From IMG/VR virus record IMGVR_UViG_3300034071_001167, positions 1 to 42,533 of that record: 42,533 nt of DNA; one strand, 5' to 3'. This document shows positions 1-42,533 of the stretch, in pieces. The translations under genes were made by a program, and so were the position numbers. Position 1 is the stretch's first letter. The number at the start of each line of letters is the position of its first letter. The notes under the pieces were generated by a model, which worked only from the letters and a program-made list of their open reading frames with translations, made no database searches and was not told where the DNA came from. The stretch is from a virus.

Positions 1-785
1 CGGCACTGGTTTTACTGAAGTTCCAAAGTTATCACTAGCATTAGTAGCAAGAGAACCAGTAAGAATTCCTACTTGATTAAAAGAAGATCCTATACGATCA
101 TAAACATAAACAACACCAGTACCTGTTGTTGCTCCAATTTCATCAGCACGAGCACCAACAATAATCGTCTTACCATCGGCACTGGTTGCTACTGAAAATC
201 CAAATCCATCATTAGCATCAACAGCAAGAGAACCAGTAAGAATTCCTACTTGATTAAAAGAAGATCCTATACGATCATAAACATAAACAACACCAGAAGA
301 TGTATTTGCTCCAATTTCATCAATCCAAGCACCAACAACAATAGTCTTACCATCGGCACTTGTTGCTACTGATTGTCCAAAGTTATCACTAGCATCAACA
401 GCAAGAGAACCAGTAAGAATTCCTACTTGATTAAATGAACTTCCTACACGGTCATAAACATAAGCAACACCAGAAGATGCATTTGCTCCAATTTCATCAA
501 AATTAGCACCAACAACAATAGTCTTACCATCGGCACTGGTTGCTACTGAAATTCCAAAGTTATCATTAGCATCAACAGCAAGAGAACCAGTAAGAATTCC
601 TACTTGATTAAATGAACTTCCTACACGGTCATAAACATAAGCAACACCAGTACCTGTTGTTGCTCCAATTTCATCATTATAAGCACCAACAACAATAGTC
701 TTACCATCGGCACTTGTTGCTACTGAATATCCAAAGAAATCAGTAGTATCAACAGCAAGAGAACCCGTAAGAATTCCTACTTGAT
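1..785 (-). repeat. 177-bp tandem repeats (FG-GAP-like blades), about 4.4 copies
   Basis: The landmark cggcact recurs at 1, 177, 354, 531 and 708. Spacing is exactly 177 bp (59 codons) except for the first copy (176 bp). Units are highly similar, differing mainly at variable surface-loop positions. They lie inside the fibre gene and code for repeated propeller-like blades. Such near-identical units can expand or contract by recombination. Confidence 0.9.
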
Positions 786-1518
786 TGTAAGTAGAAATAC
801 CAGCAATACTTAATGCTGAATTGGAAGTTTCACTATGAGAAGCATAAGATACTAAATGAGTACCAGATAGGTTTCTTAAATCACTTCCACCACCTACGAA
901 TTCTGCTGATGTTGTTGTGGATGATACTGAAACTGTACCTTGAACTTGTAGAGTTGATGTTGGATTTGTGGTTCCAATGCCAACTCTTTGAGAACTATCA
1001 ATTCTTAATGCTTCAGTATCATTGGTTCCTAAAATTAATGAAGATGCATTTAGTGTCCCAACTAAAAGTCCATTTCCGCTATTTAATGAAAGTTCTCCAT
1101 ATCCACCTTGAGATATGCCATATTTTGTACCAGTTCTTGAAGGGCTGTGAGCTGCTAATAAGACAGTAGTAGAAGATGAAGAAACACGAACTGATGAATG
1201 TGCGCTACTTCCTATGAAATCATTTTCAACTCTAATTATAGTTCCAGCGTTTTGATCGACTTTTACATGAAGTTCTTCTATTGGATTTGTGGTTCCTATA
1301 CCAACAGAACCATCTGCTTTAACAACAAAAGGAGTTGCATCGGGATTTGTAGAATCTTCAACAACTAATGCATTTCCAGTACCTTCTTGAGTAATTCTTA
1401 ATGCATCAGAAGAACTATTCACTGATATTGTTGAGACACCAGAAACACCAACGTTTGCAATGTTCGTTAGATTTCTACTATCATCAATAACAGTAGTATT
1501 TGAAATTTTAATAGCCAT
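1..1518 (-). CDS. Tail fibre/adhesin with FG-GAP-like repeats (3' truncated by window)
   Basis: An open frame starts at ATG 1518 (MAIKISNTTVIDD) and runs to the window edge, so the C-terminus is missing. Residues about 60-210 carry fibre linker motifs (GIGTTNP followed by L-x-V) shared with the next fibre genes. From about residue 245 on there are tandem 59-residue repeats reading roughly DxFGxSVATSADGKTIVVGA then GVAYVYDRVG, which resemble FG-GAP/integrin-type beta-propeller blades. The role is inferred to be a distal tail fibre or host-binding adhesin. A late promoter element lies just upstream. The repeat nearest the window edge has lost one base relative to its siblings (around positions 11-12), which shifts the frame; this may be an edge or assembly artefact. 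Confident as a fibre, moderately confident of the propeller fold. Confidence 0.8.
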   Translation of the reverse strand, partial: MAIKISNTTVIDDSRNLTNIANVGVSGVSTISVNSSSDALRITQEGTGNALVVEDSTNPDATPFVVKADGSVGIGTTNPIEELHVKVDQNAGTIIRVENDFIGSSAHSSVRVSSSSTTVLLAAHSPSRTGTKYGISQGGYGELSLNSGNGLLVGTLNASSLILGTNDTEALRIDSSQRVGIGTTNPTSTLQVQGTVSVSSTTTSAEFVGGGSDLRNLSGTHLVSYASHSETSNSALSIAGISTYNQVGILTGSLAVDTTDFFGYSVATSADGKTIVVGAYNDEIGATTGTGVAYVYDRVGSSFNQVGILTGSLAVDANDNFGISVATSADGKTIVVGANFDEIGANASSGVAYVYDRVGSSFNQVGILTGSLAVDASDNFGQSVATSADGKTIVVGAWIDEIGANTSSGVVYVYDRIGSSFNQVGILTGSLAVDANDGFGFSVATSADGKTIIVGARADEIGATTGTGVVYVYDRIGSSFNQVGILTGSLATNASDNFGTSVKPVP

Positions 1519-1543
1519 CTTCGTTTACACTCGGCTTTTTACT

Positions 1544-1551
1544 TATTTATG
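1544..1551 (-). promoter_or_regulatory. Late promoter element CATAAATA
   Basis: Minus-strand CATAAATA lies 25 nt upstream of the ATG at 1518 and overlaps the stop of the preceding small gene. It matches the T4-type late -10 element (TATAAATA) in sequence and spacing. Confidence 0.6.
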
Positions 1552-1861
1552 ATGCGAATACTCTATAAGGATTTGCTGGTTGAACAACAAAAGACTCAAG
1601 ACTTTCTGGTAATGGTTCTTTTAAGATTACATTCACATGATAACCATCTTTCTTTGTTGCTTCTGAAATCACATTACCTTCTTCATCATACACAGCATCA
1701 TTGTTATAAATCTCTCCAACAACATCAATGTCTCCTGTTGCAGGATAGACACTGTAATAAGTATTATCATTTTCGTCTGTTTTATAGTAATCTACCTTCT
1801 TGAACTCATTGTTCATTTTAGTCTTAGAGGTAAATCTCAGAAAATAAGTAGTGTAACTCAT
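1547..1861 (-). CDS. Small protein of the fibre cluster, 104 aa, unknown
   Basis: A 104-residue acidic protein between the lectin-like adhesin and the FG-GAP fibre. It begins MSYTTYFLRF and ends NPYRVFAS; the middle is rich in D, E, N and Y (KTDENDNTYYSVYPATGD) with no recognisable catalytic motif, signal peptide or membrane helix. Its position within the fibre cluster suggests a small fibre accessory or assembly protein, but I do not recognise the family. It starts 11 nt after the upstream gene ends, so it is probably co-transcribed with it. Confidence 0.7.
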   Translation of the reverse strand: MSYTTYFLRFTSKTKMNNEFKKVDYYKTDENDNTYYSVYPATGDIDVVGEIYNNDAVYDEEGNVISEATKKDGYHVNVILKEPLPESLESFVVQPANPYRVFAS

Positions 1862-1872
1862 TGTTTTTATTT

Positions 1873-3108
1873 TTATTTAGTGAGAAATGCTAATTGTTGA
1901 TTTGAAAGTCTTGAAGGATAATAAACTAATTGAGAAAGTGTTCCATGTAAACTGTATAACGCTTCAGAAGTGTATCTTCCTATTTTTAAATTATTTAATC
2001 CAGTAGGAACACGGGAGGTTCCAGTAAGAACATAACTAGTTCCATTAGCAGCAACTCCAAAATCTGCATTTTTGTATGCATAAGCATGTTTTGGATTTGG
2101 GATTGCTGCCTCATTATAAATCAATCCAGTTTCACTTAATGATACTCTGGCAAATATTTGTTCTTGTCCTGTACTACCACTTGTATTTACTAATTGTTCT
2201 GCTTGACTTCCAGTTCCAGCATCAAATGTGTAAATTGAACTATACTTTAATGATGCTCTGTTTGATACATGTGCAACAATAGTTCCCTCACTTGGATTGA
2301 ACCAACTTGAGAAATTAGTTCCTGTTATAGAAGCACGATCAGCAGAACGAGTGACTGTAGAACCTGATGTGGGAATGTATGATGTTGGAAATTCTCCTGT
2401 TTCTAGTTGCCCTCCCCAAATATAAAATCCATTTGTCCCAGTGCCAGAAAAAGTAGAAATATTATAAGTTGAAGAATTTGCTATGTAAAATTCTGGGTCA
2501 TTCGCAGTAGTACTTGGAGTATAAGTAACTATACACCTATACCATCCATTTGGATATGCAACTATTGAAGATGTAGTACTATTGAGAGTACTAGATGAAG
2601 TAACTGTACCATTAATTAAATCAAATGTACAGTAATTACTTTGGTTATCTCCTCTAATAGTAAAATATTGGTCGCCATTAGATTTTAAAAATACAGAAAC
2701 AGTAATTGTTGCCGTGCTGGCAAGCGGCATGTATGGTTTCAACGCATGAGTTGCAGTTGTAGTAGTCGCTACTATGAGAGTTGCTGTAGTAGTTCCATCT
2801 GGAGCAGCACCAGCATCAGCAGTTGTAGTTAAGTTTACTGCTCCCCAATATGCATCAGACATGTTAGAACTTTGTTGATAAGCATTAGTTCTACTCTCTT
2901 CAATCAACAAACCATTACATACACCAGTTGTTGGATCATGATCAAATCTTGGAGAGTCTGTAGGAGCAACGACAATTAATCCATTGTCATCAACATAAGT
3001 TCCTGTGCTACTTCTCGTGAAAGTAATACGTGGATCTAATGATTTTGCCTTAGCAAAATTTAAATTTAAACTTGGTCCCTCATCTGGAAAATTCTGCGAA
3101 ATTGCCAT
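1873..3108 (-). CDS. Lectin-like (LamG/concanavalin-type) tail adhesin, 411 aa
   Basis: The N-terminus (residues about 25-75) has the pattern FTRSSTGTYVDDNGL, then PRFDHDPTTG, then GLLIEESRTN, which introduces carbohydrate-binding modules in many phage receptor-binding proteins. A beta-rich region follows, with FYIWGGQLETGEFPTSYIPT and TVTRSADRASI at about residues 230-262, then a C-terminal jelly-roll-like stretch ending SRLSNQQLAFLTK. This suggests one or two concanavalin A-like domains that bind cell-surface glycans. It overlaps the next upstream gene by one base and has its own late promoter at 3131. Receptor binding is inferred from family and location. Confidence 0.75.
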   Translation of the reverse strand: MAISQNFPDEGPSLNLNFAKAKSLDPRITFTRSSTGTYVDDNGLIVVAPTDSPRFDHDPTTGVCNGLLIEESRTNAYQQSSNMSDAYWGAVNLTTTADAGAAPDGTTTATLIVATTTTATHALKPYMPLASTATITVSVFLKSNGDQYFTIRGDNQSNYCTFDLINGTVTSSSTLNSTTSSIVAYPNGWYRCIVTYTPSTTANDPEFYIANSSTYNISTFSGTGTNGFYIWGGQLETGEFPTSYIPTSGSTVTRSADRASITGTNFSSWFNPSEGTIVAHVSNRASLKYSSIYTFDAGTGSQAEQLVNTSGSTGQEQIFARVSLSETGLIYNEAAIPNPKHAYAYKNADFGVAANGTSYVLTGTSRVPTGLNNLKIGRYTSEALYSLHGTLSQLVYYPSRLSNQQLAFLTK

Positions 3109-4538
3109 TATTTCAACTTCTCTTTGAGGTTATTTATTTCTATCTGATGTTCCTTTACGCACTCAATCAGAAGTGCAATCAGACCGTTATAATTAACCGT
3201 CTTCGTTTGATCTCCACTTACAAGTTGTGGTAAAACTTTTTCAACTTGTTGTGCAACTACACCCACTGATGGACGATTTGTTTCCTTCCAGTTAAAGGTC
3301 ACACCATCCAATTGAAGAACTTTATCAATTGGATTTTCAATTCTTTGAATGTTATCTTTCAGATTGATGTCAGATGAGGAGTTAAAGTCAGTGGAAGTTG
3401 TAATACCAGTAACTAATACATCACCAACAACATGAAGTGCTGATGTTGGATTTGTGGTTCCTATGCCAACTCTTTGAGATCTATCAATTCTTAATGCTTC
3501 GACTAAAGTAGAACTAGCGGCGGTTTTAAATACCAAACTACCAGAACGGCTAGCAACTGCGGTAGCACGATTATCAATACAAACTATACTTGCAAGTGGT
3601 GCATTTGCATCTTTTGCACCATAAAAATTGACAGCACCCTGTTCTGCATTTTGACTTGTCCAAGTTCCAAAAATACCCAATCCTTCAGCAGCAACTCCTT
3701 CAGTTATAATTTGAAGTTTGTTTGTAGCAGATCCTACGTTTGTTCCACCTATACCAAGAATACCGTTAGAAGTTACAATAATTGATTCAGTAATTGCAGC
3801 ACCAACTTGCAATAATGCTCTTGGATTTGTGGTTCCGATACCAGTGTTACCAGAAACATAAGCACCACCAGTAACCTGAAGTGTTTGTGATGCTGTTCCT
3901 GTTGTGACTAAAGGAGTTGCATTATAACCAATAATAACTTCACCAGTGGAAGTAATTCCTAATCTATTATCAGACGTAGTAGCATCTCTGAAAACAAATT
4001 GATCACTTGATTGAATGCCAAATCTATAATTTTTATTTGTGTTGATTGCTCTAAATGCAACTACAGAAGTTCCATCTCCAGATTGAACTTGAGCGTTTAC
4101 CTCACCTGTTGGATTAAAAACATTAAGAGATCCTCCATAAACTTGAAGTTTTTGAGATGGATTTGTGGTTCCTATACCAATATTTCCACCAAAAGGATTT
4201 AAAAGTATGTCCCAATTTGCAGTATTCAAAGCATTTGTAACTTGAACACCCATTGCATTCCCATTATTAATATGGGCAAATTGCATATTAGTAGAATCAG
4301 TTGCGTGTCCCCTTAATTTGAGAACAGCATAAGTATCCATATCACCTTTAGTTACTGCATAACCAACATTTGGTTGATTCCACAATAAAGTTTTTCCTCT
4401 AACATCTAATGTTGTTATTGGATTTGTGGTTCCAATGCCAACTTTTGAGAATCCAGTGGTTGCGATACCAATGTTTCTTGTCGTATCATCAACAACAATA
4501 AGAGATGCTAGTTGAGATAATTCTCTGTTGTTTGCCAT
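3108..4538 (-). CDS. Tail fibre with C-terminal S74 intramolecular chaperone, 476 aa
   Basis: A fibre protein with several GIGTTNP-type linker motifs (near residues 36, 121, 237 and 361) separated by beta-rich segments. The last 90 residues form a Peptidase_S74 domain: SSSDINLKDNI at about 387, then GVVAQQVEKVLPQLV, then VNYNGLIALLIECVKEH and a final helix. In this family the domain helps fibres trimerise and then cleaves itself off just before the serine of the S-D pair. The mature fibre would thus lack the last ~88 residues. A late promoter lies at 4561. Family call is strong; the cleavage site is inferred. Confidence 0.85.
   Translation of the reverse strand: MANNRELSQLASLIVVDDTTRNIGIATTGFSKVGIGTTNPITTLDVRGKTLLWNQPNVGYAVTKGDMDTYAVLKLRGHATDSTNMQFAHINNGNAMGVQVTNALNTANWDILLNPFGGNIGIGTTNPSQKLQVYGGSLNVFNPTGEVNAQVQSGDGTSVVAFRAINTNKNYRFGIQSSDQFVFRDATTSDNRLGITSTGEVIIGYNATPLVTTGTASQTLQVTGGAYVSGNTGIGTTNPRALLQVGAAITESIIVTSNGILGIGGTNVGSATNKLQIITEGVAAEGLGIFGTWTSQNAEQGAVNFYGAKDANAPLASIVCIDNRATAVASRSGSLVFKTAASSTLVEALRIDRSQRVGIGTTNPTSALHVVGDVLVTGITTSTDFNSSSDINLKDNIQRIENPIDKVLQLDGVTFNWKETNRPSVGVVAQQVEKVLPQLVSGDQTKTVNYNGLIALLIECVKEHQIEINNLKEKLK
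3131..3138 (-). promoter_or_regulatory. Late promoter element AATAAATA
   Basis: Minus-strand AATAAATA lies 22 nt upstream of the ATG at 3108, inside the 3' end of the S74 fibre gene. It matches the T4-type late promoter element and the spacing seen elsewhere in the window. Confidence 0.6.
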
Positions 4539-4560
4539 TTTGCTGGATTCTCCTAGTTAG

Positions 4561-4568
4561 TATTTATT
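4561..4568 (-). promoter_or_regulatory. Late promoter element AATAAATA
   Basis: Minus-strand AATAAATA lies 22 nt upstream of the ATG at 4538, in the short gap after the giant fibre gene. T4-type late element. Confidence 0.65.
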
Positions 4569-4579
4569 GTGTGACATAA

Positions 4580-7500
4580 TTAGTTCATACTCACTCTAAT
4601 GTTTCCAACAACTGGACTATCAGAGGTAGTTCCAACCACAATGTAACGAATCATCGCATTTCCATTGATTGCTAAAGATGCTGGGCTGCCACCAACAGAA
4701 CTAATACCAGTGAGTGAAATTGCAGATCCATCGTATCGAAGAGAAAGTGTTTTCACTGTTGTGGGGTTAGAAACAAATAAATCCAATGTTTGACCAGCAA
4801 TCATACCAGTAACATTGACTGTTGCAGCAATACCTGCTGTTGCAAAAGTGACCATTCCAACGTTACCTGTTGCAACGATAGTAGCAGTGTTTGCTGGTGT
4901 TCCAGACATTGTAACTGTTGCATTACCTGATGACACACGACGAACATCAACGTCACCAGTTGTGCTAGTAAAAGTACCACCAATTGATAAAGCACCAGTA
5001 CCAGAAAGTGTTGCTATACCAACAGTTCCTGCATACCATTTGAATTGTTGAGATAAACTAGGAACAGAAGACCATAATGTATCAGATTCAATACCAAATG
5101 CATAATCAACATTTGTAATGGCACCTGTATTAGGAAATAACATAATCTTTGTACCAGCACTTCTTGTCGTTCCGCTAGTTCCAACAGAAGTGGGAGTACC
5201 AACACCAGCAGTATTGAACTCAATACGATTACTTGTCGTACCATTCAGATAGATTTGAGATCTTCCATCAGAAGCAATACCTGCTGTTGCAATGGTTAAG
5301 GTTGCAGTTGGAATTGTAGATCCAATACCGACAGAACCACCAGCACTAACCACAACATCATCACTACCTCCACCAGATCTTCTTAAACCAGATGGTGAGT
5401 ACTGATCCAAGAATGCAAGTTGACCCAGATACTGATTCAGAGGAACTTGAGATGCACCATAACCAACGTCTGCTTGAGTTACAACATTCCAGTATGTTCC
5501 ATTATAGAGTTCTGTGATTGTTCCACCAACTGATAATGCTGTTGTTGGATTTGTTGTGCCTATTCCAACAAATCCAAGTGTATGAATTCCTGCTGAGGTT
5601 TTTCTCCACAGAGGATAATCATTTACCCATTCTGTTCCATCATACTTAAGAACCTGATCAGATGCAGGAGCATTTAAAGTAACATCAGTCAGATCATTCA
5701 GAATTACTGCACCACTACTTCCAGATCCAGATCCACTTACTGTGTTGTACGAAACCAATTCAACAATGTCATCTTGGAAACAAGGTGTTGAAAGTATAAC
5801 TGTACTTCCATTGTTTGCAGTGTATTCTGTAGATGAAAGTTTGACACCGTTGACAAAGACATCTAAGAAATTGATGTTATAAGCAAAGTTAAATGTGGTT
5901 TGTCCATTTGTTGCAGTGGTAATTCCAGTGTTTCTTAAACTTGGGAATGTTGCCCATGTTACACCAACACCTGTTGATTTGAGGTATTGACCATCTACAC
6001 CGATAGAAGATGCAGCACTTACAGTTCCAGTAAGAACTAAGTTTGAAACAGTGGAGACACCAGAAACATTCAATTGCTGTGTCTGTGTAGTTCCAAAGAT
6101 TGTTACACCAACACCAGTGGTTTCAAATTTTTTGGAGTTATCAAAATAGAGTTCTACTGCATCATTACCTCTAAAAATAGCACTACTTTCTCCAGAAATA
6201 CCTTGGATGTAAACATTATTACCATTATCGGTAATGTAGAGACTTCCTGTAGTATTATTAATGTAAGTATTAGATCCATCATGATAAATTCTTAAATCAT
6301 TATCATCACCAAAATACAGACTGTCATTATCACCGAAGGATGCAGTAGTTCCAAAACTTACGGCATCTGTGAATGTGGCAATTCCAAGAGTTGAAATACC
6401 AGAAGAATTGATGTTTGCAACTGTTAATTGAGTAGATGAAAGTACAGTTGTTCCATCAATTTCATAAACCTTTCCAGAAGCAAGATTAAAGTTCTCACTA
6501 GATTTTAATGCACTATTTGTATCATCCCATGTAAGAGTTTTACGAATTCCAGTAGAACCAATACCAATACCAGCACCATCAAGAAGTGCGTTGGTTCCTA
6601 CTGTTGTTGCAATACCAACATTGAAATCAGCAAGTTCAATTGTAGATGAATTGACGACGAACTGAGTGCCATCAACATAAAGATCACCTTTGATTCTAAC
6701 TGCTCCAGTATTATCACCAACAGCAGCAGGATCAATGTAGAACAGAGAAGGACCACTGATTGTATCACCACTGATGTTAAATCCAGTTCCTGTTGCTCCA
6801 GTTGAGAATTGTGCCGCAGTGATAATTCCAGAGAAATTGCTATTTCTCCATCTCAGAGTTCCAATTCCAACATCATAAGTTGCATCAGTTAATGGATGCA
6901 GATTTGAACGAACACGATCAGATACATTCAGTTGTGCAATCGTAGCAACACCACTTACACTTAAGAATGTGTTGGTAATAGAAGGAAGAACAGCACCAGA
7001 ACTACCACCAATGGAGTCAAAGATTAATGTCCCAACAGTCGTAACGCCAGAAATGTAAGCATTGGTTGCTGTGATGAATCCTGCATTAACAGTTCCAGTG
7101 AATGTAGAAACACCAGTGACTGTGATGTTATTATCAAACTTAGCAGGACCAATAACCGATAAAGCAGTTCCTACTGTTGTGATACCAGTGACTGTGATGT
7201 TATTATCAAACTTAGCAGGACCAATAACCGATAAAGCAGTTCCTACTGTTGTGACCCCAGAAATGTAAGCATTAGATGCAGTAATAAATCCTGCATTAAC
7301 AGTTCCAGTGAATGTAGAGACACCAGTGACTGCAATGTTATTATCAAACTTAGCAGGTCCAATAACACTTAAGGCAGTACCAACAGTAGCAATACCAGTG
7401 ACTGCAATGTTGTTATCAAACTTAGCAGGTCCAATAACCGATAAAGCAGTTCCTACAGTTGATACTCCAGTAACTAATACATCACCAACAACATGAAGTG

Positions 7501-9988
7501 CTGATGTTGGATTTGTGGTTCCGATACCAGTGTTACCAGAAACATAAGCACCACCAGTTACTTGAAGTGGTTGTGATGCAGTTCCTGTTGTTGTACCAGA
7601 TCCAATGAATACTGGTCCATTGGTGAATGTGGAAATACCAGTAACTTGAAGTTGTGTAATGTTTGCCTGATTAATTGTAGCAACACCACTTACACTTAAG
7701 AATGTGTTGGTAATAGAAGGAAGAACAGCACCAGAACTACCACCAATGGAGTCAAAGATTAATGTCCCAACAGTCGTAACGCCAGAAATGTAAGCATTGG
7801 TTGCTGTGATGAATCCAGCGTTGATTGTTCCAGTGAATGTAGAAACACCAGTGACTGCAATGTTATTATCAAACTTAGCAGGTCCAACGATACTTAAAGC
7901 AGTTCCTACAGTAGCAATACCAGTGACTGCAATGTTGTTATCAAACTTAGCAGAACCAACAACTGTTAAAGCAGCACCAACAGTAGTAGCACCAGATACA
8001 TTAACATCACCAATGACATGAAGTTTCGATGTTGGATTTGTGGTTCCGACACCAGTGTTACCAGAAACATAAGCACCACCAGTTACTTGAAGTTTTTGGT
8101 CTGATGTTCCTGTAGAAGTTCCTGATCCAACAAATACTGGTCCATTGGTAAAAGTAGAAACGCCAGAAACACTTAATGTAGTGATGTTTGCCTGATTAAT
8201 TGTAGCAACACCACTTACACTTAAGAATGTGTTAGTGATAGATGGGAGAACAGCACCAGAACTACCTCCGATTGAGTCAAAGATCAGAGTTCCTACTGTT
8301 GTGACTCCAGTGATGTAAGCATTAGATGCTGTGATGAACCCTGCATTAACGGTTCCAGTGAATGTAGAAACACCAGTAACTGCAATGTTATTATCAAACT
8401 TAGCAGGTCCAATAACACTTAATGCTGTTCCTACTGTTGATACGCCAGTAACTAACGCATCACCAATGACATGAAGTTTCGATGTTGGATTTGTGGTTCC
8501 GATACCAGTGTTACCAGAAACATAAGCACCACCAGTAACTTGGAGTGTTTGAGATGCTGTTCCTGTTGAAGTCCCAGAACCAACCATTACAGGACCATTC
8601 ACAAAAGTAGTAATTCCTGTGACTGTCAAGTCGGTAAAACTACTTGGAGCATTTACAATTGCAGTTTCAATTGTTGCTGTTGTGATAGCATCTAATGAGA
8701 CAATGTTTTGAAGTTGTCTATCATTGCTAATAACTTGAGTAGATCCAATACTCAAAGACCTTACCGAAGTCGCACCAGATACATTAACATCACTACTGAA
8801 GATTGCTGCCTTAGTAACTGTAGCAAAACCAGATACTAATACATCACCAGTAAATGTAGAGACACCAGTGACTGCTAAATGTGTATTGAGTTTTGTGGGA
8901 CCAGCAACAGTTAAAGCAGCACCAACAGTTGTAGCACCAGATACATTAACATCACTACTAAAGATTGCTGCCTTAGTAACTGTAACAAAACCAGATACAT
9001 TAACATCACTACTGAAGATTGCTGCCTTAGTAACTGTAGCAAAACCAGATACTAATACATCACCAGTAAATGTAGAGACACCAGTGACTGCAATGTTGTT
9101 ATCAAACTTAGCAGGTCCAACGATACTTAAAGCAGTTCCTACTGTTGCGATACCAGTAACGGTAATATTATTATCAAACTTAGCAGGTCCAATAACCGAT
9201 AAAGCAGTTCCTACTGTTGTGATACCAGTTACAGTGATGTTATTATCAAACTTAGCAGGACCAACTACTGTTAAAGCAGTTCCTACTGTTGATACGCCAG
9301 TAACTAACGTATCGCCAATGATGTGTAATTTTGATGTTGGATTTGTTGTTCCTAATCCAGTATTACCAGAAACATAAGCATTACCAGTGACTTGTAAAGT
9401 TTGACCCAGTGTTCCTGTAGTTGTCCCAGATCCTAAAAGAATTGGACCGTTGGTAAATGTCGATACGCCAGAGACATTTACGTGAGATCCATTGAATGTT
9501 CTTGCTGTAGTAACGCCAGTAACACTAACACCAGCACCAATGAATGTAGTAGCATTAATTGTTCGTGCTGCTGTGATGTCTCTCCATCTTTTTGCAGCAC
9601 CAATGTCATAAATGTCAGTTGTTGCAGGATCAAAGTTAGATGAAACTTGTGCATTAATTGCAACAGTATCTGACGTATCATTACCAATGGTAGAGTTGCC
9701 AGTAACACTTAGAGATGTAATGTTTGCACCATTAATGGTTGCAGTTCCAGATACATTGGTGTTAACAACTGTCAGAGTTGTAATTCCGACAGTTCCTGCT
9801 GTAGTAACACCAAGAATTGCATTCCTGGAAATTAACTGATCCTTAATGTTTGCCTTTCCGTCAACCTCAAAATCATAACTGGGAATTGTAGTGGCAACAC
9901 CGACCCTATTATTGACTGCATCTACGAATAAAGTTTTTCCGTCAACTTCTAAACCGTTCTTGACAACAAAATTCTTGTTAACAGCCAT
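4580..9988 (-). CDS. Giant repetitive tail fibre protein, 1802 aa
   Basis: Starts MAVNKNFVVKNGLEVDGKTL. Residues about 60-1050 are built from reiterated beta-strand units such as VGTALSVIGPAKFDNN (24-residue period), GVSTFTG, GIGTTNPTSKLHVIGD and GGAYVSGNTG, suggesting a long beta-structured shaft. Residues about 1150-1300 contain motifs common in marine phage fibres (LYFGDDNDLRIYHDGSN). The C-terminal part (about 1450-1802) is less repetitive and ends GNIRVSMN. The start has a G-rich ribosome binding site (GGGGGGAGAG) and a late promoter further upstream. Function is inferred: a long tail fibre or baseplate-attached structural fibre. Confidence 0.85.
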   Translation of the reverse strand: MAVNKNFVVKNGLEVDGKTLFVDAVNNRVGVATTIPSYDFEVDGKANIKDQLISRNAILGVTTAGTVGITTLTVVNTNVSGTATINGANITSLSVTGNSTIGNDTSDTVAINAQVSSNFDPATTDIYDIGAAKRWRDITAARTINATTFIGAGVSVTGVTTARTFNGSHVNVSGVSTFTNGPILLGSGTTTGTLGQTLQVTGNAYVSGNTGLGTTNPTSKLHIIGDTLVTGVSTVGTALTVVGPAKFDNNITVTGITTVGTALSVIGPAKFDNNITVTGIATVGTALSIVGPAKFDNNIAVTGVSTFTGDVLVSGFATVTKAAIFSSDVNVSGFVTVTKAAIFSSDVNVSGATTVGAALTVAGPTKLNTHLAVTGVSTFTGDVLVSGFATVTKAAIFSSDVNVSGATSVRSLSIGSTQVISNDRQLQNIVSLDAITTATIETAIVNAPSSFTDLTVTGITTFVNGPVMVGSGTSTGTASQTLQVTGGAYVSGNTGIGTTNPTSKLHVIGDALVTGVSTVGTALSVIGPAKFDNNIAVTGVSTFTGTVNAGFITASNAYITGVTTVGTLIFDSIGGSSGAVLPSITNTFLSVSGVATINQANITTLSVSGVSTFTNGPVFVGSGTSTGTSDQKLQVTGGAYVSGNTGVGTTNPTSKLHVIGDVNVSGATTVGAALTVVGSAKFDNNIAVTGIATVGTALSIVGPAKFDNNIAVTGVSTFTGTINAGFITATNAYISGVTTVGTLIFDSIGGSSGAVLPSITNTFLSVSGVATINQANITQLQVTGISTFTNGPVFIGSGTTTGTASQPLQVTGGAYVSGNTGIGTTNPTSALHVVGDVLVTGVSTVGTALSVIGPAKFDNNIAVTGIATVGTALSVIGPAKFDNNIAVTGVSTFTGTVNAGFITASNAYISGVTTVGTALSVIGPAKFDNNITVTGITTVGTALSVIGPAKFDNNITVTGVSTFTGTVNAGFITATNAYISGVTTVGTLIFDSIGGSSGAVLPSITNTFLSVSGVATIAQLNVSDRVRSNLHPLTDATYDVGIGTLRWRNSNFSGIITAAQFSTGATGTGFNISGDTISGPSLFYIDPAAVGDNTGAVRIKGDLYVDGTQFVVNSSTIELADFNVGIATTVGTNALLDGAGIGIGSTGIRKTLTWDDTNSALKSSENFNLASGKVYEIDGTTVLSSTQLTVANINSSGISTLGIATFTDAVSFGTTASFGDNDSLYFGDDNDLRIYHDGSNTYINNTTGSLYITDNGNNVYIQGISGESSAIFRGNDAVELYFDNSKKFETTGVGVTIFGTTQTQQLNVSGVSTVSNLVLTGTVSAASSIGVDGQYLKSTGVGVTWATFPSLRNTGITTATNGQTTFNFAYNINFLDVFVNGVKLSSTEYTANNGSTVILSTPCFQDDIVELVSYNTVSGSGSGSSGAVILNDLTDVTLNAPASDQVLKYDGTEWVNDYPLWRKTSAGIHTLGFVGIGTTNPTTALSVGGTITELYNGTYWNVVTQADVGYGASQVPLNQYLGQLAFLDQYSPSGLRRSGGGSDDVVVSAGGSVGIGSTIPTATLTIATAGIASDGRSQIYLNGTTSNRIEFNTAGVGTPTSVGTSGTTRSAGTKIMLFPNTGAITNVDYAFGIESDTLWSSVPSLSQQFKWYAGTVGIATLSGTGALSIGGTFTSTTGDVDVRRVSSGNATVTMSGTPANTATIVATGNVGMVTFATAGIAATVNVTGMIAGQTLDLFVSNPTTVKTLSLRYDGSAISLTGISSVGGSPASLAINGNAMIRYIVVGTTSDSPVVGNIRVSMN
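6942..7081 (-). repeat. 140-bp exact direct repeat, copy 1
   Basis: This 140-bp block is identical to 7677-7816 (offset 735 bp, in frame). It codes for the segment around LIFDSIGGSSGAVLPSITNT in the giant fibre. A third, diverged copy begins near 8203. Confidence 0.9.
7113..7256 (-). repeat. Two head-to-tail 72-bp repeats in the fibre gene
   Basis: Two consecutive, nearly identical 72-bp units begin at 7113 and 7185. Each encodes the 24-residue unit containing VGTALSVIGPAKFDNN. Diverged copies of the same unit recur to about 9280, always in frame. Confidence 0.85.
7677..7816 (-). repeat. 140-bp exact direct repeat, copy 2
   Basis: Second exact copy of 6942-7081. The identity ends where the flanking text changes from tgcattaac to agcgttgat. 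Confidence 0.9.
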
Positions 9989-10022
9989 CGGAGTTCACTC
10001 TCCCCCCAGTTATCTTTCTTTT

Positions 10023-10030
10023 TATTTATC
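10023..10030 (-). promoter_or_regulatory. Late promoter-like element GATAAATA
   Basis: Minus-strand GATAAATA lies 34 nt upstream of the giant fibre ATG (9988), overlapping the stop codon of the upstream gene. The spacing is longer than at other sites, so confidence is moderate. Confidence 0.5.
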
Positions 10031-13000
10031 CAAGAACAGATGTTGAAATTGCAGCAAGGGATCCAGTATCATCAACCACAATTCTAAATAGGTTTCCATT
10101 TGGCGATGTAAGAACCAAACCTTGGGTATTTCCGCTTCCGATACGAACGTCACCTACAACATCAAGTGTTGGAGAACTCAAATAACTACCATCAAAGTAT
10201 GTTCTGATTCCAACAGTTCCAACACCAAGTTGAGTGTTAATTGCAGTTGTTGCCGTGATAATACCAGCAATTCTTGCTGTTCCAGAAACATGCAAAGTAG
10301 ATGTTGGATCGGTTGTACCAATTCCAACCGATCCACCTGCACCAATTCTAACAACTTCGCGTGGTGCTGTTGTGTTAATTCCAGTAACTTCAAAGGAAAT
10401 GTCTGTTGCTGCATTCGAATCGCTAAATGTTTGTGCTGCTCTGAAGTTTATTCTCGCAACACTGTTATCCAGATACTTTGTAGATCCATAACCTCTTCCT
10501 GCCATCTGAACAAGAACGTCTCCATTTTGTGTTGTTGAAGGACTTGCGAGAGTTCCTCTTGCTACACGCCCAGTAAATGCTGGATAAGCATTAGCACCAA
10601 AAGTATCTTGTGCAATTCTGGAAATTGCATTATTTTCACCAGTAATGTGCAACTCTGTTCCATCTGGAATGTCTTGCACCTGATCTGTTGTTGTATTTGC
10701 ATTAATTACAAGTTCAGGATGTGCTGAACCAATGCCACTACGAATTGTAGTAATACCAATGATTTTAGCGTTACCAACAACATTCAATACATCAGATGCA
10801 GTCGTTGTTCCGATTCCAATTCTATCAACAGAAACAACCATCTTATCAGCATCTTTACTGATTAGTCCAAACTTTCTCCAGGTATTCTGTTGAGTAAAGA
10901 CCCATCCAAGATGTCCTCTTTCTTGTGGATTTGCATTAAAGGTAACGTCACCAGCACCGCCAGGAACGATAGGGGTAGCAATTCCAACAGTAATGTTTCT
11001 TGAAACTGGAGCTTCTCCATGAAGACTTAAAATGTTTGTTTCAATTCCGTCCTCAGCATAAGAAATTAACTTGTTCATGAACAACACTGGTCCATCAAAA
11101 CGACTTACAATGTCACGATTTGGACCACCATTTATAGTAATAGAGTTGTTTGCAACTACTTCAGTGACATTATGAACGTCTGCTGGATTGAGTTCTATTC
11201 CAGAAATTTTTGGAATTGGACCCTCAAAAATTTCATCATTGGCAGAAACAGATCCATAACGCTTATCCGTCAGGAAGTACTCACCAGCATCATTAATACC
11301 CGAATAATGAATCTGTCCTCCAGACTTTCTTTGTGCTTGACCAAGTTTTCTATCATCTTTGGTTAAAGATGTAATTTGTCTCTCTGGAATTGCTACAGAA
11401 TAATTTCCTTGTCCAAATCCAACATTATTAAAGTAATGACCATTAGAATTGATGTCTGAGGATTTTCTTAATTCTGTTGGTACAACTTTGATCTTGCGTA
11501 CAATTGCACCTGCTTGGTGATTTTTGGTAACAGTTCCAAAGACTCCTCTGAAGACCACATTGATTGAATTATTATTAATTCTCATAATTTCATCATCAAT
11601 CACAATGAAGTCACCAAGAACTAGTCCACTATTGGTAGCATTTGTAATGTCAATTGAAGTGGAAGAGGATGAAATTCCCGTAGCCAAAGTTGTTGTAATT
11701 CCAACATAGAATGGAATTGCTCTGCTTCTAAGTTTTTCATTTGTTGGAGAATTTAATCCATTATTTGATGAATACCCACCTCTGAATACAAACTGATTGC
11801 CGTCAATGATTGGAGAAATTTCTGATGAAACTCCAGGATTAATGATAAACGTAGTAAGACCAACGACTTCTTGAATAACAAAAGATCCATTGAAGAAAGT
11901 TTTTGCAACTCCAACAATTTGAATCTTTTGATCAGTCATTAAACCATGAGCAGTCAATCCTGTTCCAACTGTTGCGATTCCAGTCGTAGAATCATACGTC
12001 AAAGTAGTAATTCCTGAGGATCTACCGACAACAGACAGAATAGAATCCGTTAATGCAACACCAACTACAGTATCAGTTCCTGCAACTCCAGTATAACCAA
12101 TATGATTAACGGATTTAATTGCAATTGATTTGGAATTTGGAACACCAATGACTCTAAACAGATCATTATAGTTTTGATAGGACTCAGATTTAATTCCAGA
12201 AACCTGAACAACCTCATCAATACCATTGACAACTGACGTTACAGTTACGAGACCAACAGCAAATCCTGCAGTTGTTGCAACACCAACAACTTCCAAAGAT
12301 TGACCAATCAAATAACCACCACCACCATGAGTAATGGTAACTGATGTGATTGTTCCTGCAGCACTGACTAAAACGTTTGCAATAGCACCGTCACCAGTTG
12401 TTGTTCCAATTCCAACCAGTTTAGCACCATAAAGAGTTGCAGCAGACCCAGAACCGTATCCAGCACCAGCACTTGAAACGCCAACAGAAATAATTCTGTT
12501 TAAGTTATGCTGTTTTCCTAAAGTAATCGTATGAGATGTGCCAGTATTGGTATCAGTTTGAATTGTGGTAATTCCAATTCCAATACCATTTTCAAGAAGG
12601 AAATTATGAACAACTTTCTTTGTCAAACTGTGCTTTGCATCACTGACCACTACTTTTCCAATTTTATCCTTTCTTACATAACTTTCTGCTGCTACTGGAT
12701 CAGAAGTAAGATTATCTCTATCTCTTTCTGGATACAGGTATTCAATTGGTTGTGCAAATTCTTCAGATGAGAATGGTGCAATTTGTGGTTTGATTGATGC
12801 ATCTAAACAAGTTAGATAGTATACGCCATCTTGCTCTCCAGATACATATTTCTTGATTTCCTTTACCTTATAAACGTAGAAGTTCTTAGAATATTCCTTT
12901 CTCTTGAAGTATGCAAGATTATCAACCAGACGAATATCTGAATTTGTAACTTTAGAACCAGGATTATCACTTAAGGTATAATTGAATGATCTTTCGCTGT

Positions 13001-15674
13001 TAATTCCAATAACTTCGAACTTACCATTAAAACCAGAACTTCCGATTCCTGTAGCATTTCCACTACTTGCCAAGTTTTCAACTTCAATTACAGATCCAAC
13101 TGTCAAATCATGTGGTTTTTCTGTAATAATTGTTGCGGTATTTGAATTCCAAACTGCATCAGTAATGAATCTAAAGTTTTTTTGAGCAATCGTACTTGTG
13201 ATGTTGACAGTAGAAAGTTCAGAATTTGTTGCAGCAGTTGTCGTATTTGATTCTTGAAGAATAGAACCATCAGTTGGAGTATTTGCATTTTCAACATCAG
13301 ATGGAATAACATATCTGAATTTGAAAATTGAATCTTCTATGTTTCTAGTATTATAGTTTCTTTTAACATAAGTTTTAGGACTGACTGCACCTAATGCTGT
13401 GGTTCCATAACTTACAAAAGTTGAATAGATCTGGTTATCTTCTGTAAGATTTGAAACATTTACATACCATTGCTTATTAGATTCATCAAACTGAATTGGA
13501 TGCCCAATTTCTCCTGGAATTTTATCATAGACATAACTAATGACTTTAAGTTCACCACCAGAATTTCCAATTTGAATAAAGTTGCCCGAAAGTGCGTCGT
13601 TTAAGGTTCTTGCAAGACGTATAGTATCATTTCCCAAACCAGATGTAATTGCATAATACTTTTCATCATTATCAAGTTCTGTTGGAATTTCTCCAGTATC
13701 ACTAACAATTCTTACAGATTCACCATTAATAAACTCATGATTTTTGGAAAATACAAATGAGTTTGCAGTGATGCTGTTAACACCAATAGAATTGCGATTT
13801 ACGATTGAAACTTTTTGAGCAACTGAAGTGGTAACTCCAAGAGTAGATGGAATAACTACTTTTGAATACACATTTGTCTGATTTCCGTAAATGTTTAATG
13901 ATGCATTCAGTTTTTCATCAAATTTTGCACCAATTCTAAATGCTTCTGTAATGTGTTGTGGTGATTTATCTGCATTTTTTTCATCAAACAAATAAAGACG
14001 AGTTGAATTTCCAATACTGATAGTATTTTGAACATCAAGAGGAAGATAGTCAACAGTAATGTTTTTAAAATCTGTTTCCTGTGGACTAATTACATGTGTA
14101 ATGTACCCAGTATCATCTAAAGCATAAGCAGAATTTTTAAATCCTTTTGAAAGGAAAGCATTTTCGCCATAATTGGATTTGCTTCCGTTCAAGTCAATCT
14201 CAGATCCAGATTCAGCAACAAATTGATTTGTGTGACCAGTTGCTTGTGAAGAATCAACATCAACTACTGCACCATTTGATGCCTTAATGTGATACGATGA
14301 GTATGATGGTTTATAAACTGCAACTGGATCCGTATGCAAATTGTCAACTTGATCAGAACCCTGATAGGTATCTGAGTCATTATTAAATCTTAAAAACGCT
14401 GCATCATCTTTTTGTAATGCAGTTCCATAAAAACGACTTACAATTGCCTTCTTAAATCCAGAAACTTTTTGCCCATCAAAATGAGCACTGTTCATGCCAT
14501 AAACAGATCTCTTATTGATGTTGTTTAATTCTGGAGCATTTGACTCAATCGTATCAACTTCAATACTTGCAGTTGCATTGTTGATACCAGGAATCGCAAC
14601 ATTCGGAACTGTAGGAACTGAATAGGTAAATTTAGTTGCTGATGTAATACCAGAAACAATAAATGTTCCGTTATAAACAGAAGTCGAGACTCCAGCAATT
14701 GTAATGGGAGAATCAATCTGAAGATCTACGAGATCAGATTCAAGTTCAACAGTAATTGTTGTTGTTGGAATGACACCATTTCCAGAACGAATAGATGTAA
14801 CTCCAATAGATTCGGTTGCTGTAGAAATAATTCTATATTCTTCAACTCTTTTCTCAATGTCTAAAGATCCAGAAGGATAATCTGGTTCAATTGGACGAGC
14901 AGATGCAGTATCAAATACATCTGAAATTTTTCTGTAATAATTATCAAGATCAGTTAATGTCGAAACAATGTTCAGGAAAGAATCATTAATGCGAATTACA
15001 CCAACACCATCCGCATACTCAAAAGCAGTCAATTTATGGTGAGAAAACTTTGGTGTATAAGCAATAGTTGTATAGTTCTTATAAACAGATCCAGTAATGT
15101 CACCATCTAAAATGGTAAAGTTTGAAACATAGGATCCACCAGTTAATCTGAAAATAGACGATGCTTCAATTTCAGAATTTTCTGGATCTGGAACATACTT
15201 TGGAATAATTTTAGTTTTCTTAAGATCTCTACCAACTAAAGATACACCACGAGGAATAATAACACCACCGATAACGCTATTGAGTTTGTAAAGTTCGTTA
15301 TCAGTAGTTGTTACATCAAAATTCGTATTTAAGTCAAATGGAGATAGTACAAGACCAAATTGACCAAATCTTGAATAGTATAGAGTAGATGAAGAAAACA
15401 CATCATCATACGCAATGTATCCAGGACGATTATCTATGTAATGAGTTCCTGGTGCCACAACAATTGTGACACGATTGTATCTATCGTTGTACTTACCTTC
15501 AACGTAAGAAAATCGTGTAGCCTCAATTAATGCTCTTTGAATAGTTTTAAATGGTTTTGTCTGAGAATTACCTTGATTGGTAATACTATCCGTAGAGTCA
15601 ATTTCTGTAGGGTCTACATAAAGCGTATTACCTAAGGAATTCTTTAAAAAATTCTCCAGTCTGGAAAGAGCCAT
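10026..15674 (-). CDS. Very large virion structural protein, pectin-lyase-like N-terminus, 1882 aa
   Basis: The N-terminal region (about 15-110) reads GNTLYVDPTEIDSTDS, then KPFKTIQRALIEATRFSY, then VTIVVAPGTHYIDNRPGY, a pattern that opens right-handed beta-helix (pectate-lyase-like) domains in phage baseplate and fibre proteins. A long beta-rich body follows, and the end carries GIGTTDPTSTLHVSGTARI linkers shared with the fibre genes. It is the first gene of the fibre cluster, after a late promoter at 15704. Likely a baseplate wedge/tail fibre connector; no enzymatic role can be shown. There is no close T4 counterpart that I can name. Confidence 0.8.
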   Translation of the reverse strand: MALSRLENFLKNSLGNTLYVDPTEIDSTDSITNQGNSQTKPFKTIQRALIEATRFSYVEGKYNDRYNRVTIVVAPGTHYIDNRPGYIAYDDVFSSSTLYYSRFGQFGLVLSPFDLNTNFDVTTTDNELYKLNSVIGGVIIPRGVSLVGRDLKKTKIIPKYVPDPENSEIEASSIFRLTGGSYVSNFTILDGDITGSVYKNYTTIAYTPKFSHHKLTAFEYADGVGVIRINDSFLNIVSTLTDLDNYYRKISDVFDTASARPIEPDYPSGSLDIEKRVEEYRIISTATESIGVTSIRSGNGVIPTTTITVELESDLVDLQIDSPITIAGVSTSVYNGTFIVSGITSATKFTYSVPTVPNVAIPGINNATASIEVDTIESNAPELNNINKRSVYGMNSAHFDGQKVSGFKKAIVSRFYGTALQKDDAAFLRFNNDSDTYQGSDQVDNLHTDPVAVYKPSYSSYHIKASNGAVVDVDSSQATGHTNQFVAESGSEIDLNGSKSNYGENAFLSKGFKNSAYALDDTGYITHVISPQETDFKNITVDYLPLDVQNTISIGNSTRLYLFDEKNADKSPQHITEAFRIGAKFDEKLNASLNIYGNQTNVYSKVVIPSTLGVTTSVAQKVSIVNRNSIGVNSITANSFVFSKNHEFINGESVRIVSDTGEIPTELDNDEKYYAITSGLGNDTIRLARTLNDALSGNFIQIGNSGGELKVISYVYDKIPGEIGHPIQFDESNKQWYVNVSNLTEDNQIYSTFVSYGTTALGAVSPKTYVKRNYNTRNIEDSIFKFRYVIPSDVENANTPTDGSILQESNTTTAATNSELSTVNITSTIAQKNFRFITDAVWNSNTATIITEKPHDLTVGSVIEVENLASSGNATGIGSSGFNGKFEVIGINSERSFNYTLSDNPGSKVTNSDIRLVDNLAYFKRKEYSKNFYVYKVKEIKKYVSGEQDGVYYLTCLDASIKPQIAPFSSEEFAQPIEYLYPERDRDNLTSDPVAAESYVRKDKIGKVVVSDAKHSLTKKVVHNFLLENGIGIGITTIQTDTNTGTSHTITLGKQHNLNRIISVGVSSAGAGYGSGSAATLYGAKLVGIGTTTGDGAIANVLVSAAGTITSVTITHGGGGYLIGQSLEVVGVATTAGFAVGLVTVTSVVNGIDEVVQVSGIKSESYQNYNDLFRVIGVPNSKSIAIKSVNHIGYTGVAGTDTVVGVALTDSILSVVGRSSGITTLTYDSTTGIATVGTGLTAHGLMTDQKIQIVGVAKTFFNGSFVIQEVVGLTTFIINPGVSSEISPIIDGNQFVFRGGYSSNNGLNSPTNEKLRSRAIPFYVGITTTLATGISSSSTSIDITNATNSGLVLGDFIVIDDEIMRINNNSINVVFRGVFGTVTKNHQAGAIVRKIKVVPTELRKSSDINSNGHYFNNVGFGQGNYSVAIPERQITSLTKDDRKLGQAQRKSGGQIHYSGINDAGEYFLTDKRYGSVSANDEIFEGPIPKISGIELNPADVHNVTEVVANNSITINGGPNRDIVSRFDGPVLFMNKLISYAEDGIETNILSLHGEAPVSRNITVGIATPIVPGGAGDVTFNANPQERGHLGWVFTQQNTWRKFGLISKDADKMVVSVDRIGIGTTTASDVLNVVGNAKIIGITTIRSGIGSAHPELVINANTTTDQVQDIPDGTELHITGENNAISRIAQDTFGANAYPAFTGRVARGTLASPSTTQNGDVLVQMAGRGYGSTKYLDNSVARINFRAAQTFSDSNAATDISFEVTGINTTAPREVVRIGAGGSVGIGTTDPTSTLHVSGTARIAGIITATTAINTQLGVGTVGIRTYFDGSYLSSPTLDVVGDVRIGSGNTQGLVLTSPNGNLFRIVVDDTGSLAAISTSVLG

Positions 15675-15703
15675 CTCTTATTAGCATAGTTTTTCTTCTG
15701 ATT

Positions 15704-15711
15704 TATTTATC
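15704..15711 (-). promoter_or_regulatory. Late promoter element GATAAATA
   Basis: Minus-strand GATAAATA lies 29 nt upstream of the ATG at 15674 and just downstream of the terminator hairpin, as expected for a late unit insulated from upstream early transcription. Confidence 0.6.
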
Positions 15712-15716
15712 ATACA

Positions 15717-15748
15717 ATAAAACCCCCAAATTTCTTCGGGGGTTTTAT
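15717..15748 (-). terminator. Intrinsic terminator (bidirectional)
   Basis: AAAACCCCC and GGGGGTTTT form a 9-bp stem around a 10-nt loop, with a T-rich tail (TTTTATTG) on the minus strand. The same hairpin with TTTTATAC could act on the plus strand. It ends the tRNA island and separates it from the late fibre genes. Confidence 0.85.
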
Positions 15749-15770
15749 ACTTCCTTCACACGGAACTTAG

Positions 15771-15799
15771 ATTATAAAACATTCAAATTTATTTGTCAA
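15771..15799 (-). promoter_or_regulatory. Perfect sigma70 promoter just upstream of a terminator
   Basis: On the minus strand TTGACA (15799-15794), a 17-bp spacer and TATAAT (15776-15771) match the host sigma70 consensus exactly. The -35 overlaps the last codons of the 55-aa ORF. The predicted start (about 15764) is only some 16 nt before the terminator stem, so the expected product is a ~50-nt RNA unless the terminator is read through. Confidence 0.75.
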
Positions 15800-15956
15800 C
15801 ACCCATCAAATACTCAACAGTATTTGCTACATCATTCATAGCAGCACGAAGATCTGGTTGCTGTCCTGCTTCTTGTTTAACTATAGGTCTATTATCATCA
15901 GTCAATGTCCAACGCCATTGTTTCATTTCACTACAGTACCAAAGATTAATTTTCAT
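15789..15956 (-). CDS. Hypothetical protein, 55 aa
   Basis: A short ORF starting MKINLWYCSEMKQWRW and ending VEYLMGVDK. A longer reading of the same frame (to 16070) exists, but its first part overlaps the better supported 51-aa ORF, so I chose the ATG at 15956, giving an 11-nt overlap with that gene. The aromatic N-terminus followed by an acidic, helical C-terminal half gives no recognisable motif. It is the last gene of the tRNA island, before the terminator. Function unknown. Confidence 0.55.
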   Translation of the reverse strand: MKINLWYCSEMKQWRWTLTDDNRPIVKQEAGQQPDLRAAMNDVANTVEYLMGVDK

Positions 15957-16101
15957 GTTTAGTTTTCTCCAACTTAATCCAATTAATAAGAGCATTGACT
16001 TCCATTCGTTTCTCTTCAGTAAAATCGAATTGTTTATTGAAGAGATAGAAATCCAATGCTTCAATAGCAAGGTCTCTATCTTGTTGTGAAATTAATGACA
16101 T
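15946..16101 (-). CDS. Hypothetical protein, 51 aa
   Basis: A small ORF from ATG 16101 (MSLISQQDRDLAIEALDFYL) to TAA at 15946, predicted all-helical and charged, with a GGAG-like sequence absent but an A/T-rich leader containing TCCAATG. It lies 19 nt after the tRNA-Thr gene and overlaps the next ORF by 11 nt, so it is probably co-transcribed in the island. No known domain is visible. The coding call rests on tight packing and natural-looking amino-acid composition. Confidence 0.55.
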   Translation of the reverse strand: MSLISQQDRDLAIEALDFYLFNKQFDFTEEKRMEVNALINWIKLEKTKHEN

Positions 16102-16120
16102 TGGAGTTTATAGAACTCAG

Positions 16121-16192
16121 AGCCCCCGATCTGATTCGAACAGACGACCAACGGTTTACAAAACCGTTGCTCTACCACTGAGCTACAAGGGC
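16121..16192 (-). tRNA. tRNA-Thr (anticodon TGT)
   Basis: A full cloverleaf is visible: acceptor GCCCTTG paired with CGGGGGC (two G-U pairs), D arm containing AGCTCAGTGGTAGAGC, anticodon stem ACGGT/ACCGT with loop TTTGTAA (anticodon TGT), and a T arm with TTCGAAT. Discriminator U; CCA is not encoded. It reads ACA codons, which are frequent in this AT-rich genome. Confidence 0.93.
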
Positions 16193-16195
16193 AAG

Positions 16196-16465
16196 TTAAT
16201 CAACAGGTAACATTTCTGGATTTTCCAGTTCAACATCAAATAACATTGGATGACACTGCTCATCAATCAAATAGAAAGATGTTCGGTATAAATCCTCTGG
16301 TTCAAATCGTCTTTCGTTATCTGCCAAATTAATGATTTCCAAATCTTGCATAGCACAATCTGGAATTTCATCAAAAGTAAAGGGAATGTGATTTATGAAA
16401 TACATTAGAACAATTTGAGTTCCCTTATTGTACCAACAATATGCAGTATCAATGCGGTACTTCAT
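16196..16465 (-). CDS. Hypothetical protein, 89 aa
   Basis: Starts MKYRIDTAYCWYNKGTQIVL and ends NPEMLPVD; rich in D and E with no identifiable catalytic motif, signal peptide or membrane helix. It lies between the two tRNA genes, 3 nt before the 5' end of tRNA-Thr. A CTAAATA late element is 22 nt upstream of its start and a sigma70 promoter lies further up, so both early and late expression are possible. Function unknown. Confidence 0.65.
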   Translation of the reverse strand: MKYRIDTAYCWYNKGTQIVLMYFINHIPFTFDEIPDCAMQDLEIINLADNERRFEPEDLYRTSFYLIDEQCHPMLFDVELENPEMLPVD

Positions 16466-16487
16466 AAGTTTATTTTTTACTTTTGTT

Positions 16488-16494
16488 TATTTAG
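16488..16494 (-). promoter_or_regulatory. Late promoter element CTAAATA
   Basis: Minus-strand CTAAATA lies 22 nt upstream of the ATG at 16465, between tRNA-Leu and the 89-aa ORF; same spacing as other late elements here. Confidence 0.5.
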
Positions 16495-16508
16495 AGTGTG
16501 AACTCTAA

Positions 16509-16583
16509 TAGGCGGAGCGAGATTCGAACTCGCACTGTACAAATTTTAAGTTTGGTGTCTCCTGCCAGTTGGACTACCCGCCC
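16509..16583 (-). tRNA. tRNA-Leu (anticodon TAA), short variable loop
   Basis: Acceptor GGGCGGG pairs with TCCGCCT, discriminator A. Anticodon loop CTTAAAA gives anticodon TAA, so Leu (UUA) by anticodon. The T arm is GCGAG-TTCGAAT-CTCGC. The D loop is enlarged as in Leu tRNAs, but only about 5 nt separate the anticodon stem from the T arm, where bacterial tRNA-Leu normally has a long variable arm. The anticodon stem has one C-U mismatch. Confident as a tRNA, less so about the charged amino acid. Confidence 0.88.
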
Positions 16584-16607
16584 ATAAAAAATAACTTTAC
16601 CAGTTTT

Positions 16608-16814
16608 TCAATTCTCAGATGCAACTAAAACTTTAGCATAAGAGATTTCATCAACAAACTCTTCTGCAGAGCGGCAAAATTCTAAAGCATTCATAAACTC
16701 TTTAGTCGTATTGCACTTGATAATTTTTTTATGATTTTCATTACTAATCAGTAAGATTGATCGAGAGCAAACATCAATAATAATTTTTGACAGATAACTG
16801 GTATCTTCGGTCAT
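16608..16814 (-). CDS. Hypothetical protein, 68 aa
   Basis: Starts MTEDTSYLSKIIIDVCSRSI and ends EISYAKVLVASEN. It is the first gene behind a strong sigma70 promoter (leader about 20 nt), which marks it as an early gene. The N-terminal half predicts beta strands and the C-terminal half helix (NALEFCRSAEEFVDEI). No family recognised. Small early phage proteins often act on host machinery, but nothing in the sequence shows this. Confidence 0.65.
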   Translation of the reverse strand: MTEDTSYLSKIIIDVCSRSILLISNENHKKIIKCNTTKEFMNALEFCRSAEEFVDEISYAKVLVASEN

Positions 16815-16840
16815 TTGAAGAGCAACCTTTGTACCCTGTC

Positions 16841-16869
16841 ATTATAGGGCATCTTTTCTCCGAAGTCAA
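16841..16869 (-). promoter_or_regulatory. Sigma70 promoter of the tRNA island
   Basis: Minus-strand TTGACT (16869-16864), 17-bp spacer, TATAAT (16846-16841). It lies in the 82-nt gap between the large structural gene and the 68-aa ORF. It would transcribe both tRNAs and four small ORFs down to the terminator at 15717-15748. Confidence 0.8.
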
Positions 16870-16896
16870 GTGCTATGTGCCACCCTTAAAACTGGT

Positions 16897-18534
16897 CTAC
16901 TCAAACTGACTAAAATCAAATTTATCAATTGCTGCCAGATCTGCCTCCAACTTTGCAATGTCCTGTCTCAAACTTGCAGCACCCTGCAATGAAGACCAAG
17001 CAAAAAGTTCTTTTTGATTCCTAACTCCCCTTAATGTATGAGAAGCACTGACTAATTTTTGTATGGTTGCCATGTAACGATTTTTGACATCATTCATGTT
17101 ATCAATAGCAGCAGTAATGTTAGAATTCAATGTACTACATGCTGCTCTAGCAGGATCTAATCCACTTGGACCTCTCGAACTATAACCAATACTAACACTA
17201 GTTGATGCTCCCAAACCAACAGTTACTGTCACAGTGTTGCCAAGATAAGCAGGTGTTCTCGTATAACCAGTAATTACTTTTGTTGTAGGATTAACGATTG
17301 GAGTTACCTTAACTGGCCAAGTCAAAGATCCAGTATAATATTCTGCACGACCCGCACCAATAGAAGGTTCTGGATTGATTTGAGTCTTTGCAATTGGATC
17401 ATAATAAGATGATGCTTCATCCCAAGTAGTCTTATTGTTTGGAGCACCAGAATAATTGTAAAATGAACTATTGCCTGCTGCCAATGTATTAGAATTTATA
17501 ATTCCAATAGTAATTGGATTGAAAGGACTTGATTGCCAATCAAAATCTTTATCAATGTCAGTACTACCAAATCTAATTACGGTAAACTGATTACTTGTAG
17601 AAACACCTGCCGATGATGCCGTCAAATTGATTATTGGTAAAGAAGAACCAACTCCAATGTCAAAAGTCTCATCAGTAGAAATTCCAGTGGCATTATCACT
17701 TAAAATAAGTGAAGAAACTGTAATAGTACCTGTAGTGTCAATTCCAGAGGTTGTTCCATAAGAGACTATAACACTTGTACTTCCAAATCCAACAATTTGA
17801 GTATTATCTGGAATAATTCCAAATCTTTCAACATACATTCCTGTAGAAATACCAGCAAGAACCCCAGAGACAACAGCAAGAATACTCGAACCAAAAGAAA
17901 TGTTCCCAACTAAAGAACTAGTAATCCCAATCGAGAACGTCGTACCAAATCCAACAACCGATGGAAGACTTGATGCAGAAAATAAAACTGGACTATCCAA
18001 ACTATCAGTAATTTTATCACCAACTTTAATCAAAGATGATAACCCTTTTGTATCAGTAACAGTAATAAAACTGTTTCCAACACCAACACTACCAGTAAAT
18101 TCTACAATAATGTCAGATCCATAATCACGATTCAATGGTCTTTGATAATACTTTATGCCATGATAAGGTTGGTAAGCATAAGTGTTAGAATCTTTTTGAA
18201 CCTCATATTTTGCAAATGTTGCGTTGTAAACTCCAGATCCATCTCCAGCACCACCAGATACAAGTTGAGTCCATTGTTTAACTTTAACCCATGCTAAATC
18301 GCTTTTACACTCAGCAGTGATTCTTGCTTCATATGCTTGCTTTACTGGAGTAATTGCATCATTAATGAGAGTAATTAACCGTCGTGCTTCCTTATCAATG
18401 TTTGCAATTAACTTATCGTAAGTATCAATGTTGGCATCTAAAACTGTAAGATTATCCAGAAGTGCAAGTCTTTGACTTCTTTTAGTGCCAATGTCTTCAA
18501 TTAAGTCGGCAATGATGTTGTCGGATGTGCTCAT
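16897..18534 (-). CDS. Virion structural protein, 545 aa, unknown function
   Basis: The architecture is helix-beta-helix. Residues 1-80 form a charged coiled-coil-like region. Residues about 140-460 are beta-rich with repeated short strands (VGFGTTFSIGIT, VVSGVLAGIST, GYTRTPAYLGNTVTV). Residues about 465-545 are helical again, containing NITAAIDNMNDVKNRYMATI and a final KLEADLAAIDKF. It directly follows the hub/spike genes with a 3-nt gap, so it is most likely a baseplate or tail component made late. I do not recognise a T4 homologue. Confidence 0.7.
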   Translation of the reverse strand: MSTSDNIIADLIEDIGTKRSQRLALLDNLTVLDANIDTYDKLIANIDKEARRLITLINDAITPVKQAYEARITAECKSDLAWVKVKQWTQLVSGGAGDGSGVYNATFAKYEVQKDSNTYAYQPYHGIKYYQRPLNRDYGSDIIVEFTGSVGVGNSFITVTDTKGLSSLIKVGDKITDSLDSPVLFSASSLPSVVGFGTTFSIGITSSLVGNISFGSSILAVVSGVLAGISTGMYVERFGIIPDNTQIVGFGSTSVIVSYGTTSGIDTTGTITVSSLILSDNATGISTDETFDIGVGSSLPIINLTASSAGVSTSNQFTVIRFGSTDIDKDFDWQSSPFNPITIGIINSNTLAAGNSSFYNYSGAPNNKTTWDEASSYYDPIAKTQINPEPSIGAGRAEYYTGSLTWPVKVTPIVNPTTKVITGYTRTPAYLGNTVTVTVGLGASTSVSIGYSSRGPSGLDPARAACSTLNSNITAAIDNMNDVKNRYMATIQKLVSASHTLRGVRNQKELFAWSSLQGAASLRQDIAKLEADLAAIDKFDFSQFE

Positions 18535-18537
18535 TTT

Positions 18538-19431
18538 TTATCTTCTCCTGTCATAATCCCAACCAACGATTGAAAATTCACTATTATCTCCTGGATAATC
18601 ATCTGGGGTATAACCCTTATACTCAGAAACATTTCTTCCACAATCCTTTCTTTCAGCAAAAACAGTATAGTAATAATTTAATAATTTATCCCCGCCAACA
18701 AAAACTTTATTATCCTCAATCTTTTCAACAAAAAGATTTTGGTGTGAACCAATTGGAGTTAAATTAACAGTGATACTTTCTTCATACACAAAATTTTTCC
18801 AATAATCTGGTAATTCTATCACATTTTGATTATTTTTTCCACGTATGTAAACCCCTGCCTCTTCAGTTTCAACGCAAACGTGTCTTAATCTATGCCCTTC
18901 TTTAGATGGATGTTTAATGTCAAAGGATTTTTTAGATTGAGCAATGGCATACGTTTGATTTAAAGTTGTAATTGAAGATCTAATGTCATTGCAAGTAATG
19001 ATTGAATTGACAATCACATTATCATTATTAACGAAAGTTTTATTTCCAATACTCTTATCATTCTTCAAATCTAAAGCATTTTTGATTTGAGTTGCATTGA
19101 AAGTTGATGTAGCAGTAAAGAAACTTTGTGCAGTAACATTCAGTGTCCCTGCAATGTTAGTAATTCCAATGAAGTATGAGATTCCATTTACTTCTAAACT
19201 ATTTGCAGTTGGTAAAGTTATTCCACCAATAGTTATAGGAGGACATGGGGGACCAATTTGAACAACTGCTCTCGGAATCAATCCTCCACTAGGACTTGAT
19301 CCTGTCGGCATTCCAAAAACACCCCAAGCAGAAACTAAAGTTCCCGTGAATGGTGGAACAGCAGGAATGAATGTTGGATCGGCACCACCTACAACAAGTT
19401 TGCCGTCCACACCTCTCATAGTATCATGCAT
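18538..19431 (-). CDS. Baseplate/tail structural protein with GHRLRHVCVE-type domain, 297 aa
   Basis: The N-terminal third is rich in G and P (PPCPPITIGGITLP); the middle has helical Asn-rich segments. The C-terminal ~110 residues read HPSKEGHRLRHVCVET, then GVYIRGK, then IELPDYWKNFV, then ITVNLTPIGSHQ, then VFAERKDC. I know this arrangement from marine-phage fibre and baseplate proteins of undefined function. It overlaps the start of its upstream neighbour (spike gene stop TAATG). Inferred to decorate the hub or spike. Confidence 0.65.
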   Translation of the reverse strand: MHDTMRGVDGKLVVGGADPTFIPAVPPFTGTLVSAWGVFGMPTGSSPSGGLIPRAVVQIGPPCPPITIGGITLPTANSLEVNGISYFIGITNIAGTLNVTAQSFFTATSTFNATQIKNALDLKNDKSIGNKTFVNNDNVIVNSIITCNDIRSSITTLNQTYAIAQSKKSFDIKHPSKEGHRLRHVCVETEEAGVYIRGKNNQNVIELPDYWKNFVYEESITVNLTPIGSHQNLFVEKIEDNKVFVGGDKLLNYYYTVFAERKDCGRNVSEYKGYTPDDYPGDNSEFSIVGWDYDRRR

Positions 19432-20051
19432 TAGATTTTTCCTCCAATACCAATACTGCTCAATAAAGCACCAACACCACTAAAAGAAATTTCACCAGAG
19501 TGTGATGCAGCATTAAATCCTGCCTGTGTTTCTAAAAATCCCTTAGCAACGATACTCATGTCTTTTGATGCTGCAAGTCCTATTCCCTCACCTTGAACCT
19601 TAATTGTTGATGCTTTCAGGTTAAGATTTTTTGTTGCTTTGAGATCAATGTTTCCCTGCTTTTCTCCACCCTCGGCACAAATTACAATGTTTTTTGCCTT
19701 TAGAAAAATGTCTCCGTCTGTTGCTTCTAAATGAATGTCTCCATGTTTGCACAAGATCACCTTTGCAGGATTGAATACTGAAGCATCATTTCCTCTTGCT
19801 TTTAAATTTTGACCTAGAATCTCAACAGATGATCCTGGCGTAAATAAAACATGTTTACCTACAGTTCCATTTCCATTTCCACCTTGTCCAGTATCTGCAT
19901 AGAATCCCATTGTTTGGGATTCTTGCGTCTGAACTTGCCACAAAGCAGTTCCGTGAATAGTTGATTGACCACTCTGAAGGGAATACCTTCCTTTATTTTC
20001 TTTTTCTAGTTCCTTATTATCTTCTGGAACTGCACCTGAAGGTACTGACAT
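19431..20051 (-). CDS. gp5 C-terminal-type beta-helix spike protein, 206 aa
   Basis: Residues about 100-185 are built of short repeated strands with a V/I-x-L-K/E-A rhythm (DIHLEATDGDIFLKAKNIVI, NIDLKATKNLNLKASTIKV, MSIVAKG), the pattern of the triple-stranded beta-helix in T4 gp5C and VgrG. It has no lysozyme or OB domain, so it provides only the membrane-piercing spike, with the OB-fold part encoded by the next gene upstream (2 nt away). The N-terminus (residues 1-60) may contact that OB protein. No symbol is given because gp5 is split. Confidence 0.7.
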   Translation of the reverse strand: MSVPSGAVPEDNKELEKENKGRYSLQSGQSTIHGTALWQVQTQESQTMGFYADTGQGGNGNGTVGKHVLFTPGSSVEILGQNLKARGNDASVFNPAKVILCKHGDIHLEATDGDIFLKAKNIVICAEGGEKQGNIDLKATKNLNLKASTIKVQGEGIGLAASKDMSIVAKGFLETQAGFNAASHSGEISFSGVGALLSSIGIGGKI

Positions 20052-20052
20052 T

Positions 20053-22074
20053 TTATTTACCTATACAATCAACAACAGAAATAACATCCCCATCATCAGT
20101 GGTGCTAATTGCTTGCGTAGAGTCAATTCTTTCATACTTCATCACAACTTTCAATTTAGCACCAACACCTTTTGCACTATTTATTTTAGCAATCGGTCTC
20201 TTTTTACAATCAAGTCCACATTTTGTTTTGGTTACAAATACTTGAACAATGTTTCCTCTAGAAGTCAATTTAACAGGAAAAGTGCAAGATCCAACACTTA
20301 CTGTTGTATTTGGGGAGTATCCCCATCCAGTATCCAAAACAATAATTCTAGAAATTTCACATTTATAATCATTTATAACTTTCTTACCAGTATTTGGTTT
20401 GGTTTGACCTTTTTCCCAAATGGTATCCGTCTGAGAATACCCGCCGCCGCCACTAATAATTGCAACATCCACAACACCAATTTCTTTTCCATTTGGATCT
20501 GATTTGTAAGTTCCATCTGATAAAGGACTAACGGGACCCATAATAGCAATTCCACCAGCACCATAACCATTTGTATCTGGTGTGCTCGGATCTACAAAGG
20601 TAACAATTGGTACATCTCCTGTATTATAACTTCCACTGTTAGTAATTGCAACACCTACAATTTGCCCACCATCATCCACCATTGCAACTGCAGATGCAGA
20701 TTGATTTGATGGTCCTATAAATTGAACGTCAGGTGTTAATTCTTGAATTGTATTGAGTGAACAACTTGGTGATCCAATAGACGGTGGATTAAATCCTGAA
20801 CCGCCGCCGCCTCCAATGTCAAGTGGATTGGAACTAAAAAGATCTTCAAAATTATCCACTAACATTTTTGCAGTTCCGTATCTTGTTGACCAAGAATGAG
20901 GTTCTCTACAATCAACCTTATCACAATTAAACAGATCTGATAAAAATCCCAACCCAGACAAAGCACTACTAATAATAGAATCTATACTTCCAGCAACGCC
21001 AGCAGCAGACAAAATAGATCCCATTAAAGTATCAATGATAGAATTTAATTGAGAAAACATGTCCCCCAAAAATGAATCCACAACACAGTCAGTAAAACTT
21101 ACAACTTGATCCACAAAACTCATAATACTATCAAATAGATAATCAAATACATCTCTTAAAAGATTTTCAAAAAGGCAAAAAATAGAATCAGTAATTGACT
21201 TTTGTGCCTGACCCCCATAAGGTTGTTGTGGTTTAGGAAAAATCGTTTTGATCAATTTATCAAGTGCTTCATAAACAAGTTTCATAATTTGATCTCTAAT
21301 CTTACGAATCCATTCAGATACTTTACCAAAAATTGATCCAGCAATAGATTTAACTTCATTTTCAATGTCAACGATCTTACCCATAATGGGATCAATGTAT
21401 TGACCATCAAGATTTTGAAGTCTTGATAAAGTTTTAGAAAATTGATTCAGGATTGAACTAATTTCACCAATTCCTGAATCTCCACAAGGATTTGGTGGTG
21501 TAATTTCAACATCGGTTAGAGTATTAAAATCAGTCTTTGCCTGTGTTATTTCATCATCTGCTTCATCGTTTGGAACTCCACTTACAGGATCACCAGATTG
21601 CTTTGCCTTCTCATCAATTGCATGTTTACCTGCAGATGCTGTTTGAGGAGTGAATGGATCAAAAGCAGTTTTTCTTTGATCTACTGGAATACTTTTTACA
21701 TTTCTGTTTCGATAGAGAGTTCCAAATACGACGGGTTGTTGTCCATCTTCTCCATCTAAGAAAAATCCAAGAACAATTTCTCCACCCTTTAATCCAAGCA
21801 AACTTCCTTCACCATCAATGCCAGATGTTTGATTTGCTGGTCCTAAAACATGAGCAAATGGGAGTTTATCGTCAGGCAGATCAGTAGGATCATCATGATA
21901 CCCTATGATCCTAACTCTAGTTCTATAATAGTAAACTTCATTTCCATCTTCAACCTTTTGCGTTTGAAGTGCTTTTCCCCACTTTCCAGTTTCTGGATCA
22001 GTAACTTGACCAATCCACCATTGAAACTGATCTTTTCCAAAAAAATTCTGTTTTACTACAGTTTGTTCAGTCAT
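20053..22074 (-). CDS. gp5-like hub protein: OB-fold N-terminus plus hydrophobic helical domain, 673 aa
   Basis: Residues 10-130 match the gp5/VgrG OB-fold: FFGKDQFQWWIGQVTDPETG, then YYYRTRVRIIGYH, then LPFAHVLGPANQTSG, then GEIVLGFFLDGEDGQQPVVFGTLY. Residues about 200-385, the place of lysozyme in T4 gp5, form a long amphipathic to hydrophobic helical stretch (for example ITDSIFCLFENLLRDVFDYL). Residues about 430-673 are Gly-rich beta structure (GGIAIMGP, ISGGGGYSQTDTIW). It would dock on the gp27-like hub (the next gene upstream, 1 nt gap) and carry the spike. The catalytic lysozyme is absent here. Confidence 0.8.
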   Translation of the reverse strand: MTEQTVVKQNFFGKDQFQWWIGQVTDPETGKWGKALQTQKVEDGNEVYYYRTRVRIIGYHDDPTDLPDDKLPFAHVLGPANQTSGIDGEGSLLGLKGGEIVLGFFLDGEDGQQPVVFGTLYRNRNVKSIPVDQRKTAFDPFTPQTASAGKHAIDEKAKQSGDPVSGVPNDEADDEITQAKTDFNTLTDVEITPPNPCGDSGIGEISSILNQFSKTLSRLQNLDGQYIDPIMGKIVDIENEVKSIAGSIFGKVSEWIRKIRDQIMKLVYEALDKLIKTIFPKPQQPYGGQAQKSITDSIFCLFENLLRDVFDYLFDSIMSFVDQVVSFTDCVVDSFLGDMFSQLNSIIDTLMGSILSAAGVAGSIDSIISSALSGLGFLSDLFNCDKVDCREPHSWSTRYGTAKMLVDNFEDLFSSNPLDIGGGGGSGFNPPSIGSPSCSLNTIQELTPDVQFIGPSNQSASAVAMVDDGGQIVGVAITNSGSYNTGDVPIVTFVDPSTPDTNGYGAGGIAIMGPVSPLSDGTYKSDPNGKEIGVVDVAIISGGGGYSQTDTIWEKGQTKPNTGKKVINDYKCEISRIIVLDTGWGYSPNTTVSVGSCTFPVKLTSRGNIVQVFVTKTKCGLDCKKRPIAKINSAKGVGAKLKVVMKYERIDSTQAISTTDDGDVISVVDCIGK

Positions 22075-22075
22075 T

Positions 22076-23299
22076 TTAAGTAAATGAATCTCTGATAAGT
22101 TTTAAAGCAGTGTATGCTCTATTATTATAAATGCTGTGTTTAAGTTGAGAAATTAAATAATTACCACTTGAATCTTTTGTTTTATCTGTTCCAAATTTTT
22201 TCTTTTCTTGATCACTTGTTGGAAGAGGAAACTGAACTGTAATTACTTGTCCTGCTCTCAAATCAGGGTTTAATGGAACTAGAATGTTCAAGGATTGCGA
22301 AAACAAAAGATTCAAACGAATGTATGTTTGATTTTGGTATTTAGATAACTCTTCTGGTTTTTGCTCATCCTCAGTGGTTTCTCCAGATTGTAATGCCCCA
22401 ACATCTAACATTCTAAACATAAATCTGGTTGGTTGATCGTGCAGATTTTCGGGAAGTTTTGGATATTTCTTCGGACTCACTTGCGAAACTTTAGTAACTT
22501 GATACTGCGTATCATTCTGCATTTTCATGTTCTTAGAATCCCAATAAATTGTTTTATTGGCATACATTCCCATTCTTGACATTGCACTTTGATCAGAATT
22601 CTTTGTCAAATAATCTGAAATAATTACAAATCTATCTCCAGGATTTACAATCTCAGTTTTTTTGTATGTGGCAACAGAAGACTGTTTTAATAATGTATCA
22701 ACAGATTTAAATACATAACCATCTAAAGTTTCAAAAAATAGAAATCCTCCAGAGGTAGTTCCATTTTGACTTTTTGGACACAACCATTGAATTGTATCAA
22801 ATGGTCTTTTTTGATTGCCAATAAAGGAATAAGAGTTTGTCGTATTCTCTGAATTTATTTTTTTCTTAGTTTGTAAACTTTTTTCAGATCCATTTAGCAA
22901 AGATTTGACAGTATTTCCTATGTTTCCTTCGTATTTTTTTCCCAATCTAATCGTTTCATTTTTCAAACATTCAAGAGAAAATCCATTCAGTGTTGCCATT
23001 TGACCACTGGATTTTGTAAAAGCATCTCCTGTTGTTTGATTAATAATTTTATGATTCTTCGTAAATTTTAATGATTGATTGGCATAGGGAAAATAAATTT
23101 CTCCAACTAAACTTTCCCCACCCAAAATTGGTCCATTACTCAAAACACCATCTGTATCCACAAACGTAATTGATAATGAAATTGTTGGGCATAGAATGTC
23201 TTCATAATAATTAATTGCAGCACCTCTTGCAATACTGTACTCACCAAAAGTATCAGAAATTATAGATAACTGTTTAATTTTATAATTGTCTACTGCCAT
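22076..23299 (-). CDS. Baseplate hub protein, gp27-like, 407 aa
   Basis: Starts MAVDNYKIKQLSIISDTFGE. The early segment CPTISLSITFVDTDGVLSN and GGESLVGEIYFPYAN are typical of the first barrel of gp27-like hub proteins. A helical domain (about 110-160) and IQWLCPKSQN...GFLFFETLDGYVFKSVD follow, then a beta C-terminus with LNILVPLNPDLRAGQVITVQF. Position immediately before the OB-fold protein mirrors the gp27-gp5 complex of T4. Its start overlaps the preceding stop (TAATG), implying translational coupling. Assigned by fold-like pattern and context. Confidence 0.7.
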   Translation of the reverse strand: MAVDNYKIKQLSIISDTFGEYSIARGAAINYYEDILCPTISLSITFVDTDGVLSNGPILGGESLVGEIYFPYANQSLKFTKNHKIINQTTGDAFTKSSGQMATLNGFSLECLKNETIRLGKKYEGNIGNTVKSLLNGSEKSLQTKKKINSENTTNSYSFIGNQKRPFDTIQWLCPKSQNGTTSGGFLFFETLDGYVFKSVDTLLKQSSVATYKKTEIVNPGDRFVIISDYLTKNSDQSAMSRMGMYANKTIYWDSKNMKMQNDTQYQVTKVSQVSPKKYPKLPENLHDQPTRFMFRMLDVGALQSGETTEDEQKPEELSKYQNQTYIRLNLLFSQSLNILVPLNPDLRAGQVITVQFPLPTSDQEKKKFGTDKTKDSSGNYLISQLKHSIYNNRAYTALKLIRDSFT

Positions 23300-24345
23300 T
23301 ACCCAATTGATGAGAGATTAGATGCCATTGTGGTGAAATTTGAAGTATTTGAACCTCCACCTTGCCTATTTAGTTGCCCAGACTGAACTTGACTAGGAGA
23401 TTGGGCAATAACTGGTTGAATCAGTGTTCTTGTTGCTGTTGCTGTTGTAGAAGGTTTTAAATCTCCTGGTTTTGATTTAATTTCTGGTTTAATTTTTGCT
23501 GCTTCTGTATCTTTTGTTTTCATTGGATGTGTTCTAGTCCATTGCCCAGGATCTACAGTTCCTCCTCTAGGTCCTATTTCCCAATGTAAATGTGGTCCTT
23601 CACTTCTACCAGTAGATCCAACATTTCCCAACAGTGCTCCCTGATCAAAAGTTTGCCCCTGTTTATAATTTGCTGGTTTGATGAGATGTCCAAAAAAATG
23701 AGTTTCTCCATAAACACTATCTTTCCATTCAATGTAATTACCATATCCAGAATCATAACCTGCTTTTGTCACAACTCCAGGAAAATAAGCATAAAGGGGA
23801 GTTCCTGATGGTGCTGATACATCATAACCTTTATGATTAGTTCCCGTGCTTTGTCTGTATCCTACTCCAGAAATGATTGGTTGAGATGATTTAAAAGGAC
23901 TATAAGAAACTGTTAATGGTGCCTGTGTTTTACCACCATAAGCAACAGATCCACTTGTTCCACTCAGAGCAGCAAAACCACCAGCACCTAGCATACCTCC
24001 AACAAGACCAGCAGGAGAAGGTTCTTTATTCTGTTGCTCCTGTTGCTGCGATCCTCCCATTTCTTCAGTGAGAGATTTTAAGGCATCAACAAATCCCTGC
24101 GAATAAAATGTTGTTGGATCAAGTTGCTGCTGCAGATTTTCACCATCTGTCATTAGAGAAACGGAACTAATTTTTGCTTCATCATCTGCAAGTTTTTCCT
24201 CTCTATTATCAAGTTCTGTGTTCAAAAAAGATGATTTTTTAATGTTATTGTCAGTTTTTAAATCACTCAAACGCAAGAAAGAATCCACCTTTCGGATTGA
24301 AGATGGTGCTGATCCAAGCAACGATGACTCTTTAATATTAACCAT
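23299..24345 (-). CDS. Hub-associated M23 endopeptidase, 348 aa
   Basis: Residues about 165-268 form an M23 (lysostaphin/LytM) peptidase: zinc ligands H171 and D175 in NHKGYD, H220 in HFFGHL, and H252-x-H254 in GPHLHWEI. M23 enzymes cut peptide cross-bridges in peptidoglycan. The N-terminal half is helical and Q/E-rich with a Gly/Ala stretch near 112-130; the C-terminal ~80 residues are a low-complexity linker. It sits between the lysozyme-domain protein and the gp27-like hub, so it is probably a tail-tip enzyme that opens the wall during DNA entry. All catalytic residues are present. No signal peptide. Confidence 0.85.
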   Translation of the reverse strand: MVNIKESSLLGSAPSSIRKVDSFLRLSDLKTDNNIKKSSFLNTELDNREEKLADDEAKISSVSLMTDGENLQQQLDPTTFYSQGFVDALKSLTEEMGGSQQQEQQNKEPSPAGLVGGMLGAGGFAALSGTSGSVAYGGKTQAPLTVSYSPFKSSQPIISGVGYRQSTGTNHKGYDVSAPSGTPLYAYFPGVVTKAGYDSGYGNYIEWKDSVYGETHFFGHLIKPANYKQGQTFDQGALLGNVGSTGRSEGPHLHWEIGPRGGTVDPGQWTRTHPMKTKDTEAAKIKPEIKSKPGDLKPSTTATATRTLIQPVIAQSPSQVQSGQLNRQGGGSNTSNFTTMASNLSSIG

Positions 24346-25798
24346 AAATGTGCGGCATTGATGCGTTAATGTTTAAATGATTTATTGAATTAATTGTCCA
24401 CAATCTTGTCAATGGGTTATTTGTCGCAATTTCACTTCCAGAAGGAAAATCTGGAACTGCTTCAGTATTCGTTCCACCTTGAGATCCTTGCATAATTGGA
24501 GGAAGAGTTGCCACAGATGAAGATGAAGAAGGAGGAGTCAATTCAGCAACAGATTTTTGTGGAACCTCTGGTTTAACTTGTGTCGATGCAACTGCTCCAA
24601 CAAAAGGAGCACTCGCATCACCAGATGGTGGTTTCATTGACGTTTGATCTGGTTTTACATCTGCTGCTTGTGGTGTTCCCACTGGTGAACGTGATGCAGA
24701 TGATGGTTTTGGTTTTATTGCTGGTTTTGTTTCTGGTTTTGCTGTTTGTTCTGCTGGTTTAAATGATTTAATCCATGCGTTATGTTCTTTATCTCTTGGT
24801 CCTCCAGGTCTAGACAAAGATTCCCTAGGTCTTTCCCATTTGATCATCCACCAACGTGCTGCCTGCTCTGCAGATTTAAATGATTGATTTAAATATGATG
24901 GTCCAGCATCCTCTTTGAGAGCATAGTCTATTTGTCCTTTCCAATTTTTTTCCCAATCATTAACTGTTGCTGCCATTCTGGTGCTTCTTGGTTTTTTCCA
25001 CTGGAACAATCCACCAGCACCGCCATCATCACCACTCTTCGCATTGGTTCTAAATCCACTTTCTGCTTTGATGTTTGCCATAATACCCAAAGCATGTTCT
25101 TTAGACAACCCCTTATCATTAATTAAATAGTTGTAAATTGATTGTTGAGTTGCATTTCCCTCGCTAGATTGAGTAATTTCATCATCATTAGAAACTGCTG
25201 TTCCTACTGCAATCCCAGTTGCGGCGGCAGCACCTTGAACCAATTTCTGAAAGAACGATTCTTCTCCCTGAGGTCTTCCAGTTTGTCCAAATTGAAATGC
25301 CCCTTTAGCTCCACCCGAAACAGATTTCCTGAGAGATTTTAGAATATTAGTCTTTTCTTGTACATCTTTTTTAGCAGCAACAAGTTTTTCCCTTGCTACA
25401 ATCTGTTGTTGCCTTTGTTTTTGTTCATCTAAGAGATATCTACTTATACCTTCTACATCAGTTCTTAATGATTGCAATCCAGCACTCAAAGAAAGAAAAG
25501 AACTATTCAAAAAAGAAATTGCTTTTGCAAGTTCCTGTTCTTGTGAATCAGACTCTCTTTCTACACGTACAACCTCTCCATTAATCTGCTGAATTTCAGT
25601 AGATTGAGTGCTGATTGTCTGCAATAATGATTGCAGATAATTTTGATTTGATTGACTTTGTACTAAAGCAGTTTGAGCAGTTTCAAAAGCAGATTCAGAA
25701 AGTTGTCGAGACTTTTCTTCGTCACCACCATTAACATAAACTGGTGAATTATTGAAGAAACTTTGAGTCGAAATTTTTCTTTCTGCTAGTTCAGCCAT
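24338..25798 (-). CDS. Hub structural protein with tail lysozyme domain, 486 aa
   Basis: Residues 30-160 are a long coiled coil. Residues about 217-345 match the phage tail lysozyme family: IYNYLINDKGLSKEHALGIM, then NIKAESGFR with the likely catalytic E246, then GGAGGLFQWKK and the later ARWWMIKWERP. The C-terminal third is Pro/Lys/Ser-rich low complexity. Such domains cut glycan strands of peptidoglycan. The gene follows the gp51-like frame with an 8-nt overlap and precedes the M23 gene (8-nt overlap). The coiled coil may anchor the enzyme in the hub. Good family match; precise role inferred. Confidence 0.8.
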   Translation of the reverse strand: MAELAERKISTQSFFNNSPVYVNGGDEEKSRQLSESAFETAQTALVQSQSNQNYLQSLLQTISTQSTEIQQINGEVVRVERESDSQEQELAKAISFLNSSFLSLSAGLQSLRTDVEGISRYLLDEQKQRQQQIVAREKLVAAKKDVQEKTNILKSLRKSVSGGAKGAFQFGQTGRPQGEESFFQKLVQGAAAATGIAVGTAVSNDDEITQSSEGNATQQSIYNYLINDKGLSKEHALGIMANIKAESGFRTNAKSGDDGGAGGLFQWKKPRSTRMAATVNDWEKNWKGQIDYALKEDAGPSYLNQSFKSAEQAARWWMIKWERPRESLSRPGGPRDKEHNAWIKSFKPAEQTAKPETKPAIKPKPSSASRSPVGTPQAADVKPDQTSMKPPSGDASAPFVGAVASTQVKPEVPQKSVAELTPPSSSSSVATLPPIMQGSQGGTNTEAVPDFPSGSEIATNNPLTRLWTINSINHLNINASMPHIYG

Positions 25799-25967
25799 TT
25801 TGCTTTTGTTTCTCTTCTTCTATGTGTTCCTTCAGCAGAGCCAAATAAATTTCCCTTTCCCAAGGAATCATGTTTTCAACATCACTTAAACTATATTTAT
25901 GGTATTGCATGAGAGCAAAATTAATTCTAAAGTGTGATTCAAGATCTTCTCTTGCAATACTTAAGCG
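25791..25967 (-). CDS. 51: gp51-like hub-assembly frame, likely reached by -1 frameshift from gp26
   Basis: This 58-codon frame (CGC at 25967 to TGA at 25791) reads RLSIAREDLESHFRINFALM, then QYHKYSLSDVENMIPWEREI, then YLALLKEHIEEE. The MQYHKYS...ENMIPWERE pattern is typical of gp51-like and tail-chaperone proteins. No ATG, GTG, TTG or CTG lies between the preceding in-frame stop (TAA at 25998-26000) and the conserved start of this sequence; the first ATG comes only at residue 20. The frame is in register for a -1 slip at T_TTT_TTC two codons before the gp26 stop, giving a 299-residue gp26-gp51 fusion. Its last codons overlap the next gene's ATG. Confidence 0.75.
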   Translation of the reverse strand, partial: RLSIAREDLESHFRINFALMQYHKYSLSDVENMIPWEREIYLALLKEHIEEEKQKQNG

Positions 25968-26689
25968 AAAAAATCCTTTAATCCCTCCAACGAAACTTTA
26001 TTGATGACTCCAGTGTTTGGATTCTCAACGTCAATTTCATAATAAAGTTTAGGCATAGTATCAAAAAACTTTTCCATTTCTTTATATTGCATTGGCGTCA
26101 ATTTTCCAACGTAATCTATCCTTTCTTTCTCTGTGTATTGATTAAAATCCCATGCTTCCTCTTCAGTATATAATGTATCTAAACAATTTGCCATTGTTTT
26201 AAGTTCTTCATCAACTCTCTCTTCTGGTGTAGTGGGAGTCACAAAGTTAGTTTCAATGAATTGACTCAAAGAAGGATACTTCATCCTAAGTGTTAACTTG
26301 TCATCAAGAACAATGTCTCTCTTGTGATCTTTATTCTTTTTAACTTCAATTTCATCCACATAAATTGTCACTGGTACTTCAGTTGTTCCATCATCAGAAC
26401 AAGTAACAACCATCTTAATTGATTCGCCAATAGATTTACCACGAATGTTTAAAAAGAAATATTCAATGTCAAACGTTGGAAGTTCGTCAACATCAATTCC
26501 TTTGGTGATCAAACAGTTTGCTAAAACCTGTTTGACAGCGTTTGAAATCTCATAATTGTTCTGAGATTCCATTGCAAGAATTAAAATTTTCTCTTCTTTA
26601 ACAAGAAAAGGACGATACTTAATTTTCTTGTTATTTGATGGCAAAACCAACTCATAAACAGGTGTCGCTGGTGCAGGTAATGTTGTCAT
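25961..26689 (-). CDS. 26: Baseplate hub subunit gp26
   Basis: A 242-residue protein starting MTTLPAPATPVYELVLPSNN followed by KIKYRPFLVKEEKILILAME, the hallmark of the T4 gp26 baseplate family (YRPFLVKEEK-L motif). The rest is the expected helical body ending GVINKVSLEGLKDFFA. gp26 takes part in central hub assembly. The stop codon lies two codons after a T_TTT_TTC slippery site, so some ribosomes probably continue into the gp51-like frame. A CTAAATA late element lies upstream. Confidence in the family is high. Confidence 0.88.
   Translation of the reverse strand: MTTLPAPATPVYELVLPSNNKKIKYRPFLVKEEKILILAMESQNNYEISNAVKQVLANCLITKGIDVDELPTFDIEYFFLNIRGKSIGESIKMVVTCSDDGTTEVPVTIYVDEIEVKKNKDHKRDIVLDDKLTLRMKYPSLSQFIETNFVTPTTPEERVDEELKTMANCLDTLYTEEEAWDFNQYTEKERIDYVGKLTPMQYKEMEKFFDTMPKLYYEIDVENPNTGVINKVSLEGLKDFFA
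25967..25988 (-). promoter_or_regulatory. Candidate -1 ribosomal frameshift cassette
   Basis: Minus strand: a Shine-Dalgarno-like GGAGGG (25988-25983), 9 nt, then the slippery heptamer T_TTT_TTC (25973-25967) in the gp26 frame, followed by GCT TAA. A small hairpin (CAAGA/TCTTG) begins about 15 nt downstream. Order and spacing resemble the E. coli dnaX frameshift signal. Confidence 0.75.
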
Positions 26690-26712
26690 AACTCAGTTTT
26701 TATCAGTAAATT

Positions 26713-26719
26713 TATTTAG
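26713..26719 (-). promoter_or_regulatory. Late promoter element CTAAATA
   Basis: Minus-strand CTAAATA lies 23 nt upstream of the gp26 ATG (26689), just before the end of the gp54-like gene (26721). Confidence 0.55.
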
Positions 26720-26720
26720 T

Positions 26721-27434
26721 TTAAGAATTTAAGATGTTTGAACTATTGAATAGTTTTGATTCTAATCCCGTTTTTGTTATTTCCGAAACGTAATATCTAT
26801 CATATTGAAAGGTCACACTAACTTTTAGAACATTTGAATTTCCATAACTTACTGGCATTGAAGTAATGTTGATTGGCCATGCCTTTGTTAACTCATAACT
26901 TAACATATTTGACTTATATAATGCCTCAGAAACTCCAGGTCTTTCTTCTTGATATAAAGTATCTTTTTCAAACTTAACTATTCTAATCGTATCTTTATAA
27001 GAATCTGGATATCTCAATTTCGAATAAGTGCTATCCGATCTATCCGTCTTGTTAATCGGATTAATGTAATTCATCCATGTTTCAAAGAATTTAATGATAA
27101 CATGACTAGTATCTACATAAAATGTTAAATTTAATGGAGGATAAGAACGAATTGTTGGGAAAACCTCAATCAAACCTTGCCTATCACCAACGACTTGTGT
27201 TGTTGAATATTGAGTTCCTGGAAGTTCTGCTTGTGTACAAAGTAATCCTACTTTTTGAAACAAATCAAATCCATCGGTATCTAAGGTAGTTCTATTTAAA
27301 TCACTACCTAACAACCAATTTGTATAATTTCCAACAGGAAAAGTTACTTGATAGAGATTATCAAACGATACTTTAGAAAAAACATTTTTGACTTTCTCTA
27401 TCGTATATCTAAAATCGCTTGCAGAAACTCCCAC
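26721..27434 (-). CDS. Tail-tube-fold baseplate protein, probably gp54-like, 237 aa
   Basis: Begins with GTG (MGVSASDFRYTIEKVKNVFS); no ATG is available near the conserved N-terminus. Features of tail-tube-like proteins: NLYQVTFPVGNY, AELPGTQYSTTQVVGDRQGL, LNLTFYVD, FFETWMNYI, a central DSYKDTIRIVKF, and the closing LKVSVTFQYDRYYV strand. Together with gp48 across the divergent promoter it most plausibly plays the gp54 role (initiator of tail tube polymerisation). gp19-like tube protein is an alternative, but that gene is normally found with the sheath gene. A late promoter lies at 27462. Confidence 0.65.
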   Translation of the reverse strand: MGVSASDFRYTIEKVKNVFSKVSFDNLYQVTFPVGNYTNWLLGSDLNRTTLDTDGFDLFQKVGLLCTQAELPGTQYSTTQVVGDRQGLIEVFPTIRSYPPLNLTFYVDTSHVIIKFFETWMNYINPINKTDRSDSTYSKLRYPDSYKDTIRIVKFEKDTLYQEERPGVSEALYKSNMLSYELTKAWPINITSMPVSYGNSNVLKVSVTFQYDRYYVSEITKTGLESKLFNSSNILNS

Positions 27435-27442
27435 AATAAATA
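27435..27442 (+). promoter_or_regulatory. Late promoter element AATAAATA (plus strand)
   Basis: AATAAATA lies 24 nt upstream of the gp4 ATG (27467). It drives the only plus-strand gene block and sits immediately next to the GTG of the divergent gene. Confidence 0.65.
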
Positions 27443-27461
27443 CTTCTTAGTTTATCAGTAG

Positions 27462-27469
27462 TATTTATG
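27462..27469 (-). promoter_or_regulatory. Late promoter element CATAAATA (minus strand)
   Basis: Minus-strand CATAAATA lies 27 nt upstream of the GTG at 27434 and overlaps the ATG of gp4. With the plus-strand element it makes a divergent late promoter pair in about 35 bp. Confidence 0.6.
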
Positions 27470-27904
27470 GCTTATACTACAAGGTATAAACCAGAAAATC
27501 CCAAAAAATACAAAGGCGATCCAAATAATATTGTCTGTAGAAGTTTGTGGGAAAGAAAGTTTGCAAAGTATGCAGATACTAACGAAAAGGTATTAGAGTG
27601 GGCATCGGAAGAGATTTCAATTAAATACTTTGACCCAACAACAAAAAAATTTAGAAGATACTTTCCAGATTTTTACCTCAAATACATTGACAAAGAGGGA
27701 AAAATAAGAAAGGTGATTATAGAGATCAAACCATTTCGTGAAACTCAGGAACCCATTCGAAAACAGGGAAAATCTAATAAAACGTTAATTCACGAAACAA
27801 TTACTTATGTAAAAAATCAAGCAAAATGGAAAGCAGCTGAAGAATTCTGTCGTGATAATCTTTTTGAATTTAGAGTTATGACAGAAAAGGAGTTGGGAAT
27901 TTGA
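27467..27904 (+). CDS. 4: Head completion protein gp4
   Basis: A 145-residue protein matching the T4 gp4 (gp50/gp4) head completion family: MAYTTRYKPENPKKYKGDPN, then VCRSLWERKFAKYADTN, then WASEEISIKYFDP, then RRYFPDFYLKY, then KVIIEIKPFRETQEP. The core looks like a nuclease-type fold (D-F-Y and E-I-K), as noted for this family. It acts on filled heads before tail joining. First gene of the plus-strand block; the stop overlaps the next start (TTGA). Confidence 0.88.
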   Translation: MAYTTRYKPENPKKYKGDPNNIVCRSLWERKFAKYADTNEKVLEWASEEISIKYFDPTTKKFRRYFPDFYLKYIDKEGKIRKVIIEIKPFRETQEPIRKQGKSNKTLIHETITYVKNQAKWKAAEEFCRDNLFEFRVMTEKELGI

Positions 27905-28380
27905 CAATTTACGAATCAATCCTAAAAAAAGCAGGAAAAAGTCCAAAAAAACCAGATTGGTACATTAACCAACTAATTACGGAACTAGAGTTTCGTAAAT
28001 TCAAAAGACCAAGTGGATTCATTGCTGGAAATTTATACCTGTTTTCATATGCTCCTAAATATTCAGATAAAGGTCATGATAGATTTCCACTTGCATTTGT
28101 GATGGAAGTTCATACAGATGGATTTTTAGGATGTAATCTACACTATGCTTCTCAAGATCAACGAGACGAAATTGCATTTGACTTAATAAATAAATCAGGC
28201 CAATCAAGTTTTGCAGTTCCTCCACAAACTATTCGTAAGTATCTTTTTTCTGGAGTACAAGGAATTCCTCACTTTATACCAGAAACTGAATGGAGAGGAG
28301 TTGTTAATCTTCCGACAGAAAAATTTGTTGATTCTAAAGGAACCTCAGTCAGATCGGGAAGACATTTAAAAGGTAATTAA
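27901..28380 (+). CDS. Conserved phage protein of unknown function, 159 aa
   Basis: Starts at TTG 27901 (overlapping the gp4 stop) with a strong ribosome binding site AAGGAG at 27887-27892; no ATG is available nearby. It has an N-terminal helix (TIYESILKKAGKSPKKPDWY), then LYLFSYAPKYSD, then DRFPLAFVMEVHTDGFLGCN and LHYASQ, a central beta pattern found in small proteins of many myoviruses. C-terminus GTSVRSGRHLKGN. Location between gp4 and gp48 argues for a morphogenesis role; gp2 (end protector) was considered but not supported. Confidence 0.7.
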   Translation: MTIYESILKKAGKSPKKPDWYINQLITELEFRKFKRPSGFIAGNLYLFSYAPKYSDKGHDRFPLAFVMEVHTDGFLGCNLHYASQDQRDEIAFDLINKSGQSSFAVPPQTIRKYLFSGVQGIPHFIPETEWRGVVNLPTEKFVDSKGTSVRSGRHLKGN

Positions 28381-28383
28381 TTA

Positions 28384-29574
28384 ATGGCATATACCAACTC
28401 ATTTGCTATTGCTAATTTCGGATCTGCAGAAATTACTGCGGACATAGTAGATGGTGGTTCTAAAGATGGTTATGTTCAAGGTATTCAAATAAACGGAACG
28501 CCAGTTGATCCAGCATCATCAGACTGGAATACAATTTCTCAAAGTTCTGAATTATCTACAATTGTTAATCAATATAATGGCACAACGAATCAAACAATTA
28601 AGTTTGTTTCAGACGAACAATTAGATGACTTATACTATAAACAAGTAACTTCATTTAATAATAACGCAATTATAGAAAAGGATGAAAATAAACAGTTAGT
28701 ACCGATTCCATCAAATCAAAACTATAATTTATCTTCATCGGTAACTAAAAAAACAAAATCATCAACATCAACTCTTGCTTATCCAGTTGACATTGACACC
28801 ACACAAGATTATTTGCAAATAAACAAATTCAAGTATTCAGCACCATCAGGAGGAACAGGAACTAGAGGTTCTCAATATACTGGAACTGTAATTCTTCCTA
28901 TGCCAAAAGTAAGTGATTCTAATGGAACTGAATGGGGAGAAAGCAAATTAAACGTTTTTGCAGCAGGAGCTGTTGGTGCCGTTGGAGGAACTTTAAGAAA
29001 TTTAGGAATGACAAAAGGAGATCAAAATTATAAATTTAATTTAGGAGAATTTACTGAAAGTGCTGCAGGCGGTGCTGCTGTTGCTGGTGCGTATTTTGCA
29101 GCGCAAGGTGTCAGTTTACTTGGAAGCAACATTAGCCCAGACGAATTATTAGCAAGAACAACTGGTAATATTGCAAACCCAAATGCCGAATTACTGTTTA
29201 GAGGTCCAGATTTAAGGCAGTTTACATTTTCATACATCTTAGTTGCAAGAAACAAGGATGAAGGTGCAAACATTCGTAGAATTATCAAATTCTTTAAAGA
29301 TGGAGTAGCACCTAAAAAATTAAATAATGCTCTTTTGGGAACTCCAGATATTTTTGGATTAGAGTATAAAACAAAAAATAATAATAAATCAGTTAATAAA
29401 TTCAAAGACATGGCACTGAGAAGAATCACTACAGATTCTGCTCCAGATGGCATGTGGGTTGCCTATGAAGATTCGCAACCAGTCGCAGTAAGAATTCAAT
29501 TAGAATTCACTGAATTACAACCAATTTACGATGAAGACCAAAACAAATACTCTGGAGACGATGTAGGTTACTAA
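28384..29574 (+). CDS. 48: Baseplate tail-tube cap gp48
   Basis: A 396-residue protein. The diagnostic C-terminal part is NPNAELLFRGPDLRQFTFSY followed by ILVARNKDEG, RRIIKFFKDGVAPKKL and the terminal VRIQLEFTELQPIY, the pattern of gp48-type baseplate cap proteins. The centre has an Ala/Gly-rich helical stretch (AAGAVGAVGGTLRNL). It caps the baseplate and starts tube assembly with gp54. It is 3 nt after the preceding gene and 1 nt before gp53, so the block is likely one transcript. Confidence 0.8.
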   Translation: MAYTNSFAIANFGSAEITADIVDGGSKDGYVQGIQINGTPVDPASSDWNTISQSSELSTIVNQYNGTTNQTIKFVSDEQLDDLYYKQVTSFNNNAIIEKDENKQLVPIPSNQNYNLSSSVTKKTKSSTSTLAYPVDIDTTQDYLQINKFKYSAPSGGTGTRGSQYTGTVILPMPKVSDSNGTEWGESKLNVFAAGAVGAVGGTLRNLGMTKGDQNYKFNLGEFTESAAGGAAVAGAYFAAQGVSLLGSNISPDELLARTTGNIANPNAELLFRGPDLRQFTFSYILVARNKDEGANIRRIIKFFKDGVAPKKLNNALLGTPDIFGLEYKTKNNNKSVNKFKDMALRRITTDSAPDGMWVAYEDSQPVAVRIQLEFTELQPIYDEDQNKYSGDDVGY

Positions 29575-29575
29575 A

Positions 29576-30274
29576 ATGGCAATTCAAGAATACTCCCCAT
29601 ACAACGAATTTCAATTTTCAAATTCGTATTTCCGCCAACTTCCAAATTTACAGTATCCAGATTTAAGTGGTCAAAAGACATCAGCATTTGACTATGTAAC
29701 AGTCAAAAACATTTTCAAAGCAGCAAAAATTAGATCAGACATTCTTGGTTCATTCATTAATTTTGATCAGTATCAAATTGAAGGAGATGAAAGACCTGAC
29801 CAAGTTGCTTATAAATTTTATGGCGACCCCTGTTTGGATTGGGTTGTTTTAACAATTAATGGAATTATCAACATCAGAAATCAATGGCCATTATCAAATC
29901 AACAACTCGAATTGTATTTGCAGCAAAAATATACTGATAATCAATTACAGCAAATTCATCACTATGAAACAAAAGAGATCAAGGATTCCAACAATAGATT
30001 AATACAACCAGAAGGACTTGTAGTTTCATCAGGTTATTCACTTCGTTACATAGATAACAAACAAATTATCACTAAATCTGAAATTGTAGGAATCTCTTAC
30101 TATGATTATGAAGTCAGATTAAATGACGCAAAAAGAAGCATTAACATTATCAAATCCAAATTCATACCTACAATTATTGATGACATGAAGGAAATAATGG
30201 AGTATGGAGAAGGATCTCAATTTATTTCTCCAAATCTCAAGAAAACTGAGAATCCAAGAATTACTCAACCATAG
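29576..30274 (+). CDS. 53: Baseplate wedge subunit gp53
   Basis: A 232-residue protein with the gp53 signature: YKFYGDPCLDWVVLTINGI, then INIRNQWPLSNQQLELYLQQ, then KYTDNQLQQIHHYET; then a C-terminal YYDYEVRLNDAKRSINIIKS. gp53 joins wedges around the hub and contains a LysM-like fold in T4. Last gene of the plus-strand block, ended by a strong hairpin. Confidence is high from the conserved middle region. Confidence 0.88.
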   Translation: MAIQEYSPYNEFQFSNSYFRQLPNLQYPDLSGQKTSAFDYVTVKNIFKAAKIRSDILGSFINFDQYQIEGDERPDQVAYKFYGDPCLDWVVLTINGIINIRNQWPLSNQQLELYLQQKYTDNQLQQIHHYETKEIKDSNNRLIQPEGLVVSSGYSLRYIDNKQIITKSEIVGISYYDYEVRLNDAKRSINIIKSKFIPTIIDDMKEIMEYGEGSQFISPNLKKTENPRITQP

Positions 30275-30291
30275 CGACCTTTTTGACAAAA

Positions 30292-30322
30292 AAATATGGC
30301 GGAAATTTTTTCCGCCATATTT
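30292..30322. terminator. Bidirectional terminator between gp53 and gp32
   Basis: A 14-bp perfect stem (AAATATGGCGGAAA / TTTCCGCCATATTT) with a 3-nt loop. On the minus strand it is followed by TTTTTTTGTC, on the plus strand by GGTTTTATTTTTC. It ends both converging operons. Confidence 0.9.
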
Positions 30323-30349
30323 GGTTTTATTTTTCAATTTTGATTTGAC

Positions 30350-31267
30350 TCAATCCTCAGCAAGTTTTTGAAAGAAGGAAAGAGCATCATCTTCATCTTC
30401 ATCGACTGGTTGTGACACTGAAGGTTTAAGACTATTCAACTCAGCACGAAGATCATCATCAAGACTTGGTGCAGGACCGCGAGAATACTCTTCCTCTTCG
30501 GCAACTTCTTCGTCCACACGACGGGAACCTTTACTACCAAGAACATAACTCAGACGCTTATTCAGTTCATCATAGGTCTTGAACTGATCAGCAGCAACAT
30601 GCTCAGAAAGAGAGTACTGCTTCTTCCAGATTGCTTCCATTGCATCATCATCGTCCAGTAGAACAGCAGCAGCAGCAAACTCACTGGAATCATAATTACG
30701 ATAACCAGCAACGTTCTTTGCCTTCAGTTTGAAATTGGCACCCTGCCAGAAATCAAACGGATCAATTGCTTGCTCATCTTCAAACTCAGGTTGCATTGCA
30801 GCAGCAATCTTATCAAAGATTTTTTTACCGTACTTGAAGAGAAAAACTTTACCCTCATTTTGAGGATTAGCGGGATCCTTCACAACGTAAATGTTGCTGA
30901 TGTAAGACAGTTTACGCTTTTGCTTACGTGCCTGTTCTTTACCAGCATCAGTGCCATTGTTCCAAAGTTGCGTATTATACTCAGACACAGGATCTTTCTG
31001 ACCAACAGTAGTCAGAGAGTTTTCAATATACCAACCACCAGGACCTTGAAATGCATGAGAATACAGTTTCACAAATGGAAGATCTTCTCCTTCTGGAGCA
31101 GGAAGAAAACGAATTACGGCATAACCGTTTCCACTTTTATCAACATCAAGTTTCCAAAGACGGTCATCAGAAGACGAACTTACAGAGTTCATCTTTTCAA
31201 CTTCTTTGACAAGTTTGGCAGTCAAAGAACCAAGTTTGGATTGTTTTTTAAGATCTGAAAAAGACAT
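30350..31267 (-). CDS. 32: Single-stranded DNA-binding protein gp32
   Basis: Start chosen at ATG 31267 (MSFSDLKKQSKLGSLTAKLV), which has GAGG 7 nt upstream, over an upstream alternative in the frame; this gives 305 aa. Conserved core: WKLDVDKSGNGYAVIRFLPA, then FVKLYSHAFQGPGGWYIENS, and ISNIYVVKDPANPQNEGKVF. The acidic C-terminus ends DEDEDDALSFFQKLAED, the protein-interaction tail of gp32. The region aligned with the T4 zinc site has no cysteine, and the whole protein has none. It works with gp59 in replication and recombination. A sigma70 promoter lies at 31311. Confidence 0.92.
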   Translation of the reverse strand: MSFSDLKKQSKLGSLTAKLVKEVEKMNSVSSSSDDRLWKLDVDKSGNGYAVIRFLPAPEGEDLPFVKLYSHAFQGPGGWYIENSLTTVGQKDPVSEYNTQLWNNGTDAGKEQARKQKRKLSYISNIYVVKDPANPQNEGKVFLFKYGKKIFDKIAAAMQPEFEDEQAIDPFDFWQGANFKLKAKNVAGYRNYDSSEFAAAAVLLDDDDAMEAIWKKQYSLSEHVAADQFKTYDELNKRLSYVLGSKGSRRVDEEVAEEEEYSRGPAPSLDDDLRAELNSLKPSVSQPVDEDEDDALSFFQKLAED

Positions 31268-31310
31268 TAGATTACCTCGGATTAATTGGATTCGGGGGAT
31301 TCCAGGAAGA

Positions 31311-31339
31311 ATAATACTACATACCACTCTCCCTGTCAA
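31311..31339 (-). promoter_or_regulatory. Sigma70 promoter of gp32
   Basis: Minus-strand TTGACA (31339-31334), 17-bp spacer, TATTAT (31316-31311). It lies inside the last codons of the DUF1825 gene; predicted leader about 37 nt. Lets gp32 be expressed early and apart from the upstream operon. Confidence 0.8.
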
Positions 31340-31661
31340 GTGTTTTTTCCAACTTTTCTAATGTTTTTCTCATTTTGGGAAACAATTCATCTAAAGACAT
31401 TGTTGGCGAAAGTCCCATAAGAAAAGCACTTTCTTTAATTTTTTCTATCATTTCTATACTTTCTGGATCATTTGACAACTTCATTCTAAAATACATAATC
31501 TCTTGCTTGTCCACAAGCAAAAGCATAAGTTTGATAAATTCTTGCTTCTCTTCTATAGTAAGACTTGGAAGAGAAATAAAAACTTGTTGAAGTCTCTTTT
31601 GTAATTGATAAATTTCTTCAAATTCTTTACGAACTATTTCGGATTCAAAAAATTTACTCAT
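31317..31661 (-). CDS. DUF1825-like protein of cyanobacterial type, 114 aa
   Basis: MSKFFESEIVRKEFEEIYQL, followed by helices EEKQEFIKLMLLLVDKQEIM and MGLSPTMSLDELFPKMRKTL, matches the all-helical DUF1825 family, which I know almost only from cyanobacteria and their phages. Function is unknown. It lies between gp59 and gp32, overlapping gp59 by 4 nt, so it is co-expressed with replication genes. Host origin is inferred from family distribution. The gp32 promoter is embedded in its final codons. Confidence 0.75.
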   Translation of the reverse strand: MSKFFESEIVRKEFEEIYQLQKRLQQVFISLPSLTIEEKQEFIKLMLLLVDKQEIMYFRMKLSNDPESIEMIEKIKESAFLMGLSPTMSLDELFPKMRKTLEKLEKTLDRESGM

Positions 31662-32260
31662 TGATTAACTCTCTCCCTTAATAGGGACTTAAATTTTAAT
31701 TTATCAATATTTACCATGAATGGACGGTACTTTTTTATCTTATGACTAACGGTTTTCCACACCAAGTCTGTAAGAATTCTATCAAATTTATTAGAAAAAG
31801 ATAGGAGTTGATCTAAAATCGTTAAGGTTTCTAATGAAAGATTTTTACGAAGATATTCCTTTAAAATTTCTGGGTGCTGCCCACTTTTACATTCAAACAT
31901 TGAATCAAAACTTTTATCTGCAAACACTGCTTCTACTTCATTGCAGAAAACATAAGTGAGACTTTGATTTTTTTTCTTCCAATCTAAGTAATTGGTTTCT
32001 CCTGCCTGAATTAACTCTCCTATCCAAACTTTTTGAGGATCATCACAAACAATAAAGTTAGATAGGAAAAATTCAACAACCTGATCGTCAGACATCTTTC
32101 TAGAACATCTTTCGAAGAAGTAACGATCTTTCCTTTTGTTGAAAGAATTTACACTTGCTCTCGATTTTCCAGCATACTTAAAATAATCATAAGATTCATT
32201 CGTAAAATGGTTTTTTAATGACAAGTATGTTTTATAGACATCAAAAGGAGTCACTTTCAT
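31658..32260 (-). CDS. 59: gp59 helicase loader
   Basis: A 200-residue all-helical protein: MKVTPFDVYKTYLSLKNHFT, then YDYFKYAGKSRASVNSFNKR, then KDRYFFERCSRK, then QVVEFFLSNFIVCDDPQKVW. This is the gp59 family that loads the gp41 helicase onto forks coated with gp32. It is translationally coupled to gp33 (ATGA overlap) and to DUF1825 (4-nt overlap), near gp32 as in T4. Confidence 0.88.
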   Translation of the reverse strand: MKVTPFDVYKTYLSLKNHFTNESYDYFKYAGKSRASVNSFNKRKDRYFFERCSRKMSDDQVVEFFLSNFIVCDDPQKVWIGELIQAGETNYLDWKKKNQSLTYVFCNEVEAVFADKSFDSMFECKSGQHPEILKEYLRKNLSLETLTILDQLLSFSNKFDRILTDLVWKTVSHKIKKYRPFMVNIDKLKFKSLLRERVNQ

Positions 32261-32511
32261 AAAGGCAATTTTGCTCTAGATGTTTTTTTGAGAAAATTAA
32301 GTTCCATTGCTTCATTCTTTATCTTATCCTTAAGCGGTTTGGAGATCAGTTTTGAAACAGATTCAAGATCAATGTTATTTTTTTCACAGAAATAAATGAT
32401 CGAGTCAATGTATGTGCTCTTATCATTCTGAACTATTCTTTCAATTTCCTGTGCAAATCTTGATGAGCATAAAAACTTTTTTTCTAACTCTTTTGCTAAT
32501 AAATCTTCCAT
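32257..32511 (-). CDS. 33: gp33 late transcription coactivator
   Basis: An 84-residue helical protein: RFAQEIERIVQNDKSTYIDS, then IIYFCEKNNIDLESVSKLIS, then IKNEAMELNFLKK. It resembles T4 gp33 (which binds RNA polymerase and links the sliding clamp to late promoters), including its position next to gp59. The short C-terminus ends RAKLPL, hydrophobic as in the clamp-binding tail of gp33. Its presence fits the TAAATA late elements found throughout this window. Family assignment from pattern plus synteny. Confidence 0.75.
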   Translation of the reverse strand: MEDLLAKELEKKFLCSSRFAQEIERIVQNDKSTYIDSIIYFCEKNNIDLESVSKLISKPLKDKIKNEAMELNFLKKTSRAKLPL

Positions 32512-33179
32512 TAGTAACCTGAATTTTTTACGAACTCTTTAATGTATTTGACTAATAACTTAATATAATCGTCTTTGTTTCTTTTGTCAAATACTTTGAA
32601 CTCTCCATTCGGAGTTACCATCAATGTAATTAACTTTTTAACAGTAATACCCGTCAGTTCATAGTACATGCAAGCATATGCAGTTTCTTGAACAAAATAC
32701 TGCTGAATCCATTCCTCTGGTTTTATCTTGCTGGAAGTTTTAAAGTCTATGATTGCTAGTTCGCCATCATACTCTGCTATACAATCTACTCTTCCAGCAA
32801 TTCCAAGATACTCACTATACAGAGATCTTTCGATGGCATGAATATTATTTATCTTATCCAGTTCTGACTTTACATGTTGAAACATAATCTTAGATGCTGG
32901 TTGATAATCATTCCAGTCTAGTTCTTTGTTTTCAAGATAGTCCTGACAAATTAAATGGAAATCTGTTCCTCTTGAAGTTGCCTGACGAGTGATCTGGTTT
33001 GCCTTTTCTTCACCAACTTTATTTCGCCATTCTAAAAAGACTTGACGATTATAAAAACTTGTGACAGAAGTAATGGAAGGCACCCAATCTCCATTAGGAA
33101 GATTATAGAGGCGCATCCCATTAGTTTCTTTCTTTTCTAATTCAAGATCACCTAAAAAATTATGATGAATAAACCGCAT
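32511..33179 (-). CDS. PD-(D/E)XK exonuclease (RecB/MGME1-like), 222 aa
   Basis: The RecB-type nuclease motifs are in order: RGTDFH with H75, GRVD with D132, IIDFKTSS with D145 and K147, and QETAYACMYYE with Q164 and Y168. All active-site residues expected for a metal-dependent exonuclease are present. In cyanophages such genes sit between phoH and gp33 and are thought to aid DNA degradation or recombination. Starts at ATG 33179, overlapping the phoH stop by one base (TAATG-type coupling). Confidence 0.82.
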   Translation of the reverse strand: MRFIHHNFLGDLELEKKETNGMRLYNLPNGDWVPSITSVTSFYNRQVFLEWRNKVGEEKANQITRQATSRGTDFHLICQDYLENKELDWNDYQPASKIMFQHVKSELDKINNIHAIERSLYSEYLGIAGRVDCIAEYDGELAIIDFKTSSKIKPEEWIQQYFVQETAYACMYYELTGITVKKLITLMVTPNGEFKVFDKRNKDDYIKLLVKYIKEFVKNSGY

Positions 33180-33937
33180 TACATACCTAAAGCAATTTTG
33201 TTAACAATGTATTCTTTGACTAATCCAGAACGAACAATGTCATCAATTCCAAATTCAATTACATCAAAACTATTCATGTTTCTAATAATTTTTATGAAAT
33301 CTAAGATACCATTTCTTTCATATGTCTTTGTCAAATCTGTTTGAGTTGCATCACCACAGAACATAATTTTACAGTTGTCGCCAACTCTTGTAATTATACT
33401 ATCAAGTTCATGAAAATTCAAGTTCTGACATTCATCAACGACAATGATCGCATTATCAATTGTCGTTCCGCGAATGAAAGAAGTACTCCAGAACTTAATA
33501 GTTTCTTGTGCTTTCAAATTGCCATAGAGCATTTCAAAGTCTGCATCACTTGGCATCTGGAACATGTATTTGACCATGTTCTTGTAGGGAATCTGATAAA
33601 GTGCAGACTTATCTTCATGATCTCCAGGAAGAAAACCAATCTCTCTTGTAGAGACTAGAGAACGAACGATGTAAATTTTTTCAAATGGTGTGTACTCATT
33701 CAAAACATCACGAAGAGCATTGTAAAGTGTGATAAAAGTTTTACCAGTGCCTGCACAACCATAAGCAAACAAATGCTTATTGTTTGCGTATGCATCGAAC
33801 AATCGTTTTTGATTTTCAGTGAGGGGATCAATGTCTACTAATAGATCTACATTGATTGGTTTACGTCTTTTCATTTGCTTTGCCGTCATGCCAACTCCGA
33901 TTGGTTGGAGTTCATTACTTCTTTTTCTTCTTGCCAT
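33179..33937 (-). CDS. phoH: PhoH-like ATPase
   Basis: A 252-residue P-loop protein. Walker A GCAGTGKT lies at about 60-67, Walker B IIVVDECQN at 164-172, with the family motifs LTENQKRLFDAYANNKHLFA, YIVRSLVSTREIGFLPGD and MFCGDATQTD. PhoH-like genes are very common in marine phages; the function (possibly an RNA-linked ATPase/helicase role, phosphate-starvation regulon in E. coli) is not settled. It overlaps the exonuclease gene by a base and is 1 base from the 82-aa ORF upstream. Confidence 0.93.
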   Translation of the reverse strand: MARRKRSNELQPIGVGMTAKQMKRRKPINVDLLVDIDPLTENQKRLFDAYANNKHLFAYGCAGTGKTFITLYNALRDVLNEYTPFEKIYIVRSLVSTREIGFLPGDHEDKSALYQIPYKNMVKYMFQMPSDADFEMLYGNLKAQETIKFWSTSFIRGTTIDNAIIVVDECQNLNFHELDSIITRVGDNCKIMFCGDATQTDLTKTYERNGILDFIKIIRNMNSFDVIEFGIDDIVRSGLVKEYIVNKIALGM

Positions 33938-34185
33938 TAGTTTTTCGTTACTCTTGAACCAGGGACTCTTCCAACTTTTTTCAAAACTTCATTCCAAGAA
34001 GGATTTTTTTTATTTAATTTATCTTTCCACTCTCCAATTTCTCCTGAACCAGGACAAGTGGATGGATCAGACCAATCTCTATCCCAATCTGTATTATCTT
34101 TTTTCCACTGGGACCATTCGTGAACACTCATGCTCACTTCTTTTTGTTCGCCAGTGATTTTATTATAAACTGGATAAGTTGCCAT
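33937..34185 (-). CDS. Hypothetical protein, 82 aa
   Basis: Starts MATYPVYNKITGEQKEVSMS and continues VHEWSQWKKDNTDWDRDW with a C-terminal PSWNEVLKKVGRVPGSRV. Phages carry many short proteins with this pattern (a two-stranded start, a Trp-rich acidic helix, and a basic tail); some annotations link them to FmdB-type regulatory proteins, but the zinc-ribbon cysteines are missing here (one Cys only). A late promoter element is 22 nt upstream, and the gene ends on the phoH start. Function unknown. Confidence 0.65.
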   Translation of the reverse strand: MATYPVYNKITGEQKEVSMSVHEWSQWKKDNTDWDRDWSDPSTCPGSGEIGEWKDKLNKKNPSWNEVLKKVGRVPGSRVTKN

Positions 34186-34207
34186 AAATTAATTCAATAC
34201 ACGCTAA

Positions 34208-34214
34208 TATTTAT
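34208..34214 (-). promoter_or_regulatory. Late promoter element ATAAATA
   Basis: Minus-strand (A)ATAAATA lies 22 nt upstream of the ATG at 34185, overlapping the stop of the 113-aa gene. May drive late expression of the phoH-exonuclease-gp33-gp59 operon. Confidence 0.6.
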
Positions 34215-34552
34215 TGATCCCAAGGGAAAGGTAATGACACGGTTTCTACGACTCTTTGTAGATCAAGTTTACCTGCAAGATAATTTCTATAGATTTCAAG
34301 TTCTTCTGCTGGAATTGTTTGCTCAACCCAAGTAACAATTTGTTCTTGTGTTAAGTTTGAAAAATTAATGAAATTACTTTCGTCTGGATTTGAAACTGAG
34401 GTATTACCAACTACATAAGAATCAATTACTTTTTCGTTATGAGTATCTGATGCAACAAGTTTCCAATCAATCGACTTTACAACATTCTCTAAGGTATTCT
34501 CTTGTTCTACACAGTTTAATGAAGTTATACTCCAAGAATAATTAACTGACAT
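34211..34552 (-). CDS. Conserved phage hypothetical protein, 113 aa
   Basis: Starts MSVNYSWSITSLNCVEQENT; continues LENVVKSIDWKLVASDTHNE, a pattern found in small virion-associated proteins of several phages, and ends LQRVVETVSLPFPWDQ. The C-terminal half is helical (NLTQEQIVTWVEQTI). A late promoter element lies 22 nt upstream, consistent with a structural or packaging role, but none can be shown. Confidence 0.7.
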   Translation of the reverse strand: MSVNYSWSITSLNCVEQENTLENVVKSIDWKLVASDTHNEKVIDSYVVGNTSVSNPDESNFINFSNLTQEQIVTWVEQTIPAEELEIYRNYLAGKLDLQRVVETVSLPFPWDQ

Positions 34553-34574
34553 TTTTTTAATTATAATTGTGTAC

Positions 34575-34581
34575 TATTTAT
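34575..34581 (-). promoter_or_regulatory. Late promoter element ATAAATA
   Basis: Minus-strand (A)ATAAATA lies 22 nt upstream of the ATG at 34552, overlapping the thyX stop codon. Same spacing as other late elements. Confidence 0.6.
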
Positions 34582-35297
34582 TCTATAGTAATTGAAGGAG
34601 CATCTAAGCACTCTGGACAATCATCAGACCTGTCCCACTCAAGTGCCTTAGCAACATCAGGAAACTGGCAAATAAACAAACATTTGCAATCTTCTGCAAT
34701 GTCCATGTGTTCCTTTTGTGTTCCATTTGCAGAACGAAGATTGATGTAATGTACCCATGACCTGCAAGATCCTGTCATGTAGATTCTGGTAGGTGTTGCC
34801 AGAGGAAGTACAAAGCGAGCACATTCCTTTGCAACACCTCTATCAAGAAGACTATTATACAAAATCTGACCTTGATTAAAATACTCTTGTATCTCTCCCT
34901 GCATACCAAGTTTTACATAATCACCAAAATCATCAATGGAATTCTGGCGATTCTTTGTATCCTGTCTACGAAGATCAGGAAGTTCTGGTTTATCAGATAG
35001 GAGATTGGTATCCGCATACCGCTGAGAAAATTCCTGGAATGTAAAGGACCTATGACGTAAAATTTGAGCAGCAATACCACGAGTGGTATTAATCTCAAGT
35101 GTCATAAAAGCATGTTCAAAGATACTCCAGTGTTCATGCTTGATACAATACTTAAGCAGACCAGCAGAAGTATCAAAGTTCAATTGGTTGTTTGGATTAC
35201 TTACGCGAGCAATGTAAGAGATTACCTCTTGTGCATTCCTATTAATAAGATCTCCAGCACCTTGAGTGATTGCAATGAGTTTAACTTTTGATGTCAT
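34578..35297 (-). CDS. thyX: Flavin-dependent thymidylate synthase ThyX
   Basis: Converts dUMP to dTMP with FAD and methylene-tetrahydrofolate. The signature RHR-x7-S is present: RHRSFTFQEFSQRY at residues 81-94, with H-E-HWSIFEHAFM preceding. I place the start at ATG 35297 (MTSKVKLIAI), 4 nt after GGGAGG, rather than at the ATG one codon earlier or a TTG; this gives 239 aa. The start overlaps the stop of the upstream 61-aa ORF. The C-terminus ends CPECLDAPSITIE. It supplies dTTP for phage DNA made from host pools. Confidence 0.93.
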   Translation of the reverse strand: MTSKVKLIAITQGAGDLINRNAQEVISYIARVSNPNNQLNFDTSAGLLKYCIKHEHWSIFEHAFMTLEINTTRGIAAQILRHRSFTFQEFSQRYADTNLLSDKPELPDLRRQDTKNRQNSIDDFGDYVKLGMQGEIQEYFNQGQILYNSLLDRGVAKECARFVLPLATPTRIYMTGSCRSWVHYINLRSANGTQKEHMDIAEDCKCLFICQFPDVAKALEWDRSDDCPECLDAPSITIE

Positions 35298-35482
35298 CAT
35301 TCCTCCCAAAAATCTTTTTCTTCTTTGCGAATTTTTTTCAATTCCTTCAACATTTCCTTTATTTCTTGATAAGCAGTCTCTGGAGAAATTTTATTACCAA
35401 TTTCTAGTCCAACTACATACTGAACCTTATCTCCAAACCGAGCAAGTGCTCTTTCAAATTTCGTTAAATCTTCATAAACCAT
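35297..35482 (-). CDS. Conserved cyanophage hypothetical protein, 61 aa
   Basis: Starts MVYEDLTKFERALARFGDKV, then QYVVGLEIGNKISPETAYQE, then a Lys/Glu-rich helix KEMLKELKKIRKEEKDF. Predicted two-helix acidic-basic protein. It is translationally coupled to thyX (overlap at TGATG) and overlaps the preceding ORF by 11 nt, so it belongs to the early thyX operon. I recognise the type from cyanophages but not its function. Confidence 0.65.
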   Translation of the reverse strand: MVYEDLTKFERALARFGDKVQYVVGLEIGNKISPETAYQEIKEMLKELKKIRKEEKDFWEE

Positions 35483-35651
35483 TTAGTTTTTCCTCTTCAT
35501 TTTCATCATACACTTCATCATAATCTTCTAGATAGGGTGCAATTTCTTCGTAATTAAGTTGTGGAATTTCATCCGAATTGATCTCATCTTTTAAACTATC
35601 AACAAGAAGTTCAAGATTACGAACAATCAATTTAAGTTTTTGTCTGTCCAT
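35472..35651 (-). CDS. Hypothetical early protein, 59 aa
   Basis: Chosen start ATG 35651 (MDRQKLKLIVRNLELLVDSL). Upstream in-frame starts lie in or before the promoter's -10 region and could not be translated from the predicted transcript. The protein is a helix followed by a very acidic tail (EDYDEVYDENEEEKLNGL). First gene after the terminator-promoter element. Function unknown. Confidence 0.6.
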   Translation of the reverse strand: MDRQKLKLIVRNLELLVDSLKDEINSDEIPQLNYEEIAPYLEDYDEVYDENEEEKLNGL

Positions 35652-35672
35652 GTTACAAAAAGTTCTCATACT

Positions 35673-35701
35673 ATTATAGACAAAAAAAGGGGGGAAGTCA
35701 A
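35673..35701 (-). promoter_or_regulatory. Sigma70 promoter of the thyX operon, fused to a terminator
   Basis: Minus-strand TTGACT (35701-35696), 17-bp spacer, TATAAT (35678-35673). The -35 forms the loop and descending arm of the terminator hairpin at 35682-35708 and its T-tract is the spacer. Confidence 0.8.
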
Positions 35702-35708
35702 TTCCCCC
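35682..35708 (-). terminator. Terminator overlapping a promoter -35
   Basis: Minus strand GGGGGAA-TTGAC-TTCCCCC (7-bp stem, 5-nt loop) followed by CTTTTTTT. It ends transcription of the Pro/Ala-rich protein gene while its own bases make the -35 and spacer of the next promoter. Confidence 0.85.
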
Positions 35709-35713
35709 AGAGA

Positions 35714-36604
35714 TCAAGATTTGTAGATTGATTGATATGCATCTAGCAGAGAGTCTGGTCTGGCACTTCCACCATAACCATCTCCTTTCAGTTCTTCTTG
35801 AAGTTTATCACCTTGAATTTCCATTCCAGCATTAATCTTTTGCTTATTTGTTTTAGAAAGATCTACTCCTTGCTTAGCAAGTTTAAATCCAGTTGATGCT
35901 GTAGATGGTGATGGGGAAGATGGAGCTGGAGTTGCTGCTTTGAAAGCATTTGGATTTTGTGTTAATGATTGATTACCTGCGCCAAGTTTAGCAACATCAG
36001 GAGACTGAACTGAAGGAGAATTCATTGGAAGACGAGATCTCATATCCTTCATTAAAGGATTATCAGTTTGTTGCGTTCCACGAATTCTTGCTTTTTCATC
36101 AGAAGCTGCAGCGAGGTTTTTATTTGCATCTCTCCACTGTTGCATTGGTGATCCTGCTGGTTTTGCTGCAGGGGCAGTATCAACTTTTGCAGATGGAGTA
36201 GCAGCAGGTCTTGTAGGAGTGCTAGCAGGGGCGGCAGCAGGTCTTGCAGCAACTGGTGCTGGGGAAGCAGCGGGTCTAACGGCAGGGGCAGCAGCAGGTC
36301 TTGTGGGTGCGGCAGCAGGTCTTGCAGGAGCACCAGCAGCAGGTCTAGCGGCAGGACGAGTGCCACCACCTCTTACATTTGTTGGTCTAGAAGCTGGAGA
36401 TTGTGGTTTTCCTGAAGGACCATATAAAATTTGGGCCCCAGAAACAGATTGGTTCGTCTGAGATGCTGACGAACCAGAACCTCTCTGACCTCCTTGCTCT
36501 TCAAGTTGCCCATTGAAAATCATTTCAGATGCTTCTAGAACATCATAACCTTCTGCAACTAATTCATCCATTAATTCAGCATATTGTTCGTAAGTTAATT
36601 CCAT
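35714..36604 (-). CDS. Pro/Ala-rich low-complexity protein, 296 aa
   Basis: Start at ATG 36604 (MELTYEQYAELMDELVAEGY), supported by GGAAG just upstream and a late promoter at 36628; an in-frame GTG lies 9 nt earlier. The N-terminal helix (about 1-32) resembles N-terminal targeting-type segments of cyanophage virion proteins. Residues about 75-155 are imperfect PARPAA repeats; the rest is Gln/Ser/Asn-rich, ending LLDAYQSIYKS. Probably disordered. Late expression suggests a virion-associated protein, perhaps inside the head. Not recognised in T4. Confidence 0.65.
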   Translation of the reverse strand: MELTYEQYAELMDELVAEGYDVLEASEMIFNGQLEEQGGQRGSGSSASQTNQSVSGAQILYGPSGKPQSPASRPTNVRGGGTRPAARPAAGAPARPAAAPTRPAAAPAVRPAASPAPVAARPAAAPASTPTRPAATPSAKVDTAPAAKPAGSPMQQWRDANKNLAAASDEKARIRGTQQTDNPLMKDMRSRLPMNSPSVQSPDVAKLGAGNQSLTQNPNAFKAATPAPSSPSPSTASTGFKLAKQGVDLSKTNKQKINAGMEIQGDKLQEELKGDGYGGSARPDSLLDAYQSIYKS

Positions 36605-36627
36605 TGCTTCCACTTTAACTTTTCTAT

Positions 36628-36635
36628 TATTTATG
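36628..36635 (-). promoter_or_regulatory. Late promoter element CATAAATA
   Basis: Minus-strand CATAAATA lies 23 nt upstream of ATG 36604, just outside the next gene. Confidence 0.6.
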
Positions 36636-36636
36636 A

Positions 36637-37605
36637 TTATTTAATACCTAGTGACTTTTTATAAGATGCTGTTCCTGCCTGTGCTTGTTTTAATTGTGCT
36701 GCTTTTGCTGCTGCATCTTGTTTTGCATAAGCACCTGGATTGATCGTTCTACCAAGTCTTTCTAAAGGATTACTAGAAGTCTTGGCAAGAGTTGAAGGAT
36801 CTGCAGCAGTCTTGTAGGTTGCTTGACCACCTTTATAAGCAAGGTATCCTGCTTTACCAGTTTGAGGATTCACTTGCATCTTAGGAAGTGCAACAGTCTT
36901 ACCACCAGTAGTAATTGTATTTTTCTTGGTATCAACTTTAGTTGGACCACCAGTTCCTACAATGCCAGTCCCTGCTTGACGTTGACGATTTGCAGTTGCC
37001 ATTGCTTTCTTCTGCTGTGGAGTTGCACCAGCAGCAACATCAAATGCTTTTTTACCAACCTCAGATCCAGCAACATAACCAACACCACCGCCAACCAATC
37101 CACCAACTAAAGCACCTTTAGGACCCAAAACTGATCCCATTGCTGCACCAGCCTTAGCACCCGCAGTAGCAGCAGCAAGTCCAGTTCCAACTTGAGCAGC
37201 AGTTCCTGCAGCTGCTCTCTTTCTAGATTCACCTTCAGATCTTCTACCCTTATAAGTTAATGCAGCATCAACAGCAGTTAATGCAGGACCAGCTGCTCTT
37301 CCAGCAAAACCTGCAACGTTTTTAACTCCTGTCGGAACTTTCACATTTGGAGTTTTAAATCCAGGTTTTTTGTAACCAGTTTGTACGTTCCCTGGTGATC
37401 CTGGTTTTCCAGTTGGTTTAAATGGTTGACCCTGAGTTGGTTGTTGTTTTGTACTAGAAGTTGTTGAAGGAATTTTTTGCGATGCAGATCTTGCAGTCCT
37501 TCTTTGCTTAAGAATTTTTTCTACTTTTTTTTGAAATTCTGGTTGATTTGCAATGTCAGGATGAGCCGCATTAACCTCAGCAATAAATTCCCTATAAGTT
37601 TTCAT
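36637..37605 (-). CDS. Glycine-zipper protein with MKTYREF N-terminus, 322 aa
   Basis: The N-terminus MKTYREFIAEVNAAHPDIAN has the M-K-T-(F/Y)-x-E-F pattern seen at the start of many cyanophage virion proteins. Residues about 140-184 form a Gly/Ala-rich zipper (AGAKAGAAMGSVLGPKGALV, GGLVGGGVGYVAGSEVG), like membrane-inserting glycine zippers. The rest is basic and low in complexity (Lys, Thr, Gln, Ala). Late promoter at 37632. A head-internal or ejected protein that could act on membranes is an inference; no catalytic motif seen. Confidence 0.65.
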   Translation of the reverse strand: MKTYREFIAEVNAAHPDIANQPEFQKKVEKILKQRRTARSASQKIPSTTSSTKQQPTQGQPFKPTGKPGSPGNVQTGYKKPGFKTPNVKVPTGVKNVAGFAGRAAGPALTAVDAALTYKGRRSEGESRKRAAAGTAAQVGTGLAAATAGAKAGAAMGSVLGPKGALVGGLVGGGVGYVAGSEVGKKAFDVAAGATPQQKKAMATANRQRQAGTGIVGTGGPTKVDTKKNTITTGGKTVALPKMQVNPQTGKAGYLAYKGGQATYKTAADPSTLAKTSSNPLERLGRTINPGAYAKQDAAAKAAQLKQAQAGTASYKKSLGIK

Positions 37606-37612
37606 TTACCTA

Positions 37613-37795
37613 CTACTTTTCTTCCTTGTAGTATTTATTCAAAAGATCGTTTACAATTTTTTCAGTACCATTCAATTTTTGAATTTCAAAGTAATTAGTC
37701 TTCATGTACTTTTTAATTTTTTTATAATCCTTTGTGATTTTATTAACTTCACTCAGAAAAGATTCAACTTGTTTATTTGAAAACCCCTCACTCAT
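37613..37795 (-). CDS. Hypothetical protein, 60 aa
   Basis: Starts MSEGFSNKQVESFLSEVNKI, followed by a Lys/Tyr-rich helix (TKDYKKIKKYMKTNYFEIQK). Highly charged, all-helical, no membrane segment. It has an AGGT about 8 nt upstream and follows the preceding gene by 5 nt, so it is probably translated from the same message. Nothing indicates function. Confidence 0.55.
   Translation of the reverse strand: MSEGFSNKQVESFLSEVNKITKDYKKIKKYMKTNYFEIQKLNGTEKIVNDLLNKYYKEEK
37632..37638 (-). promoter_or_regulatory. Late promoter element ATAAATA
   Basis: Minus-strand (A)ATAAATA lies 26 nt upstream of the ATG at 37605, in the 3' end of the 60-aa ORF. Confidence 0.55.
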
Positions 37796-37800
37796 ACAAA

Positions 37801-38157
37801 TTACCTACTACGTTTCTTTTTGATTTCTGGGGAGACATAATCCCATGACTTTGGGTTGATTGTACCATACCCCCAATCAATTTTCTGAATAACTCCAGGA
37901 CCAAACTTATCATAATACATGTCAAACAAATCTACCTTACGACTTGTTCTTACCATGTCACAGTGAATTTTATCTTGAACTTTATAGAAAATTCTATACA
38001 CATCTGTAGGAAGTTGCTTATTATGTTGCTCTTCCAAAGTTGCTCTTTCTTTAATTAGGACACATCCATAACTGGCAGGAACAGATTCAATCTCTTCCTT
38101 TGTCCAATACAATTTTTCTTCTTTCATTGTAGTTTCTTTGACTTTAGTTTTAGTCAT
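37801..38157 (-). CDS. Conserved hypothetical protein, 118 aa
   Basis: Start chosen at ATG 38157 (MTKTKVKETTMKEEKLYWTK) because GGAGG lies 5 nt upstream; the longer frame lacks a binding site. The protein has an SYGCVLIKERATLEEQHNKQ segment, then YRIFYKVQDKIHCDMVRTSR, KVDLFDMYYDKFGPGVIQKI, and a basic tail. A compact alpha/beta protein of a type seen in cyanophages, function unknown. It is coupled to the upstream gene, whose stop is inside the binding site. Confidence 0.65.
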   Translation of the reverse strand: MTKTKVKETTMKEEKLYWTKEEIESVPASYGCVLIKERATLEEQHNKQLPTDVYRIFYKVQDKIHCDMVRTSRKVDLFDMYYDKFGPGVIQKIDWGYGTINPKSWDYVSPEIKKKRSR

Positions 38158-38158
38158 C

Positions 38159-38626
38159 TTAACCTCCACGATTTCCCCATACAATATCAGGATAAGCTTC
38201 AGATACAACCTCTTTAGTTATCTTATACTTTTTATTAAGATTGCGATCCTTTACCAAACAAATAACTTCCGATTCTTCAGCATGAAGACCTTCTAGAAGT
38301 TGAAGAAAAAGTTCTTCTCTTTTCATTGGGCGTAATTGATCATTACCACCTTTCAAAAAATTATAAAGGATCTTGTATTCATGAGAAAGATTTGTATGCT
38401 CTGTTCCTTTTGGTGCCTCATTTGGACTATAAGGTGGAATACCATCTGGAAGCATGTTCACAATGCTTTCGTCAAAGTTCCAAATCAAAATAGATTTAAG
38501 TTCAGGGCTTTCAAAATCTTTAAGTGCTTTAATTTTTTCTGCCTTGGTTCTTTTCTTAGAAATAAATTCAAGTACCTCACTTACCAATGGATTAGGTGGC
38601 AGTGCAACTGTCGCGGGTGCTGGCAT
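38159..38626 (-). CDS. Conserved phage protein of unknown function, 155 aa
   Basis: Start ATG 38626 (MPAPATVALPPNPLVSEVLE) with GGAGG 5 nt upstream. Body: KIKALKDFESPELKSILIWN, then FDESIVNMLPDGIPPYSPNE, then HEYKILYNFLKGGNDQLRPM, then REELFLQLLEGLHAEESEVI. I recognise this as a widespread small family in T4-like phages (I believe Pfam DUF6433, from memory) with helical domains. No catalytic motif. It has no clear own promoter. Confidence 0.7.
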   Translation of the reverse strand: MPAPATVALPPNPLVSEVLEFISKKRTKAEKIKALKDFESPELKSILIWNFDESIVNMLPDGIPPYSPNEAPKGTEHTNLSHEYKILYNFLKGGNDQLRPMKREELFLQLLEGLHAEESEVICLVKDRNLNKKYKITKEVVSEAYPDIVWGNRGG

Positions 38627-38642
38627 AATAACCTCCAATTAA

Positions 38643-38861
38643 TTAATCTTCGTCGTCGTAATCGTAAAGTTCTTCTGAATTTTCAAATCTAAAAGCGATG
38701 ATTTCATCTGGTATTAGATTTCCATTATTATCAAACATTTCTGGATGATAATTTATTTGCTTGGTCATAACATTCTCTCTTGCTAACCATCCTATCACAC
38801 CTCCAACAAAAAAGAAAAGAATTGTGACAAGTACTGAAATAGTTAAGGTTAACTCAGACAT
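38643..38861 (-). CDS. Small membrane protein, 72 aa
   Basis: The N-terminus MSELTLTISVLVTILFFFVG followed by GVIGWLAREN is a single hydrophobic helix (residues about 5-26), then a hydrophilic cytoplasmic-type tail with an acidic end (EELYDYDDED). A signal-anchor protein of inner membrane type is likely; it could not be called a holin from sequence alone, though a single-helix holin-like role is possible. Overlaps the next gene upstream by 8 nt. Confidence 0.65.
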   Translation of the reverse strand: MSELTLTISVLVTILFFFVGGVIGWLARENVMTKQINYHPEMFDNNGNLIPDEIIAFRFENSEELYDYDDED

Positions 38862-39054
38862 TTATTTTCTCCCAGGAACATTTTGGTTTTGTTATCATAA
38901 ATTCAAAATGTATTCTACGATTTAGAATAACACGATTAAATCTAAAACCAAAAATTTTTTGTTCTGGTTTCTTCTTCTCCTGATATCTAAGTAAAAGTTC
39001 TACACCTCTATTTAGATGTGAGTTTTTTTCTTCCTGGTCTTTTGCTTTTCTCAT
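38854..39054 (-). CDS. Hypothetical basic protein, 66 aa
   Basis: Start chosen at ATG 39054 (MRKAKDQEEKNSHLNRGVEL) with GGAAG upstream; an in-frame ATG 12 nt earlier is less well placed. Lys/Arg/Glu-rich with a C-terminal beta-like stretch (FRFNRVILNRRIHFEFMITK). It overlaps the 3' end of the 116-aa gene by 47 nt, unusually long for this window, so confidence is modest. Confidence 0.5.
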   Translation of the reverse strand: MRKAKDQEEKNSHLNRGVELLLRYQEKKKPEQKIFGFRFNRVILNRRIHFEFMITKPKCSWEKINV

Positions 39055-39358
39055 ACTTCCAAGCATCCTCTAAAATTTTATACAAATAATTTCTGATTTT
39101 TCTTGCATGAGGTTTAGACAAATGACCATATGCTTCTCTCAATTGTTTATGAATTTCATCGGAACCTCCTTCCAAATAATCATCCAAGTCCATTATGAGA
39201 TTGCTTAGATTTGCTGCTGTGGCACTTTCAATAAAATCTTGAGTTTGTTTTTTAGTTGCCTTACTTGATTTTAAATATTCATAAAAATTTAACGAATAAA
39301 TGTTCTGAGAAAAAACATAGTCAATAGATTTTTCCACAACTCCACAAAACTCTTCCAT
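39008..39358 (-). CDS. Conserved hypothetical protein, 116 aa
   Basis: MEEFCGVVEKSIDYVFSQNI, then YSLNFYEYLKSSKATKKQTQ, then a helical YGHLSKPHARKIRNYLYKIL and a basic tail (KSKRPGRKKLTSK). All-helical. It starts on the final base of the glutaredoxin gene, so it is translated from the same message. Seen in cyanophages as a hypothetical; no function known to me. Confidence 0.65.
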   Translation of the reverse strand: MEEFCGVVEKSIDYVFSQNIYSLNFYEYLKSSKATKKQTQDFIESATAANLSNLIMDLDDYLEGGSDEIHKQLREAYGHLSKPHARKIRNYLYKILEDAWKYEKSKRPGRKKLTSK

Positions 39359-39594
39359 TAAACTAAATTATTTTCTTTAAGGTATTTAACAGTATCTATA
39401 CATCCACCAAGTTTTTTGTCATCACAAATCACTTGAGGGAAGGTAGATCTTTGACCAAACTCGGCATAAAATTCTTCACGAGTAAAGTCTCTTCCCAACT
39501 TATAAACAACGTGTTGTAACTCAGTTGTTTCTAATACCTGCTGAACTTTTGTGCAGTATGGACATCCATCCTTTGAATAAACTGTAAATTTCAT
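39358..39594 (-). CDS. Glutaredoxin
   Basis: A 78-residue thioredoxin-fold protein with the active site CPYC at residues 11-14 (DGCPYCTKVQ), a cis-proline motif TFPQV and the GG pair in KKLGGCID. Reduces disulfides, likely donating electrons to ribonucleotide reductase as T4 nrdC-like proteins do. It overlaps speD by 4 nt. Confidence 0.93.
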   Translation of the reverse strand: MKFTVYSKDGCPYCTKVQQVLETTELQHVVYKLGRDFTREEFYAEFGQRSTFPQVICDDKKLGGCIDTVKYLKENNLV

Positions 39595-39941
39595 ACTCCT
39601 CGTTTTAGAACTGTGATGTTGCTTTTGTTACATTGTAATGCATTTACCAGATGTTGGCAAGCTTTATCTGGCATTGTGTGATCTCCACACGTAAAAATAT
39701 CTACGGCAGCATATCTTTTCTCAGGCCAAGTGTGAATGCTAATGTGGCTTTCAGATAATAAACAAACAGCAGTAATTCCTTGTGGAGTAAATTCATACTT
39801 AACTTCTTCCAACAGTGTTGCATTTGCAACTTCAACTGCCTCCCTCAAAGCATTGCTGATGTGTTCAGAATTATTTAAAAGATCCGAATTACATTCACAC
39901 AATTCTGCAATGTGATGTACACCCAATATGTCCTGTATCAT
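39591..39941 (-). CDS. speD: S-adenosylmethionine decarboxylase proenzyme
   Basis: A 116-residue bacterial-type SpeD. The self-processing site is LLSESHISIHTWPE: cleavage between E64 and S65 produces the pyruvoyl group; H70 and C85 sit at the conserved positions. The product supplies decarboxylated SAM for spermidine synthesis, an auxiliary metabolic function found in cyanophages. Start ATG 39941; it shares a message with glutaredoxin downstream. Confidence 0.93.
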   Translation of the reverse strand: MIQDILGVHHIAELCECNSDLLNNSEHISNALREAVEVANATLLEEVKYEFTPQGITAVCLLSESHISIHTWPEKRYAAVDIFTCGDHTMPDKACQHLVNALQCNKSNITVLKRGV

Positions 39942-39968
39942 TTCATACGATAAAACTAGATTAAGTAG

Positions 39969-41141
39969 TTATTTAGAAAATAACTTTTTGATTCTTTTTA
40001 TTAACTCAGAAAAGTAACTTGTATTTGGATCGGGTGGATATTGTCTCTTATACATGCAGTTTGCTGCATCAAGACCAGAATTATAATAGAAGTCATTACG
40101 ATCTACAAATCCATCTGGATTCACATCATCAAACATCCATGTTGCTACATCATCTGGAAAGTCCTTCCAATCTTTTAAGAAATCATCTCTACCCCAAACA
40201 AGACAATACTCATTAATGAATGCACCGTTTGGATATTTGGTCTTATAATCATCTTCATAATTGCCAATTCTAACATTTGGTGCTGACATTGGTTCAATCA
40301 CATAGAATCGTGCTGGTGCATTTTTATAAAGTTGCTTCACCCAATCATAGATGTCATTGGCAATCTTATTTCCTTGACCGTCAAAGATTGGTTGATTCAT
40401 ATCTTCATAAAGTTCTCTAACATCAGCCCAATCATCACATCCCCAATTGCACTGGTCGCAAGGATTTGTTTGTGGATTTTCTGCAAACCAGAATCCAATC
40501 TTCCACTTCCAATATGGAAAACACTTTTTAAGTGCTTGTGACTTACATTCTTTACTGACTGCATTGAGAGCAAGATTATAACCACTTGACGCATAAACAA
40601 AATCAAAGTTGTTAAACTCTGATACTTTCATCGTCTTACCATTGTAAGTGTAAGTATCATCTAAATGTGCTTCTGGATTATCTACAACTGGTGAAATCTT
40701 ATCATCCTTTAAATAGGTGATAGTGGTTGTCATTCTGTTATATAAACTAGCAATCTCACCATTCAAATTTGGATACTGATCAATGTGGTCATGAACATCT
40801 TGAACAATGGCACCCAAGAACCAAGCAATTACTTCTTTTCCTTCAAGTGTTTCGATTGTTGTGATTAAATTGAATGCACTCCAGAAAAGGTCAGAGATAA
40901 ATCCCTGCCCCACCTCCTGATTATCTGCCTCTTCAAGTTTCAAATAGATCTCAGGAATTGCAGAATTCATGTTAGTTTGCAATTCAACAAGAAATTTATT
41001 TAATATTTGAAAGTTTGATCTAATTCTTGGATAATCCATTTTATTATTCACAACTTTCTTATTTAGAGGTTGATTGTAAAGACCAGGCCAAGTATCTCTA
41101 ATAATTTCTGCAAGTTTATAAGGTGTTTCTGAACTAATCAT
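39969..41141 (-). CDS. Protein of unknown function with an EF-hand-like loop, 390 aa
   Basis: No signal peptide; starts MISSETPYKLAEIIRDTWPG. Residues 228-235 hold a cysteine cluster (CDQCNWGC). Residues 339-350 read DVNPDGFVDRND, a full EF-hand-type calcium loop (ligands at 1, 3, 5, 7, 9 and 12) near the C-terminus. The rest is helical with aromatic residues (CFPYWKWKIGFWFAENPQ). It starts on the stop of the transglycosylase-like gene (1-nt overlap), so the two are made together. I do not recognise the family. Confidence 0.7.
   Translation of the reverse strand: MISSETPYKLAEIIRDTWPGLYNQPLNKKVVNNKMDYPRIRSNFQILNKFLVELQTNMNSAIPEIYLKLEEADNQEVGQGFISDLFWSAFNLITTIETLEGKEVIAWFLGAIVQDVHDHIDQYPNLNGEIASLYNRMTTTITYLKDDKISPVVDNPEAHLDDTYTYNGKTMKVSEFNNFDFVYASSGYNLALNAVSKECKSQALKKCFPYWKWKIGFWFAENPQTNPCDQCNWGCDDWADVRELYEDMNQPIFDGQGNKIANDIYDWVKQLYKNAPARFYVIEPMSAPNVRIGNYEDDYKTKYPNGAFINEYCLVWGRDDFLKDWKDFPDDVATWMFDDVNPDGFVDRNDFYYNSGLDAANCMYKRQYPPDPNTSYFSELIKRIKKLFSK
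39970..39976 (-). promoter_or_regulatory. Late promoter-like element CTAAATA
   Basis: Minus-strand CTAAATA lies 28 nt upstream of the speD ATG, overlapping the stop of the 390-aa gene. Spacing is slightly long. Confidence 0.45.
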
Positions 41142-41695
41142 CAGACAAATAGCATTTTTCTTTTTCTTTCTTGATCCAACATCATCATAATTTTATCATT
41201 CTTTGCAGTCTTTCTCACAGAGTCATAGTAATCATAATAACCATTATGAAGTATAATAGCATCTTTCAGAGAACCAGTTTCGTTTTGTAAACGACGAAGT
41301 TTACTTGCAAGTAACCATACAGACACTTCATCGTCTTCCAATAGTTGTTGCTTTGGCGGAAGTCCTTGCCTAACAAGTTCATTGATGCCCAGTTGAGCAA
41401 CTCCAAAGGTCTTTACATCCACTGGTTTACGATGAAGTATCTCTTCATAAAGCACTGCTGCAATCACATTTTCTGGAATGTTAAACTGCTGACTTGCTCT
41501 CTTAATGTAAGGCACCAGAGTTTCCAGTTTCTTATAACTCATCTCCTGTGTAAGTGGAATGTTGGAAACAGTATTACTTATCAGTGTCGGTGTGATTGTT
41601 CTATCCTTCACACCATAGTTACTCAGAGTTTTATTTTGAGACTTTAATGGAACGAATGATAGAAATAAAAGTGCAATTAAAATACTACGTTTCAT
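41141..41695 (-). CDS. Secreted lytic-transglycosylase-like protein, 184 aa
   Basis: An N-terminal signal peptide is clear: MKRSILIALLFLSFVPLKSQ. Residues about 60-155 show the lysozyme/SLT-type order: FNIPENVIAAVLYEEILHRK (candidate catalytic E84 or E85), TFGVAQLGINELVRQ (GLMQ-like), and DAIILHNGYYDYYD (the AxxxYNxG-like end). This suggests a peptidoglycan-cleaving enzyme that reaches the periplasm. The signal peptide would let it act without a holin. Co-translated with the EF-hand protein. Family match is by pattern. Confidence 0.7.
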   Translation of the reverse strand: MKRSILIALLFLSFVPLKSQNKTLSNYGVKDRTITPTLISNTVSNIPLTQEMSYKKLETLVPYIKRASQQFNIPENVIAAVLYEEILHRKPVDVKTFGVAQLGINELVRQGLPPKQQLLEDDEVSVWLLASKLRRLQNETGSLKDAIILHNGYYDYYDSVRKTAKNDKIMMMLDQERKRKMLFV

Positions 41696-41768
41696 AGATC
41701 TTGTGTGACGGACAATATAAACATAAAGATTCCAAAGAGTTGGAAGAGGAGGAGGATATGAAGGAAGG

Positions 41769-42197
41769 TCATTGGTGCTTCTGTAGGTATTTAATCATTT
41801 CCTCCATGAGATTTATATTATCTCCAACTTGACCTAATACCATATTACAATTTCTACAAAGCAACTGACGAACTTTTCCATTCTTATGATCGTGGTCTAC
41901 ACAAAGTTTCTTCCATTTACCATCACCTTCACCTTTGCAAATAGCACAAACACCTTTTTGTTCTTCAAACATCTGTTGATGTTCTTGAAGAGTTATACCA
42001 TAATTTCTCTTTAAATCATTATTCTTGGTGCGTTCTGGATTATCTTGATGTCTTTTTTTAACTCTTGCTTTATCACATTCTTTGCAAGATGAATGTCGAA
42101 CCATATTCACTTTATTCCTTACATAAAAATCCGTAGCAAGTTTTTCCTTACCACAAGTCATACAAGTTCTATAAAGTTCGGAGTAAAGTTTAGTCAT
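41769..42197 (-). CDS. HNH/endonuclease VII-like homing endonuclease, 142 aa
   Basis: Residues 60-140 match the recombination endonuclease VII family: YGITLQEHQQMFEEQ, C84-x2-C87, VDHDHKNG (D101-H102-D103-H104), LLCRNCN with C114 and C117. An extra N-terminal zinc-finger-like set (C12, C15, C38, C41) may help DNA recognition. Its location 66 nt behind an intron-containing psbA parallels the free-standing homing nuclease reported in cyanophage S-PM2, which cuts intronless psbA. It has its own late promoter. A gp49 (resolvase) role is less likely given this context. Confidence 0.8.
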   Translation of the reverse strand: MTKLYSELYRTCMTCGKEKLATDFYVRNKVNMVRHSSCKECDKARVKKRHQDNPERTKNNDLKRNYGITLQEHQQMFEEQKGVCAICKGEGDGKWKKLCVDHDHKNGKVRQLLCRNCNMVLGQVGDNINLMEEMIKYLQKHQ

Positions 42198-42220
42198 TCG
42201 TGTTTTCTTTCGTGCATAAT

Positions 42221-42228
42221 TATTTATA
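42221..42228 (-). promoter_or_regulatory. Late promoter element TATAAATA
   Basis: Minus-strand TATAAATA, the exact T4 late consensus, lies 23 nt upstream of the HNH gene start (42197) and immediately after the psbA terminator. Confidence 0.7.
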
Positions 42229-42254
42229 AAAAAAGGAACTCTAAAGAGTTCCCC
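42228..42254 (-). terminator. psbA terminator
   Basis: Minus strand GGAACTC-TTTA-GAGTTCC followed by seven T (42234-42228). It lies 9 nt after the psbA stop and separates psbA from the HNH gene. Confidence 0.88.
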
Positions 42255-42263
42255 TTTATTATA

Positions 42264-42341
42264 TCATCCGATGGTAGGAGCAGTCAAGGCAACTGGTGTT
42301 GCTTCAACTGATGCTAGATCCAAAGGAAAGTTGTGTGCATT
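42264..42341 (-). CDS. psbA: psbA exon 2 (C-terminus of photosystem II D1), partial
   Basis: The minus strand encodes [20 protein letters not shown] followed by APTIG and TGA. This is the D1 C-terminus; the Mn-cluster ligands H337, D342 and A344 fall in the exact [10 protein letters not shown] stretch, and the tail after A344 is the segment removed by CtpA. D1 keeps photosynthesis going during infection. The exon begins at AAT directly after an intron-like sequence; upstream exon 1 is outside the window. Confidence 0.9.
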
Positions 42342-42533
42342 CTTGAAATCCCACTGTCGCCAGGGGCAAGGACTATATCATCACCATTTCTGGTGTCGGA
42401 CGCTATTGGCGTATTACGGATGAAGCGTCATCCACCGCCTAGTCTCTGAACCTTCCTTACACGCTTGCAAGGCTTGGCTGCTGATTGTCTACAAGAGAGT
42501 TCCAGCAATTCATCCGATTTAACGAGCGCCATG
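42342..42533 (-). ncRNA. Group I intron in psbA (5' part beyond window)
   Basis: Between the psbA exon 2 and the window end the frame breaks. The 192 nt contain group I intron core sequences: a region GAACTCTCTTGTAGACAATC close to that of the T4 td intron, the P7 strand CAGAGACTA (42448-42440), and the matching ATATAGTCC (42378-42370); the last base is G (42342). An internal guide GCGCTCGT (42529-42522) would pair with an exon 1 ending ACGAGCGT, with a U-G pair at the splice site, which is the expected H-E-R codons of D1. No ORF for an endonuclease lies inside. Confidence 0.88.

Follow-up and report, generated by a model that had tools for sequence, protein, structure and literature searches.

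The gp26-like gene and the gp51-like reading frame that follows it on the minus strand of the window (the complete 42,533 nt stretch of the IMG/VR virus record IMGVR_UViG_3300034071_001167, from a T4-like cyanophage) encode, at the level of the sequence, a short and a longer product with a common N-terminus, the longer one reached by a -1 shift close to the 3' end of gp26 (Table 1). These are very probably the two forms of a tail-assembly chaperone (TAC), made by programmed -1 ribosomal frameshifting. The basis is the signals at the junction, their conservation, the predicted RNA structure, the homology between the extension and the T4 gp51 C-terminus, and an exchange in gene copy number between phages; from these we infer that the shift occurs, how often it does so and that the products act as chaperones. 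The frameshift and its comparison with the G/GT proteins of other tailed phages had been proposed in a sequence-only reading of this DNA and are strongly supported: conservation, codon choice and RNA structure all favour them, as does an in-frame counterpart in T4.

Table 1. Features of the gp26-gp51 junction and its neighbours in the window.
Feature	Position	Strand	Remarks
Upstream neighbour, tail tube / gp54-like protein	26721..27434	-	phrog_45 tail tube E 5e-40; PF23849 Phage_TTP_2 E 4e-18
gp26-like ORF, putative short product (TAC-N), 242 aa	25961..26689	-	stop TAA 25961-25963
TAA opening the -1 frame	25998..26000	-	no ATG/GTG/TTG/CTG between this TAA and the conserved extension
Shine-Dalgarno-like GGAGGG	25983..25988	-	within Leu-Glu-Gly codons, 9 nt upstream of heptamer
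Slippery heptamer T_TTT_TTC, gp26 frame	25967..25973	-	kept as T_TTT_TTN in 114/118 relatives
-1 frame extension, gp51-like C-terminal part, 58 codons (RLSIARED...KQKQNG)	25791..25967	-	stop TGA 25791-25793
Predicted 3' stimulatory hairpin	25902..25960	-	starts 6 nt after heptamer; fold z -4.40
Downstream neighbour, 486 aa, phage tail lysozyme domain	24338..25798	-	PF18013 E 3e-20; weak phrog_9570 tape measure E 4e-11

The gp26-like product matches PF12322 T4_baseplate (E 1.7e-64) and phrog_150 (E 6.8e-69) and is the only protein of the window to match PF12322. The 3' end of its gene reads TTG GAG GGA TTA AAG GAT TTT TTC GCT TAA, while the -1 frame, following its opening TAA, reads AGT TTC GTT GGA GGG ATT AAA GGA TTT TTT CGC TTA AGT ATT GCA AGA GAA. 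In this frame the first start-type codon is an ATG (CTC ATG) 29 codons in, with ATT codons as the only other candidates before it, and re-reading of the sequence confirmed the earlier claim that the gp51-like frame has no start of the ATG, GTG, TTG or CTG type ahead of its conserved part. A slip at T_TTT_TTC would yield ...KDFF followed by RLSIAREDLESHF..., giving a predicted fusion of 241 + 58 = 299 aa. The extension matches phrog_634 'baseplate hub assembly catalyst' (E 9e-26) as well as the C-terminus of phrog_150 (E 6e-9), the latter being the first hint that both parts share one frame in some relatives. The recount and the phrog_634 match bear out the view that the -1 reading enters gp51-like sequence and that the predicted products are 242 and 299 aa long. 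Judged from its sequence, the extension is a real coding region, conserved as protein.

Relatives were collected by scanning IMG/VR with the fusion (58 loci) and, in a second scan, with a gp26 alignment (80 loci), and 28 named phage regions were joined to these; after dropping sequences of more than 95% identity 118 relatives were left for the heptamer counts. When aligning the junctions, T_TTT_TTN was found directly ahead of the gp26 stop in 114 of them, including one (L047) whose junction contains T_TTT_TTT, and at every locus where matching was possible the extension lies in the -1 frame at the same position after gp26. Heptamer and -1 extension occur together in Kyanoviridae and in phages of Pelagibacter, Sinorhizobium, Agrobacterium, Rhizobium, Delftia, Stenotrophomonas and Vibrio, and also in large Aeromonas phages. 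In the window the heptamer is in the right phase, as first read, with one sense codon between it and the stop.

The Phe-Phe pair at the junction is spelled T_TTT in 83 of 83 cases as against 4 of 94 for Phe-Phe pairs elsewhere in these genes (at 80% non-redundancy); Fisher's test gives 2.7e-46, a value inflated by relatedness, which leaves the direction clear and the exact size not. The spelling is found whichever residue precedes the pair (Ser, Asp, Asn or Ala), and a few loci retain the heptamer with Leu (TTT TTA or TTG) in the second place of the pair. A profile of the synonymous sites has a peak over the 3' end of gp26, and its sole comparable peak is at the start of the gene. To judge from codon usage, the X_XXY_YYZ heptamer, which lies in frame, is conserved past the need of the protein.

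Upstream of the heptamer, 81 of the 118 relatives have GGAGG, GAGGG or AGGAG at either of two neighbouring distances, and the Glu codon of this motif is GAG in 55 cases and GAA in 9, compared with 490 and 1319 elsewhere in gp26, a bias whose statistics ignore the relatedness among loci. The spacing of about 9 nt given earlier for the GGAGGG of the window agrees with the measured one.

Downstream of the heptamer the RNA is predicted to fold more stably than shuffled sequence, with a mean z of -2.30 over 113 loci (54% below -2), whereas control stretches inside gp26 show no such excess (mean -0.18). This structure was absent from the first description of the junction. In the window the outer arms of the predicted hairpin lie at 25953-25960 (GTATTGCA) and 25902-25909 (TGCAATAC), and only 1 of 200 shuffles was equally stable. 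The outer stem is common to all 11 loci of the window's group, with 7 bp in one locus and 8 bp in the others, and is so nearly invariant that the window's own hairpin type yields no covariation. The 67 other nearer relatives carry a different, compact hairpin of 11 bp that starts 5 nt after the heptamer, and in one fixed register 86% of cells are paired across these 67 loci as compared with 26-46% when the partner is slid. Within it an Ala codon varies at its third base, which is neutral for the protein, in step with the pairing partner of that base (GCT/GAG, GCA/GTG, GCG/GCG); 45 of 52 are Watson-Crick pairs compared with 26.1 when shuffled (p 5e-5, or 0.0024 after thinning to 75% identity), and at 65% identity the six loci left give a test without power. 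When one consensus structure was sought for all 78 nearer relatives together, RNAalifold predicted no fold (0.0) because two hairpin layouts were mixed, and treating the groups separately resolved the structure. The layouts, a long loop with an 8-bp outer stem in the window's group and a compact 11-bp stem in most others, are unrelated although the phages are related, and both begin 5-6 nt after the heptamer. Both putative stimulatory signals, the upstream Shine-Dalgarno-like motif and the downstream structure, are at the right distance by these predictions, and the set of RNA signals at the window junction looks unusually complete. The slippery heptamer of E. coli dnaX is flanked in the same way as here, by a Shine-Dalgarno-like element ~10 nt before it and a hairpin ~6 nt after it; the dnaX heptamer is A_AAA_AAG and the shift leads to the short product, whereas the predicted shift in the window leads to the long one.

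A branch around T4 has two genes in place of the frameshift. In T4 gp51, which is 249 aa long, residues 1-201 match PF12322 (E 3.9e-52) and residues 147-246 match phrog_634 (E 1.2e-23); the protein is a paralogue of gp26 that carries the extension in its own frame. Two PF12322 genes lie back to back in each of T4, ZZ1, Pm5461, 44RR, Makalu_002 and Gravdalen, and in these phages gp26 lacks both the heptamer and the -1 extension, whereas in the 16 other named phages, counted over whole records, a single PF12322 gene is accompanied by a -1 extension. The T4 gp26 ends in GLKEFFELL, so that the Phe-Phe is kept but spelled TTC TTT after GAG; read at the codon level, this pair without the heptamer is a natural control. 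In Acinetobacter phage ZZ1 the gp51 paralogue (1679-2450, minus strand) matches PF12322 in two frames, from damage to the gene or an error in sequencing. Along the T4 branch duplication has probably supplied one gene for each product: gene 26 yields the short form, and gene 51 yields the long one within a single frame, with no frameshifting. The composition of T4 gp51 together with the exchange of two genes for one suggests that gp26 and gp51 are short and long tail-assembly chaperones.

Expression of gp51 as a separate protein by termination-reinitiation, in which ribosomes stop at the end of gp26 and restart nearby, is improbable as an alternative to this frameshift. It draws on the start codons found in relatives: among the 114 heptamer-bearing relatives 69 have an ATG within 15 nt after the gp26 stop and 13 have an ATG that overlaps it, from which a separate gp51 of 55-60 aa would be possible and at which database annotations start gp51. 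A further 9 have GTG/TTG or a distant ATG. The remaining 23, the window and 22 others, have no ATG, GTG or TTG up to 30 nt past the stop from which to re-initiate, the window offering just ATT-type codons. The expectation that the junctions would combine a conserved heptamer with a missing start was therefore upheld for the heptamer but not for the start as a universal feature. An ATG for gp51 in related phages had been named as what would speak against the frameshift; it is present in many, and since by these counts the heptamer is the constant feature and the start codon the variable one, an ATG in relatives is not decisive by itself. Re-initiation also leaves the conservation of T_TTT_TTN and the hairpin without explanation, and the in-frame fusion of the extension in T4 gp51 is contrary to a separate small protein. 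More favourable to it are the 4 of 118 relatives without the canonical heptamer. In Vibrio phage K364, Salmonella phage CRW-SP2, Vibrio phage VP-1 and Pseudomonas phage Cygsa01 NTT TTY replaces TTT TTN and a TAATG overlap is present, an overlap shared by all of the first four heptamer-free relatives. These TAATG lineages were considered as evidence of separate gp51 expression, a view weakened by their relatives KpS110, phiMAM1, Kuja and TSW001, which have NTT_TTY instead of the heptamer and an intact -1 extension with no usable start, the TAATG being changed to TAATT or TGATC or wholly substituted.

Two further readings are less likely still. Slippage of RNA polymerase on the T run, whereby the fusion would be translated from edited transcripts, is very unlikely. 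The run consists of six T in most loci, which is short for transcriptional slippage, and ends in C in nearly all, and the spacing of the Shine-Dalgarno-like motif, the phase of the codons and the hairpin 5-6 nt away are arranged as at ribosomal frameshift sites. In one group (L019, L022, L029, L043 and L044) an eight-T run (AAT TTT TTT TTA) replaces T_TTT_TTC, and there transcriptional slippage is more plausible. Least credible of all is that the Phe-Phe motif and its codons are kept for protein reasons only, with gp51 a decayed or annotation-level frame. The C-terminal motif LEGLxxFF of gp26 is indeed conserved, but the codon statistics of the other Phe-Phe pairs contradict this reading, as do the loci where Leu replaces the second residue and the heptamer stays and the T4 gp26 with its Phe-Phe and no heptamer; conservation of the extension as protein argues against decay.

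The startless extension of KpS110, phiMAM1, Kuja and TSW001 suggests, from ten phages, that a -1 shift at NTT_TTY is likely in these heptamer-free lineages (Ackermannviridae and allies) too, perhaps through a slip of the single Phe tRNA. This comparison was built on named records, relatives of the Ackermannviridae type being sought in IMG/VR and none found there. In KpS110 and phiMAM1 the region of the extension carries no annotated gene. A similar case is Aeromonas phage Aeh1, listed as the only T4-like phage of its set without gp51 (Sullivan et al. 2010, PMC3037559). At ~3217-3390 of its region the extension and the heptamer are present, startless and unannotated, and from this match gp51 is missed by annotation in Aeh1 and not absent.

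Under the favoured frameshift most ribosomes would stop at 25961 and release the 242-aa gp26 as the short form. A minority, paused by the Shine-Dalgarno-like element (25983-25988) and the hairpin (25902-25960), would slip from T_TTT_TTC to TTT_TTT at 25967-25973 and read 58 codons in the gp51 frame to give the 299-aa fusion as the long form. By analogy with lambda G/GT the shared part would coat the tape measure protein, tail tube or initiator subunits would be recruited by the extension, and both forms would leave before the tail is completed.

The PF12322 domain makes up the short form and the long form finishes with the C-terminal segment of gp51 (phrog_634); following the logic of lambda G/GT, gp26 and gp51 would be the short and long tail-assembly chaperones, under which the tube is built up round the tape measure. 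In T4 both proteins are classed as hub assembly chaperones, and its gp51 is reported as essential for assembly but not part of the particle (PMC3004832). The AlphaFold model of gp26 has a pLDDT of 88.7, and a Foldseek search against the PDB gave the HK97 TAC 2OB9 as top hit (E 0.32, TM-score 0.2), which is not significant; the gp26 profile gave only chance-level matches to PDB sequences. The ATG of the downstream neighbour overlaps the end of the extension. This neighbour and the adjacent gene at 23299-24345 (also on the minus strand) show metallo-endopeptidase family matches and the phage tail lysozyme match PF18013, and their tape-measure family matches arise partly through cell-wall enzyme domains. 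In HTVC008M a 'putative tail tape measure' gene lies one small ORF past the chaperone, and large unnamed ORFs are found there in other relatives.

Many tailed phages use frameshifting to make the chaperones that build their tails, and both the device and the family are already published. The core idea of frameshifted chaperones and a T4-like TAC family is therefore largely known, as far as citing papers report it, and the window is a further example. According to PMC10885494 and PMC12846349, the 2022 study by Vladimirov, Gautam and Davidson (Virology 566:9-15) established which proteins are the TACs of T4-like phages, so that the earlier statement of knowing no description of gp26/gp51 does not hold. 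As cited in the PRFect paper (PMC10885494), some T4-like phages have a short TAC gene and a longer fused gene with no frameshifting, and PMC12846349 cites the same study for poly-T slippery signals in the TAC-N genes of T4-like phages. No description of the Shine-Dalgarno and hairpin signals or of the Ackermannviridae variant was found, the 2022 study being represented by these citing papers, and on that footing the Shine-Dalgarno motif with a covarying hairpin and the startless Ackermannviridae extensions without a canonical heptamer are possibly new details.

Compared with known systems, the locus is closest in composition to T4 gp26/gp51, where the short form is the PF12322 domain and the long form PF12322 plus the phrog_634 extension; in T4 the long form comes from a second, in-frame gene, whereas in the window one gene would give both by the predicted -1 frameshift. 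As in lambda G/GT (Xu, Hendrix and Duda 2004; PMC5009743 Fig. 4), a single locus would give a short and a long product through -1 slippage close to its 3' end, the window locus adjoins a tail tube-like gene and several relatives have a large tape-measure-like gene close downstream; lambda differs in its G/A heptamer and no sequence homology is shown. Another parallel is the TAC of Pakpunavirus Adele and Vandenendeviridae (PMC12846349), where a -1 shift at a T-rich GTTTTT, placed where the short TAC gene ends, lets the long form run on through the next frame, but this is another phage family and GTTTTT resembles the NTT_TTY seen only in the Ackermannviridae and allies and not the T_TTT_TTC of the window.

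The joint picture, to which we give an even chance, is that frameshifting is the general route to the long chaperone in most T4-related myoviruses, driven by a two-sided signal (a Shine-Dalgarno-like motif and a covarying hairpin in two layouts), that the Ackermannviridae and allies have exchanged the canonical heptamer for the simpler NTT_TTY with startless extensions and that the T4 group has escaped by duplication. The gp51 of cyanophages and marine vibriophages has been described as being without the first ~200 residues (Sullivan et al. 2010, PMC3037559). These residues need not be missing but would be gp26, joined by recoding. Annotations would be corrected likewise wherever gp51 appears as a gene of its own, has been assigned an arbitrary start or, as in Aeh1, was overlooked. 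With one lineage relying on frameshifting and another on gene duplication for the same two proteins, the phages would offer a clean natural experiment on why two forms of the chaperone are needed.
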